Shown here piece by piece: positions 1 to 64,000 of a stretch of 64,000 nt of DNA (positions are counted from its first letter, which is position 1; the number at the start of each line of letters is the position of its first letter). This stretch comes from Vibrio ishigakensis (lineage in GTDB: Bacteria > Pseudomonadota > Gammaproteobacteria > Enterobacterales > Vibrionaceae), in assembly GCF_024347675.1 (NCBI RefSeq), contig NZ_AP024881.1, positions 682,001-746,000 on the forward strand. The letters run 5' to 3'. Both the position numbers and the translations under genes were made by a program. Under the pieces are notes generated by a model. The model ran no database searches. It was not told the origin of the DNA and saw only the letters and a program-made list of their open reading frames with translations.

Positions 1-300
1 AAGTTGATACAGCTCACGATGCTCTTCTTGCATCACGTGAACCATAGTAGAACCCATATCTACAACAACCCATTCACCTTCTTGCTCGCCATCCACGCCA
101 AGTGGCTCAATGCCTTCTTTCTTGGACTCGATAGCGATATGGTCAGCGATTGAGGCTACGTGACGTTTAGATGTTCCGGTGCAGATAACCATATAGTCGG
201 TAACGCTAGACTTGCCCTTAACGTCTAGAGTGACAATGTCTTGTGCTTTCATGTCATCCGCTTTATCAGCTAGGAAATCTTTTAGTTGTTCGCCTTGCAA
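1..300 (-). CDS. rsfS: Ribosomal silencing factor RsfS (3' end cut by window edge)
   Basis: RsfS (Iojap/YbeB family) binds ribosomal protein uL14 and blocks joining of the 30S and 50S subunits when nutrients are short. One hundred codons are visible, with no stop before the window edge. They include the family-typical stretches [16 protein letters not shown] and [16 protein letters not shown]. The chosen start is TTG at 298-300, preceded by an AAGGAG ribosome site; E. coli rsfS also begins with a short MQG-type N-terminus. holA lies only 61 bp upstream; nadD, which separates the two genes in E. coli, is not there. Confidence 0.93.
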
Positions 301-361
301 TGCTGGCTCCTTTTTTCTTAAACAATTGATGTGAGTATATCACTTGGCTGACAGAATATTG

Positions 362-1387
362 TCAAGCTTGAGTGAAGGGGAGAGCCCCTGTTTGGCTTAG
401 GCTCAGGGTCACCTGAGTTAATCTTGGCCACACAGGAGTGTCGTAATCGGTTTTGGCAATTATCTCTAATTCAGCCAGTTCAGACCAAATCTGATACAAA
501 GACTGCATAGAATGACGATTTAACGCTGCTGTATACAGTGGGCGCTTGTTGTTCCACACGCGGTATTGGTCGAATACCTGTTGCAGGCTCTTGCTCTTAA
601 GCTCCTTTTGATAGGTCATCAGAGTATTGAGCTCTTTTTGCAATGTGCGCAATAGAATTACACCTTCAACGCCTTCAGCAGAGAGTTGCTTTAGGATTCG
701 CTGACTGCGCTTTGCTTTGCCTGCCAGCATGGCATCAATCCAATGAAAGGCATTGAAGTGGTTGTGGCGGCTCAGCGCCGATTCGATGCGTACTAAAGTA
801 AGCTGACCATCTGGATAGAGGAGCTTAAGCTTTTCAAGGCTCTGGTTCAGGGCAAGCAGGTTGCCTTCATGCCACTGAGCCAGCATCTGCAAGGCTTCAT
901 GGTCGGCTTGCAGTCCAAGGGAGTAGCAACGCTGCTGAACAAACTGAGGCAGTCGCTGTATATCAGGAGTCAGGCATGAAACCCACACACCTTGGCTGTT
1001 TAGTGCCTTAAACCACTTAGCATTTTCTTGCGCCTTAGTTAGCTTGCTCCCCGTAATCACAAGAATGACGTCTTCATTGAGAAGCTCTTGTAGCGACATT
1101 AGGTTCTTAGCAATGGCTTGACTGGCACCAGACTCAGGCAGGTCTAGTTCAATGATCTTGCGCTCGCTGAACAGGCTCATGGCGTTGCAAGCATCAAAGA
1201 TCTCATCCCATGGGGTTTGAGCATTGATATCGAAACGGAACCGCTCGCTATAACCTTGCTTTTCAGCCGTCTGCTTGATCAGGTCGCGGGACTCTTGGAT
1301 GAGCAGGGGCTCAGCACCAAACAGCAGATAGATACAGTGCAGTTGGCGCTGAAGCTGTGCAGCGAGCTTATCGGCGAAGATACGCAT
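362..1387 (-). CDS. holA: DNA polymerase III subunit delta
   Basis: Delta is the wrench subunit of the clamp loader: it opens the beta sliding clamp during replication. The 341-residue product has the usual family length, and its N-terminus (MRIFADKLAAQLQ, then LFGAEPLLIQESRDLI) is typical of HolA. It starts 2 bp after the lptE stop, so the two are likely translated from one message in the order leuS-lptE-holA-rsfS. No frameshift or missing region is apparent. Confidence 0.95.
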   Translation of the reverse strand: MRIFADKLAAQLQRQLHCIYLLFGAEPLLIQESRDLIKQTAEKQGYSERFRFDINAQTPWDEIFDACNAMSLFSERKIIELDLPESGASQAIAKNLMSLQELLNEDVILVITGSKLTKAQENAKWFKALNSQGVWVSCLTPDIQRLPQFVQQRCYSLGLQADHEALQMLAQWHEGNLLALNQSLEKLKLLYPDGQLTLVRIESALSRHNHFNAFHWIDAMLAGKAKRSQRILKQLSAEGVEGVILLRTLQKELNTLMTYQKELKSKSLQQVFDQYRVWNNKRPLYTAALNRHSMQSLYQIWSELAELEIIAKTDYDTPVWPRLTQVTLSLSQTGALPFTQA

Positions 1388-1389
1388 AA

Positions 1390-2160
1390 TTACTGCTGGG
1401 TTTCCGCCGTATCTGAGCTCTCAGGAGCTAATTGTTCCTGTTCCGTCTCAGGCATTTGTTCAGCGTCAGTACTGGTTTTTTCGTCGGTTGCATCAGTAGA
1501 CTGCTGCGTCTCTGGGGTAGCTTGTGGCTGCTGAGGATCGTTCTTTTCATACTCAGCCTGCAGGCTGATCTGATCGTCCTGTGCAGCGGCTTCTTCTGGA
1601 GAAAGCATTACGCCATCTTCATTGACAACAGGTTCGTCATCAAATTCTGCTTTATCGTCTAGTACGTCCGCACGCAGACGCGCAAGCTGACGAATGATCT
1701 GACGGGATGCCTGCTTACGCATCTCATCTTCGATCATCTCACGTTCTACCGACTTAGCTAGTGCGGTCAATGGGTTATCTAGGAAGCTACGGTTTACCTG
1801 AGTATTAAAGGTCTTCATGCCTTGCTCAGGGACAACCACACGATAGCTAACGCGCAGAGTCAGCTCTTTCTCAGCCGCACGGCTGTTTTGATAAAGAGAA
1901 AGGGTACGCTCTGAGATACTTTCAGAAACTAGGTGTAGGTTACTCACGCTAGCCGCTGGTGCGGTAATATCGATACCGTTCAAGCGAAGTTCACGCTTAA
2001 CGTCACGAGTAAGCTGGGCATATTCATCGAAACTGGTAACCGATAGCTTGCCAACTTCGTCAGGTACTAGGTAGTCACCGCGAAAATGAAAACCGCAACC
2101 GCTGAGTAGGGAAACAATGACAAAGGCGATGAGGAGTCGAAGGCGAGGGATCAACGTCAC
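1390..2160 (-). CDS. lptE: LPS-assembly lipoprotein LptE with acidic C-terminal tail
   Basis: LptE is the outer-membrane lipoprotein that plugs the LptD barrel and helps insert lipopolysaccharide. A signal peptide ends in the lipobox LLSGC, with the acylated Cys at residue 22, followed by GFHFRGDY, typical of the family. The product has 256 residues against roughly 190 in E. coli. The surplus is a C-terminal tail from about residue 165 rich in Glu, Asp, Gln, Thr and Pro, with low complexity and probably disordered. The gene lies between leuS and holA, the standard order. Confidence 0.93.
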   Translation of the reverse strand: MTLIPRLRLLIAFVIVSLLSGCGFHFRGDYLVPDEVGKLSVTSFDEYAQLTRDVKRELRLNGIDITAPAASVSNLHLVSESISERTLSLYQNSRAAEKELTLRVSYRVVVPEQGMKTFNTQVNRSFLDNPLTALAKSVEREMIEDEMRKQASRQIIRQLARLRADVLDDKAEFDDEPVVNEDGVMLSPEEAAAQDDQISLQAEYEKNDPQQPQATPETQQSTDATDEKTSTDAEQMPETEQEQLAPESSDTAETQQ

Positions 2161-2234
2161 TAAAATACTCTCTTAAAAGGGGTTCGTCTTTTGTTACCAC
2201 ACTGAGAATCAATGCATTAACAAAAAGCGAAGAA

Positions 2235-2257
2235 AGGGCATAGCCATGCTATGCCCT
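2235..2257 (-). terminator. Stem-loop between leuS and lptE
   Basis: A perfect 10-bp inverted repeat with a 3-nt loop lies between leuS and lptE and is followed on the minus strand by a T-rich but interrupted run. It is probably a weak terminator or attenuator that lowers transcription into lptE-holA. Confidence 0.45.
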
Positions 2258-2282
2258 ATATAGCTTAGATTAGTACGTTACT

Positions 2283-4856
2283 TTAGTTCGCAACAATGTT
2301 TAGAAGTTTCCCTGGTACGTAAATAACCTTACGTACAGTTTTACCTTCTGTGAACTTAGTAACGTTTTCATCGTTAAGGCCAAGCTCTTCAACCTGCTCT
2401 TTGGTTGCGTCTGCTGCAACGGTTAGCTTAGCGCGAAGCTTGCCGTTTACCTGAACAACGATAAGTTTTTCATCTTCAACCAGTGCTTTCTCATCGAAGA
2501 TTGGCCATGCAGCGTTGTCGATGTCTGTTTCACCCATAGCAGTCCACATTTCGAAACAGATGTGTGGAGTGATAGGGTAAAGCATTACTACAACGGCTTT
2601 TAGCGCTTCATCTAGGATTGCACGGTCTTGCTCAGACTCTTGTGGAGCCTTAGCTAGCTTGTTCATCAGCTCCATGATAGCTGCGATAGCTGTGTTGAAG
2701 GTTTGACGACGTGAGATGTCATCAGACACTTTAGCGATAGTCTTGTGAACGTCGCGACGAAGTGCTTTTTGGTTGCCAGTTAGTGCTGCTGCATCAACTG
2801 CAACCGCTGCACCTTTCTCTGAGTGCTCACGAACCAGTTTCCAAACACGCTTAAGGAAGCGGTTTGCACCCTCAACACCAGACTCTTGCCACTCTAGAGT
2901 CATGTCTGCAGGTGATGCAAACATCATGAATAGACGTACTGTGTCAGCACCGTACTTGTCTACCATCTCTTGTGGGTCGATACCGTTGTTCTTCGACTTA
3001 GACATCTTGATCATGCCCGAGTGCTCAACAGTTCGCTCTTGTGAGTCGATAGCCGAAACGATGTTACCTTTACCGTCGCGCTCAACCTTAACTTCAGTCG
3101 GTGCGATCCACTCTTTAGTGCCTTTCTCGTTGGTGTGATAGAAGGCATCAGCCAGCACCATACCTTGGCAAAGTAGTTGCTTGAACGGCTCGTCAGAGGT
3201 TACGTAACCTGCGTCACGTAGCAGTTTGTGGAAGAAGCGAGAGTAAAGCAGGTGCATTACTGCGTGCTCGATACCACCAATGTATTGGTCTACAGGTAGC
3301 CAGTAGTTCGCTTTTTCTGGATCTAGGATGTCGTCAGCTTGTGGAGAGCAGTAACGCGCGTAGTACCAAGATGATTCCATGAAGGTATCGAAGGTATCTG
3401 TTTCACGTAGAGCTGGCTCGCCGTTGAAGGTGGTCTCAGCCCAAGACTTGTCTGCCTTGATTGGGCTAGTTACACCATCCATTACCACATCTTCAGGGAG
3501 AATTACTGGAAGTTGGTCTGCTGGTACTGGGTGAACTTCACCGTCTTCGGTAGTTACCATTGGGATTGGAGCACCCCAGTAACGCTGACGAGATACACCC
3601 CAGTCACGTAGACGGAAGTTTACTGTCTTAGTACCTTTACCTTCAGCTTCTAGCTTAGCTGCGATTGCATCAAACGCGGCTTGGAATTCAAGACCGTCGA
3701 ACTCGCCTGAATCGAATAGTACGCCTTTCTCAGTGTACGCTTCTTCTGATATATCTAGCTCGCTGTCGTCAACAGGCTTGATTACAGGAACGATGTCTAG
3801 ACCGTACTTAGTTGCGAACTCGTAGTCACGTTGGTCGTGTGCAGGTACCGCCATTACAGCGCCCGTACCGTAATCCATCAGTACGAAGTTTGCTACAAAT
3901 ACAGGTACTTCACGACCGTTCAATGGGTGAATAGCAGTAAGGCCGGTCGCCATACCTTTCTTCTCCATTGTTGCAAGTTCCGCTTCAGCAACCTTGTTGT
4001 TCTTACACTCTTCGATGAAAGCCGCAAGCTCTGGGTTGTTTTCAGCTGCAGCTGCTGCAAGAGGGTGACCCGCTGCGATGCCCACGTAAGTTACACCCAT
4101 TAGGGTATCAGGACGTGTGGTGTACACCTCTAGGTCCTCTTGACCCGCTACTTGGAATTTTAGCTCAACGCCTTCAGAGCGACCGATCCAGTTGCGCTGC
4201 ATGGTTTTAACCATCTCAGGCCAGCCTTCAAGGTTGTCTAGGTCGTCTAGAAGCTCTTGAGCGTATTCAGTGATCTTGATGAACCACTGAGGGATCTCTT
4301 TTTGTACTACTGGAGTGTCACAACGCCAGCAGCAACCATCTTCTACCTGCTCGTTAGCAAGTACAGTAAGGTCGTTTGGACACCAGTTTACAGAAGAGGT
4401 CTTCTTATAAACCAAGCCTTTTTCGTATAGCTTAGTGAAGAACTCTTGTTCCCAACGGTAGTACTCAGGAGTACAGGTTGCGAATTCACGGTTCCAGTCG
4501 TAACCAAAGCCCAGCAGTTTAAGCTGGTTCTTCATGTATTCGATGTTTTCGTAAGTCCAAGGCGCAGGCGCTGTCTTGTTTTTCACAGCTGCGTTTTCAG
4601 CAGGCAGACCGAATGCATCCCAACCGATTGGTTGCATTACGTTTTTACCTTGCAGGCGCTGGAAACGGGAAATAACGTCACCAATGGTGTAGTTGCGCAC
4701 GTGACCCATGTGCAGTCGGCCACTTGGGTATGGGAACATTGATAAACAGTAGAATTTTTCTTTGTTTGGGTCTTCACTTACAACAAAGGTCTTGTTGTTG
4801 TCCCAGTGCTGTTGAACTTTTTGTTCAATATCTTGCGGGTTGTATTGTTCTTGCAT
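2283..4856 (-). CDS. leuS: Leucyl-tRNA synthetase
   Basis: This cytoplasmic class I synthetase charges tRNA-Leu. The product has 857 residues, the usual bacterial length. The ATP-binding HIGH motif appears as HMGH at residues 49-52 and the second signature as KMSKS in the segment [11 protein letters not shown]. The inserted editing domain is present between them. The gene starts at ATG 4856, divergent from the ybeL-type gene at 4984, and is the first gene of the leuS-lptE-holA-rsfS block. The same window carries seven tRNA-Leu(UAG) genes, substrates of this enzyme. Confidence 0.98.
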
Positions 4857-4983
4857 CGACGCTATCCGTTTTCTTGGAAACTGTGAGAACGATTAAATCA
4901 GTTCTTTTAAGATCCGCATAGAATACCTAAAGGAGAGAAAAGCAACAACCACAAACCGACTTTATTCATGGGTAGGAGGGAAT

Positions 4984-5454
4984 ATGCCAAAACGCCAATC
5001 GGGATATGAAGAATTGCTGTCCGATGTAGTAGAAACGCTAAAGCACAGCCCGGATGAAATCAATAAGGTAATCGCGACCTCAGAAGAGGTAGTACAGGCT
5101 GCTAATGATATGACCAAGGATGAAATGGCCTTGGTATCTGCCTATGTAAAATCAGACTTACAAGAGTTCGCCAACTCTTATGAAGAGAATAAGTCAGGGC
5201 CGTTTTACACCATGATTTCAAACACGGTGTGGCAGTCTCTATTGGATATCACCGACCGAACTAAGGTGGAGTGGGTGGAGTTCTTTCAAGACCTTGAACA
5301 CCAAGGTGTGTATAAGAGTGGCGAGATCATAGGCCTTGGAAACTTAGTTTGTGAGAAGTGCGGCCATAAGACTCAATATACGCACGCAACTGAAATCCCT
5401 ATCTGTTCCAACTGCGGGCACGATGAATTTACTCGTCAGCCTCTTAAGCCATAA
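4984..5454 (+). CDS. ybeL: Zinc-ribbon protein, YbeL/DUF1451 family
   Basis: This is a small cytoplasmic protein of unknown function. Its 156 residues comprise a helical N-terminal part (about residues 1-115) and a C-terminal zinc ribbon with Cys123, Cys126, Cys141 and Cys144, in CEKCG and CSNCG. A strong ribosome site (GGAGGG) precedes the ATG. In E. coli ybeL also lies beside leuS, which supports the assignment. A perfect stem-loop terminator follows directly. Confidence 0.9.
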   Translation: MPKRQSGYEELLSDVVETLKHSPDEINKVIATSEEVVQAANDMTKDEMALVSAYVKSDLQEFANSYEENKSGPFYTMISNTVWQSLLDITDRTKVEWVEFFQDLEHQGVYKSGEIIGLGNLVCEKCGHKTQYTHATEIPICSNCGHDEFTRQPLKP

Positions 5455-5460
5455 ACAAAT

Positions 5461-5488
5461 ATCCCCGCAATTGCGGGGATATTTTTTA
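5461..5488. terminator. Terminator between ybeL and lnt
   Basis: A 20-bp perfect palindrome (ATCCCCGCAA/TTGCGGGGAT) is followed by ATTTTTT on the plus strand. It ends ybeL, and it lies at the end of the converging lnt operon and may also serve it, although the minus-strand T-run is weak. Confidence 0.85.
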
Positions 5489-7009
5489 GTTCTGTCTGTT
5501 GCGCAGTCCGATGAGCACAAAGCCCGCTATCAGGATAGCAACCAAGGTTTTAAGTGGTGCGTTGCCGAACATGACAAACGGTGTCTTGCCGTTGGTTGGC
5601 ACTACTTCAGTCTTTAGCACAGCTTCTACAAACTGTGGCAGGTCTGCCACTATGTTGCCTTGATAATCGGTCACTGCAGTTACGCCATTGTTTGTAGCGC
5701 GGATAACCGGCATACCAAACTCTAGCGCACGCATACGAGCTATTTCCATATGCTGCAATGGACCAATCGAATCACCAAACCAGGCATCGTTGGATAAGGT
5801 CAGGATATAGTCTGTCTCATCTGTGACGTTATCGCGTAGTTGCTGATTAAAGATAATCTCATAGCAAAGGGCGACCACCATGTGCATACCTTTAGCCACA
5901 ATGTTGTCTTGGATGTAATCTCCACGGTCAAAGGAAGACATAGGCAGATTAAAGAACGGCGCCAGTGGTCTTAGGATATCTTCCAGAGGTACGAACTCAC
6001 CAAACGGCAGCAGATGATGTTTTTGATAGCGATGCTGGGTGTTGTAGTCGTACGGACCGTTTGAGTTAACGCCTAAAGTGGTCACGCTATTAAAGAAGTG
6101 ACCGTCTGCATCTCGGGTGAGAACGCCGGTGATGACAGCGGCATCGTTATCACGAGCCTGCAGGTCGATGGTTTCCATGAATTGAGGCACTTCATGCTCA
6201 AAGGCAGGAATTGCTGCTTCTGGCCAGATGATGATATCCGCGTCCCAGTTATCACGGGTATGATCCATATACTTGAGCATGGTTGGCCAGCGATGGCTCG
6301 GTAGCCATTTTAGCTCTTGCGCGACGTTCCCTTGCACTAGAGCAACGGTTTGAGTCCGGGATTCATCTGGAGTTACCCAAGTAGCTAGGTGGGTTAACCA
6401 ACCGACTAGGAAGATTACCGTAGGTAGGGCAAGGGTTTTCCATTTCTTATTGCTTATAGCGTAAGCGATAGAGCCCGCAATCGACATGATGACGAAGCTA
6501 ACAAGGTCTACACCACCGATAGGGGCTAGATGACCCAGTGGTCCATCGATTTGACTGTAGCCAAGCAGTAGCCATGGGAATCCAGTAAGAGCCCAACCTC
6601 TTAGGTAGTCGGACAGCATCCACAATGCAGGGATAAGCAGAGCCGTTGCAACTAGGCTCTTTTGCGCCTTGAGCTTGCTAACCAGACCGGTGAACAGCGC
6701 AGAATAGATGGAAAGATAACCCACAAGCAGCGCCATCAAGAATAGGCTGGCAGCTTTAGGCATCCCCCCGAAGGTATCTATGCTAACGTGCACCCAACTT
6801 ATGCCAGTGGCAAACAAGCCTAAGCCCCACATATAGCCGATAAAGGCTGAACGCTTGGCAGATTGATTCTGAATTAGCAGGATCAGTAATAGCGGGCTAA
6901 TGATGGCCAGAGGCCAAGTAGAAAAGGGTGCAAAGGAGAGGGTAGTGCTGGCGCCAACAAAAGCGGCCGCAAGCGGCCGCATTAGGCGATGAGTCATCAA
7001 TGATTTCAT
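5486..7009 (-). CDS. lnt: Apolipoprotein N-acyltransferase
   Basis: Lnt adds the third acyl chain to the N-terminal Cys of lipoproteins in the inner membrane, the step before Lol sorting. The 507-residue product has several N-terminal membrane helices (about residues 10-210), a periplasmic nitrilase-type domain (about 220-470) and a last helix near the C-terminus. The catalytic triad is visible as Glu264 (WPEAAIP), Lys330 and Cys382 (ALCYE). It is the last gene of a minus-strand run miaB, ybeZ, ybeY, ybeX, lnt, as in E. coli. Its fourth to ninth sense codons or so contain two NotI-type octamers (see findings). Confidence 0.97.
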   Translation of the reverse strand: MKSLMTHRLMRPLAAAFVGASTTLSFAPFSTWPLAIISPLLLILLIQNQSAKRSAFIGYMWGLGLFATGISWVHVSIDTFGGMPKAASLFLMALLVGYLSIYSALFTGLVSKLKAQKSLVATALLIPALWMLSDYLRGWALTGFPWLLLGYSQIDGPLGHLAPIGGVDLVSFVIMSIAGSIAYAISNKKWKTLALPTVIFLVGWLTHLATWVTPDESRTQTVALVQGNVAQELKWLPSHRWPTMLKYMDHTRDNWDADIIIWPEAAIPAFEHEVPQFMETIDLQARDNDAAVITGVLTRDADGHFFNSVTTLGVNSNGPYDYNTQHRYQKHHLLPFGEFVPLEDILRPLAPFFNLPMSSFDRGDYIQDNIVAKGMHMVVALCYEIIFNQQLRDNVTDETDYILTLSNDAWFGDSIGPLQHMEIARMRALEFGMPVIRATNNGVTAVTDYQGNIVADLPQFVEAVLKTEVVPTNGKTPFVMFGNAPLKTLVAILIAGFVLIGLRNRQN

Positions 7010-7028
7010 CTTAATTTTTTATTCGTTT

Positions 7029-7925
7029 CTATTCGCTAACTTCTTCTTCAGAAACAGTATCTGGAACTGTTACTTGAAGAGAGACGATACGACGGTTATC
7101 TGCTGATGTTACTTTAAAGCTATAACCTTGAATATCAACAATTTCTCCACGACTTGGTAGGTGACCAAAGTTAGTCATTACCATACCGCCAACCGTGTCC
7201 ACCTCTTCATCGCTGAAGCTGGTGCCGAAGTTTTCATTGAACTCTTCGATGGTGGTGAGGGCTTTCACAGCGAAGGTGTGCTTGCTTAGCTGACGAATCT
7301 CTAGTTCTTCTTCGTCATCAAATTCATCTTCAATCTCGCCAACTATCTCTTCCAAGATGTCTTCGATAGTGACTAGACCTGACACGCCGCCAAATTCATC
7401 CACTACGATAGCCATGTGATAGCGCTCCTCACGGAACTCTTTAAGTAGGCGGTCCACACGCTTACTTTCTGGCACTACTACCGCTGGGCGGATAACCTCG
7501 CCAATCTCAAACTCAGGGCTCTCAGAACCTAGGTATTTGATCAGATCTTTAGCCAGTAGAATGCCTTCTACATGGTCTTTATCTTCACTGATCACTGGGT
7601 AGCGAGAGTGCTGGGCATCTGTGATGAGGTTGATTAGGGAGTCTAGGTCGTAATTACGTTCCACTGTCACCATGTGTGAGCGTGGAATCATAATGTCGCG
7701 AACGCGCTGTTCTGCGATTTCCATAACCCCTTCAAGCATATCTCGGGTGTCATGGTCGATTAGGTCGTTTTCTTCGGAGTCACGGATCACTTCTACCAAA
7801 TCTTGGCGATCTTTCGGATCTACTTGAAAGACTTGTACCAAGCGTTCGAAGAAGGACTTTCTACTCGGACCTTCAGATTTTTCTTTTGAATTCTCTTTCG
7901 AGGATGAATTGTCGTCGCTGTTCAT
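7029..7925 (-). CDS. ybeX: CorC/YbeX family CBS-domain protein
   Basis: CorC/YbeX is linked to magnesium and cobalt efflux and, in E. coli, to ribosome maturation. The 298-residue product has a charged, Ser- and Glu-rich start and two CBS domains (about residues 75-135 and 140-197, the first opening with [11 protein letters not shown]). An acidic linker and a CorC_HlyC domain (about 215-290) follow. No membrane segments are seen, so it is a cytoplasmic protein. It sits between ybeY and lnt, the conserved position. Confidence 0.93.
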
Positions 7926-7981
7926 TGCTTCTCAACGGTTAGCGCTATCAAATGTGTGATAGCTCACTGGAGTAATGGTTA

Positions 7982-8446
7982 TTACTCTTTCTCAGCCAAG
8001 TAGGGGTCTTCAAAACCCATACCCTGCATGATTTCGGTTTCGAGCGCTTCCATCTCTTCGGCTTCTTCATCCTCGATATGGTCATATCCTAGGAGGTGAA
8101 GTGAACCATGAACCACCATATGGGCCCAATGGGAGATCAGGGGTTTTTGCTGCTCTTTTGCCTCATCTTCAACCACTTGCTTACAAATGACAAGATCCCC
8201 AAGCAAATTAATTTCCACGCCAGGTGGCGCCTCGAATGGAAATGAAAGTACGTTGGTGGGTTTGTCTTTGCCACGGTAATCGAAGTTAAGCTGGTGGCTC
8301 TCTTCTTGGTCTACGATGCGAATGGTTAGTTCCGCATCGGACTGAAATTGGCTAATGGTTTTCTCAAGCCAGGTCTGAAAGTCCTGCTCGGAAGGAAGGT
8401 GGCTGTCGTCTTCGACAGCCACTTGTAGGTCTAGGTAAATAGACAT
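7982..8446 (-). CDS. ybeY: Endoribonuclease YbeY
   Basis: YbeY is a zinc endoribonuclease needed for 3' maturation of 16S rRNA and late ribosome quality control. The 154-residue product carries the metal motif [11 protein letters not shown], with His113, His117 and His123 as ligands. The start codon abuts the ybeZ stop, so translation is probably coupled. Its partner Era is not in this window. Confidence 0.96.
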
Positions 8447-9547
8447 TTATTTGCTCACTAGTTGAGACTGCATCTGTACAGCAGCTTCTGCGACCAGTTT
8501 AGATTCGCGCTCTTCACGTTCCTCACGGCGACGCTTCTCGATAGCTTTCTTCTCTTTCTGGTCTTTCACTTCCCACTTCTCATAGGCGTTAACGATACGC
8601 GCAACCACAGGATGGCGCACAACGTCGTCCGCTAGGAAGAAGTTAAAGCTGATGTCGTCCACTTCTGACAGTACTTCGATAGCATGACGCAGGCCTGATT
8701 TAGCGCCGCGTGGCAAGTCTATCTGGGTAACGTCACCGGTGATAACCGCACGAGAGTTAAAACCGATACGAGTCAGGAACATCTTCATCTGCTCTATGGT
8801 GGTGTTCTGGCTCTCATCTAGGATGATAAAGGCATCGTTTAGGGTACGACCACGCATGTACGCCAGTGGCGCTACCTCAATTACGTTGCGCTCAATCAGC
8901 TTCTCAACGCGCTCAAAGCCTAACATCTCAAACAGAGCGTCATACAAAGGACGAAGATATGGGTCTACTTTCTGGCTCAAATCACCAGGTAGGAAGCCCA
9001 GTTTTTCGCCCGCTTCTACTGCTGGGCGAGTTAGCAGGATACGGCGGATCTCCTGACGCTCTAGGGCATCAACTGCAGCCGCAACCGCAAGGTAGGTCTT
9101 ACCCGTACCCGCTGGACCGATACCATAGGTGATGTCATGGGTAACCATGTTCATCAGGTATTGGGCTTGGTTTGGAGTACGAGGCTTGATAACCCCTTTC
9201 TTGGTCTTGATGAAGACCTCTTTACCGTGAGGGATTTCACTCTCGGTAGTTTGTTCTAGAACGCCGGACTCTTTGATCTCAAGGTGGATCTGCTCTGGCT
9301 CGATATCTGGGATGTTGCCACGTACTGGGGCAGTCTGAACGTAAAGACGCTTGATGATATCTAGGGCAGCGGATGCTGTATGAGGTTGTCCAACGATGGA
9401 GAAGTGGTTGCCGCGGTAGTTGATTTCTACCCCGAGACGACGTTCCAAGTGTTTGATGTTGTCGTCAAATGGCCCGCAAAGGCTAGACAGACGGTGGTTG
9501 TCTGCAGGTTCTAGATCGATCTCTAGAGTAACAATTTTATTGCTCAA
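8447..9547 (-). CDS. ybeZ: PhoH-like ATPase YbeZ
   Basis: YbeZ is a PhoH-family ATPase thought to act with YbeY in rRNA metabolism. The 366-residue product has an N-terminal RNA-binding-like region (residues 1-100), a Walker A motif GPAGTGKT at 144-151 and a Walker B motif IILDE ending at Asp244-Glu245. The C-terminus from about 330 is a highly charged Lys/Arg/Glu helix. It is immediately followed by ybeY with no gap. Confidence 0.95.
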   Translation of the reverse strand: MSNKIVTLEIDLEPADNHRLSSLCGPFDDNIKHLERRLGVEINYRGNHFSIVGQPHTASAALDIIKRLYVQTAPVRGNIPDIEPEQIHLEIKESGVLEQTTESEIPHGKEVFIKTKKGVIKPRTPNQAQYLMNMVTHDITYGIGPAGTGKTYLAVAAAVDALERQEIRRILLTRPAVEAGEKLGFLPGDLSQKVDPYLRPLYDALFEMLGFERVEKLIERNVIEVAPLAYMRGRTLNDAFIILDESQNTTIEQMKMFLTRIGFNSRAVITGDVTQIDLPRGAKSGLRHAIEVLSEVDDISFNFFLADDVVRHPVVARIVNAYEKWEVKDQKEKKAIEKRRREEREERESKLVAEAAVQMQSQLVSK

Positions 9548-9642
9548 GGTTGCCTCTCATTTATGGAAGCCCGATTGAGACCGGGCCTCCAATGATTTAG
9601 TTTACCCTTCTAAGATGGTAACTCAGAGAGGTAATTTCAAGG

Positions 9643-11067
9643 CTAGGGCGTAAATGTTGTAACGCCTAGCTCGTCTTCGCGCTTGCTTCTCGCCATCATT
9701 TGAGTCGGTGAGATGATAGAGCGAAGATCCATGTCTTTTTCAGTACGTACGAGCTCACCACGCAGAGAGTTCGCAAATACATCGGTAATTTTAACATCAA
9801 CGAATTGACCGATTAGGTCAGCACTACCTTCAAAGTTTACTACACGGTTGTTTTCAGTACGTGCACGAAGCTCCATCAGGTTCTTCTTCGAAGGGCCTTC
9901 TACTAGAACGCGCTGTTCGGTATCTAGCATCTGACGTGAGTAGCGCATTGCTTGGCTGTTTACTACTTGCTGTAGCTCATACAGACGCTCTTTCTTAGTC
10001 TGCTCAGGCGTATCGCATGGGTAGTCAGCAGCAGGCGTACCTGGACGTGGTGAGAAGATAAAGCTAAAGCTCATATCAAAATCAACGTCACGGATAAGCT
10101 TCATAGTGTCTTGGAAGTCTTGGTCAGACTCACCAGGGAAGCCAACGATAAAGTCAGAGCTGATGTGGATATCAGGGCGCGCTTTACGAAGTTTACGGAT
10201 GATAGACTTGTATTCGATAGCCGTATGCGGACGCTTCATCATAGTTAGGATGCGGTCACTACCACTTTGCACTGGAAGGTGCAGGAAGCTAACAAGCTCA
10301 GGGGTATCCTCGTACACTGCAACGATGTCATCGGTGAACTCTAGCGGGTGGCTAGTAGTGAAACGAATACGGTCGATACCATCGATAGAAGCTACTAGAC
10401 GTAGAAGCTCGGCGAAGGTGCAGATGTCACCATCGTGAGTCGCACCACGGTATGCGTTAACGTTTTGACCAAGCAGGTTTACTTCACGTACGCCTTGCTC
10501 AGCAAGCTGGGCTACTTCAAATAGAACGTCATCCATTGGACGGCTTACTTCTTCACCGCGAGTGTAAGGTACTACGCAGTAAGTACAGTATTTTGAACAG
10601 CCTTCCATGATAGAAACGAATGCGGTTGCGCCCTCAGCACGTGGCTCAGGTAGACGGTCGAATTTTTCGATCTCTGGGAAAGAGATATCCATTACTGGCG
10701 CTTCATCGCTTTGAGACTGTTTGATCATCTCAGGAAGACGGTGCAGGGTCTGCGGGCCAAAGATAACGTCAACGTATGGTGCACGCTCACGGATGTGGTC
10801 ACCCTCTTGAGTTGCAACACAGCCACCTACGCCAATGACTAGGCCAGGTTTCTTATCTTTCAGGGTCTTCCAACGACCAAGCTGGTGGAATACTTTCTCT
10901 TGTGCTTTTTCACGAATAGAGCAGGTATTAAGTAGCAATACATCTGCCTCGGTTGGCTCTTCTGTCAGCTCATATCCGTTCGCGGCATTAAGCAGGTCAG
11001 CCATCTTTGATGAATCGTATTCATTCATCTGGCAACCCCAGGTTTTGATCAGAAGTTTCTTAGTCAT
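9643..11067 (-). CDS. miaB: tRNA-2-methylthio-N6-dimethylallyladenosine synthase
   Basis: MiaB is a radical-SAM methylthiotransferase that converts i6A37 to ms2i6A37 in tRNAs reading U-starting codons. The 474-residue product has the N-terminal auxiliary cluster ligands Cys12, Cys49 and Cys83, the radical-SAM triad Cys157, Cys161 and Cys164 (CSKYCTYC), and a C-terminal TRAM domain. The gene is divergent from ubiF and precedes ybeZ, as in E. coli. A GC-rich stem-loop at about 9567-9590, without a T-run, lies between miaB and ybeZ. Confidence 0.97.
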
Positions 11068-11264
11068 TACGTCTACACTCGTGTTAATTCATATCACAAT
11101 CGAATGAGCTAATTGCTCAGTATTTCACCAATGCCAAGCATGGCGAGCCGCGTATTGTACTCGTTAATTGAACTCATGACTAGGGGGACAAATTGCGCGG
11201 TTAAACAGGCATTCGCAAACCATTTTAAGTACAATCAGTTACAAGCAAATGGAGTGGTCGAACA

Positions 11265-12422
11265 ATGACAAAAAAGCAGTTTGATGTCGCCGTAGTGGGC
11301 GGTGGTATGGTTGGAGCGGCTACGGCTCTCGGATTAGCTCGTCAAGGAAAGCGTGTCGCCGTGGTAGAAGGTTTCACGCCAAAGACATTTGATGCAAACC
11401 AAGAGTTAGATATTCGTATTTCGGCTATCTCAAGGGCATCAGTCGAGTTATTGAAAAAACTCGAGGTGTGGGATGCCATCGAATCTATGCGAGTGCACCC
11501 CTATTCTGTTTTGGAAACTTGGGAGTGGGAAGGCTTCAACACCCGTTTCGATGCTGCCGATCTTAAGCTCGAAAACATGGGCTACATGGTGGAAAATCGA
11601 GTTATCCAGCTTGGTCTTTGGCAAAGCCTAGAATCTCATCCGAATGTCACTTTTTTCTGCCCTGATAGGATCGATACCTTTACTCATATCAGTGGTGGTA
11701 TTGAGCTACTTCTCCAATCAGGTGAGCATTTGGAGTGTGAACTTCTTGTGGGCGCAGACGGGGTAAACTCTCAAGTGCGTCAGATGAGTGGTATAGGCAT
11801 TACTGCTTGGGACTACAGACAACACTGCATGCTTATCAATGTGGAAACCGACAGCCCAGAGCAAGATACAACTTGGCAGTGGTTTACACCTAATGGTCCA
11901 CGTTCATTCTTGCCAATGGGTGAGGATAAAGCCTGTTTAGTCTGGTATGACAGTCCTCAGACTATAAAGGCGCTCTCTCAGATGAGTAAGGCGGAACTTG
12001 GCGCGGAGATCGCTAAAGCATTCCCTGAAAGAGTGGGTGAAACCAAGGTTGAGCAGTTTGCTTCCTTCCCATTAAAGCGCAGACATGCTCAAAGTTACTT
12101 TAAATCGAATCTAGTTTTAGTCGGAGACTCGGCCCACACCATTAACCCGTTAGCGGGGCAGGGGGTTAACCTTGGCTTTAAAGATGTGGCCGCACTGCTA
12201 GAGACTCTGGAAACAGGCGACTACTCTAACGAGAGCCTAGCCAAATATGAGCGTGAGAGAAGAACGGACAACCTTGTGATGCAAGGGGCGATGGATGCCT
12301 TCTATCTAGGTTTCAGTAACTCTATTCTACCTCTCAAGTTGGTAAGAAATGTAGGGCTTAGAATGGCAAACAACGCAGGTGCTATAAAGCAGCAAGCCCT
12401 TAAATATGCATTAGGACTGTAA
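11265..12422 (+). CDS. ubiF: Ubiquinone-pathway FAD monooxygenase UbiF
   Basis: The enzyme hydroxylates the quinol ring late in ubiquinone synthesis (demethoxyubiquinol to 5-hydroxy form). The 385-residue product belongs to the UbiH/UbiF/VisC family: an FAD-binding GGGMVGAATALGLA motif near the N-terminus and the second FAD motif GDSAHTINPLAGQGVNLG near residue 285. The family has close paralogues; the position beside miaB is what points to UbiF rather than UbiH or UbiI. A GGAG ribosome site precedes the ATG, and a strong terminator follows. Confidence 0.88.
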   Translation: MTKKQFDVAVVGGGMVGAATALGLARQGKRVAVVEGFTPKTFDANQELDIRISAISRASVELLKKLEVWDAIESMRVHPYSVLETWEWEGFNTRFDAADLKLENMGYMVENRVIQLGLWQSLESHPNVTFFCPDRIDTFTHISGGIELLLQSGEHLECELLVGADGVNSQVRQMSGIGITAWDYRQHCMLINVETDSPEQDTTWQWFTPNGPRSFLPMGEDKACLVWYDSPQTIKALSQMSKAELGAEIAKAFPERVGETKVEQFASFPLKRRHAQSYFKSNLVLVGDSAHTINPLAGQGVNLGFKDVAALLETLETGDYSNESLAKYERERRTDNLVMQGAMDAFYLGFSNSILPLKLVRNVGLRMANNAGAIKQQALKYALGL

Positions 12423-12430
12423 TGAGTAGA

Positions 12431-12456
12431 AAGCCGACGTTAAAGTCGGCTTTTTT
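12431..12456 (+). terminator. Terminator of ubiF
   Basis: An AAGCCGAC stem, a six-base loop and GTCGGCTT are followed by TTTTTT just after the ubiF stop. The gene on the other strand converges here. Confidence 0.9.
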
Positions 12457-12461
12457 ACGCT

Positions 12462-13466
12462 CTATAGAACCTCACTAATACAGACAGGCGCGCCTATATC
12501 TATAGTGTGACCGCTAAAGTTAAGCTCACCAGTCTCTTTATTTACCTTAAAGCTGGCTAGATTATTGGAGCGTTGGTTTGCGGTAATCAGCCACTCGCCA
12601 TCAGCTACAAGTTCAAAATCTCGTGGGAAGTCTCCCTGACTATCAAAGGCATTTTTGAACGCGACCAGATCTGTATTTGGGTCAACCTCAAATAGGCTTA
12701 TCTTGGATTGGGCACGGCTCGAGGTGTAGAGAAAGCGACCATCATTTGACATCTTGATAGCCGCTGCGGCCTCTCCGGTTTCAGAGTTTGGTAGCAGCTC
12801 TATCTGTTGGACGATCTTCCAATCAAGGTGGTCTCGTTTTGCTACCACCAACTCTTCTGTCAGTTCACAAAGGATATAGGCCAATGACTCATCTTGATTA
12901 AAGACCATGTGTCTCGGACCGGAACCCGCAGGTAAGGTGATGGTCTCCTCTAACTCGAAGGTCTCAGTGCTAAAGAATCGGACCTTGTCACTACCAAGAT
13001 CAACGCTAGCCAATAGAGGTCGAGATTCTAGGAATACTGCTTGGTGGGCATGAGCAGATCCTTGTCTTCCCTTGTTGATACTGCTTCCTTCGAGCCGGAT
13101 CGTTGTCAGCTTTTCTTGTGGGATTCCAGTTTCATTGAGCTTAAATATATCGATACTGCCTGAGCTGTATTGAGAGCTCGCCAGTAAACCCAGTTGTTCG
13201 TGCTTAGCTAGATGGCAAGGGTGGTCTCCAAGGATGGGTAACGAACTGACTTTTGAGTTGGAAATACAGAATAGCTCGGGATTTTCTGACTGGGAGACTT
13301 CAGAGGCGGTATAGATAGCTTGCTGGTCATTGATGATGAAAGAAGGGTTTGAGATTTCTTGAATAACTTCAGAGCGATCAAAACTTCCTGTTGAGGCGTT
13401 GAAACTGATCTTCTGCAGGCCTTGGCTACTTCCATTTGTATAGCAACCAATATATAGAGTACGCAC
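12462..13466 (-). CDS. Lactonase-family beta-propeller protein (6-phosphogluconolactonase-like)
   Basis: The 334-residue product matches the seven-bladed propeller family of YbhE-type lactonases: it opens with TLYIGCYTNGSSQGL and contains GSGPRHMVFNQDESLAYI and SSRAQSKISLFEVD, repeats typical of this fold. Members include 6-phosphogluconolactonase, but many are uncharacterised. No signal peptide is seen, so it is cytoplasmic. The start is GTG at 13464-13466. The specific substrate cannot be read from the sequence. Confidence 0.8.
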   Translation of the reverse strand: MRTLYIGCYTNGSSQGLQKISFNASTGSFDRSEVIQEISNPSFIINDQQAIYTASEVSQSENPELFCISNSKVSSLPILGDHPCHLAKHEQLGLLASSQYSSGSIDIFKLNETGIPQEKLTTIRLEGSSINKGRQGSAHAHQAVFLESRPLLASVDLGSDKVRFFSTETFELEETITLPAGSGPRHMVFNQDESLAYILCELTEELVVAKRDHLDWKIVQQIELLPNSETGEAAAAIKMSNDGRFLYTSSRAQSKISLFEVDPNTDLVAFKNAFDSQGDFPRDFELVADGEWLITANQRSNNLASFKVNKETGELNFSGHTIDIGAPVCISEVL

Positions 13467-13582
13467 GTTAATATCCTAGTACTTTGAATTCTTTAGGCAT
13501 TGTCTAACAGAATGAGGTAAAGGTTTAGGTGCGTAGCTCTCGAATTTGGTATCAAAAGCTTAATGAGGTAAATAACAGGCAA

Positions 13583-13610
13583 TAAAAAACCCATCTAAAA
13601 AGATGGGTTT
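13583..13610 (-). terminator. Terminator of the tRNA array
   Basis: On the minus strand AAACCCATCT, a short loop and AGATGGGTTT are followed by a T-run. It lies just after the last tRNA gene of the array. Confidence 0.9.
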
Positions 13611-13617
13611 CAAATGA

Positions 13618-13702
13618 TGGTGCGGAAGGAGAGACTTGAACTCTCACACCTTGCGGCGCCAGAACCTAAATCTGGTGCGTCTACCAATTCCGCCACTTCC
13701 GC
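13618..13702 (-). tRNA. tRNA-Leu (anticodon UAG), copy 1 in map order
   Basis: 85 nt including an encoded CCA end. The acceptor stem GCGGAAG pairs with CTTCCGC, a long variable arm typical of tRNA-Leu is present, and the anticodon loop reads TTTAGGT. Confidence 0.97.
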
Positions 13703-13756
13703 AACAAATTCTGTAGTCACTGTCAGTAATTGGTAAAACTAACAAGACGTTGTAAA

Positions 13757-13833
13757 TGGTGGCTACGACGGGATTCGAACCTGTGACCCCATCATTATGA
13801 GTGATGTGCTCTAACCAGCTGAGCTACGTAGCC
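13757..13833 (-). tRNA. tRNA-Met (anticodon CAU), elongator
   Basis: 77 nt with encoded CCA. The acceptor stem GGCTACG is fully paired, so this is the elongator form and not the initiator, which has an unpaired first base. Confidence 0.96.
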
Positions 13834-13846
13834 ACTCTAGAAAAGA

Positions 13847-13931
13847 TGGTGCGGAAGGAGAGACTTGAACTCTCACACCTTGCGGCGCCAGAACCTAAAT
13901 CTGGTGCGTCTACCAATTCCGCCACTTCCGC
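13847..13931 (-). tRNA. tRNA-Leu (UAG), copy 2
   Basis: 85 nt with encoded CCA, same sequence as copy 1. It begins the first unit of a series of near-identical Leu-Gln repeats. Confidence 0.97.
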
Positions 13932-13986
13932 ATCAATTCTGTAGTTATACCGACGATTGGTAAAATCAATATAACGTTGTAATTAG

Positions 13987-14061
13987 TGGCAGGGCTACCT
14001 GGATTCGAACCAGGGAATGGCGGCATCAAAAGCCGCTGCCTTACCGCTTGGCGATAGCCCT
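13987..14061 (-). tRNA. tRNA-Gln (UUG), copy 1
   Basis: 75 nt with encoded CCA. The acceptor stem AGGGCTA pairs with TAGCCCT and the anticodon loop reads TTTTGAT. Confidence 0.96.
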
Positions 14062-14095
14062 ACTGGATTGTTTGAAGTGTCAATCACACTAAAGA

Positions 14096-14180
14096 TGGTG
14101 CGGAAGGAGAGACTTGAACTCTCACACCTTGCGGCGCCAGAACCTAAATCTGGTGCGTCTACCAATTCCGCCACTTCCGC
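14096..14180 (-). tRNA. tRNA-Leu (UAG), copy 3
   Basis: 85 nt with encoded CCA, same sequence as the other Leu copies. It starts exactly 249 bp after copy 2. Confidence 0.97.
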
Positions 14181-14235
14181 ATCAATTCTGTAGTTATACC
14201 GACGATTGGTAAAATCAATATAACGTTGTAATTAG

Positions 14236-14310
14236 TGGCAGGGCTACCTGGATTCGAACCAGGGAATGGCGGCATCAAAAGCCGCTGCCTTACCGCTTGG
14301 CGATAGCCCT
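14236..14310 (-). tRNA. tRNA-Gln (UUG), copy 2
   Basis: 75 nt with encoded CCA. It lies 249 bp from Gln copy 1, and the spacers around the two copies also match. Confidence 0.96.
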
Positions 14311-14344
14311 ACTGGATTGTTTGAAGTGTCAATCACACTAAAGA

Positions 14345-14429
14345 TGGTGCGGAAGGAGAGACTTGAACTCTCACACCTTGCGGCGCCAGAACCTAAATCT
14401 GGTGCGTCTACCAATTCCGCCACTTCCGC
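14345..14429 (-). tRNA. tRNA-Leu (UAG), copy 4
   Basis: 85 nt with encoded CCA. It lies 249 bp after copy 3. Confidence 0.97.
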
Positions 14430-14483
14430 ATCAATTCTGTAGTCATAGTCGATGATTGGTGAATCAACTAGACGTTGTATTAG

Positions 14484-14558
14484 TGGCAGGGCTACCTGGA
14501 TTCGAACCAGGGAATGGCGGCATCAAAAGCCGCTGCCTTACCGCTTGGCGATAGCCCT
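14484..14558 (-). tRNA. tRNA-Gln (UUG), copy 3
   Basis: 75 nt with encoded CCA. The spacer before it differs slightly from the two previous units. Confidence 0.96.
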
Positions 14559-14609
14559 ACTGGATTGTTTGAAGTGTCAATCACACTGCTCTTTATTTCA
14601 AGAGAATAA

Positions 14610-14694
14610 TGGTGCGGAAGGAGAGACTTGAACTCTCACACCTTGCGGCGCCAGAACCTAAATCTGGTGCGTCTACCAATTCCGCCACTTCCGC
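14610..14694 (-). tRNA. tRNA-Leu (UAG), copy 5
   Basis: 85 nt with encoded CCA. The interval from copy 4 is 265 bp because of a short extra spacer (GCTCTTTATTTC region). Confidence 0.97.
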
Positions 14695-14748
14695 ATCAAT
14701 TCTGTAGTTATATCGATGATTGGTAAAATCAATATAACGTTGTATTAG

Positions 14749-14823
14749 TGGCAGGGCTACCTGGATTCGAACCAGGGAATGGCGGCATCAAAAGCCGCTG
14801 CCTTACCGCTTGGCGATAGCCCT
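14749..14823 (-). tRNA. tRNA-Gln (UUG), copy 4
   Basis: 75 nt with encoded CCA, same sequence as the other Gln copies. Confidence 0.96.
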
Positions 14824-14858
14824 ACTGGATTGTTTGAAGTGTCAATCACACTGAATAA

Positions 14859-14943
14859 TGGTGCGGAAGGAGAGACTTGAACTCTCACACCTTGCGGCGC
14901 CAGAACCTAAATCTGGTGCGTCTACCAATTCCGCCACTTCCGC
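14859..14943 (-). tRNA. tRNA-Leu (UAG), copy 6
   Basis: 85 nt with encoded CCA. It lies 249 bp after copy 5. Confidence 0.97.
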
Positions 14944-14996
14944 AACAAATTCCGTAGTCATTGCCGATAATTGGTAAATCGACACGACATTGTAAA

Positions 14997-15073
14997 TGGT
15001 GGCTACGACGGGATTCGAACCTGTGACCCCATCATTATGAGTGATGTGCTCTAACCAGCTGAGCTACGTAGCC
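14997..15073 (-). tRNA. tRNA-Met (CAU), elongator, copy 2
   Basis: 77 nt with encoded CCA, same sequence as the Met gene at 13757. Its flanking spacer also resembles that copy. Confidence 0.96.
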
Positions 15074-15165
15074 ACTCTAAATTTGGACGAGAGAATATAA
15101 ACTAATCTCGTTTTATTTCCAATACTTTTTTAAAGAAAGTTAGAAACAATCCTTCAAGAAAGTAG

Positions 15166-15240
15166 TGGCAGGGCTACCTGGATTCGAACCAGGGAATGGC
15201 GGCATCAAAAGCCGCTGCCTTACCGCTTGGCGATAGCCCT
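15166..15240 (-). tRNA. tRNA-Gln (UUG), copy 5
   Basis: 75 nt with encoded CCA. It is separated from the neighbouring Met gene by an unrelated AT-rich spacer. Confidence 0.96.
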
Positions 15241-15248
15241 ACAAAATA

Positions 15249-15333
15249 TGGTGCGGAAGGAGAGACTTGAACTCTCACACCTTGCGGCGCCAGAACCTAA
15301 ATCTGGTGCGTCTACCAATTCCGCCACTTCCGC
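15249..15333 (-). tRNA. tRNA-Leu (UAG), copy 7
   Basis: 85 nt with encoded CCA. Only 8 bp separate it from the next Gln gene. Confidence 0.97.
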
Positions 15334-15374
15334 TTTTTATTTCCTAATTGCTCTGTATAAAAGCATTTAGGAAA

Positions 15375-15451
15375 TGGTGGCTACGACGGGATTCGAACCT
15401 GTGACCCCATCATTATGAGTGATGTGCTCTAACCAGCTGAGCTACGTAGCC
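15375..15451 (-). tRNA. tRNA-Met (CAU), elongator, copy 3 (first gene of the operon)
   Basis: 77 nt with encoded CCA. It is the promoter-proximal gene of the array, about 50 bp downstream of the predicted transcription start. Confidence 0.96.
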
Positions 15452-15506
15452 ATGACCATATTTTCTGCTTTTCAACTCTGCCGAGCAGTGCTGAAGAACG
15501 GAGCGC

Positions 15507-15535
15507 ATTATGCGTATATCCCAAGAGAGCGTCAA
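15507..15535 (-). promoter_or_regulatory. Promoter of the tRNA array
   Basis: On the minus strand a -35 TTGACG and a -10 CATAAT are 17 bp apart, followed by the GC-rich discriminator GCGCTCC. Such discriminators are typical of stable-RNA promoters under ppGpp control. No other good promoter was seen within the array, so all 15 tRNAs may come from this one. Confidence 0.8.
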
Positions 15536-15740
15536 CAACTTTTTCAAAGATTTTGTCAGTTATGGCTCGTTCGAACTTTTTTTAAACAAAGCGCCCTGTT
15601 TTCATTCAAAAATACACTAAGAATTGAGCAAAACCAGATAACAAAAAAGATCCTTTTGAACTGTTGTCATTAACCCTCTGGAATAAAAAACTATCTTCAA
15701 CAAGATCTAACTGATGAGAAGTTAAGCAGAGCATCAAAAC

Positions 15741-15764
15741 AAAAAAGACCGCCGAAGCGATCTT
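15741..15764 (-). terminator. Terminator downstream of ychF
   Basis: On the minus strand GATCGC, a UUCG-type loop region and GGCGGTC are followed by TTTTTTG. It probably ends the pth-ychF transcript. Confidence 0.65.
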
Positions 15765-15798
15765 CTATCATTCTAGAGTTAATTAGTGTTTAACTAAG

Positions 15799-15882
15799 TC
15801 AGAACGGAGTTTGCCAAGGAGGTTTCGCGGAGCATACAAGTGTATGTGAGCAAAGCCGACGCGGGCAAGGTTCGTTCTGGCA
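15799..15882. repeat. Imperfect long palindrome, ERIC/MITE-like
   Basis: About 84 bp between ychF and its terminator fold back on themselves: an outer arm AGAACGGAGTTTGCC faces GGGCAAGGTTCGTTCT, and the centre is CATACAAGTGTATG. Size, position just behind a stop codon and the central palindrome recall intergenic repeat elements of enterobacteria and vibrios. Only one copy is in this window, so the family cannot be named with certainty. Confidence 0.5.
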
Positions 15883-15895
15883 AAGATAAACCTAA

Positions 15896-16987
15896 TTAAA
15901 CGTTGAAGCGGAAGTGAATAACATCACCATCTTTAACGATGTACTCTTTACCTTCCAGACGCCATTTACCTGCATCTTTCGCACCGCTTTCGCCTTTAAA
16001 CTGGATAAAGTCGTCGTAACCAACAACCTCAGCACGGATAAAGCCTTTTTCGAAGTCAGTGTGGATCTTACCCGCAGCTTGTGGCGCAGTTGCACCAACA
16101 GGGATAGTCCAAGCGCGAACTTCTTTAACACCAGCAGTGAAGTAGGTTTGTAGAGTCAGTAGATCGTAACCTGAACGGATAACGCGGTTTAGACCTGGTT
16201 CTTCGATGCCCATGTCTGCTAGGAATTCTTCACGATCTTCATCGTCTAGCTCAGCAAGCTCAGACTCGATAGCAGCACAAACAGGAACTACTACGTTGTT
16301 TTCTTTTTCAGCGAACTCACGCACAGCGTCTAGGTATGGGTTGTCTTCGAAGCCGTCTTCGTTAACGTTAGCGATGTACATAGTTGGCTTCAGCGTTAGG
16401 AAGTTTAGGTAGCCGATAGCTGCCAGCTCTTCTTTTGCTAGTTCAACGGTACGTGCCATGCCGCCTTCAGTAAGAACTGGAAGTAGCTTTTCTAGTACGG
16501 TTAGCTCAAATTTAGCGTCTTTGTCGCCGCCTTTAGCTTTCTTAGCGTTACGCTGGATAGCACGCTCACAGCTATCAAGGTCAGCCATTGCTAGCTCAAG
16601 GTTGATCACTTCGATGTCTTCGATTGGTGATACTTTACCTGCAACGTGAACGATGTTTTCGTTTTCAAAACAACGAACTACGTGACCGATAGCGTCAGTT
16701 TCGCGGATGTTTGCTAGGAATTTGTTACCTAGACCTTCACCACGTGATGCACCCGCAACTAGACCTGCGATGTCAACGAACTCCATAGTCGTTGGCAGGA
16801 TCTTTTGTGGGTTAACGATTTCTGCCAGTGCGTCTAGACGAAGATCTGGCACAGGAACCACACCTGTGTTTGGTTCGATGGTGCAGAACGGGAAGTTCGC
16901 TGCCTCGATACCTGCTTTAGTCAGTGCGTTAAATAGGGTTGATTTACCAACGTTTGGTAGACCAACAATGCCACATTTGAAACCCAT
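15896..16987 (-). CDS. ychF: Redox-regulated ATPase YchF
   Basis: YchF is an Obg-family P-loop protein that hydrolyses ATP rather than GTP and influences stress responses and translation. The 363-residue product has the G1 motif GLPNVGKST at 9-17, DIAGLV for G3, and NVNE in place of the GTP-specific NKxD, the family's ATP signature. A C-terminal TGS domain is present. It follows pth by 10 bp, the conserved order, and probably shares its transcript. Confidence 0.97.
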
Positions 16988-16997
16988 GATAGAAACC

Positions 16998-17588
16998 TTA
17001 TTCTGCTTTGAACGTGTGTAGGCGGTTTTGTGCTTTAGTCAGACCATCTTTTATTAAGATGTCGAGGCTACGAACAGACTCATCGACGACCGCATCGAGA
17101 CACTCTTGCTCTTTGGCTGGAGCTTTACCCAGCACGAAACCTGCAACCTTATCTTTATGTCCAGGGTGGCCGATGCCGATCCTTAGACGGTAGAATTCTT
17201 TATTGTTACCAAGCTTGCTAATGGTATCGCGAAGACCATTATGGCCACCGTGACCACCACCTTTCTTGAATTTAGCCACGCCCGGAGGAAGGTCAAGCTC
17301 ATCATGCGCTACCATGATTTCTTCCGGTTTGATCTGATAAAACTTTGCAAGTGCTGCAACGGATTTACCCGATAGGTTCATAAAGGTAGTAGGAACTAGC
17401 AAGCGGAGATCCTGACCGTTTAGCTGGATGCGTCCAGTGTAGCCAAAAAACTTGGTTTCGTTTTTCAGCATGACATTGTGAACGCGTGCTAACTCTTCAA
17501 CTACCCACGCCCCTGCATTGTGGCGTGTCTTTGCATATTCAGGTCCAGGATTGGCTAAACCGACCAGCAATTTGATTTGTTGACTCAA
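16998..17588 (-). CDS. pth: Peptidyl-tRNA hydrolase
   Basis: Pth releases peptides from prematurely dropped peptidyl-tRNA. The 196-residue product has the catalytic His23 (in TRHNAG) and Asp96 (in [10 protein letters not shown]), and Asn71 in TTFMNLSG. The start is a TTG at 17586-17588, preceded by GAGAT; no ATG lies in a better position. It precedes ychF and lies downstream of the prs terminator. Confidence 0.97.
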
Positions 17589-17654
17589 GGTAGGATCTCT
17601 TCAGAAATTAAAAAGCGCCGTATGATAGCACAAAAAGTAGCATCGGCGAGAAAA

Positions 17655-17684
17655 CAAAAAGCACCCCATATAGAGGTGCTTTTC
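17655..17684 (-). terminator. Terminator of the lolB-ispE-prs unit
   Basis: On the minus strand AAAGCACC, an 8-base loop and GGTGCTTT are followed by TTTG. It lies between prs and pth. Confidence 0.85.
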
Positions 17685-17709
17685 TAATGCTGTTAACTAA
17701 ATCTTTAGA

Positions 17710-18654
17710 TTAGTTGAACATCGCAGAGATTGACTCTTCGTTGCTGATACGACGAATCGCTTCAGCTAGCATGCGAGATAGGCTTAGGGTAGTTACCTTG
17801 CCAGTCGCTGCCATCTCTTTAGATAGAGAGATAGAGTCAGTTACGATAACTTGGTCTAGAACAGAGTTCTTGATGTTGTCTGCTGCGTTGCCAGAGAATA
17901 CTGCGTGAGTTGCGTAAGCGAATACACGCTTAGCACCGCGCTCTTTAAGCGCTTCAGCAGCTTTACATAGCGTACCGCCAGTATCGATCATGTCGTCAAC
18001 GATTACGCAATCACGGCCTTCAACGTCACCGATCAGGTTCATCACCTCAGAAACGTTAGCGCGTGGACGACGCTTGTCTACGATAGCGATGTCGATGTCG
18101 CCTAGTGCTTTAGCAGTAGCACGTGCACGTACAACGCCACCTAGGTCTGGAGAAACCACTACTGGGTTTTCAAGACCACGCTTGTCCATGTCATCTAGAA
18201 GTACTGGAGTACCGAAGATGTTGTCTACTGGTACATCGAAGAAGCCTTGGATTTGCTCTGCGTGCAGGTCAATAGTTAGAACGCGGTCAACACCTACGTT
18301 TGAAAGGAAGTCTGCAACAACCTTAGCTGTGATTGGCACACGAGAAGAACGTACACGACGGTCTTGGCGAGCGTAGCCAAAGTATGGGATTACAGCAGTA
18401 ATACGGCCAGCTGAAGCACGGCGCATCGCATCAATCATTACCACCAACTCCATTAGGTTGTCGTTGGTTGGTGCACAAGTAGATTGGATGATGAAAACAT
18501 CGCTGCCACGCACGTTTTCGTTGATCTGTACAGCGACTTCGCCATCAGAAAAACGGTCTACAGTAGCATCACCCAAAGAGATGTATAGGCGGTCGGCAAT
18601 GCGTTGTGCTAGTTCAGGTGTTGCGTTACCAGCAAATAGCTTCATATCAGGCAC
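17710..18654 (-). CDS. prs: Ribose-phosphate pyrophosphokinase
   Basis: The enzyme makes PRPP from ribose 5-phosphate and ATP for nucleotide, His, Trp and NAD synthesis. The 314-residue product has the canonical length, with [16 protein letters not shown] near the N-terminus, the ATP-binding YARQDR segment and the PRPP loop [11 protein letters not shown] near residue 220. The coding region starts 26 bp after ispE. A terminator follows. No anomalies were seen. Confidence 0.98.
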
Positions 18655-18680
18655 GGTGGAAACCTCAAGGTTGCGTCCAG

Positions 18681-19550
18681 TTAAAAAGATTTAGAATCGG
18701 CGAAAATCCTCGCCAATTTTTGATGTAAAGGCGAAATATTCTGGCCTTTAGCAACAAATGCTGTTGTATTTTCAGGGAGTTGTCTTAATATGGATTGCGC
18801 CTCCATTTGAGTGTCAAACTCGGCAAAAACGCAAGATCCTGTCCCCGTCAATCTCGACGGCGCGTATTGTAACAGCCATGAAAGTTGCTTATCAACCTCT
18901 GGGTACAGTAAACGCACTATTTTTTCGCAATCGTTTTCGTAATTCGTTTTGTGAAGTAGCTCCCAATTACGTTTTGGCGTATTCCGAGTGAGATCTGGGT
19001 GGGTAAAAATATCTACCGTGGCTATGCTCACATCCGGACGAACCACCAAATACCACTTCTCTTGGGGCTCTACTTTGGCAAGTTGTTCGCCAACACCTTC
19101 TGCGAAAGCCGCAAAGCCTTGCACAAACACAGGCACATCGGCGCCAAGTTTTAATCCAATCTCAGCCAGCTCCTCAGCAGAGAGATTTAATTCCCACAAA
19201 TGATTCAGAGCTACAAGTGTAGTCGCTGCGTTGGAAGAGCCACCACCAATACCGCCGCCCATAGGCAGGATCTTGTCGATATGAATATCCGCACCCAACC
19301 GGCAGTCGGTTCTTTCTTTCAAAGCTTGCGCCGCCTTCCAGATAAGGTTGCTTTCTAGGGGTACGCCTTCTAGTTCTGGTGAGACAGTAACTAAACCAGA
19401 CGAATTGGCACTGAATTGCATCTCATCGCCGTGTTCTAGAAATTGGAATAGGGTCTGAAGCTCGTGATAACCGTTTTCACGACGGCCAGTGATGTACAGA
19501 AATAGATTCAGTTTAGCGGGCGAGGGAAGGCTCAGAGTTTGACTAAGCAT
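18681..19550 (-). CDS. ispE: 4-diphosphocytidyl-2-C-methyl-D-erythritol kinase
   Basis: IspE is the GHMP kinase of the non-mevalonate isoprenoid pathway. The product shows the substrate segment [15 protein letters not shown] and the ATP loop [15 protein letters not shown]. The ATG at 19548-19550 overlaps the lolB stop as TAATG, which implies translational coupling and gives 289 residues, near the family norm. An in-frame ATG at 19565 would add five residues but lies inside lolB without a visible ribosome site. Confidence 0.95.
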
Positions 19551-20176
19551 TAGTCGATGTTCCATTTATTGATTTGAATGTTGAGTTTTATCTCTTCTCG
19601 AGAAAGGGTCATCTTTTGTGGCAGCACGAAGTCGCCTTGTTCCGTGTAGCCCAGATAGGCCAGTTGCCAGGTTTGACCGCCGCGGGTTTGCGAAAGGGAA
19701 TCTAGAGTCCCCCGGTCAGACACCTGCATTGCATCAGCTGCGGTAGGTTGGCCTTTAACCCAGTCTTGCATATAGACGATAGGCAGGCGCATTCCCGTTA
19801 GTTGGTAAAACAGCAGATCGGCATCTTTATCAAAATAACGGTTGCCATCCATATCGGTGAGGGTGGCTCCCTCGGAATTGATATCCAAAGTCAGCACGGT
19901 CTTACCGAGGAAGGTGGTTAATCGAAGCTGGCTTGAATCTGGTGCATGCCTCCAGTTGAAGTTAAGGCTTTGTCTCTGGGTTGGGTCGATATAGCCAAGC
20001 TTTCCAGATACCTGATACTGTTCAAGAGTCGATAGTTTTTCTTGATGGGCTTGATATTCCACGCTGTGCACGGGTAATTGTGAGGTGGTTTCACATCCAA
20101 AAATGAATAACGCGAGTATTAATGTGAAAAGCTTAGTGACGCCTGAAGGAGAGAAGCGATGCAGAGCAATATTCAT
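19550..20176 (-). CDS. lolB: Outer-membrane lipoprotein receptor LolB
   Basis: LolB takes lipoproteins from the carrier LolA and inserts them into the outer membrane. The 208-residue product has a signal peptide with the acylated Cys at residue 28 (LFIFGCETT) and the LolB-type beta-barrel region beginning [12 protein letters not shown]. It opens the lolB-ispE-prs unit and is divergent from hemA, the usual gamma-proteobacterial arrangement. Confidence 0.95.
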
Positions 20177-20370
20177 AGAATCCGATTCTTTGCATTAAAC
20201 GAGATAGATACCAGTCTCAGCGATGAATAAAGACAGAGTTTTCAGCGCTCTAGCCCATCGAGAACGGTATGAGGTTCAAGGTTTGTCTTAATGATACCGT
20301 AAACCCTCTTTTATTGCTGTAGTGCTTCAAGTAAAATTGCGCTTTTGTTTTGGCTGTAATTCTATAAACC

Positions 20371-21627
20371 ATGTCGTTATTGACCGTAGGAATCAATCAC
20401 AATACTGCTTCTGTCGAGTTGCGTGAACAGGTCGCTTTCTCTCCAGATAAGATGACCGACGCTATGCAACAGTTGCAGCAGATGACTGAGGTCAACGGCA
20501 GTGTCATTCTGTCTACCTGTAACCGTACCGAGCTTTATCTCGATAGTGATGCGACCGATGAAGCGCAGATCATTGATTGGCTGATTAACTTCCACAAGGT
20601 GGAAGGCTCAGACCTGAAACCGAGTTTGTACACCTATCAGGGTGAAGAGGCCATTCAGCATCTGATGCGTGTTTCTTGTGGGCTCGACTCACTCGTATTG
20701 GGTGAACCACAGATCCTAGGTCAAGTGAAACAGGCTTATTCTGACTCTCGCGAGAACGGTAATGTCCAAGGTGAATTAGATAAGCTGTTCCAAAAGGTGT
20801 TCTCGGTAGCTAAGCGTGTGCGTACTGAAACTGAGATTGGCGGCAGTGCTGTCTCTGTAGCTTATGCGGCTTGTACTCTGGCAAAGCACATCTTCGAGTC
20901 CCTACATAAGTCTCGAGTATTGTTGGTGGGTGCCGGTGAGACCATTGAGCTTGTGGCTAAGCACCTTGCAGATAATGGCTGTACCAAGATGACGGTGGCG
21001 AACCGTACTCGCGAACGTGCGATGGGGTTGGCTTCAGAGTTTGATGCCAGTGTTATCAGCTTAAGTGAGATCCCGGAAGCGCTACAAGACGTGGACATAG
21101 TGATCAGCTCAACTGCGAGTCCGCTTCCTATTATAGGTAAGGGCATGGTTGAGAGCGCGCTCAAGTCGCGTCGTCATCGTCCAATTCTGTTTGTGGATAT
21201 CGCTGTGCCTCGAGATATTGAGGCTGAGGTAGCAGAGCTTAGTGACGCTTACCTATATACGGTTGATGACCTGCAGTCCATTATTGACCAAAACATAGAA
21301 CAGCGACGTGCGGAAGCGGTGCGCGCTGAAAAGATTATCTCGGTTGAGAGTAAAGAGTTTCAGTCTTGGCTCCGTTCACGCCATGCCGTTGAAAGTATTA
21401 GAGATTACCGCCGTAGCGCAGAGAGTGTGCGCGATGAGGTGTTGCAAAAGAGCCTTCAAGCTCTAGCCGCAGGTGGTGATCCAGAGGCAGTGTTACTAGA
21501 GTTAAGCAACAAATTGACCAATAAGCTGATACACGCGCCAACCAAGGCTCTAAAGCAAGCTGCTGAAACCGAGCAGTTTGATGAGTTGGCGACCTTGCGT
21601 AAAGGCCTAGGTCTTAAAGATTTATAA
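20371..21627 (+). CDS. hemA: Glutamyl-tRNA reductase
   Basis: HemA reduces glutamyl-tRNA to glutamate-1-semialdehyde, the committed step of C5-pathway heme synthesis. The 418-residue product has the catalytic Cys50 in LSTCNRTEL and the NADPH-binding segment [12 protein letters not shown]. It is followed closely by prfA and prmC. The leader contains an ACGGTAT/ATACCGT inverted repeat at about 20259-20304. Confidence 0.98.
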
Positions 21628-21642
21628 GTTAGTAAGAAGATT

Positions 21643-22731
21643 ATGAAAGCATCGATTTTAGTAAAATTGGAGACGCTGGTTGAGCGTTATGAAGAAGTTC
21701 AGCATCTGCTAGGTGACCCAGACGTTATCGGCGATCAGGACAAATTCCGTGCTCTATCAAAAGAGTACTCTCAACTAGAGGAAGTGACCAAGTGTTTCCA
21801 AGCCTATCAGCAGGCTCAGGAAGACCTTGAAGCCGCTCAGGAAATGGCGAATGAAGATGATCCTGAGATGAAAGAGATGGCTCAAGAAGAGATCAAGGAT
21901 GCCAAAGAGAACATCGAGAAACTAACCGATGAGCTTCAGATCTTGCTACTTCCTAAAGATCCAAACGATGAGCGTAACTGCTTCCTAGAGATTCGTGCCG
22001 GTGCTGGCGGTGATGAAGCGGGTATCTTCGCGGGTAACCTGTTCCGCATGTACTCTAAGTTTGCCGAGAAGAACAACTGGCGCGTTGAGATCATGAGCAG
22101 CAACGAATCAGAACAAGGTGGCTATAAAGAGGTTATCGCTAAAGTTTCTGGTGACGGCGCATACGGCACTATGAAGTTTGAATCAGGCGGTCACCGCGTA
22201 CAGCGTGTGCCAGAGACTGAGTCTCAAGGCCGTGTACACACTTCTGCGTGTACCGTCGCTATCATGCCTGAGATCCCTGAAGCGGACCTTCCTGAAATCA
22301 AGGCAGCTGACCTTAAGATCGATACTTTCCGTGCATCGGGCGCGGGTGGTCAGCACGTTAACACCACCGATTCTGCTATCCGTATTACCCACTTACCAAC
22401 AGGTACAGTGGTTGAGTGTCAGGACGAGCGTTCTCAGCATAAGAACAAAGCAAAGGCTATGTCGGTACTTGCTGCTCGTATTATCCAAGCTGAAGAAGCT
22501 AAGCGTGCGGCTGAGGTGTCGGACACCCGTCGTAACCTTCTAGGTTCTGGTGACCGTAGTGACCGTATCCGTACCTATAACTACCCACAAGGCCGTGTGT
22601 CTGATCACCGTATCAACCTGACACTGTACCGTCTGAACGAGGTACTTGAGGGTGATTTGGGTGCGCTTATCGACCCAGTTATCCAAGAGCACCAAGCTGA
22701 CCAGCTAGCTGCGCTATCTGAAAACGGCTAA
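21643..22731 (+). CDS. prfA: Peptide chain release factor 1
   Basis: RF1 reads UAA and UAG and triggers peptide release. The 362-residue product contains the GGQ motif at residues 235-237 and, for stop-codon reading, PET at 190-192 (the RF1 PxT type, not the SPF of RF2). The TAA stop overlaps the prmC ATG, so the factor and its modifying enzyme are translationally coupled. Confidence 0.98.
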
Positions 22732-23585
22732 TGCACTCTTTGCCAACTATTGAGCAGGCTCAGCGTCAAGCGAGCCTGCGGTTTGCAGACCTTGGTATAG
22801 ATTCAGCGCGAATCGATGCCGAGGTTTTGTTGTGTCATGTACTAGGTAAATCCCGCACTTACCTTTTTACTTGGTCGGATAAGCATTTGACCGAACAAGA
22901 GCAAAGCGCATTCGAGCAAGTTGTGTCTCGCCGAGAGCAAGGTGAGCCGGTTGCATACATCGTTGGTGTGCGCGAGTTCTGGTCGCTACCTCTAAAGGTC
23001 TCCACTTCTACCTTGATCCCACGCCCGGATACGGAGCGCTTGGTTGAGCTTGCATTAGAGAAGATGGGCATAGGGAAAGGTAAAGGCTTAGACCTAGGCA
23101 CGGGTACAGGCGCAATTGCATTGGCGCTAGCCAGTGAGCGTGATGACTATCAGATGCTAGGTGTCGACCTTCAGCCAGAAGCACAGCAGTTGGCAACTGA
23201 GAACGCAGATGTACTTAATATCGCGAACGCGACTTTTTTGCACGGCAGTTGGTTTGAACCGATTGCTGAAGGGGAGAAGTTCGACATTATTGTGTCTAAC
23301 CCTCCTTATATAGACGAAACCGATCCGCACCTTAGTCAAGGCGACGTGCGCTTTGAGCCAGACTCAGCGCTGGTGGCCGATGAGAACGGCTTGGCGGATC
23401 TTCGCTATATCGCCGATAAAGCGAGAGAATATTTACAACCAGAGGCTTGGCTTCTTATGGAGCATGGCCATGACCAAGGTGAAGCGACTCGCGAGATATT
23501 GCTCGGCCTTGGTTACGACAAGGTATCAACCCAACAAGACTACGCCGGCGTGGACCGCGTAACAATGGGACAGTTTAAGGGATAA
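22731..23585 (+). CDS. prmC: Release-factor glutamine methyltransferase
   Basis: PrmC N5-methylates the Gln of the GGQ motif in release factors. The 284-residue product has the SAM-binding DLGTGTGAI at 121-129 and the catalytic NPPY at 190-193. The start overlaps the prfA stop, and the stop overlaps the next start (TAATG in both cases). Confidence 0.97.
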   Translation: MHSLPTIEQAQRQASLRFADLGIDSARIDAEVLLCHVLGKSRTYLFTWSDKHLTEQEQSAFEQVVSRREQGEPVAYIVGVREFWSLPLKVSTSTLIPRPDTERLVELALEKMGIGKGKGLDLGTGTGAIALALASERDDYQMLGVDLQPEAQQLATENADVLNIANATFLHGSWFEPIAEGEKFDIIVSNPPYIDETDPHLSQGDVRFEPDSALVADENGLADLRYIADKAREYLQPEAWLLMEHGHDQGEATREILLGLGYDKVSTQQDYAGVDRVTMGQFKG

Positions 23586-23974
23586 TGAACATGTACGTTG
23601 CACTGAAACACATTCACTTGATGACCATCGCCCTGAGCGCGGGTCTGTTTCTTACTCAATACATTCTGATGGTGACTAACTCGAATCTCCAACAGAAAAA
23701 ATTTATCAAGATAGCGCCACATGTAGTCAACAGTTTGCTACTGCTATCGGGAATTTCATTACTGTTCGTTACGGGTTGGGTGCCATTTGCGCCGGGCTCA
23801 GAGTGGCTAACAGAGAAGTTCACATGTTTGCTGGCCTATATCGCATTGGGTGTATTCGCTCTGCGTATGGGCAAGAACCAATTACTAAGAGGCTTCGCCT
23901 TCTTAGGCGCACTTGGCTGGTTGGTCATGGCGGCTAAGATAGGTCTAGCCAAAGCGCCAATGCTAGTGGGGTAA
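23585..23974 (+). CDS. sirB2: SirB2-family membrane protein
   Basis: This 129-residue inner-membrane protein with about four predicted helices belongs to the SirB2/YchQ family of unknown function. Its N-terminus (YVALKHIHLMTIALSAGLF) is typical. The start overlaps the prmC stop, so it is part of the hemA-prfA-prmC-sirB2-sirB1-kdsA run. An association with virulence regulation in Salmonella is historical and should not be read as a function. Confidence 0.9.
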   Translation: MNMYVALKHIHLMTIALSAGLFLTQYILMVTNSNLQQKKFIKIAPHVVNSLLLLSGISLLFVTGWVPFAPGSEWLTEKFTCLLAYIALGVFALRMGKNQLLRGFAFLGALGWLVMAAKIGLAKAPMLVG

Positions 23975-23977
23975 CAA

Positions 23978-24787
23978 ATGTCAGATCTGTGGTTTAAAGA
24001 TCTCGATGAATTGGAATTGGTAGAGGGAGCACTACTGCTCAATTCGCAAATCGACCCTCAGGTGAATTTTACTTGGGTTGAGATGCAGCTTGAGAAATTA
24101 TTGGATGAAGCAGAGCAGGTTCTCTCGGTTGAGGTGAACGAGAAGGCACGCTTTGATGCTTTCTTGCGTCTGTTTTATCAAGAGTGGGGCTTTGAAGGGG
24201 ATTACGAGAACTATTTCTCCTCTGAAAACGCCTTTATCGAAAAAGTGATTCAACGCCGCAAAGGTATTCCCGTCAGTCTAGGGGCACTGCTGCTGTTCTT
24301 TGGTCGCAAGCTTGGTTTCCCAGTGAAGGGCATTAGTTTTCCTACCCAGTTCCTGATCGCGGTGAATTGGAGTGACCGTGACAAGTCTTATGTTAACCCA
24401 TTCAATGGTGAATACGTGGCGAAACCGGTGCTGCACGCTTGGCTTAAGGGCCAAGAGGGCGCTGCGGCACAACTTAAGCCAGAGCACTTGAACGTGGCGG
24501 ATAATTCCATGCTTATCGGTCGATGGCTAGGCGTGCTTAAAAGCGCCTTGATGCGCGAGGAGCGCTATACTCAAGCCCTAGCATGTACCGATATTGCCCT
24601 ATCTTTGGTGCCTGATGATCCGTATGAGATTCGCGACCGTGGGTTTATTTATCAGCACCTAGAGTGCAATCAAGTGGCTCAAAAAGACTTTGAGTATTTC
24701 CTAGAGAAGTGCCCAGACGACCCTACGGCAGAGTTATTAAAATTACAATTGAAAGCCCTTCAAGAAGTCCCTCAGGTACTTCACTAA
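23978..24787 (+). CDS. sirB1: SirB1-family transglutaminase-like/TPR protein
   Basis: The 269-residue product matches the SirB1/YchA family: a transglutaminase-like N-terminal region (RRKGIPVSLGALLLFF) and a C-terminal TPR-like helical part from about residue 180. Members usually lack a complete Cys-His-Asp triad, and no obvious catalytic Cys is seen here. The gene starts 3 bp after sirB2. The function is unknown. Confidence 0.9.
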   Translation: MSDLWFKDLDELELVEGALLLNSQIDPQVNFTWVEMQLEKLLDEAEQVLSVEVNEKARFDAFLRLFYQEWGFEGDYENYFSSENAFIEKVIQRRKGIPVSLGALLLFFGRKLGFPVKGISFPTQFLIAVNWSDRDKSYVNPFNGEYVAKPVLHAWLKGQEGAAAQLKPEHLNVADNSMLIGRWLGVLKSALMREERYTQALACTDIALSLVPDDPYEIRDRGFIYQHLECNQVAQKDFEYFLEKCPDDPTAELLKLQLKALQEVPQVLH

Positions 24788-24797
24788 GGCCATGTAG

Positions 24798-25661
<864 letters not shown>

Positions 25662-25677
25662 GTTGTGACACTTGCGT

Positions 25678-25714
25678 TAAAAAAAGGGTTTGCCATTAGC
25701 GAACCCTTTTTTTT
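25678..25714 (+). terminator. Terminator of the hemA-kdsA operon
   Basis: AAAAAGGGTTTGC, a short loop and GCGAACCCTTTTTTTT form a strong stem with a long T-run. Confidence 0.92.
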
Positions 25715-25766
25715 GTTGTTATACACCTTGGGTCAATCAAATTAATTACATATTTGTGTGGTACCC

Positions 25767-27416
25767 ATGGAAAGATTCAAACTAAAACCTGTGTTGTTGG
25801 CACTATCGTCAACCATTATCATTGCAGGTTGTTCAACTACTCCTAGCGAGCCTCAAACCGAGCAGATCACTATCCTTCACACCAATGACCATCATGGTCG
25901 CTTCTGGCCGAATAAGTACGGCGAGTACGGCCTAGCGGCGCGTAAAACGCTGGTGGACAGCATCCGAACTGAAGTAGAAGCAGAAGGTGGCGTAGTACTC
26001 ATGCTTTCTGGTGGTGACATTAACACGGGTGTACCTGAATCTGATCTATTGGATGCCGAGCCTGATTTTAAAGGCATGAGCCTGCTAGGCTACGATGCAA
26101 TGGCGCTGGGTAACCATGAGTTTGATAACCCGCTAACGGTTTTGCAAAAGCAGCAGCAATGGGCTGATTTCCCAATGCTTTCAGCCAACATTTATGATGC
26201 CAATACTCAGCAGCGTAAGTTCCAGCCTTATGAGATCTTTGAGCGTAATGGCCTTAAGATTGCCGTTGTGGGCTTAACTACTGAAGATACCGCCAAGATA
26301 GGTAACCCAGAGTACATCAAGGGGCTTGAGTTTAGAGACCCTAAACCGGAAGCGAAGAAGGTTCTAGAGAAGCTAGAAGCGAGCGAACAGCCGGACATCA
26401 CTATCGCTCTTACGCACATGGGTCACTATCAAGATGGCAACCATGGTGGCAACGCGCCTGGTGATGTAGCACTGGCACGATACCTTCCAGAGGGCTCACT
26501 GGATATGATCATCGGTGGTCACTCCCAAGAGCCTGTGTGTATGGAAGGTCCAAATCTAGTTAAGAAACAGTTCAAGCCTGGTGATGATTGTAAGCCAGAT
26601 CAGCAAAACGGCACTTGGATCATGCAAGCCTACGAATGGGGTAAGTATGTGGGCCGTGCAGACTATGAATACAAGAACGGTGAGCTTGAGCTTAAGAGCT
26701 ACAAGCTTATTCCTATCAATCTAACCACTAAGGTCGAGCAAGACGGTGAAACTAAGCGTGTCGTGGTTGGCGAGACGATAGCTGAAGACCAAGGCATGGT
26801 TGAGCTTCTAACCCCATATCAAAAGCAGGGTGAAGAGCAGTTGAACGTTCAGATTGCGGAGTCTAACGGCAAGCTTGAGGGTGACCGCAACGTGGTTCGC
26901 TTTAAGCAGACTAACCTAGGTCGCTTGATTGCTACTGCGCACATGAAACGCGCTAAGGCAGACTTTGCAGTAATGAACTCTGGTGGTGTGCGTGACTCTA
27001 TCGCAGGCGGCGCGATCACCTATAAAGATGTGCTTAAGGTTCAGCCATTCGGTAACACCCTGACCTACGTGGATATGAGCGGTAATGAAGTTCTTCAATA
27101 CCTGAAAGAGGTAGGTGCTAAACCAACCGACTCAGGCTCATTCGCTCAGTTTGCTGGCGTGTCTATGAAGGTAACCCCTGAGGGTGTTAAAGAGATCAAG
27201 ATCCAAGGTAAGCCTCTGAACATTAATCAGAATTACCGCTTCACCGTGCCAAGCTTTAATGCCGCTGGTGGTGACGGTTATCCTAAGGTAAATCAGCATC
27301 CTGGCTATGTAGATACAGGTTTTGTTGATGCTGAGGTGCTGAAGGAGTATCTTGAGACCAATAGCCCTGTTGACGTGAACGAGTATGCGCCATCAGGCGA
27401 GATCGTTTATCAATAA
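25767..27416 (+). CDS. nutA: 5'-nucleotidase lipoprotein (NutA/UshA family)
   Basis: This surface or periplasmic nucleotidase dephosphorylates extracellular nucleotides so that the nucleoside can be taken up; vibrios carry it as a lipoprotein. With the ATG at 25767 the product has 549 residues, a lipobox ending at Cys22 (IIIAGCSTT), the metallophosphatase motifs TNDHHGRF, GGDINTG, GNHEFD and IGGHSQ, and a C-terminal nucleotidase domain with FTVPSFNAAGGDGY. A GTG three codons upstream is a less likely start. The next gene follows after 9 bp. Confidence 0.93.
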   Translation: MERFKLKPVLLALSSTIIIAGCSTTPSEPQTEQITILHTNDHHGRFWPNKYGEYGLAARKTLVDSIRTEVEAEGGVVLMLSGGDINTGVPESDLLDAEPDFKGMSLLGYDAMALGNHEFDNPLTVLQKQQQWADFPMLSANIYDANTQQRKFQPYEIFERNGLKIAVVGLTTEDTAKIGNPEYIKGLEFRDPKPEAKKVLEKLEASEQPDITIALTHMGHYQDGNHGGNAPGDVALARYLPEGSLDMIIGGHSQEPVCMEGPNLVKKQFKPGDDCKPDQQNGTWIMQAYEWGKYVGRADYEYKNGELELKSYKLIPINLTTKVEQDGETKRVVVGETIAEDQGMVELLTPYQKQGEEQLNVQIAESNGKLEGDRNVVRFKQTNLGRLIATAHMKRAKADFAVMNSGGVRDSIAGGAITYKDVLKVQPFGNTLTYVDMSGNEVLQYLKEVGAKPTDSGSFAQFAGVSMKVTPEGVKEIKIQGKPLNINQNYRFTVPSFNAAGGDGYPKVNQHPGYVDTGFVDAEVLKEYLETNSPVDVNEYAPSGEIVYQ

Positions 27417-27425
27417 GAGGCCAAT

Positions 27426-27902
27426 ATGACACCTGCTGTACGTCTTCTGAAGAAGAAAAAGGTACCCTTCGAGCTCCACCAGTATAAGCACGATCCTAAC
27501 CACGACAGTTATGGATTAGAGGCGGTAGAGGCGACAGGTCAACCGGCGGAGCAGGTGTTTAAAACCCTTCTATTTTCACAGGATGGTCAGGCTGACGGCT
27601 TAGCGGTTGCGGTTATTCCTGTGATGAAGAAGCTCAACCTCAAGCTTGCAGCCAAGGCAAATCAGCTCAAGAAAGCGGCCATGGCTGACCCGGCATTGGC
27701 ACAAAAGGTTACTGGTTATCTGGTAGGTGGTATCAGCCCACTTGGTCAGAAGAAGCGTTTACCTATCTTCTTGGATATCAGTGCTCAGTCACAGCAGACC
27801 ATCTGTGTCAGCGGTGGCAAGCGCGGACTTGAAATCGAGATTGCCCCTGAAGCACTGTTGGCACAGGTTCAAGGGCAATTTAAAGAGCTTACCGACGACT
27901 AA
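27426..27902 (+). CDS. ybaK: Cys-tRNA(Pro)/Cys-tRNA(Cys) deacylase YbaK
   Basis: YbaK removes Cys wrongly attached to tRNA-Pro. The 158-residue product matches the family throughout: QVFKTLLF, PVMKKLNLKLAAKA and GGISPLGQKKRLPIFLD are signature segments. It follows nutA with an AGAGG ribosome site and overlaps by 4 bp the end of the converging lysE-type gene. Confidence 0.95.
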   Translation: MTPAVRLLKKKKVPFELHQYKHDPNHDSYGLEAVEATGQPAEQVFKTLLFSQDGQADGLAVAVIPVMKKLNLKLAAKANQLKKAAMADPALAQKVTGYLVGGISPLGQKKRLPIFLDISAQSQQTICVSGGKRGLEIEIAPEALLAQVQGQFKELTDD

Positions 27903-28483
27903 AGCATAGGTACGGCAGAGGCAAGCAATAGCCCTGCCATACCATAGTTAAATACCTTGATTCGGATACCTGTGGTAAGCCAGCGCTGAAGCTGAGTTCC
28001 AGCGGCAGTCCACAGGGTTACCGATGGAATGTTGGCGCAGAAGAACACAGCCACTATCACCATCAAAGCCAGCATTCCTCCTTCTGCATTAAACAGACTC
28101 ACAGCGGTCAGCGCCATCGACCAGCCCTTAGGGTTTACCCACTGAAATCCTGCGGCCTGAATAAAGGTCATTGGCTTGTAGCTTTGCTCGGTATTGCCAC
28201 CTTTGCTGGTGGCAATCTTGAAAGCGAGATAGGCCAGATATCCCAAACTTAGGTATTTGAGAATGGTTTGGCTGGCAGGGTAGGTATGAAACACCCCCAC
28301 CAGACCAACACCTATCAAGGTCAGCATGACTGAAAAGCCCACCATGATACCTAGCATGTGCGGAATAGTGCGCTTAAACCCAACATTTGCCCCCGAGCTC
28401 ATCAGCATTAAGTTATTAGGCCCAGGTGTGCCTGTGCTTGCTAGCGCAAATAGGGCTATCGCTAATAGGTGTTGTAGGTCCAT
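27899..28483 (-). CDS. LysE-family translocator
   Basis: This 194-residue inner-membrane protein with about six predicted helices belongs to the LysE/RhtB amino-acid exporter family. The N-terminal signature STGTPGPNNLMLMSSGANVGF is clear. The substrate is unknown. A divergent Lrp-type regulator starts 107 bp away, a common arrangement in which the regulator senses an amino acid and controls the exporter. Confidence 0.9.
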   Translation of the reverse strand: MDLQHLLAIALFALASTGTPGPNNLMLMSSGANVGFKRTIPHMLGIMVGFSVMLTLIGVGLVGVFHTYPASQTILKYLSLGYLAYLAFKIATSKGGNTEQSYKPMTFIQAAGFQWVNPKGWSMALTAVSLFNAEGGMLALMVIVAVFFCANIPSVTLWTAAGTQLQRWLTTGIRIKVFNYGMAGLLLASAVPML

Positions 28484-28590
28484 ACTGCCTCCGTTCTCTT
28501 TCAGTTTGAACAGGCAATATTAAGTAGTCTGAGGTGCAATTTTGTGCTTATATTTGAGCAAAATGAACAAATTAAGCAATAAAATTTCAT

Positions 28591-29031
28591 ATGGATAAGT
28601 TTGACGAAAGAATCTTGCAAGAACTCAAGCGAGACGGAAAGGTGTCTAATGTTGAGTTGTCAGAGCGCGTTGGATTATCGGCTTCAGCGACTCTTAGACG
28701 AGTACAAGAGCTTGAGCGTAAAGAGGTGATTAAAGGCTACAGGGCTATGCTGGATGCTAATCAACTAGGCGTAGGGTTCGTTGCCTATGTTTCTATCGGA
28801 TTGTCTTCTCATCGTAAGCAAGCCCAAGTGGCGTTTGAAGAGCACGTGCGCTTTGTCGATGAAGTGGTGGAGTGCCACAATATTACCGGTGGAAATGAGT
28901 ATCTGCTGCGTGTGGAAACCGCTGATCTTAACAGCTACAAGCGTTTCCATGCGGACGTCTTAGGGGAGTGTGAGTATGTGAAAGCCATCACCACCATGGT
29001 AGTGATGGACTCTCCAAAGGATGAACGCTAG
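28591..29031 (+). CDS. Lrp/AsnC-family transcriptional regulator
   Basis: The 146-residue product has an N-terminal helix-turn-helix (about residues 2-60, DERILQELKRDGKVSNVELSERVGLS shortened here to its first part DERILQELKRDGKVSN) and a C-terminal RAM ligand domain. It is divergent from the LysE exporter and is the likely controller of that gene. Confidence 0.93.
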   Translation: MDKFDERILQELKRDGKVSNVELSERVGLSASATLRRVQELERKEVIKGYRAMLDANQLGVGFVAYVSIGLSSHRKQAQVAFEEHVRFVDEVVECHNITGGNEYLLRVETADLNSYKRFHADVLGECEYVKAITTMVVMDSPKDER

Positions 29032-29033
29032 GC

Positions 29034-29990
29034 CTATTTCTTAAGTGACAAGGTGCCGGTTTTCTTAGGACGCTGACTCGGTTTTAAGGCCGATGGCTTA
29101 TTGCCAGAGCGAGTAGGGCGCTTATTGCCTTTCGATGGACGGTAGGAGTCTCTCTGCTCGTCGCGGTTGCGCCTTGCACGAGAGCCTTGGTTCTCTTCAC
29201 GGCTGTCGAATACTTTCGCTTTTGTTGCTTTGCGGATCTTCTGTCCGCGAGCGTCTTTATTGGATGCTTCCTCGGTACCTACTGAATCATTGCTCAAATC
29301 AAGGATAGTTTTGACTTCTGCATCAGTCAGGTAGCGCCATTTACCGTTAGGGATACCATCTAGGGTGATATTCATGATGCGCACGCGGCGCAGCTTGAAC
29401 ACTCGATAGCCTAGCTCTTCACACATGCGGCGGATCTGGCGGTTAAGACCTTGAGTCAATACGATTCTAAATGAGTAATCGGTCTCTTTGGTTACCTTAC
29501 AAGGAAGGGTAACCGTATCAAGGATAGGTACACCAGAAGACATTCGTTTTAGGAAGTCTGGGGTGATTCGCTTATCCACACGAACCACATATTCTTTCTC
29601 GTGGTTGTTGCCCGCACGCAGGATCTTATTAACGATATCGCCGTCATTGGTCAAAAAGATAAGGCCATCAGAGGGCTTATCTAGGCGACCGATAGGGAAG
29701 ATACGCTCTTTGTGTCCGATGAAATCAACGATGTTACCTTCGATATCGCGCTCAGTGGTGCACGTTATACCGGTAGGCTTGTTGAGCGCGATATAAATAG
29801 GCTTAGATTTAGCACGCAGTGGTTTACCATCAACTAGCACCTCATCTTGCTCGGTGACCTTCATGCCCATTTCAGGAGCGTTGCCATTAATGGTTACTCG
29901 GCCTTGTTCGATCAGCCTATCGGCCTCACGACGAGAGCAGAAGCCAGTTTCACTGATAAATTTATTGAGTCGCTTTGCGTTATCGGACAT
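29034..29990 (-). CDS. rluF: 23S rRNA pseudouridine(2604) synthase RluF
   Basis: RluF makes pseudouridine 2604 in 23S rRNA and can also modify tRNA-Tyr. The 318-residue product has an N-terminal S4 domain ([18 protein letters not shown]) and the catalytic Asp104 in [10 protein letters not shown]. The C-terminal 80 residues or so are a Lys/Arg/Ser/Asn-rich low-complexity tail that probably binds RNA. smrA lies 12 bp upstream on the same strand. Confidence 0.95.
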
Positions 29991-30002
29991 GGTGTTCTCT
30001 GT

Positions 30003-30587
30003 TTATCCAAGGCGCTTTTGATGGCGCTCTCGGTTTTCTAATTTCTTCTCTGGGTTCTTCTTCAGCATCACATACACTGCACCGGAACCGCCGTGAAAAG
30101 GCTGTGCAGAGTGGGCGCATAGCACCTCATCTATCTGCTTGAGCCAAAAGGCCACGTAACTTTTCATTAGTGCTGGTGGATTGGAATTATGTCCTTTCCC
30201 GTGCACTAACAGTAGGGTTCTGGCTTCCATTCTTAGGCTCTGCTTAAGGAAGTGAACCACTTCATCTCTAGCTTGTGTCAGAGACTTGCGGTGTAGATCC
30301 AGCTTAGCCTGAATAGGGTACTTACCAAGGCGCAGCTTTTTGAATACACCATCTTGTACACCACTCTTCTTGTACTCGATGATGTCATCGGGTTTAAGCA
30401 TAGGGGCATTATCTAGGGTTAGGTATTCGGGCAGTTCTTCCTCTAGGCTCACCGCTGCTTGACGTCGTTCCAGATGGTTTTGGTCCACCTGATGAGTCTT
30501 CTTATGCAAAGCGGTATCTTGCTGTAGAGGTTTCACATCTCCCATCAACTCTTGAAAAGAGAAATCTTCATCAAATTCTTGAGACAT
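30003..30587 (-). CDS. smrA: Smr-domain endonuclease SmrA
   Basis: The 194-residue product resembles E. coli SmrA (YdaL): an N-terminal half with VFKKLRLGKYPIQAKLDLH and a C-terminal Smr domain with LDLH at 96-99 and HGKG at 129-132, then HGGSGAVYVMLKKN. SmrA has nicking activity on DNA in vitro; its biological role is open. It is distinct from the ribosome-rescue paralogue SmrB and is followed by rluF. Confidence 0.88.
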   Translation of the reverse strand: MSQEFDEDFSFQELMGDVKPLQQDTALHKKTHQVDQNHLERRQAAVSLEEELPEYLTLDNAPMLKPDDIIEYKKSGVQDGVFKKLRLGKYPIQAKLDLHRKSLTQARDEVVHFLKQSLRMEARTLLLVHGKGHNSNPPALMKSYVAFWLKQIDEVLCAHSAQPFHGGSGAVYVMLKKNPEKKLENRERHQKRLG

Positions 30588-30690
30588 GGCTGAATCGGAG
30601 TATGAGTACGCAGTTATTTGATTATACCTGACTCAGGGGCGATTGTGCATCTTGTGACTTGTATCTAGGTCAACAGCCCTAGTCTGAAAA

Positions 30691-30783
30691 GAAAAAACCG
30701 AAGCACGGGAAAGCACTTCGGTGGCAATAGATTGAATTGCAAACTGATCTAGTGAGGAGATTCATCACTCAAGGCTGAATGAC
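30691..30783 (-). ncRNA. Candidate FNR-activated small RNA
   Basis: No open reading frame is present, but the minus strand has every part of a small-RNA gene. The start is predicted near 30783: a near-perfect FNR box is centred 41.5 bp upstream and a -10 TAAACT lies at 30791-30796. The predicted 93-nt RNA has a 5' hairpin (TCATTCA/TGAGTGA), an unpaired CU-rich stretch TCTCCTCAC able to pair with ribosome sites, and a terminator ACCGAAG...CTTCGGT followed by TTTTTTC. The sequence is not like E. coli FnrS as recalled. Confidence 0.7.
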
Positions 30784-30790
30784 TGAGTAC

Positions 30791-30831
30791 AGTTTAATTT
30801 GTGAGAGATAAGTAATCATGATCCTGATCAA
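30791..30831 (-). promoter_or_regulatory. FNR box and -10 of the candidate small RNA
   Basis: On the minus strand TTGATCAGGATCAT at 30818-30831 matches the FNR consensus TTGATnnnnATCAA in all but the last position. A -10 TAAACT lies at 30791-30796. The spacing is that of a class II FNR-activated promoter. Confidence 0.65.
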
Positions 30832-30949
30832 TTGTTATTAAAAGGTAATTTGTAGGTGTAAAAAACTGTAAGCAGTGTCTCATTTTGTTACTGTGGGACT
30901 AAAATATAAGCATGTAGAACAAAAGCTCAGACTTTTTGATGTATTGCCC

Positions 30950-30977
30950 TTGCAAGGCACGTAAATATCCGTAATAT
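30950..30977 (+). promoter_or_regulatory. Promoter of tRNA-Pro
   Basis: A -35 TTGCAA and a -10 TAATAT lie 16 bp apart, with the GC-rich stretch CGCGG after the -10, as in other stable-RNA promoters. Confidence 0.65.
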
Positions 30978-31009
30978 ACGCGGTCTCAACGGCAAAGACG
31001 TTGACCAGT

Positions 31010-31064
<55 letters not shown>

Positions 31065-31086
<22 letters not shown>

Positions 31087-31372
31087 CTATTTTGAAAGCC
31101 TGTCAGAAATGACAGGCTTTTGTCGTTTAAGAGTTTAGAAAATGCTTTGGGTCGGGTGCGGATGGCCGCCCCGCTGGAACGCCAGTCCGATCGAATCCCT
31201 CTTCACCGACCACTATTTTGAAAGCTTGTCAGAAATGACAGGCTTTTGTCGTTTTAGAGTTCAAGAAAATGCTCTGTGTTGGGTGCGGAAGGCCCTCCAC
31301 GAATGGCCGCCCGTTGAATCCTTTTTCTCAGGCTCCATTTAGAAAGCGCGTCAGAAAACGATGGACTTTCTA
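31065..31372 (+). repeat. Tandem degraded repeats of the tRNA-Pro 3' end and terminator
   Basis: The last 22 bases of tRNA-Pro plus its terminator (31065-31130) recur at 31191-31256 almost unchanged, 126 bp downstream. A third, strongly decayed copy is recognisable at about 31314-31372. The spacers between units also share GGGTGCGGA and GGCCGCCC stretches. No second intact tRNA remains. Confidence 0.75.
31095..31122 (+). terminator. Terminator of tRNA-Pro
   Basis: AAAGCCTGTCA, a GAAA loop and TGACAGGCTTTT make a perfect 11-bp stem. Confidence 0.92.
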
Positions 31373-31411
31373 AAAAAAGAGCCAGATATACTGGCTCTTA
31401 GTGGTTTATTG

Positions 31412-32683
31412 CTATTTAGCTACTGCGTCTAGCATTGCTGGAACAGCTTCGAGGAAGGTAACCGCTACAGTGCGTGGTGCTTGCATCTCATCTTGTGCAC
31501 CATTCATCGCTAGTACGATGCCTGTTGCTGGCTCACCAACGATCACCTGACCGTGAATACCCACGAAAGTCATATAACGGTGGCCATTGACGTTCAATAC
31601 ACGCACCTGATCTTTGTACCATGCATCTGCTAGCAGAGTTGAGAATTGGTCATATTGCCATGCAGATTTTACTTCTGGGTTACCTTGCATCAGATTATCG
31701 ATATATTGTTTTGAAATGATCTGCTCACCATTGCGGTTTTTACCACCGTTTACTAGCACATCCATCATTCGTGCTGCATCGCGTGTGGTCGCATTCAGAC
31801 CGCCCGAGCTAACCGCCTCACCTTTTGAGTTACTCTGAAGGTAAGCATTGTTCTCGAAACCAACACGTTTCCAAAGTTGTGCTTCCATCACGTCAGCAAA
31901 GCGTTCGCCAGTTACTCGTTCTATCAGCTTGCTCAGCATCTCGGTGTTGGCGCACTGGTAGTCAAAAGCTTGTCCTGTCTTAACATCACTGCGTTGACCT
32001 AAGTTCTTGGCAAAATCCAATACACTATTTAGTTCTGGGTAGTGATTGACACCGTTCCACTCTTGGACGTTAGTCATACGGTCATCCCAGATCTTACCCG
32101 GTGAGAATTCAATCTTGATGCCAGAGCGCATATCGGCAACCTCTTGAACTGTAGCGTCACGAAAGCCTGCCGACTCCTTAAGCTCAGGAAGGTAGTCAGT
32201 GATTGGTTTGTTCATATCTACTAAGCCTTGCTGTACAAGTGTTTGAAGGGTCAGAGCTGTGAAAGACTTAGTTACCGACATCATTAGATGAGTCTGGTTT
32301 TTGTCCATGCCTGACCAGTAGTATTCATCCACTAGCTCACCATCTTTGAGAATAACCAAAGACTCCATGTTTAGACGATCACGTAGAAGTTCAGTCATAG
32401 GGAGCTCTGCATCAATGTCGCTAGCAGTCACTTTATCAAGGTCAAAGCCTTTTGCTTTTCCAAACTGGTGCACATAGCCACCTTTTTCCATTTCAAGACT
32501 GTGAGTGAAGCGATACGCATGCTTGTAGGTTAGCTTTGCAGAGCGACCATTGTCCCAGTTAGATTGAGAAACACCTAGTTGCTCTGTCTTGGCAATGAAA
32601 TCAGTATCTGGTTTATGCAGGGTTGTAGCTTGAGCTCCGATGGCAGTTAGCGATAGTAGGGCTGCAATAATTGTCTTCTTCAT
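31412..32683 (-). CDS. Exported class C beta-lactamase-like serine hydrolase
   Basis: The 423-residue product has a signal peptide (cleavage after about residue 20) and the serine-hydrolase motif SVTK at 136-139. The second motif region FDYQCANTEML (240-250) resembles the 6-aminohexanoate-dimer hydrolase (NylB) branch of the family more than true beta-lactamases. It is probably a periplasmic esterase or peptidase. Resistance to beta-lactams should not be inferred. It stands alone. Confidence 0.82.
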   Translation of the reverse strand: MKKTIIAALLSLTAIGAQATTLHKPDTDFIAKTEQLGVSQSNWDNGRSAKLTYKHAYRFTHSLEMEKGGYVHQFGKAKGFDLDKVTASDIDAELPMTELLRDRLNMESLVILKDGELVDEYYWSGMDKNQTHLMMSVTKSFTALTLQTLVQQGLVDMNKPITDYLPELKESAGFRDATVQEVADMRSGIKIEFSPGKIWDDRMTNVQEWNGVNHYPELNSVLDFAKNLGQRSDVKTGQAFDYQCANTEMLSKLIERVTGERFADVMEAQLWKRVGFENNAYLQSNSKGEAVSSGGLNATTRDAARMMDVLVNGGKNRNGEQIISKQYIDNLMQGNPEVKSAWQYDQFSTLLADAWYKDQVRVLNVNGHRYMTFVGIHGQVIVGEPATGIVLAMNGAQDEMQAPRTVAVTFLEAVPAMLDAVAK

Positions 32684-32889
32684 AATCTCATCTCTTAAGT
32701 AACTGACTGCCGAGTTTGTCTTGGCAGGGTGTGTTTCGATGGGGCTAGATTACGAATAGAACTGTTTCTAAGGTATATACAGGTGTATTGGAAATGGTTG
32801 GAAATAGGAAATTTAAAGCTCGAAGGAACTGTTGCTTAAAACGGTTGTATACTAATGTATAAGATATTGATCTCTATAGGAAAGAGTAG

Positions 32890-33528
32890 ATGGAACAGAA
32901 GGCAAAACAACAGCTTGGGCAGTTAATGGTAGAGCAAGAAAAACTCCTAGAGTTGTTATCCTACAATCCAAATGCTCTTGACGATTATCCAGATCTGCAG
33001 GCGCATATCATGGATAAGAATGAAAAGGCGGTTGCTTACCGTCGAGCTATACGAAATAAGCAACTCACTAAAGAAGATTATCGTGATGCGATTTTGGAGA
33101 GAATCGATTACATAGGTTATGAGCTCTGTACGACTCAACTAGATCTGGACTTTCTGATCAATCGAGTTGCAACCCAGATTGGTGATGATATTGAAGCTGC
33201 CAAAAATCTTTCAATAAAAGATATCGGGCCGGATATATTGTCGAAGCTGTTGCACCAGCTCGGTAACGCTGTCTATGCAAGCCAGGAGAGTAAACCGTCT
33301 TATCCATGGATGAGCACAAAAGGGCAAGCAAACCCAAGATTCTGGAAGATTGCTCACAAGGCGTATGATTTGATGAACGAAGGTTATGCAACGCACTGGA
33401 AGTTAAATTCAGTGTTTAAAGATAGGCACGATATGGCTGTGCCTCAGTCTTTCCCTAGGTTTGTGAGAGCCTACGGCGACCCTAGAGATATCCCTGAGTG
33501 GGTAGAATGGTCAGGCTACAAAGAATAG
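32890..33528 (+). CDS. Protein of unknown function
   Basis: I do not recognise this 212-residue protein. It has no signal peptide or membrane segment, so it is probably cytoplasmic. The N-terminal 60 residues are charged and helical, perhaps a coiled coil; the C-terminal part is rich in aromatic residues (GDPRDIPEWVEWSGYKE). The start has an AGGAAAGAG ribosome site. An inverted repeat TATACTAATGTATA lies about 35 bp upstream and could be an operator. Confidence 0.75.
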   Translation: MEQKAKQQLGQLMVEQEKLLELLSYNPNALDDYPDLQAHIMDKNEKAVAYRRAIRNKQLTKEDYRDAILERIDYIGYELCTTQLDLDFLINRVATQIGDDIEAAKNLSIKDIGPDILSKLLHQLGNAVYASQESKPSYPWMSTKGQANPRFWKIAHKAYDLMNEGYATHWKLNSVFKDRHDMAVPQSFPRFVRAYGDPRDIPEWVEWSGYKE

Positions 33529-33541
33529 CTTATCGCAAGAT

Positions 33542-33575
33542 AAAACAAAGGAGAGCATTGCTCTCCTTTGTTGTT
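33542..33575. terminator. Bidirectional terminator
   Basis: AACAAAGGAGAGCA/TGCTCTCCTTTGTT is a near-perfect palindrome with a T-rich 3' side (TTGTTTAT); it separates two converging genes. Confidence 0.75.
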
Positions 33576-33584
33576 TATGTGGTT

Positions 33585-34388
33585 TTAGAAGCTATAGTTC
33601 AGACCCACAGAGAAGACGTTATCGTCTTTGAATTTCGCGTCAAAGGTTTTCACATCTAGGTCACTTTTATAGGTGTACATGGCGTAAGGTTGAAGATCGC
33701 CAAAACCAATGTATGCAGCTTTAAGCTCAACCTCGTGTTGGGAGGTTTTGAGGTCACCTAGCTTAGCAGAGCGCTTTTGTACATAGATGCTGTTTTCTGA
33801 AACACTGCGCTTGTAGATATAGTTTGCAGATAAGTCGACTACATCAGAAACCTCATAACCTAGCTTTAGGTCTAGGCGGTGCAGTTTGTTTTCTGCTTTG
33901 CTACCCATTTTACCCAGCTCGCCACCAATTTTACCTTTGAAGCTTTCCTTAATGTTGTTGGTTTCAAAGCGATAGCGAGCCGAAGTGTAAAGGCCACTAT
34001 CTAGTCGGAAGCCAGTTTCAATACCGGTTTTGATTTTATTGCTAACACGAAGCTTTCCATTGATAGTGTTTTCTTTATCAAAGGCGAGCTTCATATCTTT
34101 CTTACTAAAATGACTATGAGGAATGCTCAGCTCAAACTGAGGCTTCACATACCATGAGTCGGTAATATCAAATTGGTAGTCCAGTTGTAGATTAGTTTCT
34201 TTGTAGTATTTCAAGTTTTCTGCGGTAACTATTTCAAGACCAGCGCCAAAACCAGCACCGATATGTTGGTGTACGCCAAATTTAGTTTCTTTGTCCGTAC
34301 CGTGTTCTGTATTCAGCTTGGTGTCGTTAGCCGATGCAACACCTGCAAATAGTGAGCTGATGGTGGCGGCTAATACTATTTTCTTCAT
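33585..34388 (-). CDS. Outer-membrane beta-barrel protein, KdgM/OmpG-like
   Basis: The 267-residue product has a signal peptide (MKKIVLAATISSLFAGVASA) and then alternating polar and aromatic strands ending in a C-terminal Phe (VGLNYSF), the outer-membrane barrel signature. Pattern and length recall the monomeric oligosaccharide porins of the KdgM family, but no pectin or uronate genes are nearby. It is also possible that this is an unrelated barrel. It is divergent from another barrel gene at 34924. Confidence 0.65.
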   Translation of the reverse strand: MKKIVLAATISSLFAGVASANDTKLNTEHGTDKETKFGVHQHIGAGFGAGLEIVTAENLKYYKETNLQLDYQFDITDSWYVKPQFELSIPHSHFSKKDMKLAFDKENTINGKLRVSNKIKTGIETGFRLDSGLYTSARYRFETNNIKESFKGKIGGELGKMGSKAENKLHRLDLKLGYEVSDVVDLSANYIYKRSVSENSIYVQKRSAKLGDLKTSQHEVELKAAYIGFGDLQPYAMYTYKSDLDVKTFDAKFKDDNVFSVGLNYSF

Positions 34389-34923
34389 TGTTATAAAACC
34401 TAATATGTGTAGTAAACACAGTCCTTCGTAAGGTTTTGTTGTCCATTAACGTGCCGATAGGGGTATCGACGGCGCAAGCATAAAGAGCGCTCCATTTTCA
34501 GGTCTAATTGATTGGTGTTGGAAAAGATTAGATAAAGAGAAGAGTTTTATATTTATATATTTCAATGACTTATATTTTTCTTGAGGTTTTCTGCTGCACT
34601 CTAAAATGTAGTTTTAGGCCAGTAGGAAGAGCGATTAGGTAAAAAAATTGAATATGGGATTTGTAACTAGACCTTGTATTTCCTGCCTTCAGTATCTAGC
34701 CGCTCTCCTTTCTTTTCGCTTTTCTAACTAATTCAAACTCCCTCCTAATACCTTTAAAAAAACATTGCCCTCAATATGCCTGCCAATCCATTGCGAACTT
34801 CCAGTCAACTCACTTTTAGGAGCTTGAGATGTCGCAATCACAAAGCAAACGCATCGCTTTGGTAGTTGAAATCAGGGAATCAATAAGCACGGATGGCCTT
34901 TAACGATTTATATAGAGGCAACA
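34389..34923. other. 535-bp AT-rich intergenic region
   Basis: No supported gene lies here. A 24-codon reading frame at 34829-34903 has a good ribosome site (AGGAGC) and begins MSQSQSKRIALVVE; it could be a leader peptide or a gene remnant. A GATA/TATC stem-loop lies at about 34450-34472. The remainder is AT-rich and presumably holds the divergent promoters of the two barrel genes. Confidence 0.5.
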
Positions 34924-35619
34924 ATGAAAAAATTAGTATTAGCACTTTCTCTGGTAGCTGCGACTTCTTCCGTATTGGCAGAAGATACGGTGAATTATGG
35001 CGATCCATTAGCGAGTTATTCAGGCCTTGGTATCCAGCAGTCTTTTGCTCGAGATAATACAAAGAACACAACCGCAAGTTTTGTTTACGGTGGTGGCTCT
35101 CATATCTTCTCTGGTGATATTGGTAGCAACTTTAAGGGGGATATTAACTATCGAGCTCGCTACTTTAACGTGGATCAAGATAGCGGTTTTGGTTGGTCCG
35201 TAGATGCTCTGGGTGGCAAGGTAAAAAGCTCATTTGGAACCTCATACAACAACACTATGCTTGCGGGTGTAGTGCAAAAATTCGATATCACCGATAGCTT
35301 TATTGTTGTGCCTATGGTCTACGGTGGCAATGCGTTCATCAACGACAAAGATAAAGCGGGCAACAAATCCAATAACGACTCTTGGCTGGGTCAGGGTGGC
35401 GTTTATGCAATGTATGGTTTTGAGGCCGGGCATTGGGTTTACGCCAACCCTAAATCTACTTACCTCGCTAGCGGTAAAAAGTGGCATAACGCGCTGGAAC
35501 TTGGTGCAGGTTATATGCTTGCGGAGAACCAATCTCTAGGTGCCAAGTATGAACTGTCAAAGCTTGACGGTAGCAAACCTGATAGCAAAGCAACCATTAA
35601 TTATTTCTTCTATTTCTAG
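34924..35619 (+). CDS. Exported outer-membrane beta-barrel protein, unknown family
   Basis: The 231-residue product has a signal peptide ending SSVLA and a barrel-like pattern of short amphipathic strands ending in an aromatic residue (NYFFYF). Family not recognised. It is the first of a series of plus-strand genes for exported proteins, with the lipoprotein gene 74 bp downstream. Confidence 0.7.
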   Translation: MKKLVLALSLVAATSSVLAEDTVNYGDPLASYSGLGIQQSFARDNTKNTTASFVYGGGSHIFSGDIGSNFKGDINYRARYFNVDQDSGFGWSVDALGGKVKSSFGTSYNNTMLAGVVQKFDITDSFIVVPMVYGGNAFINDKDKAGNKSNNDSWLGQGGVYAMYGFEAGHWVYANPKSTYLASGKKWHNALELGAGYMLAENQSLGAKYELSKLDGSKPDSKATINYFFYF

Positions 35620-35693
35620 TTTGTTTAAAAAAAGCCCCTTAAGGAAGCATGTCACCATGGACGGTGAACCATTTTCTCAACAAGGTTCTCCCA

Positions 35694-36152
35694 ATGAAAA
35701 AACGACATATTGCTGTTGCTCTGTGTGCTTTGAGCACTCTTGGTGGTTGCGCCACCTATAACCTAGTAAAGGGTGCTGCGCTAATGAAAGACTACAACCT
35801 GCTAGCCGCTGGTGATGCGGTGTTCAACTCCGAGCGCTTGCAAGAACAGTTCTCTATTCCAAATCCACTTGCAGGCAATATAGACCGAATATTGGTTTGT
35901 TATAACGATGCAGGATTGTTCCGTAGCAAAGAAGAGGGGCCACTGCAAGAGGTTGCAGAGGAGTGGCTCCAGATGAACAAGGATTTCAACACCTTAATTA
36001 CAGAGAGCAAGGATAAATCAGGTGTTTGGGACTCCCGCACTTGCTACGAGTTTACTTATCAAGAAGTAAAGCCCATCGGTGCTTATCTGGATGAGGAAAC
36101 AGAAGAGGTGGTAGTGGTTGGTGAGCAGGCTTTGCCTGTTGCGAAGCAATGA
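35694..36152 (+). CDS. Small lipoprotein of unknown function
   Basis: The 152-residue product begins MKKRHIAVALCALSTLGGC, with a lipobox and the acylated Cys at residue 19. The ATG at 35694 is chosen because the reading frame upstream lacks a ribosome site and would hide the signal peptide. The mature part is acidic with two Cys residues (LVCYND and RTCYEF) that could form a disulfide, which fits the thioredoxin-fold gene just downstream. Confidence 0.72.
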   Translation: MKKRHIAVALCALSTLGGCATYNLVKGAALMKDYNLLAAGDAVFNSERLQEQFSIPNPLAGNIDRILVCYNDAGLFRSKEEGPLQEVAEEWLQMNKDFNTLITESKDKSGVWDSRTCYEFTYQEVKPIGAYLDEETEEVVVVGEQALPVAKQ

Positions 36153-36171
36153 TCTTGGTGAGGTGAAAGTG

Positions 36172-36747
36172 GTGAGACATAAACTAACCTCAGCGCTATT
36201 GCTGCTCGGTGTTTCAAATAGTGTCCTGGCTTTTGATGAGGGCGTTCATTACGAGTTGGTCAAGCAACCTGAGATAGAGAACAGCATCTTAGTGTTCCAT
36301 TCACCCTATTGTGGTGCGTGCAGCTTGGTTCACAAGCCATTGGAAAAAACCGCCATGTCGCTGGGTGTTGATTTTATTGAGGTTCCGGTGAAGTTTGGTA
36401 AGCCACTAGATGCCACCATTCAACATGCATTTGTTCTAGCGAGTTACGAGGGGAAAGGTTCTCAATTTTCCAGACAACTAATGAAGCAAATTCGACGCTC
36501 ACATGGGCGCCTGCCATCCGATGCTGCAGGAGTGAAGAAAATTTTAGAGGCAAATGGTGTGAACTCGAGCAAGCTTTTTGAAGAGCAAGTAACTCGAGAT
36601 GTAGCCTTACTGAATGACTTAGCGAAAGACTATGGAATCAACAAGACTCCAAGTATTTATGTGTCTGGAAATAAGAGAATCAAGCTTGGATCACTTCGAA
36701 GCGTCAGTGAGCTCAATAAGTTGATTAAGCATTTAAATCACTCTTAA
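36172..36747 (+). CDS. DsbA-like periplasmic thiol oxidoreductase
   Basis: The product (191 residues from the GTG at 36172; GTG codons at 36163 and 36169 are alternatives) has a signal peptide, the active-site CGAC at residues 47-50 and the cis-Pro loop KTPSIYV near the C-terminus. A helical insertion lies between them, as in DsbA-type folds. It probably makes or isomerises disulfides in the exported proteins encoded around it. It follows the lipoprotein gene by 19 bp. Confidence 0.8.
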   Translation: MRHKLTSALLLLGVSNSVLAFDEGVHYELVKQPEIENSILVFHSPYCGACSLVHKPLEKTAMSLGVDFIEVPVKFGKPLDATIQHAFVLASYEGKGSQFSRQLMKQIRRSHGRLPSDAAGVKKILEANGVNSSKLFEEQVTRDVALLNDLAKDYGINKTPSIYVSGNKRIKLGSLRSVSELNKLIKHLNHS

Positions 36748-36774
36748 CCCGTTAACTTATATGGAGTAACTAAT

Positions 36775-37104
36775 ATGCTACTCAGCAGTTCAGCCACAGA
36801 TGCAGAAAAGCAACAGATCAGATTTAAGGTGAACCCGAGACCATCTTTGATGGTTGAACCGGTAGAGATTACCGCCTCTATTGGTCTAGGTATCGCCTTA
36901 GTTGGAGTCTCCCTAGTTTTGGTTTTTGCAACAGCAGGAAAGTTCATGTTGCTAGCAAACACCATCTTTACTCTAGGTATGCTGGTCACGGCGTTGGGCT
37001 TAGTGATAAGAAGCATTCAAACGCACACCAATAAGATGATTGAGATTCATAACCGTAAGGTTGAAAGTTTGCCAGCGCATATGGTGCGAGGCCATCAAAT
37101 CTGA
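36775..37104 (+). CDS. Small membrane protein of unknown function
   Basis: A 109-residue protein with two predicted membrane helices (about residues 36-55 and 60-82) and charged ends. The ATG has a GGAG ribosome site. The family is not recognised. It lies between the DsbA-like gene and the PAP2 gene, on the same strand. Confidence 0.65.
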   Translation: MLLSSSATDAEKQQIRFKVNPRPSLMVEPVEITASIGLGIALVGVSLVLVFATAGKFMLLANTIFTLGMLVTALGLVIRSIQTHTNKMIEIHNRKVESLPAHMVRGHQI

Positions 37105-37310
37105 CGGTGAAAGTAGAGTTTTGGTTTTCTAACCTTTTCTAATTCTCTTCTAAAACACTCAAAACTCGAGACCCAGTAATCTAATTCTGTCGTTCAAAAC
37201 GGCAGGGTCGCTAGACCTTTATCTAAATTTGAGATGGCGGAGTCATCTTATCCAATCAAAACAAGGAATACGCAAGGAAGCGGGAAGTACATATTAAATG
37301 TAGGTACCCA

Positions 37311-37847
37311 ATGATACGACGTATTTCATTACTCACTTCACTGCTCTTTGCAACACATTCTATGGCGGGTTGTAAAACTGAAACTGCCGGAGATATTGGC
37401 CAGTTTCTTATCCCTTTAACCGCACTAGGAGTCTCTTGGTACAAAGACGATACCGAAGGTATGGGACAACTTGGCAAAGGTGTTTTATACACAGGTCTAG
37501 CTACCCATGGTTTAAAACTGTTGATAGAGGCAGAAAGGCCCAATGGTAAGAACTTCAATTCTTTTCCATCAGGGCACACCTCGGCTGCCTTTAGTGGAGC
37601 TGCTTTTCTACACCATAGGTACGGCTGGGAGTATGGGCTTCCAGCCTATATGGCGGCCTCTTATGTAGGCTACTCAAGAGTTTATGCCACCAAGCACTGG
37701 AAAGCTGATGTGCTCGCCGGAGCTGCGCTGGCCATTACTGTCAGCTATTTGGTGACCTCCAAATATCAAGACCCAAATCTGTCAGTTGCCCCTTATCAAC
37801 CTTGTGGAACCGATGCTCAAGGGATCTCCCTCAGCTACACCTTTTAG
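37311..37847 (+). CDS. Exported PAP2-family phosphatase
   Basis: The 178-residue product contains all three motifs of the type 2 phosphatidic acid phosphatases: Lys69 with ERP at 75-77, PSGH at 86-89, and SRVYATKHWKAD with Ser122, Arg123, His129 and Asp133. A signal peptide ends near residue 19-20. Only short hydrophobic stretches follow, so it is probably a periplasmic or membrane-associated phosphatase acting on lipid or undecaprenyl phosphates. The substrate is unknown. Confidence 0.85.
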   Translation: MIRRISLLTSLLFATHSMAGCKTETAGDIGQFLIPLTALGVSWYKDDTEGMGQLGKGVLYTGLATHGLKLLIEAERPNGKNFNSFPSGHTSAAFSGAAFLHHRYGWEYGLPAYMAASYVGYSRVYATKHWKADVLAGAALAITVSYLVTSKYQDPNLSVAPYQPCGTDAQGISLSYTF

Positions 37848-37918
37848 TTTGATGTAGCTGCGAATACAACGTCCTCAACACATAGTTTGGCGGGCACTTT
37901 TATATAAGAGAAATAATC

Positions 37919-38287
37919 ATGATGAAGAAGATCATCCTGATGTACTTGCTATTGCCCTCGTTGGCTTTGGCGCACAGTCAGGTTCCGCGTGAAATGCGCA
38001 AGTTTGTCGCTACCGAGCGAGTCGATGTGGCTTTGGATGTGACCAATCTAAATAGTTTTTCCCAAAGTTATGAGGTTTTGGTGAAGGGGCAGGTTTTGGG
38101 TGTATTTACACTTAAACCCGACGAAACCAGAAAGGTTCAGCTGAATTTAAGGGTCGAAGAGTCGGATAAATGGATGCACAAGATAGTGTCTACTCGCTCT
38201 ATCCCTCGAGAGGGGGAAAACCTCAGAACCGAAATAGAGACCTTAATTAGCCTGTATCGCCCAACGATAAAAGGAGTAGAGCAATGA
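37919..38287 (+). CDS. Single-domain PapD-like pilus chaperone homologue
   Basis: The 122-residue exported product resembles only the first Ig domain of pilus chaperones: a strand pattern around residues 30-75 and a C-terminal segment ending IETLISLYRP, comparable to the conserved KLFYRP at the end of domain 1 in PapD-type proteins. The second domain is absent. It opens a four-gene operon; its TGA overlaps the ATG of the next gene. No usher gene is in the window, so the role is open. Confidence 0.55.
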   Translation: MMKKIILMYLLLPSLALAHSQVPREMRKFVATERVDVALDVTNLNSFSQSYEVLVKGQVLGVFTLKPDETRKVQLNLRVEESDKWMHKIVSTRSIPREGENLRTEIETLISLYRPTIKGVEQ

Positions 38288-38715
38288 ACAAAGTAGTACT
38301 GATAATCCTTAGCTTGATGTCATATGAAGCTTTAGCCGCTTATATGCCCAGTCCTGTAATGGCACAGGGAGATCGCGTTCGAGTGAGAGGTGAGTCAGGT
38401 ATTGAAATCGATACCACGCTCCAACCCGATATGACCATACAGTTTGGTGGTGCCTTAGGAGATGACAAAAATAAGGATCATTACTATCACCACCATCACC
38501 AAGATAGGTATCGAAATGAAAGCTCTATCTATATCCAAGCGGTAATTCCAATCACGTTTGGAGAATCTAAGAAGCCGGATCCTCAGCGGCTTTATGACAT
38601 AGAGCTAAGAGCACGAGAGGCATCAATTAAGAAACTGGATGCTGAATTGAAACTGCTTAGAGCCGCTAGCAGCGCAGGGGCGACAAGTACCAAAGAGATA
38701 TTTATAGAAGGATAA
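38284..38715 (+). CDS. Exported protein with His cluster and C-terminal coiled coil, unknown
   Basis: The 143-residue product has a signal peptide (to about residue 18), a run of His residues (DHYYHHHHQDRY) that could bind metal, and a charged helix near the C-terminus (RLYDIELRAREASIKKLDA) likely to form a coiled coil. The family is not recognised. The start overlaps the preceding stop (ATGA). Confidence 0.7.
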   Translation: MNKVVLIILSLMSYEALAAYMPSPVMAQGDRVRVRGESGIEIDTTLQPDMTIQFGGALGDDKNKDHYYHHHHQDRYRNESSIYIQAVIPITFGESKKPDPQRLYDIELRAREASIKKLDAELKLLRAASSAGATSTKEIFIEG

Positions 38716-38720
38716 TTGAA

Positions 38721-39167
38721 ATGAAGAAACTGTTGTTAGTGAGCCTATTGGCTGGCGTATCTTGGAGCGCTCTGGCGTTGGGTGATGATCAGGTGATATT
38801 TGAACGTAATATTGAAGCATTTAGCGGAATAGTGATTGTTGATGGAAAAGGGGAGCTAAGTTTTAGGGATGAAACCTTGTTGCGACCTGCCCGTTTTAAG
38901 GTGCTATCCAATTCGTCGTACGGTACAGAGATGGTTGTAATCGATACTCATGAAAAAACGAACAATCTTGTGTCAGTGGATATCAATTACTTGGTAGATG
39001 ATTACATTGAATTGGACCATGGAAATGTTGCTAACTTAGAGGTGGGTTTGCATACCCTTCACGCAGTCGCAAAAGCCCACAAATCTGAAGTTGAACGAGG
39101 AATGGCTCGAGTAACTACTACGATTCGATTAGCAGCTCCTAAGTATTTAGCTAAGGAGGCAATATGA
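38721..39167 (+). CDS. Exported protein, first of two tandem paralogues
   Basis: The 148-residue product has a signal peptide ending SALA and a strand-rich mature part. It shares a layout with the next gene: an acidic start, RNIEAFSGIVIVDGKGELSF aligned with RDIPQTSGLQILDREGGIAF, and a C-terminal (V/I)TTxxLxAP segment. The Ig-like strand pattern and the chaperone-like gene upstream suggest subunit-like proteins, but this is inference. The family is not recognised. Confidence 0.7.
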   Translation: MKKLLLVSLLAGVSWSALALGDDQVIFERNIEAFSGIVIVDGKGELSFRDETLLRPARFKVLSNSSYGTEMVVIDTHEKTNNLVSVDINYLVDDYIELDHGNVANLEVGLHTLHAVAKAHKSEVERGMARVTTTIRLAAPKYLAKEAI

Positions 39168-39625
39168 AGAAGGTACTGTTGATGTTTTTAACTATGTCTG
39201 TTTCTAGCTTCGCAACTGCTTATTGGGGCAGTGATGGTGAAATAGAGTTTAAGAGAGATATCCCTCAGACGTCAGGCCTACAAATCTTAGACAGGGAAGG
39301 TGGTATAGCTTTTAAAGGAGAGTACATTCGTAACTATACGGGCGCTAAGGTAAAGCTCTTAGGTAACTACGATCGAAAAGAGCGTTTGATGATAGTTACA
39401 GATAGTGTATCCCCCAACCTTCAGTTACATGAACATAAGATCTTATATGCTATGGGAAGTCATGACAGTTTGAAAAGTGGTCAAGAGTTCAGGGTAGAGG
39501 TGATGAAGGACTCTCACAACGAGGAGTATATTCATACCAAAGTCAATGAGGATATACAAAAGATTGAAGCTGGAGAAGCGAAGGTTATTTCAACGGTTAA
39601 GCTATTGGCGCCAAGTCCATTTTAG
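39164..39625 (+). CDS. Exported protein, second tandem paralogue
   Basis: The 153-residue product is a diverged relative of the gene before it: signal peptide ending FATA, then EFKRDIPQTSGLQILD, and a C-terminus ISTVKLLAPSPF. Its ATG overlaps the preceding stop, so all four genes from 37919 are translated in close order. The function is unknown. Confidence 0.7.
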   Translation: MKKVLLMFLTMSVSSFATAYWGSDGEIEFKRDIPQTSGLQILDREGGIAFKGEYIRNYTGAKVKLLGNYDRKERLMIVTDSVSPNLQLHEHKILYAMGSHDSLKSGQEFRVEVMKDSHNEEYIHTKVNEDIQKIEAGEAKVISTVKLLAPSPF

Positions 39626-39626
39626 T

Positions 39627-39662
39627 AAAAAAGGAGCCAGCAGAAAGAGGTCTACTGCTGGC
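39627..39662 (-). terminator. Terminator of the permease-acnB unit
   Basis: On the minus strand GCCAGCAG, an 11-base loop and CTGCTGGC are followed by TCCTTTTTT. Confidence 0.8.
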
Positions 39663-39700
39663 CCAAAAGTCATCCCGGAATGATGACGGTGTACGAGGGG

Positions 39701-42280
39701 TTAACCTACGTTTTTAACATCGATGCCCAGCGCGTATTCGGGCATAGCGTCAAACTGGAGGTATTGATATAGGTCGTCACTCAAGGTTTCCTTGGTGAAC
39801 TCGAAGTACTCTTCCACAGTTGGGAAGCGACCCATGATCGATACCACACTAGCCAACTCGGCTGATGCTAGGAAAACGTTAGCACCTTGACCAAGTCGGT
39901 TAGGGAAATTTCGGGTTGAGGTTGAAACCGCGGTGCAACCAGCTGCGACGCGAGCTTGGTTACCCATGCATAGAGAGCAGCCGGGGATCTCAATCTGCGC
40001 ACCCGCACGGGCGTAACTAGATTTCACACCCTCTTCGGTTAGCTTGCGGTCATCCATCTTGGTTGGTGGAGCGAGCCAAAGCTTGGCTTTGGTACGCTCG
40101 CTAGCAAACTTATCCAAGATGGCTGAGCTTGCACGGAAGTGACCGATATTGGTCATGCATGAGCCGATAAAGGCTTCATCCACCGGAGTGCCGGCTACGT
40201 CGCTTAGGCGCGCCGCTTTGTCTGGATCGTTTGGACAACACACCACAGGCTCAGTGATCTCAGCAAGGTCAATCTCTATGATTTCAGCGTATTGTGCGTC
40301 GGTGTCTGCTTCCATCAGAGTTGGGTTTGTCAGCCATGCATTAATGTCTTCTACGCGACCGGCTAGTGTCTCTGCATGACCATAACCTTCGCGAATCATC
40401 CACTCCAGCATGGCTACATTTGATTTGGCGTGTGTAATAACCTTTTCGATATCTAGCTTGATTGTGCATGCGGCAGCTGAACGCTCTGCACTGGCATCGG
40501 TAAGCTCAAAGGCTTGGTCAACGGTCAGATGATCGAGGCCTTCAATTTCAACGATACGACCATTGAACACGTTTTTCTTATTGGCTGAATCTGTGTTTAA
40601 AAGGCCAAGCTCGATAGCTTTCAGCGGAATGGCATGCACTAGGTCACGCAGTGTAATACCCGGTTGCATCTCCCCCTTAAAGCGAACCAATACCGACTCA
40701 GGCATGGTTAAAGGCATGGTGCCAGTTGCAGCCGCATAAGCCACAAGACCAGAACCTGCAGGAAATGAGATACCTACCGGGAAGCGAGTGTGTGAGTCGC
40801 CACCTGTACCAACGGTATCAGGCACTAGCATGCGGTTTAACCATGAGTGGATAACGCCATCACCCGGACGAAGCGCCACGCCTCGACGACTTTCAAAGAA
40901 CTCAGGTAGATTCTGATGCAAAGCGACATCTACAGGCTTCGGATAGGCAGCGGTGTGGCAGAATGACTGCATCACCAGCGGAGATGAGAAGGACAAACAT
41001 GCTAGGTCTTTAATCTCATCTCGAGTCATTCCGCCCGTAGTGTCCTGCGAGCCAACCGTGGTTGTCTTTGGTTCACAGAACTGACCTGGAAGCACACCCT
41101 CAAGACCGCAAGCCTTGCCTACCATCTTTTGTGCTAGGGTGTAGCCATGATTTGGTTGCTCTACTTTCTCGTCAAGGAATATATCTAGTTGTTCTTTACC
41201 CAGATACTCACGAGCGGTTTGAGTGAGACGGCGACCAATCAGATAAGGGATACGACCACCGGCACGAACCTCGTTAAGAAGGCCGTATTTTAGGGTGAAC
41301 TCAGAAATCACCTCGTCAGATGCATTCTCTACTGTGCCTTTATAGGGACGGATAGTAATGATGTCACCGGATTGGATCTTACTCACATCGCACTGGATAG
41401 GCAGTGCGCCAGAATCTTCAAGGGTTGCGAAGAAGATAGGAGCAATATTGCCACCCAGAACTACACCGCCTGTACGTTTATTGGGAACAAAAGGAATATT
41501 CTCACCAAAATGCCAGATAAGTGAGTTGGCCGCTGATTTACGACTGGAGCCCGTACCTACTACATCTCCTACAAAGGCGATCGGTAATGGTTGAGACTTT
41601 GCTTGGTTGATCTGAGCGATACAACCCACAACGCCATCTTCATCTGGTGTAATACCAGGGCGTGCGTTCTTGTACATAGCGCGAGCATGTAAAGGAATGT
41701 CTGGGCGAGTGAAGGCATCTTGAGCCGGAGAAAGGTCATCGGTATTGGTCTCACCGTCCACCTTAAACACACTCATTTGCATCGCTTGTGCCACTGCTGG
41801 GCGCTCAAAGAACCACTCAGCTTCAGCCCATGATTCAATCACTTGTTGAGCTAGAGAGTTACCGTTTTTAGCAAGTTCGGCCACCTTAGAAAACTCATCG
41901 TAGATCATCACAATGTGTTTCAAGGCATTGGCTGCGACTTCAGCAATAGCATTGATTTCTAAGGCTTGAATAAGGTAGCCAACGTTGTAGCCGCCTTGCA
42001 TAGTACCAAGCAATTCAACTGCTTTATCCGAGGTTAGGAGAGGGCTAGAGCACTCTCCGGTTGCGAACTTCCACAGATATTTAGCTTTTACGCGAGCTGC
42101 GTCATCCACTCCACATGGCGTCATGTGGGTGATGAGCTCCAACAACTGCTTGTCCTGATCTCCCGAGTTGCCTTCGGCCAAAGTTTGCAAGAATTGTTCA
42201 ACTTCGGTAGCAGTCAAGCTAGGGGCTGCCACTCCAAGCGCTTCTCGCTCAGCGCTTTTTTCTAAATATCCCTGATACAT
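39701..42280 (-). CDS. acnB: Aconitate hydratase B, divergent form in the citrate locus
   Basis: Aconitase B interconverts citrate, cis-aconitate and isocitrate and can also act on 2-methylisocitrate. The 859-residue product has the AcnB domain order: N-terminal HEAT-like region, swivel domain, then the catalytic domains, with iron-sulfur ligands Cys708, Cys768 and Cys771 (IPGCSLCMGNQ). Compared with the E. coli protein as I remember it, the N-terminus is clearly different. It lies behind the permease gene in a unit facing the citrate lyase genes, so it is probably a second, citrate-dedicated aconitase. That needs the rest of the genome. Confidence 0.9.
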   Translation of the reverse strand: MYQGYLEKSAEREALGVAAPSLTATEVEQFLQTLAEGNSGDQDKQLLELITHMTPCGVDDAARVKAKYLWKFATGECSSPLLTSDKAVELLGTMQGGYNVGYLIQALEINAIAEVAANALKHIVMIYDEFSKVAELAKNGNSLAQQVIESWAEAEWFFERPAVAQAMQMSVFKVDGETNTDDLSPAQDAFTRPDIPLHARAMYKNARPGITPDEDGVVGCIAQINQAKSQPLPIAFVGDVVGTGSSRKSAANSLIWHFGENIPFVPNKRTGGVVLGGNIAPIFFATLEDSGALPIQCDVSKIQSGDIITIRPYKGTVENASDEVISEFTLKYGLLNEVRAGGRIPYLIGRRLTQTAREYLGKEQLDIFLDEKVEQPNHGYTLAQKMVGKACGLEGVLPGQFCEPKTTTVGSQDTTGGMTRDEIKDLACLSFSSPLVMQSFCHTAAYPKPVDVALHQNLPEFFESRRGVALRPGDGVIHSWLNRMLVPDTVGTGGDSHTRFPVGISFPAGSGLVAYAAATGTMPLTMPESVLVRFKGEMQPGITLRDLVHAIPLKAIELGLLNTDSANKKNVFNGRIVEIEGLDHLTVDQAFELTDASAERSAAACTIKLDIEKVITHAKSNVAMLEWMIREGYGHAETLAGRVEDINAWLTNPTLMEADTDAQYAEIIEIDLAEITEPVVCCPNDPDKAARLSDVAGTPVDEAFIGSCMTNIGHFRASSAILDKFASERTKAKLWLAPPTKMDDRKLTEEGVKSSYARAGAQIEIPGCSLCMGNQARVAAGCTAVSTSTRNFPNRLGQGANVFLASAELASVVSIMGRFPTVEEYFEFTKETLSDDLYQYLQFDAMPEYALGIDVKNVG

Positions 42281-42310
42281 GGATAACCTCGAATGGTTTT
42301 GAAACGACTA

Positions 42311-43621
42311 TCAGCTAATTAGCGATAGAACTAGGTGCAGGCCTTCACCAAGAATGGAGAAGTCTGTAGTTGAGTAGGTGGTTGGAGCCGTTACACCCGC
42401 ATCATGGATAGGCTGGAATACGATGCCAGAGCCAATGATAGAGATGAAACCGCATGCCAGTGAGCCCATAATACAGCCACGCGTACCGCCAGTAGCGTTG
42501 CCGATGATGCCTGCGCCACCACCACTTGCAAATGTGAATAACAGTGAAGGAACGATCACGGGCAGACCAAATAGAGGCAGCATGATCATTGCTACGAAGC
42601 CTGCCATGGTGCAGCAGATAAAGCCTACGAATACCGCGTTTTTCGAGTATGGGAACAGGCTGTAGATCTCTACCGCAGGTACGCTGTTTTTGATTAGCTT
42701 ATCCGAGATCCCCTTAAACGCTGGGATAAGTTCTTCAACAAACATGTGCACACCCTTGGTTAGGGTGAATACACCACCGGCAAAGTAGCCAGACTGTTTT
42801 AGCAGGTATAGGAATACATTTTCATGGCCATGTTTAGCACTAGCATTAGCTAGGTGCTGAACGTTATCGAAACCAGCAACCGCGCTCGACACTAGGAAGA
42901 AGGCCAGCATTACCACAAAGTTTGAGGTGTTCTTGTCTGCTAGAAAACCGATAGCGGTTGGCATTTCCGCTTTCTCGATATCGTTTTCTTTGTTACCGAA
43001 CTTGTCGCCAAGAAAACCAGCAAGCATATAGCTGGTTGAGCCAAATTGGCCGATAGAGAAATCACCATGGGCACGAAGTGGCTCACAGCCTTTGATATGG
43101 CGACAGTAACCCACCAATAGTGATGGACTAATCACGCACCAAGCGCCAGTGATTACCGCACCGATTACCGCAGCCTCAGGAATACTAAAACCATGCAGGA
43201 TAGAAATAAGCGCAAGACACGACACCATAAAGAACACGTGGTGACCTGAAAGTACGACGTATTTGAGTGGGGTAAAGCGTGCAAACACTAGGTTCAGTGC
43301 CATTGCACCGATAAGACCAAAGGCGATGGCTGAGCCGAATTCACGACCAAGCTGTACAATGGCTTCGACGATGATCACTTCGTTGTTAGGAACGATACCT
43401 TCCACATGGAAGGCCATCATAAAGATCTTGGAAAACTCTTTGAGAGAAGGAGAGATCATCAGTTTTGCTGCTGCAAATAGCAGGATAAAACCGATAAAGG
43501 TTTTAGTCACCGAAACGATAGTATCGTTGGCACTTTTACCCTGAATTACACAACCAACCAGTGTAAATACAGACACTAGGATGGAGGCATCTTTCAGTAG
43601 TTCAATAATGGTATCGAGCAT
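42311..43621 (-). CDS. PTS EIIC-like permease (UlaA/SgaT family) without EIIA/EIIB
   Basis: The 436-residue product has about ten to eleven membrane helices. It resembles the ascorbate permease UlaA: TFIGFILLF, VVLSGHHVFF, DFSIGQFGS and KGVHMFVEELIPAFKGIS match recalled segments of that family. No phosphotransfer partner gene is in the window. The ATG at 43621 has a GGA site 7 bp away; a GTG at 43633 is possible. It lies 30 bp upstream of acnB, in a unit that shares a promoter element with citC. The likely job is uptake of citrate or a related tricarboxylate, but this is inference. Confidence 0.72.
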   Translation of the reverse strand: MLDTIIELLKDASILVSVFTLVGCVIQGKSANDTIVSVTKTFIGFILLFAAAKLMISPSLKEFSKIFMMAFHVEGIVPNNEVIIVEAIVQLGREFGSAIAFGLIGAMALNLVFARFTPLKYVVLSGHHVFFMVSCLALISILHGFSIPEAAVIGAVITGAWCVISPSLLVGYCRHIKGCEPLRAHGDFSIGQFGSTSYMLAGFLGDKFGNKENDIEKAEMPTAIGFLADKNTSNFVVMLAFFLVSSAVAGFDNVQHLANASAKHGHENVFLYLLKQSGYFAGGVFTLTKGVHMFVEELIPAFKGISDKLIKNSVPAVEIYSLFPYSKNAVFVGFICCTMAGFVAMIMLPLFGLPVIVPSLLFTFASGGGAGIIGNATGGTRGCIMGSLACGFISIIGSGIVFQPIHDAGVTAPTTYSTTDFSILGEGLHLVLSLIS

Positions 43622-43714
43622 GTTTTTGTCCACTTGATTAAAGTACGATTAATTTAATCCCTATATCCAAAGCAAAATTTGATTCGGGCAGGGGTTATAT
43701 CTGTCTTTAATGCC

Positions 43715-43737
43715 GATAATAAATTTAATGAAATTAA
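43715..43737 (-). promoter_or_regulatory. Putative CitB operator upstream of the permease-acnB unit
   Basis: This AT-rich 23-bp element matches the one at 49734-49756 at 19 or so positions, including an identical core CATTAAATTTATTA on the minus strand. It lies 94 bp before the permease start codon, against 90 bp in the citC case. Confidence 0.6.
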
Positions 43738-43764
43738 CTATTTTCTTTGGCTATTACGCAGTCG

Positions 43765-43790
43765 AAAAAAAAAGCCGGCTCAGCACCGGC
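43765..43790 (-). terminator. Terminator of the citC operon
   Basis: On the minus strand GCCGG, a 7-base loop and CCGGC are followed by a nine-T run. It separates the citC unit from the permease-acnB unit. Confidence 0.85.
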
Positions 43791-43821
43791 AAACAGGGTA
43801 ACAACACAAAATAGGAAAGGG

Positions 43822-44595
43822 TTAAACAACTTGTTGTGTATATGAAATTACAAAGTCATCGTTAACAAGTGCGTTTGATTTGATCTTATCGCTAATAATA
43901 TCCACCGAGGTTTGCTTGCTGTTAATAAGAGCGATAGAAATCTCGTCGTAAGGTTCGATAAAGTGAGTCTCGCCCCAAGTGGTGTAGTTTGGGGCGCCGC
44001 AGAACACAACGATCTCTTCTGGGTAGCCCGCGGCTTCAAGTTGAGGAAGGATCTCACGAAGAATGCCTTCTGATTGTTGGGTATTGACGGTTTCAGTTAG
44101 CCAATCACACATCTCTGTGTAGAAGATCTTAAGCTCTGATGGGTCAGCCACAGGGGTATAGTCTAGATACTCGCCGTCGCGTTTAACGATAGAGATAAGC
44201 TTGTACTCTTGGGTGAATGTTTCTAGCTCGCTCACAGGCCACCAGTGCGTTGCTAGCCCCTTCGATGCTTCGCCCCAAGCTTTACGCTCAGCGATCTTTT
44301 GTGCACCTTCAAGCTTTCGGATAGTCATGTCGTTACCGACTGTCATCGCATTCGGGATGAACTTAGCAACCTTGTTATCTGCGTACTCTACCTTGAATTT
44401 CACAACAAATTCCGGCTCAGCTTGGATGTTGGTACCGTGTGGTGGGAAGGTGATCTTCTCTCCGGTAGAAACGGTGCGCTCGGTTAGACCGTTTACTACA
44501 AATACACCGTTTGGAAGAGTAGACTCAGTTACTTTTTCAGCGCCCGAAAGATGACCCGAAAAGTTACCGATAATACCTAAGCTAAAACATTTCAT
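43822..44595 (-). CDS. DUF5718-type protein with fumarylacetoacetase-like features
   Basis: The 257-residue cytoplasmic product carries segments that read like the FAH fold: AEPEFVVKF with Glu60 and Glu62, then VGNDMTIR with Asp89, matching in order and spacing the E-x-E and D metal ligands of FAH hydrolases; KAWGEASKGLATHWWPV resembles the lid and substrate region. FAH-fold enzymes include oxaloacetate decarboxylases (FAHD1 type). As the last gene of the citrate lyase operon it may act on oxaloacetate. The DUF5718 label is from memory. A terminator follows directly. Confidence 0.65.
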   Translation of the reverse strand: MKCFSLGIIGNFSGHLSGAEKVTESTLPNGVFVVNGLTERTVSTGEKITFPPHGTNIQAEPEFVVKFKVEYADNKVAKFIPNAMTVGNDMTIRKLEGAQKIAERKAWGEASKGLATHWWPVSELETFTQEYKLISIVKRDGEYLDYTPVADPSELKIFYTEMCDWLTETVNTQQSEGILREILPQLEAAGYPEEIVVFCGAPNYTTWGETHFIEPYDEISIALINSKQTSVDIISDKIKSNALVNDDFVISYTQQVV

Positions 44596-44661
44596 AATAG
44601 TTTCCTAATAATCTGAATTTATATTTTCGTATTTGAAATAGGTAAGTAATATTTCAAACAA

Positions 44662-45537
44662 TTAATTGGAAAAACTTTCCATCATGGAAATTAGCCAAAT
44701 TGCGGATAGACAATCTGCACTTCCACCAGGTGATAAGTTTTTTTCAACGAATTTAATATCAAGTTGATGCAACTCTTTATTGAATCGTTTTGAATCTAGA
44801 TTCGACTGTAAAATAAGCCTTGCCTGATATTTGGCGTAATTGAGACCGGTTAAGCCTCCGCGTTTAATCAGGCAGCTATCGTCATTGATACTGATGCAGG
44901 TCAGCAGGGCTAATTGCAGCGCATGTGTTTTTGCGCAGCCATCGCGCTTGGCACGTTTATAGGCATTGAGTCCTTGCATCAGAGTCGGAAAACCTGCTTC
45001 GGCTTCTCCGCGAATGCCGGTAACACCATGTTGCTTAAAGGCGTGCTCTCCTGCGGTTGCGCTTCGACTACTTGCTAATTCCTCGGTCACTCCTGCGCAC
45101 ATTTTGCGAACGGTATCTTGCAGGTGCAGTGGATAAACCCTGATGCCTTTAGCACTCATGTACCCTAAGGCGGCGCACAGTACGCCAAAGATAAAGATGG
45201 CGCCTTTGTGGGTGTTTACTTGCCCTGTGGCCATCATCATTTCTTGTTCTGCTTGCATACCTACAGGGCGCAATGACGTGAGTAATTGAGTTAAATCGTT
45301 GCCGCTAAAATCTAAGCCGAGGCGCGAAAATTCCACCATAAACGGCTTTAGTGCAGCGGCGCTTAGGCGAAATGTCTCTATATCCATATCGCTGTGGGAA
45401 CCGGTCGAGCGTGCAGTTACCAACCCAGGTTTAGGATGCAGGTTTGCCTCAACCAAAAGTGCTTGAGTGGCTAACTCGCCAATAACGCTGGCTAGAGTGC
45501 TTGGGTCTTGCTGACGAGATGGATTGCTTTGCATCAT
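44662..45537 (-). CDS. citG: Triphosphoribosyl-dephospho-CoA synthase
   Basis: CitG makes the precursor of the citrate lyase prosthetic group from dephospho-CoA and ATP. With the ATG at 45537, which overlaps the citX stop (ATGA), the product has 291 residues, the family norm. Signatures include EANLHPKPGLVTARSTGSH near the N-terminus and SPGGSADCLSAIWLI at the C-terminus. Confidence 0.94.
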   Translation of the reverse strand: MMQSNPSRQQDPSTLASVIGELATQALLVEANLHPKPGLVTARSTGSHSDMDIETFRLSAAALKPFMVEFSRLGLDFSGNDLTQLLTSLRPVGMQAEQEMMMATGQVNTHKGAIFIFGVLCAALGYMSAKGIRVYPLHLQDTVRKMCAGVTEELASSRSATAGEHAFKQHGVTGIRGEAEAGFPTLMQGLNAYKRAKRDGCAKTHALQLALLTCISINDDSCLIKRGGLTGLNYAKYQARLILQSNLDSKRFNKELHQLDIKFVEKNLSPGGSADCLSAIWLISMMESFSN

Positions 45538-46046
45538 GAGAACATCTCCAGCAGAGCTTTTTGTAACTCCATTGGACTGTGCGCCTGACTGCGTGCACAA
45601 GCTTTTGCTGGTTGGTCGCACACAATGCATTGTCTCTGACCAAACCCAAGCTTGGTACGGGATAGGGGTTTTCCATCACGGTCGATAACATCGATATCCA
45701 TTAATCGACCAAGAGGAAGTGATTCCTCTAGTGCAATCATGGCTTTCTTTATCTCATCAGCGTCGTGATAGTTCACTGCCACAAGGTAGTGATAGCCCGC
45801 TTTGTCATTAAACTGCTCTTGTCTAAGGATATTTAAGGAAGTGCCCTGAACCCAGTTATCGATGGCCAATCGGCCCTCCAGGAATACTCGCGACGATGCC
45901 TCGTTAACCTTGACGTTGCCCATCATGTTGACGGTGAAACTGATCAGTTGTGGAGCTTGCAGTTGTTGCCAGATGCGCTGGGTTGAAGCAATGCGGTCGC
46001 GAAATTCCATCACATCGATGGCGGTAATAGGCACTCCCTTAAACAT
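45534..46046 (-). CDS. citX: Citrate lyase holo-[acyl-carrier protein] synthase CitX
   Basis: CitX transfers the prosthetic group made by CitG onto Ser14 of the CitD acyl carrier protein. The 170-residue product has the typical separate-CitX length and segments such as ISFTVNMMGNVK and DVIDRDGKPLSR. The start overlaps the citF stop as TAATG. CitX and CitG are separate genes here, not the fusion found in some bacteria. Confidence 0.93.
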   Translation of the reverse strand: MFKGVPITAIDVMEFRDRIASTQRIWQQLQAPQLISFTVNMMGNVKVNEASSRVFLEGRLAIDNWVQGTSLNILRQEQFNDKAGYHYLVAVNYHDADEIKKAMIALEESLPLGRLMDIDVIDRDGKPLSRTKLGFGQRQCIVCDQPAKACARSQAHSPMELQKALLEMFS

Positions 46047-47470
46047 TATTTTGCTACCTGTTTGATCTGGTCCAGCATTGAACCATCACGGTAACGAACG
46101 TTAGCTACGATCTTGTCGGTGTAGGTAATGGGTGCTGGTGTACCTACCAAAAGCTCTGCACGTTGTTGAAGCGCTTTAATATCGAAGGTTTGAATACCTT
46201 GCGCTTCAAGGCGAGCTTTAACTTCTTCACGAGCAGGGTTAACCGCGATGCCGTGGTCGGTGACAAGCACATCGATAGATTTACCTGGCGTCACAGTATT
46301 AAGAACACGGTTGACCAAGGTTGGAATACGACCGCGAACCAGTGGCGCAACCACGATAGTCAGCTTGGCGCCTGCGGCAGCATCACAGTGACCACCAGAG
46401 GCACCACGAATCACACCATCAGAGCCTGTAATTACGTTCACGTTGAAGTCGGTATCAATCTCTAGTGCCGATAGGATAACTACGTCCAGCTGATCCACCG
46501 TTGCGCCCTTACTAGAAGGGTTCGCGTATTGGTTAGCGCTGATTTCGATGTGATTCGGATTACGACCTAGGCTGTCTGCGGCATGTGCATCAAAAGATTG
46601 TACATCCATCAGTTTCTTGATCAGACCCTTCTCGTGTAGGTCAACCATGGTTGCAGTGATACCACCAAGGCCGAAAGATGCGGTAATGTCGTTGCGAACC
46701 ATCTTAGACTTAAGGAAACGAGTTACAGCAAGGGAAGCACCGCCCGAACCGGTTTGAATACTAAACCCGTCTTCAAAGTAACCAGAGTGCTCGATTACAT
46801 CGGCCGCTTTGCGAGCGATAAGTAGCTCACGCGGGTTGGTGGTCATACGGGTTGCGCCACCACCAATCTTAGATGGGTCACCAACTCGCTCAACCACTAC
46901 CACGCTATCCACTTGGTCTTGAGCGATAGAGGCAGGAGCGTGCGGATATTCCACTAGCTGTTCAGTCATCACCACCACGTGTTTGGCATACTCAGCGTCT
47001 ACCATGGCATAGCCAAGGGAGCCACAACGAGATTTGCCTACCATAGCATTGGCGTTACCGAAGCGGTCTGCAGAAGGGGTGCCAAGGAAAGCCACATCTA
47101 TGCTTAGCTCGCCCGTTTGAACTAGGTGAACACGACCACCGTGTGAGTGGACCTCAACTGGGTTTTGCATGATGCCTGCGCTGATCTCGTCAGCTAGGCG
47201 ACCGCGGATACCAGAGGTAAAGATCTTTGAAATAACGCCAGAGCGCACGTGTTCAACCAGTGGAGCATGACAATCGGTCAGTGAGCTTGATGCTAGGGTT
47301 AGGTCTTTGAAACCCATGCTACCGATGGTCGCAACTACGTCATTGATCAGGATATCGCCTGCACGAAATGCGTGGTGAAAAGAGATGGTATCGCCATCTT
47401 TTAGGCCCGATGCCAATATCGCCTCTTTCAGATCAGAGCGAAGCTTTCTATTTTGCTTGATAGATTCCAT
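46046..47470 (-). CDS. citF: Citrate lyase alpha subunit (citrate:acetyl-ACP transferase)
   Basis: The alpha subunit exchanges acetyl for citryl on the acyl carrier protein. The 474-residue product is a CoA-transferase-type protein with GDTISFHHAFRAGD near the N-terminus and GRIPTLVNRVLNTVTPGKS and VTDHGIAVNP near the C-terminus. It is somewhat shorter than the roughly 510 residues of the Klebsiella and E. coli subunits. It starts 2 bp after citE. Confidence 0.95.
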   Translation of the reverse strand: MESIKQNRKLRSDLKEAILASGLKDGDTISFHHAFRAGDILINDVVATIGSMGFKDLTLASSSLTDCHAPLVEHVRSGVISKIFTSGIRGRLADEISAGIMQNPVEVHSHGGRVHLVQTGELSIDVAFLGTPSADRFGNANAMVGKSRCGSLGYAMVDAEYAKHVVVMTEQLVEYPHAPASIAQDQVDSVVVVERVGDPSKIGGGATRMTTNPRELLIARKAADVIEHSGYFEDGFSIQTGSGGASLAVTRFLKSKMVRNDITASFGLGGITATMVDLHEKGLIKKLMDVQSFDAHAADSLGRNPNHIEISANQYANPSSKGATVDQLDVVILSALEIDTDFNVNVITGSDGVIRGASGGHCDAAAGAKLTIVVAPLVRGRIPTLVNRVLNTVTPGKSIDVLVTDHGIAVNPAREEVKARLEAQGIQTFDIKALQQRAELLVGTPAPITYTDKIVANVRYRDGSMLDQIKQVAK

Positions 47471-47472
47471 GA

Positions 47473-48348
47473 TTATTCCTCTCTGATGCCAGACTTAGCA
47501 CGCTCAAGCACAAGACGAGCACGCTCGATGATTGGGGCGTCTACCATCTTGCCGTTGAGTGACGCCACACCTAGACCTTTCGCCTCAGCGTCGGCTGCCG
47601 CTTGGATAACCGCTTTGGCGTGTTTCACTTCGGCCGCTGATGGTGCATATAGGTTATGTAGAAGTTCGATCTGACGAGGGTTAACAAGAGATTTACCATC
47701 AAAGCCAAGCTGTTTGATGTGCTCCGCTTCTTTTAGGAAACCTTCGGTGTTGTTTGCATCAGAGTAAACGGTATCGAAACATTGGATACCTGCAGCGCGA
47801 GCGGCTTGCAGAATAGAGCAGCGAGCGAACAGCAGTTCAGTGCCTTCAGGAGTGCGGTTGGTCTTGATGTCGCGAACATAGTCCTCGGCGCCAAGTGCAA
47901 TACCAATTAGGCGTTTTGATGCAAAAGCGATCTCTTTAGCATTGGTGATGCCCAGTGCTGATTCGATAGCCGCTAGCATCTTGGTTGAGCCAATCTCACG
48001 ACCGCATGCTTCTTCGGCTTCTGCGATGGCTTGTTCCATATCGATAACGTCTTGGGCGCTATCGGTTTTCGCTAGGCGAACCACATCAACGCCAGCAGCT
48101 ACCACAGCGTTTACGTCAGCACGACCCCACTTAGATTCCAGTGCGTTTACACGAACAACGGTTTCGATATCTTGGTAAAGCGGGTGGCGCAATGCATTGA
48201 AAAGGATAAGGCGAGCGGTGTCTTTCTCGCGAAGAGAGACACTGTCTTCGAGATCAAACATGATGGCATCGGCATCATAGATAAAGGTGTTAGATACCAT
48301 GGCTGCGTTCGATGAAGGAACGAACAGCATTGAACGGCGCATCTTCAT
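47473..48348 (-). CDS. citE: Citrate lyase beta subunit (citryl-ACP lyase)
   Basis: CitE cleaves citryl-ACP to oxaloacetate and acetyl-ACP. From the ATG at 48348, which overlaps the citD stop (ATGA) and has a GGGAGA ribosome site, the product has 291 residues and begins [17 protein letters not shown], the family start. The Mg-site segments [12 protein letters not shown] and [12 protein letters not shown] are present. Longer in-frame extensions upstream lie inside citD and are not credible. Confidence 0.95.
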
Positions 48349-48632
48349 ACGAATTTCTCCCATGGTAGGGCATGCTGGTTGGCACCGCGAAGCGCAGCTG
48401 CTTGTAAACGTGCGGTGATGATGCAGTCCAGAGCGCCTGAATCGGTGACGCGCCATTGACCATCGGTCACATTCAGCTTGTCCAATTCACAACGAACGTG
48501 TTGTTCAATAGCATCTCGAAATTGTGTTGCTGAAGAGCTAACCCAAAGTGAAAATGCCTCACTTGGTTCAACCTCAACAAACAAGTCTGAGCTTTCTAGG
48601 GTGCCAGCAACCGCCGACTCACATATCTTCAT
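48345..48632 (-). CDS. citD: Citrate lyase gamma subunit (acyl carrier protein)
   Basis: This 95-residue protein carries the prosthetic group on Ser14, visible in [10 protein letters not shown] at exactly the same position as in E. coli. The C-terminus ALPWEKF is typical. The ATG at 48632 follows a GAGG site; an upstream in-frame ATG at 48674 would overlap citC and lacks support. Confidence 0.95.
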
Positions 48633-48642
48633 TTCAGCCTCG

Positions 48643-49644
48643 TTAGATTTGTAGCGCGTAGCCACAGTTTTCAATTAGGTAATTAATCGTGGTAATTGGG
48701 AGCAGGTTGGCCACCGAAGAGGCCGCTTGAGTTAGCTGGCTTCTTGCGGTCGATGCCGAGATACTGCTTCCTTCTAAATTCAATCGTTCAAGCTCGGTTA
48801 CTTGAATCTCGGGTGGAAGGATCTGCTTCATCACACCGTTGTAGTTGTGGGTCACGGCGCAGTTGGGTTCGCTGCCGACGAATCTGTGGTTGATACCCAG
48901 GCTCGGTGCGATATGCCTCTTGAATACTTCACAATCTATTTCTGCATGCAGTTGATTCACCAAGCCACTTTTCTTGAGGAAGTAGGACGGGAAGGTGCGT
49001 TGGCTGATGATGAACTCATTGCCTGCATGCACAGTGATATTTGAGATATGCGCTGTGCCTTGTTTGACCATGGCGAAGCGATCAGCGAATGAAAACTCTT
49101 GGTCATTTTCACTGACGACAAAGATATGTAGCCAGTCACACTGACTCGCGGCTTGCTCAACAATGTAGGCGTGCCCTTTGGTAAAAGGGTTGGCGTTCAT
49201 CACAATGGCACCAATCTTGTCGCCAGATACACCATGTGTACTTAGCTCGTTTTGTACCTGTTGCAGTTTGTCGGGGCGGTTAATCAGCAGCACTGAATCT
49301 CGGTTTAGAGAGGTGAGAGGGGTAAACCCCATAGATTCAAAGATGGCAACCTTATCCGGGGTGGTGAAGATAGATAGACTCTTGCGACCAAGTTGATGTG
49401 CGGTCAGCAATACCTCAGTTACCATGCTGCGTGACAGACCTTCACCCTTGAATGCATCTTGAATGGCAAAGTACTTGATGATGTTGCCAGCAAGGCCAAC
49501 ACATCCTGCTAGCTCACCCTCAGCGGTATGAGCGGTACAAAAATATTCAGCATCGTTTTCGTAACGCAATCCCTGCTTGTCTAATAGCTCCTTAATCTCA
49601 TCTAAATAGATGACAGACTGTGCGTTTGTAATCGCTATGTTCAT
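48643..49644 (-). CDS. citC: [Citrate (pro-3S)-lyase] ligase
   Basis: CitC acetylates the thiol of the citrate lyase prosthetic group and so activates the enzyme. The product (333 residues from the ATG at 49644) has an N-terminal GNAT-like domain (GCVGLAGNIIKYFAI) and a nucleotidyltransferase-type ligase domain with NANPFTKGHAYIVEQAA. The ATG at 49644 is 8 bp behind GAGGTG; earlier ATGs at 49650 and 49680 are less well placed, and a FNR-type promoter would start transcription within the longer version. First gene of citCDEFXG. Confidence 0.93.
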   Translation of the reverse strand: MNIAITNAQSVIYLDEIKELLDKQGLRYENDAEYFCTAHTAEGELAGCVGLAGNIIKYFAIQDAFKGEGLSRSMVTEVLLTAHQLGRKSLSIFTTPDKVAIFESMGFTPLTSLNRDSVLLINRPDKLQQVQNELSTHGVSGDKIGAIVMNANPFTKGHAYIVEQAASQCDWLHIFVVSENDQEFSFADRFAMVKQGTAHISNITVHAGNEFIISQRTFPSYFLKKSGLVNQLHAEIDCEVFKRHIAPSLGINHRFVGSEPNCAVTHNYNGVMKQILPPEIQVTELERLNLEGSSISASTARSQLTQAASSVANLLPITTINYLIENCGYALQI

Positions 49645-49697
49645 TTGCATATCCCACCTCTGGCACATAATTTCGCTCAATAAGGGGGCTTAAAAGC

Positions 49698-49711
49698 TTG
49701 ATCGAGATCAA
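49698..49711 (-). promoter_or_regulatory. FNR box upstream of citC
   Basis: TTGATCGAGATCAA is a perfect match to the FNR consensus. It is centred about 60 bp before the citC ATG; with a -10 AATTAT at 49667-49672 it would lie near -44, compatible with FNR activation under anoxia. Confidence 0.75.
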
Positions 49712-49733
49712 TTTCGATCAGCGCGCTAATGTG

Positions 49734-49756
49734 GCTAATAAATTTAATGTTTTTAA
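49734..49756 (-). promoter_or_regulatory. Putative CitB operator upstream of citC
   Basis: This element contains on the minus strand the core CATTAAATTTATTA, identical to the core of the site upstream of the permease-acnB unit. AT-rich sites of this sort are bound by CitB/DpiA-type regulators in enterobacteria. Confidence 0.6.
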
Positions 49757-49923
49757 TCCACAGCTGGGTTTGTGCTGACTCTCTGTATTGGTAATCTCAG
49801 GTTTCGCTGGTGGTATTCGCTGTCCATATCTGGTGTTGTTTGCACCCAGTTAACTGCTTTGAGTTGAAGTAAACAAGGTTGGATAGCCTACCTTTAACAG
49901 ATGGCTATGAGTTCGAGGTTTAG

Positions 49924-51510
49924 ATGGGATTTAAAGGGCGTATCATAATCATTCAATCGCTGGCAGCGGTGTTGATAGCGATCTTTTGCGTGTTTACGAC
50001 CTTAGGTGCCATCGACTCGGTTCTTACCAATGACAGGATGCATGAGTCTCGAAATCTCGCGGTGACCTTAGCAGTGAACCCTGTGATCATGCAGGCTACC
50101 AAGTCTAAAGATGTCGTTGCGCTTGATGAGTTCTTTCGTCATGAGGTAGAGGTGAAATCCGACTATGTGGTGATCACTACCGAAACTGGCAAAAGACTGT
50201 TTCATACAGACCCAACTAAAGAGATAGGCAGCGTTAAAGGGGAGAGTTTTCAGCGTGTAATGCAGGGTGAAGTGGTCACCTTATTCCATGATGGCCTTTC
50301 AGGGTTGGGAATCAAAACTCGGGCGCCTATCTACGATGATCATAAGCTGGTAGGCATGGTTTCGGTGGGCTACTTGGAGAGCAATGTACAATCCCTAGCC
50401 AGCCGTTATTTAACGCAAACCATAGTATTAGCGATAGTCTTGCTTCTAGTTATGTTGCTGTTCTCAAAGATTTTTTCTAACTATGTGCAGAAACAGCTCT
50501 CCGGTATGAGCCCCGCACAAATAGCGCGAGCATTTCGTCTAAGAATTGGCATTTTAAACTCCGTTGCAGAGGGCGTATTAGCCGTTGATACCTCAGGCAA
50601 GATCATGGTCATTAATAAAAGTGCCATCAAGATCTTGGGTATCGAAAAGCCAAGAGAGTCACTGTTTGACACCCATGTTTCTGAGCATTGCTATCCAAGT
50701 GATTTGTTCACTCCTCAAGTTGAAGAAGAGGTCAGTGAAACCACGGTCAACATTAACGGCGAAACCTTACTCGCATCGCGCACCATAATGCGTGATGACG
50801 AGAAGATAGTCGGCTATGTGGTGAGCTTTAGACCACGCAACACCCCAGCTATGCTGCAGCTTATGGTGCGTCAGGTGGCCAAAGAGCGGGATGCACTTCG
50901 GGTAGTGACTCACGAATACGCCAACAATATGGCGGTGGTGTCCGGTATGCTTGAGATGCAGATGCATGAACAGGCTTTAAAGTTTATTCATAAAGAAAAC
51001 AATGTGTTGCAGCAGGATGTATCCCAGCTAACCAGCCACTTCCACCCCATAGTCGCGGCACTGATCCTCAGTAAGAAACACCGCTCATCAGAGCTCGGTT
51101 ATACACTTAATATTGTTGAAGGTTCCAGTCTTCGCTTAGATAACTCGCCTTTATCTGCCGATGAGGTAGCCGCCATATTAGGTAATCTGCTAGATAACGC
51201 TTATGAGGCGATCGCTAAGACCCAGCTTAAAGAGGGCGAAATAGAACTGTTTGCCACCGACCTTGGCAAAGAGATTGTTATAGAAGTATCCGACAACGGT
51301 ATCGGCATCAGTGACGATAGAAAAGATAAGGTCTTTAGAGACGGATTTACCAGTAAAGAAGAAGATGCCGCCATGCATGGGGTAGGGCTTGCATTAATCC
51401 ACGGCCTAGTTTCTCGGGCTGGTGGACAGATAGTGGTAGAGGACAACGAACCTAATGGCACCGTTATCGGTTTGTTTATCTCGAAACTGGAGAAAGAGAG
51501 TGATAGATAA
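49924..51510 (+). CDS. citA: CitA-type sensor histidine kinase
   Basis: The 528-residue membrane kinase has two helices (about residues 5-30 and 165-185) flanking a periplasmic PAS-like sensor domain of the CitA/DcuS type. A cytoplasmic PAS domain (about 205-310), the phosphoacceptor His330 in VVTHEYANN, and an ATPase domain with NLLDNAYEA and DNGIGISDD follow. It is divergent from citC. By family and context it senses citrate or a related acid outside the cell and phosphorylates the regulator encoded downstream, whose gene overlaps its 3' end. Confidence 0.9.
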   Translation: MGFKGRIIIIQSLAAVLIAIFCVFTTLGAIDSVLTNDRMHESRNLAVTLAVNPVIMQATKSKDVVALDEFFRHEVEVKSDYVVITTETGKRLFHTDPTKEIGSVKGESFQRVMQGEVVTLFHDGLSGLGIKTRAPIYDDHKLVGMVSVGYLESNVQSLASRYLTQTIVLAIVLLLVMLLFSKIFSNYVQKQLSGMSPAQIARAFRLRIGILNSVAEGVLAVDTSGKIMVINKSAIKILGIEKPRESLFDTHVSEHCYPSDLFTPQVEEEVSETTVNINGETLLASRTIMRDDEKIVGYVVSFRPRNTPAMLQLMVRQVAKERDALRVVTHEYANNMAVVSGMLEMQMHEQALKFIHKENNVLQQDVSQLTSHFHPIVAALILSKKHRSSELGYTLNIVEGSSLRLDNSPLSADEVAAILGNLLDNAYEAIAKTQLKEGEIELFATDLGKEIVIEVSDNGIGISDDRKDKVFRDGFTSKEEDAAMHGVGLALIHGLVSRAGGQIVVEDNEPNGTVIGLFISKLEKESDR

Positions 51511-52183
51511 GATAAAGACGCTAGTGGTTGAGGATAAGCTCGAACTAGCGGAGATGATAGCCGCTTACATAGGTCAGAACCCCTATTACGAGGTAGTGGG
51601 GATTGCTTCTACTTTGGCTGACGCGAGATTTATGCAGAATACCATGCAGCCGCATTTGATTATTTTGGATAACTATCTGCCTGACGGTAGTGGTATAGAG
51701 TGGTTAAGACGTTTGCGAACTGGCACTGCCCCAGATGTAGATGTGATTTTGCTTACCGCGACCTCTGATGCTCAAACGGTTACCTCTGGTATTCGATTAG
51801 GCGCATTTGACTATCTGATCAAACCGCTAGCGTTGACTTCATTCAATGATGTATTGAATCGCTTCCGAGATTACTATCGCACTATTCACGGTAAAACAGA
51901 GTTTAAACAGTCTGAGGTCAACCGTGCCTATGGGGTGCGTAGAGATAGCCAAGCGATTGATGAACTGCCGAAGAATATTGACCAGATTACCCTGCAAAGG
52001 GTGATAGAGGTATTTAGTGATGAATCGGAGCAAACCTCAGATTCAGTAAGTCGTTTGGTCGGTGTGAGTAAGACAACGGCAAGGCGTTATCTTGAGTACG
52101 CGGTGAGTATGGGCTTTTTAGAGGCGAGCGTGTCTCACGGAAACGTGGGTAGACCCACTCGCATCTACAAGAAGACGGGTTAG
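51500..52183 (+). CDS. citB: CitB-type response regulator
   Basis: The 227-residue product has a receiver domain with Asp57 (LIILDNYLPDG), Thr86 and Lys108, and a C-terminal helix-turn-helix typical of CitB/DpiA/DcuR (SRLVGVSKTTARRYLEY). The start is GTG at 51500, overlapping the kinase gene by 11 bp. The stop overlaps the end of the converging lipoprotein gene by 4 bp. Likely targets are the two cit units, through the shared element. Confidence 0.9.
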   Translation: MIDKIKTLVVEDKLELAEMIAAYIGQNPYYEVVGIASTLADARFMQNTMQPHLIILDNYLPDGSGIEWLRRLRTGTAPDVDVILLTATSDAQTVTSGIRLGAFDYLIKPLALTSFNDVLNRFRDYYRTIHGKTEFKQSEVNRAYGVRRDSQAIDELPKNIDQITLQRVIEVFSDESEQTSDSVSRLVGVSKTTARRYLEYAVSMGFLEASVSHGNVGRPTRIYKKTG

Positions 52184-52602
52184 CTTGCTGGAAGCTCGTC
52201 CTCTTCATCGATATCTACAAGTTGCTCTGCTTCAAGCTCAGCCAATTGTTTTTCTAACTCAAGGAGCTTGATTTGAGCCTCTAGTTCAGCCACTCGCTTT
52301 TCCGTCTCACTACGATTATCGCCTGCAACCCCATCTGCTAGGGTTTGGTTTCTATCTGCCGCGCGCGCATCATCAAGATCTTTCATAGAGCCTGCAACGC
52401 CACCAGCAACACCGCCGGCAACCGCTCCTTTGACCGCAAGATCGGCTTCTCCAGTCAGGGCACCTAAGGTTGCGCCAACCAGTGCGCCACCTGCAGCACC
52501 TCGGTTACGTGCTGAGTTTTCGTTTTCCGCATCAAATGCAGAACTCGCACAACCAGTTAGAGCGAGGCCAAGAACTGAGCAAAGAATAAGCTTTTTAGAC
52601 AT
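52180..52602 (-). CDS. Glycine-zipper lipoprotein with C-terminal coiled coil
   Basis: The 140-residue product has a lipobox with Cys18 (GLALTGCAS), a Gly/Ala-rich zipper (GAAGGALVGATLGALTG and further GG repeats, about residues 35-75), and a Glu/Leu-rich coiled coil (about 100-130). The ATG at 52602 is chosen because it opens a signal peptide; the upstream frame is not credible. Glycine-zipper lipoproteins are outer-membrane stress proteins; no specific role can be assigned. Confidence 0.8.
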   Translation of the reverse strand: MSKKLILCSVLGLALTGCASSAFDAENENSARNRGAAGGALVGATLGALTGEADLAVKGAVAGGVAGGVAGSMKDLDDARAADRNQTLADGVAGDNRSETEKRVAELEAQIKLLELEKQLAELEAEQLVDIDEEDELPAS

Positions 52603-52729
52603 AACAGACTCCTGTGTAGCAATTGGGCGGGAGTCTACTTCACCTGCAGTTGGTGGAGAAATCATCAGTGCTTATTTCGCTGATAAGCGTAAGTTATCAG
52701 CATCTCTCGTTAATACCTGAAATAACCCA

Positions 52730-52746
52730 TTTTGACGTTTTTGACG
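52730..52746 (+). promoter_or_regulatory. Shared 17-bp element upstream of chitobiase
   Basis: TTTTGACGTTTTTGACG, itself a near direct repeat of TTTTGACG, occurs here 222 bp before the chitobiase ATG and again, identical, upstream of the chitoporin gene. It is a candidate binding site for a chitin regulator such as ChiS. The rest of the 366-bp gap 52603-52968 is AT-rich and shows no gene. Confidence 0.6.
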
Positions 52747-52968
52747 CAGGCAGAAGTGGATCACAAATCCGCTAGAAAAAGTTATCAATAAAAAATAAAT
52801 CTAAGCCGATTTCCAATTATTTCGATATTCAACCCTTTATTAAATTGTTGTTTTATAAGGGTTTAATTTCCTGTGTTTGTTTTGATATGTCGCCTTTTAA
52901 CTAATTTTGCATTAAAAATTAACTCTAGTTAGAGTGAAGAAAGACAAACAATTACAAAGGACATCGAG

Positions 52969-55623
52969 ATGTTGAAACAGAGTCTAATTGCTACTTCTGT
53001 TATTGCGGTTTTAGCCGGTTGTACCTCTACACAAAGCAGCACCCAGAATACGGTTGATGCGCTAGCACAAAACCTAGATATCAAATATGAAGTGCTTACT
53101 AACCATGGTGCTAATGAAGGCATCAACTGCCAAGCATTAGAAGCTGAGTGGGCGTCATGCAACAAGGTTACTATGACGCTGACTAATGATGGCGATGCAA
53201 TTGAATCTAACGATTGGGCTATCTACTTCCACAGCATCCGTCTAATTCTGGATGTAGAGAGCGATCAGTTTAAGATCACTCGCATCACGGGTGACCTGCA
53301 CAAACTTGAGCCAACCGACAAGTTCCAAGGCTTTAAAGCAGGCGAAAGCGTAGATATCACTTATACAGGCGAGTACTGGCAACTGTTTGAAACTGATTTC
53401 ATGCCTGGTGCCTTTGTAGCGGCTGATGGCGCTGAGCCTAAGCAGATTGTTTCACTAGATGGCCCTGATGTATCTGGCTTTGTTTCTGGCCTAGAGGGTG
53501 AGAAACTTAAGCGAACTCCGAGTGACAACAACGTAATTGCGACTGCAGCGACTCGTTTTGCTAAAAACTCAGATGTAGTCCAAGAAGATGTAACTACTAG
53601 TCTTATCCCTGCACCTATGATGACCTCTGTCGGTGAAGGAAAACTGGATATTTCTGGTGGCTTCAAACTAGAGCGTTCACCATTTGAGCCAGCACAAGAG
53701 CAAGCGCTTGAGTCTCGCGCTGAGCTTCTAGGCACTAGCCTTACCGGTGAAGTGCCAGTAGAAATCTCAATCTACCCATCAGGTTTCGCTAAAGAACTAG
53801 CTAAACCTGGCGCTTATGAGCTCGATATCTCAAGTGACAAAGTGACTATCCGCGCATTTGATACTTCTGGTGCCTTCTATGCAATGCAGTCTGTAATGGG
53901 CTTGATTGACTCAAATAATCCAGCAGAGCTTCCAGTTCTATCGATTAAAGATGCTCCTCGTTTCCAATACCGTGGCGTTATGGTAGATGTGGCGCGTAAC
54001 TTCCACTCTAAGGAAGCTATTCTGTCTACTATCGATCAAATGGCGGCATACAAACTAAACAAATTACACCTTCACTTGAGTGATGATGAGGGTTGGCGCC
54101 TTGAGATTCCGGGTCTTCCTGAGCTAACCGATATTGGTTCTCAGCGTTGTTTCGACCTTGATGAGAAGAGCTGCCTGTTGCCTCAACTAGGCTCTGGCTC
54201 AACTACAGATAACTTTGGTTCAGGCCACTTTAGCCGTGCCGACTATGTTGAAATCTTGAAGTATGCGAAAGCGCGTAGCGTTGAAGTGATTCCAGAGATT
54301 GATATGCCAGCTCACGCACGTGCAGCGGTTGTATCAATGGAAGCGCGTTATGAGCGTCTAATGAATGAAGGCGATGAGGCGGCTGCCAACGAATATCGTT
54401 TGATGGATCCAGAGGATACTTCGAACGTTACTACGGTTCAGTTCTATGACAAGAAGAGCTTCATCAACCCATGTATGGAATCGTCCACTCGCTTTGTAGA
54501 TAAAGTGATTACCGAAGTTGCTGCAATGCACAAAGAAGCAGGCATGCCTCTAAGCACTTGGCATTATGGTGGTGATGAAGCGAAGAACATTAAGCTAGGT
54601 GGTGGCTTCCAAGATGTAAATGCAGAAGAAAAAGTCGCGTGGAAGGGTGATATCGACCAATCGAAACAAGACCAACCATTTGCTAAGTCTCCACAATGCC
54701 AGGCGATGATCGACAGTGGTGATGTGAAAGACTTTGGTCACCTACCAAGCCACTTTGCAGAGCAAGTATCTAAGATTGCAGCAGATAAAGGCATTGAGAA
54801 CTTCCAAGCGTGGGAAGATGGTCTGAAATACAGTGAAGGTGCGGATGCATTTGCCACTAAAAACACCCGCGTAAACTTCTGGGAAGTATTGTACTGGGGC
54901 GGCGCTTCCACCATCTATGATTGGGCAAACAAAGGCTATGACGTAGTTGCCTCTAACCCAGACTATGTATATATGGATTTCCCTTATGAGGTAGATTCGA
55001 AAGAGCGTGGTTATTACTGGGGTACACGTGCAACCGATACTCGCAAGATGTTTGGATTTGCGCCAGAGAACATGCCTCAAAATGCTGAAACTTCGGTAGA
55101 TCGTGATGGCAACGGCTTTACCGCTAAAGGTGAGTTTGAGGCTGAGAGACCTTTCCTAGGTATGTCAGCTCAGCTGTGGTCTGAAACGGTACGCACCGAC
55201 GAGCAATTTGAATACATGGTGTTCCCTCGCGTATTAGCAGCGGCTGAGCGTGCTTGGCATGTAGCTGACTGGGAAAACCCATACAAGGTTGGCGTTGAGT
55301 ACTCACAAGATACCAACTTAGTAGATAAAGACGCATTGCTTGCTGACTGGACTCGTTTTGCCAACGTTCTCGGTCAACGTGAACTGGCTAAGCTTGAGAA
55401 AGCAGGTATAGATTACCGTCTACCAGTTCCAGGTGCAGTCGTTAAGCAGGGCGAGCTTGCAATGAACATTCAGTTCCCGGGTGTAGCGCTTCAATACTCA
55501 GTTGATGGTGAAAATTGGCTAGATTACAACGACGAGCAGCGTCCGAGTGTAACTGGTGAGGTGTGGGTTCGTTCGAAATCAGCCTCAGGTAATCTATTTA
55601 GTCGTGTGACTCAGGTGCAATAG
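52969..55623 (+). CDS. chb: Chitobiase (GH20 N-acetyl-beta-hexosaminidase), lipoprotein
   Basis: The enzyme cleaves chitobiose and other N-acetylglucosamine disaccharides. The 884-residue product has a lipobox with Cys18 (AVLAGCTST), an N-terminal CHB_HEX carbohydrate-binding domain (about 30-170), a GH20b domain, and the catalytic barrel with the Asp-Glu pair in HYGGDEAKN. A C-terminal Ig-like domain ends it. This is the outer-membrane-anchored Vibrio chitobiase type. It forms one functional set with the chitoporin downstream. Confidence 0.95.
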   Translation: MLKQSLIATSVIAVLAGCTSTQSSTQNTVDALAQNLDIKYEVLTNHGANEGINCQALEAEWASCNKVTMTLTNDGDAIESNDWAIYFHSIRLILDVESDQFKITRITGDLHKLEPTDKFQGFKAGESVDITYTGEYWQLFETDFMPGAFVAADGAEPKQIVSLDGPDVSGFVSGLEGEKLKRTPSDNNVIATAATRFAKNSDVVQEDVTTSLIPAPMMTSVGEGKLDISGGFKLERSPFEPAQEQALESRAELLGTSLTGEVPVEISIYPSGFAKELAKPGAYELDISSDKVTIRAFDTSGAFYAMQSVMGLIDSNNPAELPVLSIKDAPRFQYRGVMVDVARNFHSKEAILSTIDQMAAYKLNKLHLHLSDDEGWRLEIPGLPELTDIGSQRCFDLDEKSCLLPQLGSGSTTDNFGSGHFSRADYVEILKYAKARSVEVIPEIDMPAHARAAVVSMEARYERLMNEGDEAAANEYRLMDPEDTSNVTTVQFYDKKSFINPCMESSTRFVDKVITEVAAMHKEAGMPLSTWHYGGDEAKNIKLGGGFQDVNAEEKVAWKGDIDQSKQDQPFAKSPQCQAMIDSGDVKDFGHLPSHFAEQVSKIAADKGIENFQAWEDGLKYSEGADAFATKNTRVNFWEVLYWGGASTIYDWANKGYDVVASNPDYVYMDFPYEVDSKERGYYWGTRATDTRKMFGFAPENMPQNAETSVDRDGNGFTAKGEFEAERPFLGMSAQLWSETVRTDEQFEYMVFPRVLAAAERAWHVADWENPYKVGVEYSQDTNLVDKDALLADWTRFANVLGQRELAKLEKAGIDYRLPVPGAVVKQGELAMNIQFPGVALQYSVDGENWLDYNDEQRPSVTGEVWVRSKSASGNLFSRVTQVQ

Positions 55624-55651
55624 TTTGTAGGGCTTTTGTTAACCTCCGTTT

Positions 55652-55678
55652 GGCCAGCTCATAGAGCTGGCCTTTTTT
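55652..55678 (+). terminator. Terminator of chitobiase gene
   Basis: GGCCAGCTC, a 4-base loop and AGCTGGCC (9-bp stem with the flanking G/C) followed by TTTTTT. Confidence 0.92.
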
Positions 55679-56233
55679 GTTTTTGTCCCTTGGAAGATGT
55701 TTATGCAGCGTGACAAAACTTTTACTCGCTACCTGAACTTGAGCGAGCTTGAATAAAGGGAGACTGTATTAGGGCAGGCCACTTTACAGAGAGAATTAAT
55801 GAGTGCTTATCACAGATAAAGTTCAGACCTGCCGTGTATCTGAACGCTAGACGTTGATTAAGTGAGGTAACTCTTCATCGATTGAGTTCATAGTCTGTGT
55901 GTTCCATCAAATCTATTTCTGAAACATGCAACAACCACTAAAGCGCCTTGTACCAGTTCCAGACAGTCAGTTCTATTACCAGCAATACCTTGTTGTACTG
56001 CAGACTTCAGTTTTCGTTCGCGAAGACATCTTTTTATCTCGCTTACCCATCCCTATTGTCGTTCGACTTTTTGTGATTGACTCTTTTTATCTAGTTTGAA
56101 TGCCCGGCCTTAAGACTTCTTGTTCCGATATTCTCTACAGCTAATGTATTCAACTGAGTTCCTATCAATTCGTACTCACTGTCTAAGTCTCTGATTGCTT
56201 TTGTTTTTGTCCAATTGGTGAGTTTCAACTCGA
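55679..56233. other. Gene-free part of the chitobiase-chitoporin interval
   Basis: No supported gene was found in this 555-bp stretch. A 17-codon frame with a possible ribosome site lies at 55703-55756, too short to credit. The stretch is CT-rich in places and may be a gene remnant or a long untranslated region. Confidence 0.4.
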
Positions 56234-56370
56234 CAAAAAACGTCAATTTATAAATTGACGTGGTTCTTTTGATTAATCGCGAAAAAAGTAAATTGGATAT
56301 GGCTCACAAAAAGTGCCCTCTCGATCAAAAGTTCCCCTGAAAAATATAAAAACAGTCTGATTAGGTTCAA
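56234..56370 (-). ncRNA. Candidate small RNA opposite the chitoporin leader (promoter included)
   Basis: On the minus strand a -35 TTGAAC (56365-56370) and a -10 TATATT (56343-56348) are 16 bp apart, predicting a start near 56337. The transcript would be about 104 nt and end in a perfect terminator: ACGTCAATTT, loop ATA, AATTGACGT, then TTTTTTG (56234-56262). An inverted repeat CTTTTGAT/ATCAAAAG can pair its 5' and middle parts. No reading frame is seen. The sequence is not like E. coli ChiX as recalled. Confidence 0.5.
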
Positions 56371-56434
56371 ATAAATCCTCAGTTTCATGCTCAAATCCGT
56401 GATATTTGTGAGTGTTGATTAATCTAAAAGAATG

Positions 56435-56451
56435 TTTTGACGTTTTTGACG
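56435..56451 (+). promoter_or_regulatory. Shared 17-bp element upstream of chitoporin
   Basis: Identical to the element at 52730-52746, here 188 bp before the chitoporin ATG and just behind the start side of the candidate small RNA. Confidence 0.6.
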
Positions 56452-56639
56452 GAGTTTAAGTTGTTGTTTTTATTGGATTAAATATCTTTAGGTTTTTCTG
56501 TTTTGAATCAGTTCAAAGATTTAGGGGTGACTTATTTTGTGTCTGAAAAAATCTGTAAGAATTTCTCATGTTCTTATTCGGCATTGCAGGAACGCAATGT
56601 GACAGACCAAAAATAAACATAAAACAAGGGGTTACTCTC

Positions 56640-57758
56640 ATGTCTCGCTTCAACAAAACTATTATTGCAGCAGCTCTTTCAAGCTTGGCTTTCAGTGGTG
56701 CCACGCTAGCTGCAGGTGCAAACAGTGAAACAGCGGCAGAAAAATTTCTAACCAAGAGCGATTTTTCATACGAGGTTTACGGCATCATCGCTATGCAGGT
56801 TGCATATCGTGATTACGATTCAGGCAACAAGGCAACTGATGACGATCTAGGTGGCACACAGCTAAACAACGAATCACGTATCGGTTTCCGTGGTAAGAAG
56901 CAGTTCAAAAACTTCAGCCCAACATTTATCTGGCAGATCGAGGGTGGCTACGTTGACCCAAGCTTTGGTGGTGCAGGTGCAGGTCTAGGTGAGCGTGATA
57001 CCTTTGTAGGTTTTGAAAGCGAAGGCATGGGCCAAGTTCGTCTAGGCCGTGTTCTTACTCCTATCTATGAGCTAATTGACTGGCCAGCATCTAACCCAGG
57101 CCTAGGTGACGTATATGACTGGGGTGGTTCAATCGGTGGTGCTAAGTACCAAGATCGTCAATCAAACACCATGCGCTGGGATACACCAAAATACTTTGAT
57201 GCGCTATCTTTTGACCTAGCAGTAGGTGCTGGTGATGATGCTTCGACTGGTTCGGGTGACTCATACTTCTTTGGCGGTGCAGCACACTATAACGTTGGCC
57301 CATTCCAGTTCGACCTAGCGTATGAGCGCAATGACAAGGTAGAGGCTGAGAATGCAGTATGGACCAATGATACTTACCTAGCGGGTATTCAAGCATGGTT
57401 TGAAAATGGCTTCTCTCTATTCGCACAATACAAGTACATGGAAGCATCTACAGATACTAATGTTGATGAGAAACAAGGTGCAATGTCTGCAGGTCTTATC
57501 TATAGCCACGGCGATTGGCAGTACAAAGTGGCATATGCTGCAAACTTTGAGCTAGAGCGTGACGGCAACACTATCGATAACACAGACGATAACGTAATCT
57601 CTGCTCAAGTACTTTACTTCGTAGACCCATCAGCTGTGCTTTATGCTCGTGCTCGTACTCTTGACTTCGGTGATAAACCAACAGGTCTAGACGGAAACGC
57701 ACGTTGGAAGTCTGAAGACTTCAACGAGTTCTCTGTGGGCGTAGAATACTACTTCTAA
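56640..57758 (+). CDS. chiP: Chitoporin (chitooligosaccharide-specific outer-membrane porin)
   Basis: ChiP lets chitin oligosaccharides cross the outer membrane. From the ATG at 56640 (AAGGGG ribosome site) the product has 372 residues, with a signal peptide ending TLA. The mature start AGANSETAAEKFLTKSDF resembles the N-terminal plug of Vibrio chitoporin (DGANSDAAK, recalled). A 16-stranded barrel pattern ends in VEYYF. An upstream in-frame ATG at 56568 would bury the signal peptide. Confidence 0.88.
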   Translation: MSRFNKTIIAAALSSLAFSGATLAAGANSETAAEKFLTKSDFSYEVYGIIAMQVAYRDYDSGNKATDDDLGGTQLNNESRIGFRGKKQFKNFSPTFIWQIEGGYVDPSFGGAGAGLGERDTFVGFESEGMGQVRLGRVLTPIYELIDWPASNPGLGDVYDWGGSIGGAKYQDRQSNTMRWDTPKYFDALSFDLAVGAGDDASTGSGDSYFFGGAAHYNVGPFQFDLAYERNDKVEAENAVWTNDTYLAGIQAWFENGFSLFAQYKYMEASTDTNVDEKQGAMSAGLIYSHGDWQYKVAYAANFELERDGNTIDNTDDNVISAQVLYFVDPSAVLYARARTLDFGDKPTGLDGNARWKSEDFNEFSVGVEYYF

Positions 57759-57772
57759 TATAAATCCCAATT

Positions 57773-57798
57773 GGTGGCGCTATCGCGCCACCCTTATT
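57773..57798 (+). terminator. Stem-loop after chitoporin
   Basis: GGTGGCGC, loop TATC and GCGCCACC are followed by only a weak T-rich stretch (CTTATT). It is a partial terminator or an mRNA-protecting hairpin ahead of the next gene. Confidence 0.5.
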
Positions 57799-57849
57799 AG
57801 GTTTTGCTCGGCACAGAAAGCCAGCGAAAAACCATTTGAGGTATGAAAC

Positions 57850-58458
57850 GTGTTTAAAAAATCTTTGATCGCCATGGGGCTTTTACTTTCTGCAACCGCA
57901 GTACAGGCAGCAAGCCAGTTTGACTTTCAAACTGAGATTGAACCTCAGGTTGTAAATGGTAAAGCAGTGAATAGTTCTTGGTTCAGCGATGTCGATCAGC
58001 TGCAACTCCACCCAGGCGCTACTCAATTAGGATTCACTGTAGGTCAGATAGTTTTTGAAGACGGTAAACGCCGCAAATTTAACTCGCGTTTGATGATCAT
58101 GAGCTTTGATGTACAAGACGAGCAAACCTATCAGCTTAACTACAAGAAGTTTCGCACTATAGAAGAGGCGAATAAGTTCAATGATGACCCAACCTTTGAG
58201 CTAAAAACAGAGGATGGCAAACCCGTTGAGTTCAAACTAGCTGTGCTAGATAAGAATGGGATGCAAGGCTTCCGTGACTACGAAGCTGAGATTACCGAGT
58301 TCAACAAAACAACCGGTGTAGTTCTCGCTGGTGAGTCAGCTACTGCAGTCACAGTTGATGCTTCAAAGGTTTCTTTGGGTATCAAGCAGCAGTTTGCAAA
58401 CATGTCCCGTGAAGAGCAGCAAGCCTTTATGCAATGGGCAATGCAAAACCTGAAATAG
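57850..58458 (+). CDS. DUF2057 (YccT/CsgI-like) exported protein
   Basis: The 202-residue product has a signal peptide (ATAVQAA) and the DUF2057 pattern, including PGATQLGFTVGQIVFEDGKRRKF. The family includes E. coli YccT (CsgI), a periplasmic protein that affects curli. The start is GTG at 57850 behind GAGG. It follows the chitoporin gene by 91 bp. No curli genes are nearby, so the local role is unknown. Confidence 0.8.
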   Translation: MFKKSLIAMGLLLSATAVQAASQFDFQTEIEPQVVNGKAVNSSWFSDVDQLQLHPGATQLGFTVGQIVFEDGKRRKFNSRLMIMSFDVQDEQTYQLNYKKFRTIEEANKFNDDPTFELKTEDGKPVEFKLAVLDKNGMQGFRDYEAEITEFNKTTGVVLAGESATAVTVDASKVSLGIKQQFANMSREEQQAFMQWAMQNLK

Positions 58459-58578
58459 AATATAGGCGAGGCGCTTGAAAGGCGTCTTTGCACTGGAGTG
58501 TGTAATTTAATCCCTTGTTTCCCTGTCTAACGTATATAACGGAGCAATAGGTTTCGTTAACACGCGAGGAGGGATCTG

Positions 58579-58947
58579 ATGAGAACATTACTGATTGCAT
58601 TAGGCGTTAGTCTGTTAGCGGGCTGCGCAATGACTCCAGAATCAGCATCATGGCAAGAGCTGGGCGCACATAGAGGTGGCGCTGGTTTGAAAGCCGAGTC
58701 TGCTGAACAGCTGAGTAATCGTTACGACCTTCAAGAGGTCAACTCACAGCAGTATGATGAGTATACGGCGGGCTTCGAGCAGGGCAGAAATAAATACTGT
58801 AACCCAGCTCAAGCTTATAACTACGGAAAGCTAGGTAATCAATATAAAGGCCAATGTGCTGGGTTGCCTCAAGAAGCCGAGTTTGCCAAGAAAATGAACA
58901 AGGGTTATCAACAACTCGTGTTCAACAGTATGAAGAAATACTATTAG
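58579..58947 (+). CDS. DUF2799 lipoprotein
   Basis: The 122-residue product has a lipobox (LLAGCAM, Cys16) and the DUF2799 layout: SWQELGAHRGG near the N-terminus, then the repeated aromatic/Gly pattern FEQGRNKYCNPAQAYNYGKLG. The function is unknown. A GGAGG ribosome site precedes the ATG. A strong terminator follows. Confidence 0.82.
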   Translation: MRTLLIALGVSLLAGCAMTPESASWQELGAHRGGAGLKAESAEQLSNRYDLQEVNSQQYDEYTAGFEQGRNKYCNPAQAYNYGKLGNQYKGQCAGLPQEAEFAKKMNKGYQQLVFNSMKKYY

Positions 58948-58991
58948 TTCCTGTCTTTACCTTTAACTGTGTAAACCACGTTGCTAGTGTC

Positions 58992-59020
58992 GGCCAAACG
59001 TCTTGTTTGGCCATTTTTTT
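58992..59020 (+). terminator. Terminator of the DUF2799 gene
   Basis: GGCCAAAC, a 4-base loop and GTTTGGCC followed by ATTTTTTT. Confidence 0.92.
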
Positions 59021-59189
59021 GCCTGTGAATCCTTAATCTTTATTTGCCATGAAAATAAAGCTCTCTGTTTCCAATAGCTATCGCCGATAATTAAATTGAA
59101 AACCACCCCTAAAATCTTCCTTATAATGTGATTTCGTTCACCTTTTGTGGCGTTTCTCATTTTTGAAAAGAAAATCGATCTAATTTGTG

Positions 59190-59205
59190 GGTGATTTACA
59201 TCACA
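59190..59205 (+). promoter_or_regulatory. CRP-like site, distal
   Basis: GGTGATTTACATCACA matches the CRP consensus TGTGAn6TCACA at 9 of 10 positions, 365 bp before the porin ATG at 59570. The 549-bp gap 59021-59569 shows no gene. Confidence 0.5.
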
Positions 59206-59348
59206 TTAAAGCCTAGGTTTGGTGTCGTTTTTGAGCCCAAACTCTAGTTTTATATTTCTGTCTAATTCCTGCTCATAAATCAGTTTCAATATAAATCTAT
59301 GATTTTATTGAATTAAATATCTTTTTCTATTTTTACCTTTCTACATGT

Positions 59349-59364
59349 TGCGATCTCAATCACA
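59349..59364 (+). promoter_or_regulatory. CRP-like site, proximal
   Basis: TGCGATCTCAATCACA matches the CRP consensus at 9 of 10 positions, 206 bp before the ATG at 59570. KdgM-type porin genes are often CRP-dependent. Confidence 0.5.
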
Positions 59365-59569
59365 TATGCAATTGCATTATTTTGTGATGGAAAATAACTG
59401 GTGCAGTCTGAGGGCATGCCAAGGAGGCAAGTGACGCAGAGTCTTAAGTGACGATTGCAACACTGATAAATGGAATAAAGCGGTGCATCGCATCGACCTC
59501 TAAAGGTTTCCGTTTGTATATCCAAACCGAGACCACTAAGAAACAAATTAGTGGAAAATAGGTACAACA

Positions 59570-60262
59570 ATGAAAAAAGTTATCGCACTGAGTGCACTAG
59601 CAATTGCAGCATCAGCCCCAGCCTTCGCCTCTTCATACGTAACGGGTAATGTTCAATTCCACGACGATGGACGTATCCATGGTTCGAAAGCGACTTCTAC
59701 CCTAGAAGCGGGTCATACCTTTGAAAACAGCCTTGGTGGTCTGACTCTGTATACTGAGTTTGATGGTATTCAGTTGGGTGAAATAGTGACTGAAAACGGT
59801 GGTGCAGGTAATACAACTCCGGCTATCACCCTTGGTGGTGAGCAGGCGTTCAACATCACCGATCATCTTTGGGTTGCTGCAGGTTATCAGCACCTGATCT
59901 CTGCGGGTGAATCTATCCAATATCGTCCATTGGTTAAGATTGGCTACAACTTTGATAATGGCCTTTCTATCAGCAACCGTACTCGAGCTCATATCGATGC
60001 TACAGACGCGGACGCTGATACAGATTACCGCATGGATAACCGCATCGCGTACTCGTTCTCAGATATGGATCTAGCACTGAGCTATAACAACGTTTATATG
60101 ATTGAAGCGGAAACCATGGACCACGAGATTCGTGCTACCTGGACTCGCCAAGGTGTTCAGCCTTACTTTGAGTTCCGTAGCCAAGCCAATGGCGCTGAAA
60201 ACGCACAAGGCGACAGCCTAGTAAACAATGCCTTTGTATTCGGTGCTAGCTACGGCTTCTAA
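59570..60262 (+). CDS. Oligosaccharide porin, KdgM family
   Basis: The 230-residue product has a signal peptide (SAPAFA) and the amphipathic strand pattern of 12-stranded KdgM/NanC-type porins, ending in ASYGF. Such porins pass acidic oligosaccharides, for example oligogalacturonate, alginate or sialic acid products; the substrate cannot be read here. Two CRP-like sites lie upstream and a strong terminator follows. It is monocistronic. Confidence 0.75.
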   Translation: MKKVIALSALAIAASAPAFASSYVTGNVQFHDDGRIHGSKATSTLEAGHTFENSLGGLTLYTEFDGIQLGEIVTENGGAGNTTPAITLGGEQAFNITDHLWVAAGYQHLISAGESIQYRPLVKIGYNFDNGLSISNRTRAHIDATDADADTDYRMDNRIAYSFSDMDLALSYNNVYMIEAETMDHEIRATWTRQGVQPYFEFRSQANGAENAQGDSLVNNAFVFGASYGF

Positions 60263-60296
60263 TACCGTTTGAATTGGTTTAGTGATTTTCTGTTTT

Positions 60297-60322
60297 GCCG
60301 AGCCCTAGGGCTCGGCTTTTTT
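60297..60322 (+). terminator. Terminator of the KdgM-family porin
   Basis: GCCGAGCCC/GGGCTCGGC with a 2-base loop, then TTTTTT. Confidence 0.92.
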
Positions 60323-60328
60323 ATGAGA

Positions 60329-61153
60329 TCAGAAACTTGCGGTGATTTCGTAGGAGGTGAATTTACGCATGTTGATCACGCCAATATCAAAATAGAGATA
60401 CTGTCCCTTGATACCCAGTAAAGTACCCGTGATCTCTGGGGTTTTATCAAAGTTGAGCGAGGTGATCTTGGTTGGGTATTCAGTCACCGGATAGTCAATC
60501 TCGGTTACTGATTCTTCTAAGCGCTCGATAGCATCTTCGCCATAGGTAAGTTTCAGCTCAGATAATCGCTCTTCAATCTTTGGAATCAACTCCTCAGCTC
60601 TCTGCTTAAGGTCCATATCATCGGCTTTGCCTTTAAGCATATTGCGCCAGTTAGTCTTGTCTGAGATAAACTCAGCCAATGCGGTTTCGATTAGACCCGA
60701 CTGCAATCTGGAGGCAACCTTAAAGATAGGCAGTGCCTGGTTTGCGCCTTGGTCTATCCAGCGAGTAGGAAGCTGGGTGTGACGGGTAATCCCTACCTTT
60801 ATCGCAGTAGTGTTAGCGAGATACACATAGTGAGGTACGAAGCAGTTGTCTTCACCCCATTTCGGTTCACGACAGGTACCTTTATCGTAGTGGCAGGTCT
60901 CTGGCTTCATGATGCACATATCGCATTGGGCCAGTTTGCTCATACATGGATAACAATAGCCTTGTGAATAACTCTTCTTGGTCTTACGACCGCAGGCTTG
61001 GCAGTGGATATTACCCGAATAAGATAGGGTAAGGGTTTGACCGATAAGTGGCATTAGGTCGATAGATTGGTCGTCTAAAGGCAGTTGATAGCAGGCCTGA
61101 CCTTTATCGAGTTGAGAGGTCATTTTTCTAATATGACCGGTAATTTGAGGCAT
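60329..61153 (-). CDS. DUF2797 zinc-binding protein
   Basis: The 274-residue product matches the DUF2797 family. It has several Cys pairs in the first half (CQACG, CYPC, CDMC and CHYDKGTCREPKWG) that should form zinc sites. A central part YVYLANTTAIKVGITR resembles a GIY-YIG-like segment. The biochemical role is unknown. A 24-bp imperfect palindrome lies 24 bp upstream of the ATG and may be its operator. Confidence 0.85.
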   Translation of the reverse strand: MPQITGHIRKMTSQLDKGQACYQLPLDDQSIDLMPLIGQTLTLSYSGNIHCQACGRKTKKSYSQGYCYPCMSKLAQCDMCIMKPETCHYDKGTCREPKWGEDNCFVPHYVYLANTTAIKVGITRHTQLPTRWIDQGANQALPIFKVASRLQSGLIETALAEFISDKTNWRNMLKGKADDMDLKQRAEELIPKIEERLSELKLTYGEDAIERLEESVTEIDYPVTEYPTKITSLNFDKTPEITGTLLGIKGQYLYFDIGVINMRKFTSYEITASF

Positions 61154-61176
61154 TTTTTCAGAGTCTTATGCAAGTG

Positions 61177-61200
61177 ATAGCTTCAGTATACTTGAGCTAT
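61177..61200. promoter_or_regulatory. Imperfect palindrome upstream of the DUF2797 gene
   Basis: The outer arms ATAGCT/AGCTAT and the centre AGTATACT are symmetric over 24 bp; only two positions on each side break symmetry. It is a plausible repressor site. Confidence 0.4.
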
Positions 61201-61349
61201 TGGAAGAGACATAATAGAGAATATTTGCGATCTGGGTCACGAAAGCATTGATTATTACAGCCGCTGTCATATTCCTGTAATCTTTGTATTGATCACAACG
61301 TAACTTTTCCTTATCTTTGTATATGAAACAAATAGATAAGGAATAGCCT

Positions 61350-61454
61350 ATGCAACACCAAGAAATGATCGAGCACTCAAACTTTGGCATCATCAGCCGC
61401 ATCGCAATTTTTTCATTCGCCAGTCTAGTCGCAATTATTAGTGTTATCTCATGA
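61350..61454 (+). CDS. 34-residue small membrane protein
   Basis: A reading frame of 34 codons begins with ATG behind AAGGA (8 bp spacing) and ends just before a strong terminator. The product is MQHQEMIEHSNFGIISRI followed by a 16-residue hydrophobic segment (AIFSFASLVAIISVIS), a single-pass small protein. It has its own intergenic space and transcription signals, so it is probably real. The function is unknown. Confidence 0.6.
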   Translation: MQHQEMIEHSNFGIISRIAIFSFASLVAIISVIS

Positions 61455-61479
61455 ATACTTTAATTAAATTAGCTGTAGA

Positions 61480-61510
61480 GGGAGGCAATTAATTTTACCT
61501 CCCTTTTTTA
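61480..61510 (+). terminator. Terminator after the small membrane protein gene
   Basis: GGGAGG, a 12-base loop and CCTCCC followed by TTTTTTT. Confidence 0.88.
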
Positions 61511-61556
61511 CGCCTGAACCTTTCTGAAATCTCTCTATCTCTGCTCTCCGTCACCG

Positions 61557-61584
61557 TTGTACATTTGCGCTTGAGTGCTAAAAT
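61557..61584 (+). promoter_or_regulatory. Likely gltX promoter
   Basis: A -35 TTGTAC and a -10 TAAAAT lie 16 bp apart, 50 bp before the gltX ATG. Confidence 0.6.
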
Positions 61585-61634
61585 AGCCACAAATTTTCGC
61601 GGACTCGCGTCTAATACATGACAAAGGTATCTAA

Positions 61635-63062
61635 ATGACGGTTAAAACTCGTTTTGCCCCAAGCCCAACTGGCTATCTACACGTAGGTGGTGCACGTACT
61701 GCACTGTATTCTTGGTTATATGCTAAAAACCAAGGTGGTGAATTTGTACTTCGTATCGAAGACACTGACCTAGAGCGTAACTCTCAAGAAGCTGTAGACG
61801 CGATTCTAGAAGGTATGCAGTGGATGGGTCTGGAGTGGAATGAAGGTCCTTACTTCCAGTCTAAGCGTTTTGACCGTTACAACGAGTGTATCGACCAACT
61901 AGTTGCTGAAGACAAGGCTTATAAGTGCTATGCGTCTAAAGAGCTTCTAGACGAGATCCGTGCAGAGCAAGAAGCAAACAAAGAAATGCCTCGCTACGAT
62001 GCGAACCACCCTAAGATTGTTGCTGCAAATGCAGAAGCAAAAGAGGGTGACGACTTTGTTATTCGCTTCCGCAACCCTAAATCAGGCAGTGTAGTATTTG
62101 ACGATCAAATCCGTGGCCGTATCGAGATCGGTAACGATCAAATGGATGACCTTATCATCCGTCGTACCGATGGTGCACCAACCTACAACTTCGTAGTGGT
62201 AGTAGATGACTGGGATATGGGTATCACTCACGTTGTTCGTGGTGAAGACCACATCAACAACACCCCACGTCAGATCAACATTTATGAAGCGCTAGGTGCT
62301 CCGGTTCCTACCTTTGCACACTGTGCAATGATCCTGGGTGATGATGGCGCCAAGCTGTCTAAGCGTCACGGTGCGGTATCTGTAATGCAATACCGCGATG
62401 AAGGTTACCTGCCGAATGCACTAAACAACTACCTGGTGCGTCTTGGCTGGTCTCACGGTGATCAAGAGATCTTCTCTCAAGAAGAAATGATTAACCTATT
62501 TAGCCTAGATGCTATCTCTAAGTCAGCGTCTGCATTTAACACTGACAAACTGTTGTGGCTAAACAACCACTACATCAAGACTTCTGATCCAGCGTACGTT
62601 GCAGAGCACCTGCAGTGGCATCTAGACAACCAGAAGCTAAACGTTGAGAACGGTCCTGCTATCACTGACGTTATCGCACTCGTGGGCGAGCGTTGTAACA
62701 CCCTAGTTGAGCTAGCTGAGCAGATCCGTTACTTCTACGAAGACTTCAGCGAGTTTGAAGCGGGCGCAGCTAAGAAGCACTTACGTGGCGTAGCTAAAGC
62801 TCCACTAGAGCTAGCACTTGCGAAAGCTGAAGCACTAGCTGATTGGACTACAGACAGCATTAAAGAAAACATAATCAAGGCTGTGTGTGATGAGCTAGAG
62901 ATCGGCATGGGTAAGATCGGTATGCCCCTTCGCGTAGCGGTAACCGGTGGCGGTCAGTCTCCATCTGTCGATGCAGTAATGGAGCTAGTAGGTAAAGAGC
63001 GCTGTGTTGCTCGCATCAAGATGGCTCTTGAGTTCATCGCAGAGCGCGAAGCGAACGCTTAA
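61635..63062 (+). CDS. gltX: Glutamyl-tRNA synthetase
   Basis: This class I synthetase charges tRNA-Glu; the charged tRNA also feeds HemA in heme synthesis. The 475-residue product has the HIGH-type motif in [14 protein letters not shown] and the KMSKS-type motif KLSKRHGA. It is the canonical long GltX and not a truncated tRNA-modifying paralogue. It has its own promoter and terminator. Confidence 0.98.
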
Positions 63063-63082
63063 TCTAGCCCAAGATTAACTAA

Positions 63083-63114
63083 GCCGCTGACTGTAAAAAG
63101 TCGGCGGTTTTTTT
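63083..63114 (+). terminator. Terminator of gltX
   Basis: GCCGCTGACT, a 6-base loop and AGTCGGCGGT form a stem with one G-T pair, followed by TTTTTT. Confidence 0.9.
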
Positions 63115-63135
63115 ATGCCAATAGGAATGGTGTAC

Positions 63136-63151
63136 AGCTAATTAATTAGCT
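63136..63151. promoter_or_regulatory. Perfect 16-bp palindrome upstream of the last gene
   Basis: AGCTAATTAATTAGCT is perfectly symmetric and lies 70 bp before the start codon of the following gene. It may be an operator. Confidence 0.4.
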
Positions 63152-63221
63152 ATTTATCAAGACATTAGCTATCTTCACTGTTGCACTTAGTTACATATAG
63201 GCCATCGGAGGGGATAAAGCA

Positions 63222-64000
63222 GTGCGACCGATATTTTCAATTCTACTGCTACTGTTTTCTAGTTTTTGCTCCCTTTCCACGTTAGCGAATGTCGTACTTT
63301 CCGATGATGAACAGGCATGGTTGAACAAAGGTCACAAGGTAAAGGTCGCGGTATTCGATGATCACTACCCCTATATCTTTCGCAATACGAACGGCGAGTA
63401 TGAGGGGATAGTTAAGGATTACCTGCAATATATTGAAAAGGTCTCTGGCATCGACTTTATCGAGGTGCCACTCACATCGGTCGAGCAAGGTTACACTGGC
63501 CTGAAAAATGGTGATTTTGGTGTCTATCCAATGACCTTCGACTTCGAAGGTTCAAATTTGGATATCCAATACACTGAACCCTATCTTCCCTATCACTATT
63601 TCATCTTTGTTAATACTCATCAGCCTGTAGATCCTGCAGAGGAGGTTGTTGAGCAGACTAAGCCGACCATGGCAGTGATAAGAGATAGTGCGATTGACCG
63701 CTATGTGGCGTCGAAAAGTCTGCCCGTCGAAGTTCGATACTACGACAGCGATAGACAAGCACTTAAGGCGCTAGATAGGGGGGAAGTCGAGTCTTTTGTT
63801 GGGGAGAAGGTCTCGGTACTGCGACTGGTACAGGGTTTAAATTTAAAGAATGTAGTCGCTTTGAGACCCACTAATGACCTCTACGGTTTGCGACTGCAGA
63901 TGGCAGTCAGCGAGGAATCAAACCAGCTCTATTCGATCATCAATAAATCTATAAGCGCCATGCCGTACGATGTTCAAAATGGCATTTTGCAACACTGGTT
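63222..64000 (+). CDS. Periplasmic binding-domain protein (SBP_bac_3 type), 3' end cut off
   Basis: A GTG start behind GGAGGGG opens a signal peptide (to about residue 24), then a domain of the extracellular solute-binding family 3 type (VKVAVFDDHYPYIFRNTNGEYEGIVKDYL is its opening; key part VAVFDDHYPYIF). The open frame runs to the window edge: 259 codons are visible. In vibrios such domains often form the sensor of a hybrid kinase or diguanylate cyclase; the missing C-terminus would decide between these and a transporter component. Confidence 0.75.
   Translation, partial: MRPIFSILLLLFSSFCSLSTLANVVLSDDEQAWLNKGHKVKVAVFDDHYPYIFRNTNGEYEGIVKDYLQYIEKVSGIDFIEVPLTSVEQGYTGLKNGDFGVYPMTFDFEGSNLDIQYTEPYLPYHYFIFVNTHQPVDPAEEVVEQTKPTMAVIRDSAIDRYVASKSLPVEVRYYDSDRQALKALDRGEVESFVGEKVSVLRLVQGLNLKNVVALRPTNDLYGLRLQMAVSEESNQLYSIINKSISAMPYDVQNGILQHW

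Follow-up and report, generated by a model that had tools for sequence, protein, structure and literature searches.

A candidate FNR-controlled small RNA beside smrA in Vibrio ishigakensis and its likely origin as the 3' end of an mRNA for a small DUF3149 protein

FnrS is an FNR-activated small RNA (sRNA) of E. coli and Salmonella, and narK with its sRNA NarS is likewise under anaerobic control. The candidate RNA described here, encoded in a 64,000-nucleotide stretch of the Vibrio ishigakensis genome (the window), resembles FnrS in being short, terminator-ended, putatively FNR-controlled and expected to act without oxygen. It differs in sequence and locus, has no Rfam match and appears to derive from the mRNA of a small protein. 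An earlier sequence-only reading of this DNA had already found it unlike E. coli FnrS in appearance, and the Rfam search agrees, returning solely tRNAs at the gathering score and, on positions 30500-31000 at E values up to 10, three sub-threshold snoRNA matches. The RNA family is new to Rfam. OueS, which we take to be an oxygen-related sRNA of V. cholerae, could be the same RNA as that of the window; an open-access literature search by the name OueS found nothing.

In the available text of PMC9438474, NarS is a 3' untranslated region (3'UTR)-derived sRNA of narK that involves RNase E and has nirC as its target. The arrangement in relatives of the window's species likewise appears to use the 3' end of an anaerobic mRNA as an sRNA, but the gene is unrelated, and the RNA in the window has no open reading frame (ORF) and directly follows its promoter. 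The V. cholerae sRNAs OppZ and CarZ are 3'UTR-derived and control their own operons, and OppZ, which is conserved in Vibrio, is released by RNase E immediately downstream of a stop codon (PMC7398697, available text). They would share with the DUF3149 arrangement of the relatives an origin from Vibrio mRNA 3' ends; in contrast to what that text describes, the seed here overlaps the stop codon and the ORF has repeatedly been lost. SgrS (PMC9438474) and VcdRP (PMC8672173) combine a small protein and a base-pairing RNA in one transcript, as the DUF3149 loci would also do. The difference, so far as the available text of these papers goes, is that here the seed lies within the last codons and the RNA outlasts the ORF in several lineages. 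Vcr043 of V. cholerae is an Hfq-bound sRNA with electron-transport targets (grxA, vc0036 and sdhC; PMC9732341, available text). Its listed position lies next to a sigma-70 gene, with VC1045 and VC1046 on either side (PMC8545128, available text), and because this is not the smrA/tRNA-Pro locus we regard Vcr043 as distinct on grounds of location. Among the matches listed, the open-access literature searched contained no Vibrio FNR-controlled sRNA at this locus, and the RNA counts as new with respect to Rfam and to those open-access papers.

Anatomy of the candidate RNA

The candidate, from box to terminator tail, occupies 30831-30686 of the minus strand, and the locus comprises the following features:

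30831-30818, minus strand: FNR box TTGATCAGGATCAT, matching nine of the ten specified positions of TTGATNNNNATCAA
30796-30791, minus strand: -10-like hexamer TAAACT, weak (four of six positions), read by eye in the sequence
about 30783, minus strand: predicted 5' end of the RNA, placed from the -10, with the FNR box then centred at about -41.5
30783-30764, minus strand: 5' hairpin GUCAUUCA-GCCU-UGAGUGAU, from the RNA fold
30762-30746, minus strand: seed AAUCUCCUCACUAGAUC, unpaired, CU-rich and complementary to Shine-Dalgarno sequences, from fold and conservation
30740-30724, minus strand: small hairpin GCAAU-UCAAUCU-AUUGC, from the fold, in a region that varies among species
30722-30697, minus strand: stem of an intrinsic terminator with a T-rich tail containing TTTTTCTTTT to about 30687, from a terminator scan
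30867-30882, minus strand: CRP-like site TGAGACACTGCTTACA, degenerate in the window (eight of ten positions of TGTGA-N6-TCACA) and aligned to the conserved TGTGAccAAAAACACA
30003-30587, minus strand: smrA, encoding the Smr-domain DNA endonuclease SmrA (NF033154, 258.7 bits; PF01713), downstream of the RNA
30649-30621, minus strand: promoter-like site of smrA, one found against 1.2 in shuffles and hence within chance
31010-31086, plus strand: tRNA-Pro (TGG), the divergent neighbour of the RNA

Most of this architecture had been proposed in the sequence-only reading. The FNR box is indeed present, but the 13 or 14 matching positions then reported include free N, and nine of the ten specified positions match. 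The -10 at a suitable distance, the short 5' hairpin, the exposed stretch complementary to ribosome-binding sites and the terminator with its U-run were each recovered, and we found no ORF of at least 40 amino acids on the minus strand within the RNA, as that reading had stated. Folded from 30783 to 30685 (99 nt), the RNA reached -24.8 kcal/mol against -14.5 ± 2.8 for shuffles (z -3.7), with one of 200 shuffles equally good. The terminator scan gave a single site in 30500-31000 against 0.4 ± 0.7 in shuffles. A general promoter scan, which requires a -35 hexamer, did not pick up the candidate FNR promoter. FNR boxes with at most one mismatch occur five times in the window, where 3.1 are expected; the box alone is thus weak evidence, its count being about at chance level, and the case for the locus rising above chance rests on comparative sequence conservation, not on the box by itself.

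Other elements were seen in the window. The sole mismatch-free TTGATNNNNATCAA site (TTGATCGAGATCAA) lies at 49698-49711. At about 31120-31340, degenerate tRNA-Pro-like fragments adjoin the intact tRNA-Pro, with repeated GGTCGGTGAAGAGGGATTCG and terminator-like hairpins (by eye), and similar broken tRNA-Pro copies are visible in loci L027, L028, L074, L107 and L116. On the minus strand, 13618-15451 is densely packed with 15 tRNA genes in tandem, arranged in repeated units of Leu-TAG, Gln-TTG and Met-CAT.

Conservation of promoter, seed and terminator across Vibrio

To compare the locus across the genus, we used SmrA as an anchor. It was matched in 145 of 148 genus genomes, five weak matches (E 1e-10 to 1e-14) were excluded, and the regions upstream of smrA were surveyed at 140 loci, the window's own included. 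L104, L149, L151 and L155-L157 are short stretches, among which solely L151 (337 bases, contig end) is not judgeable. The CU-rich motif ATCTCCTCA, tallied so as to include seeds without AA before TCTCCTCA, is kept in 126 of the 140 loci with a terminator-like tail after each, and the exact FNR core TTGATnnnnATCA lies 40-360 bp upstream of it in 125 of these 126. The exception is L032, whose box departs from the core at one base and whose ORF is broken. Altogether, box, ORF and motif occur together in 103 loci, box and motif with a broken or absent ORF in 22, the L032 combination in one, the ORF without the motif in three and neither in 11. The motif is missing in 14 of the 140 loci, and in all ten judgeable loci lacking both motif and ORF the box core was absent from the whole available stretch. 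The closest relative of the window in the set, G117, is without box and motif, as are nine other uncut loci, and the RNA is therefore dispensable in places.

The promoter was profiled on 121 distinct sequences from 123 loci with box and motif (L147, which has no flank, was dropped), with the box core fixed by the selection of rows. Counted from the start of the FNR box, we found TGTGAccAAAAACACA conserved at -51 to -36 and, at +35 to +41, conservation of a T/A-rich block, which corresponds to the -10 register. If transcription begins, as predicted, about 48 bp beyond the first base of the box, FNR would bind at -41.5 and the CRP-like site would lie near -91.5. The consensus of CRP is TGTGA-N6-TCACA, and FNR near -41.5 with CRP near -91.5 is the layout of E. 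coli ansB. The locus thus shows what is expected of an FNR-activated sRNA in sequence, a conserved FNR box upstream of an aligned -10-like element, the -41.5 distance being counted from the predicted start.

At the other end of the RNA, the consensus terminator helix comprises ten pairs, seven of which show changes on both sides in 67 sequences; a check of covariation had been suggested in the sequence-only reading. Outside the terminator there is little covariation, confined to the 5' hairpin of the window's clade. That reading had also named lack of conservation of the hairpins and the box in related vibrios as grounds for abandoning it. Box, seed and terminator are instead kept in most of the genus and in motif-bearing loci of other genera, and the 5' hairpin is kept within the clade. 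The interpretation given there is in part supported, as the sequence evidence favours an FNR-type promoter and, behind it, a structured RNA without an ORF that ends in a terminator and exposes an anti-Shine-Dalgarno stretch.

A model (R1), built from 67 of 115 distinct tails picked for length and spread, found matches in 65 of 150 family genomes at E of at most 0.01. Because six of the 20 matches inspected (L319, L326 and L330-L333) lack CTCCTCAC, which the other 14 carry, weak R1 matches were not counted as members. At the R1 matches L330, L331 and L332, three genus genomes have in common a second conserved element, GACAAAATATACCACAC...AATAGGTACATTTTGACTAAA with a terminator behind it, which lies at a different locus and is possibly a further sRNA or a 3'UTR element.

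The DUF3149 gene and the fate of its reading frame

The RNA in the window has no ORF and so does not form the 3' part of a protein-coding message. At 103 of the 140 related loci it does: a full 46-codon ORF for a DUF3149 (PF11346) membrane protein lies between box and motif (typical match E 1.8e-15), which are then 199-210 bp apart, and the motif itself encodes the end of the ORF, ...SPH-stop (TCT CCT CAC TAG). This link to the 3' end of a DUF3149 mRNA is beyond what a single sequence could show. The genome of the window gave no DUF3149 match at E of at most 0.001, whereas across the order 64 of 148 genomes have a match to the domain, which in 57 of them exceeds the curated cut-off. The survey beyond the genus comprised 30 loci, 27 of which lie outside it, with the ORF readable by pattern in ten of those 27. 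In other genera of the family, all 11 motif-bearing loci read carry an intact ORF (ten with the exact box core), and the intact ORF therefore looks ancestral. Six loci of a different family, f10 (L292, L306, L307, L309, L310 and L314) have a DUF3149 ORF just before the apparent smrA start (by eye), with an FNR-like TTGACC(A/C)ACATCAA upstream of the ORF and without the seed; oxygen control of the DUF3149 protein thus looks older than the sRNA. An open-access literature search for the name DUF3149 found no paper.

The ORF has been damaged in various ways in the 23 loci that keep the motif without it, 22 of them with the exact box. There are frameshifts or stops (for example in L026, L070, L075 and L142), a single stop in L106, a frame change in L148/L366, shortened forms (L062, L145 and L137) and lengthened ones (L135 and L143), and L329, outside the 140 loci, presents another broken ORF beside an intact seed. 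In the halioticoli clade (L019, which is the window, and L021-L025), the ORF has been wholly replaced and box and motif are 69-71 bp apart. We mapped these states on an unrooted SmrA tree of 59 proteins (28 with intact ORF, 27 with the ORF lost and the RNA kept, and four with the RNA absent; six duplicate rows omitted). The intact or lost state of the ORF changes nine times, with three to four changes forced by well-supported branches. The ORF-lost group set against all other rows requires ten changes (bootstrap 9-10), of which starred branches force at least four; setting the intact group against all others likewise gives ten (bootstrap 8-10; at least three forced), numbers that are rough because they come from a single short protein and an imperfect tree with many open forks. 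The loci probably form a series of mRNA-to-sRNA conversion, in which an oxygen-controlled small-protein gene whose last codons are the seed gave up its coding part on several independent occasions across Vibrio and kept the RNA, the halioticoli clade having arrived at an sRNA that truly stands alone and whose 5' hairpin has newly evolved.

The conserved 3' end might instead be a cis element of the DUF3149 mRNA, serving stability, translation termination or end protection, with the window retaining a leftover. The seed does overlap the stop codon in 103 of the 140 loci, and many mRNAs have conserved terminators. We nevertheless consider this unlikely, as the seed persists, in several lineages, in the 23 loci that have no intact ORF to regulate, while the sequence separating box from seed has there diverged, shrunk or grown (69 to 251 bp).

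The clade of the window, which has 100/100 support on the SmrA tree and includes V. superstes and V. breoganii, carries the 5' hairpin at the former position of the ORF. Its inner seven pairs are paired in 62 of 62 cells across nine clade sequences, compared with 19-63% for slid partners; five of the seven pairs vary, and one of them has both of its bases changed, but the shuffle control is not decisive, since 70 of 500 shuffles score as well as the hairpin. The complete pairing, together with a seed that is nearly unchanged within the clade while the flanks differ, makes it improbable that the RNA in the window is a pseudogene transcript of recent decay whose promoter and terminator have yet to erode. 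The joint loss of ORF, box and motif in ten uncut loci, G117 included, would fit such decay, but the pattern of the clade repeats in other lineages.

We also considered whether the C terminus of the DUF3149 protein (KSPH) is constrained at the protein level, with the nucleotide motif as a by-product. SPH is invariant in 87 distinct ORFs, which were chosen to carry the motif, but so is much of its codon choice (TCT in 87/87, CCT in 87/87, CAC in 84/87 and AAA in 83/83). The synonymous choice is frozen also where the motif was not a condition: among 91 distinct 46-amino-acid ORFs, codons 42-46 have the lowest relative synonymous entropy of any five-codon window (0.089, against 0.37 for the next-lowest non-overlapping window and a median of 0.69). 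As conservation extends beyond the stop codon (TAGATC) as well, selection acts at the RNA level on the end of the gene, and with the motif also kept in the 23 loci without an intact ORF, a purely protein-level cause is very unlikely. That the RNA is a leader or attenuator of smrA, which lies directly downstream on the same strand, can practically be dismissed, because the terminator intervenes and smrA has the promoter-like site listed above, itself within chance.

Candidate targets and proposed mode of action

The sequence-only reading had further suggested that the RNA represses aerobic genes. This is unsupported so far, as scans of the window's own genome, of genus genomes and of near genomes gave no convincing conserved target. 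In the own genome, the patterns GTGAGGAG-N-ATG and TGAGGAGAT-N-ATG matched 17 and 11 sites against one and none with the reversed controls, an excess that is no evidence of targets because Shine-Dalgarno sequences explain it. Across 61 genus genomes, AGTGAGGAG-N-ATG showed recurring spacers among the matches listed (30 loci read), the chief one before a 67-amino-acid Cys-rich protein (L246 and L254, the two loci read) that is not among the own-genome sites. For TGAGGAG-N-ATG in seven near genomes, spacers likewise recurred among the matches listed, which cover four of the seven; one of these spacers is that of site L206 in the own genome, where the ORF looks by eye like a ribosomal protein. 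Since ribosome-binding sites recur anyway, none of these is claimed as a target. As a separate observation, the 67-amino-acid MHKYTEKHVSCPHCGHAIS protein has AGTGAGGAG as its ribosome-binding site in L246 and L254, with similar spacers in the listed sites of some other genomes.

The best own-genome duplex involved a YfcZ-like gene (named by eye) that is present in 29 of 31 genomes. Its start was readable in seven of 29 loci, and L338, of the same clade as the window, keeps AGGAGATT. We rejected the gene as a conserved target, given that TGAGGAG occurred in none of the six relatives with a readable start (six of 28).

An anti-Shine-Dalgarno seed is a generic feature, which counts against the specific reading as an sRNA. 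On the other side stand the features that recur in the alignments, namely the conserved promoter, seed and terminator, the overlap of the seed with the end of the ORF, and the loss of the ORF with the RNA retained; a U-tailed intrinsic terminator combined with an unpaired conserved seed is also what is expected in sequence of an Hfq-type sRNA. Taken together, we consider it very likely that the locus is a stand-alone base-pairing sRNA gene derived from the 3' end of an anaerobic DUF3149 small-protein mRNA. We infer that the minus strand would give, when oxygen is absent, an sRNA that extends from about 30783 to 30687 and measures about 95 nt, with FNR bound at -41.5 activating transcription and, in most species, CRP acting near -91.5 too. 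The 5' hairpin would cap the RNA, and the U-tail would serve termination and probably Hfq binding. The unpaired AAUCUCCUCAC would pair with Shine-Dalgarno regions of mRNAs, and such CUCCUCAC pairing would block translation of its targets in trans. In most members of the genus, this promoter would give the mRNA for the 46-amino-acid DUF3149 membrane protein. The sRNA would there be the 3' end of that mRNA, running from the final codons through the terminator, and would act as part of the message or after excision, for instance by RNase E. In the window's own clade, the ORF has disappeared and the 5' hairpin occupies its position.

The origin of new sRNA genes is largely open, and here intact, decayed, shortened and fully converted forms coexist in one genus. 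Because all of them share one FNR-type promoter within that genus, it is possible to test in which order the steps occurred and what the protein and the RNA each contribute. If the proposed reading is true, vibrios would gain an oxygen-controlled sRNA, and the locus would point to a role for the DUF3149 small membrane protein.
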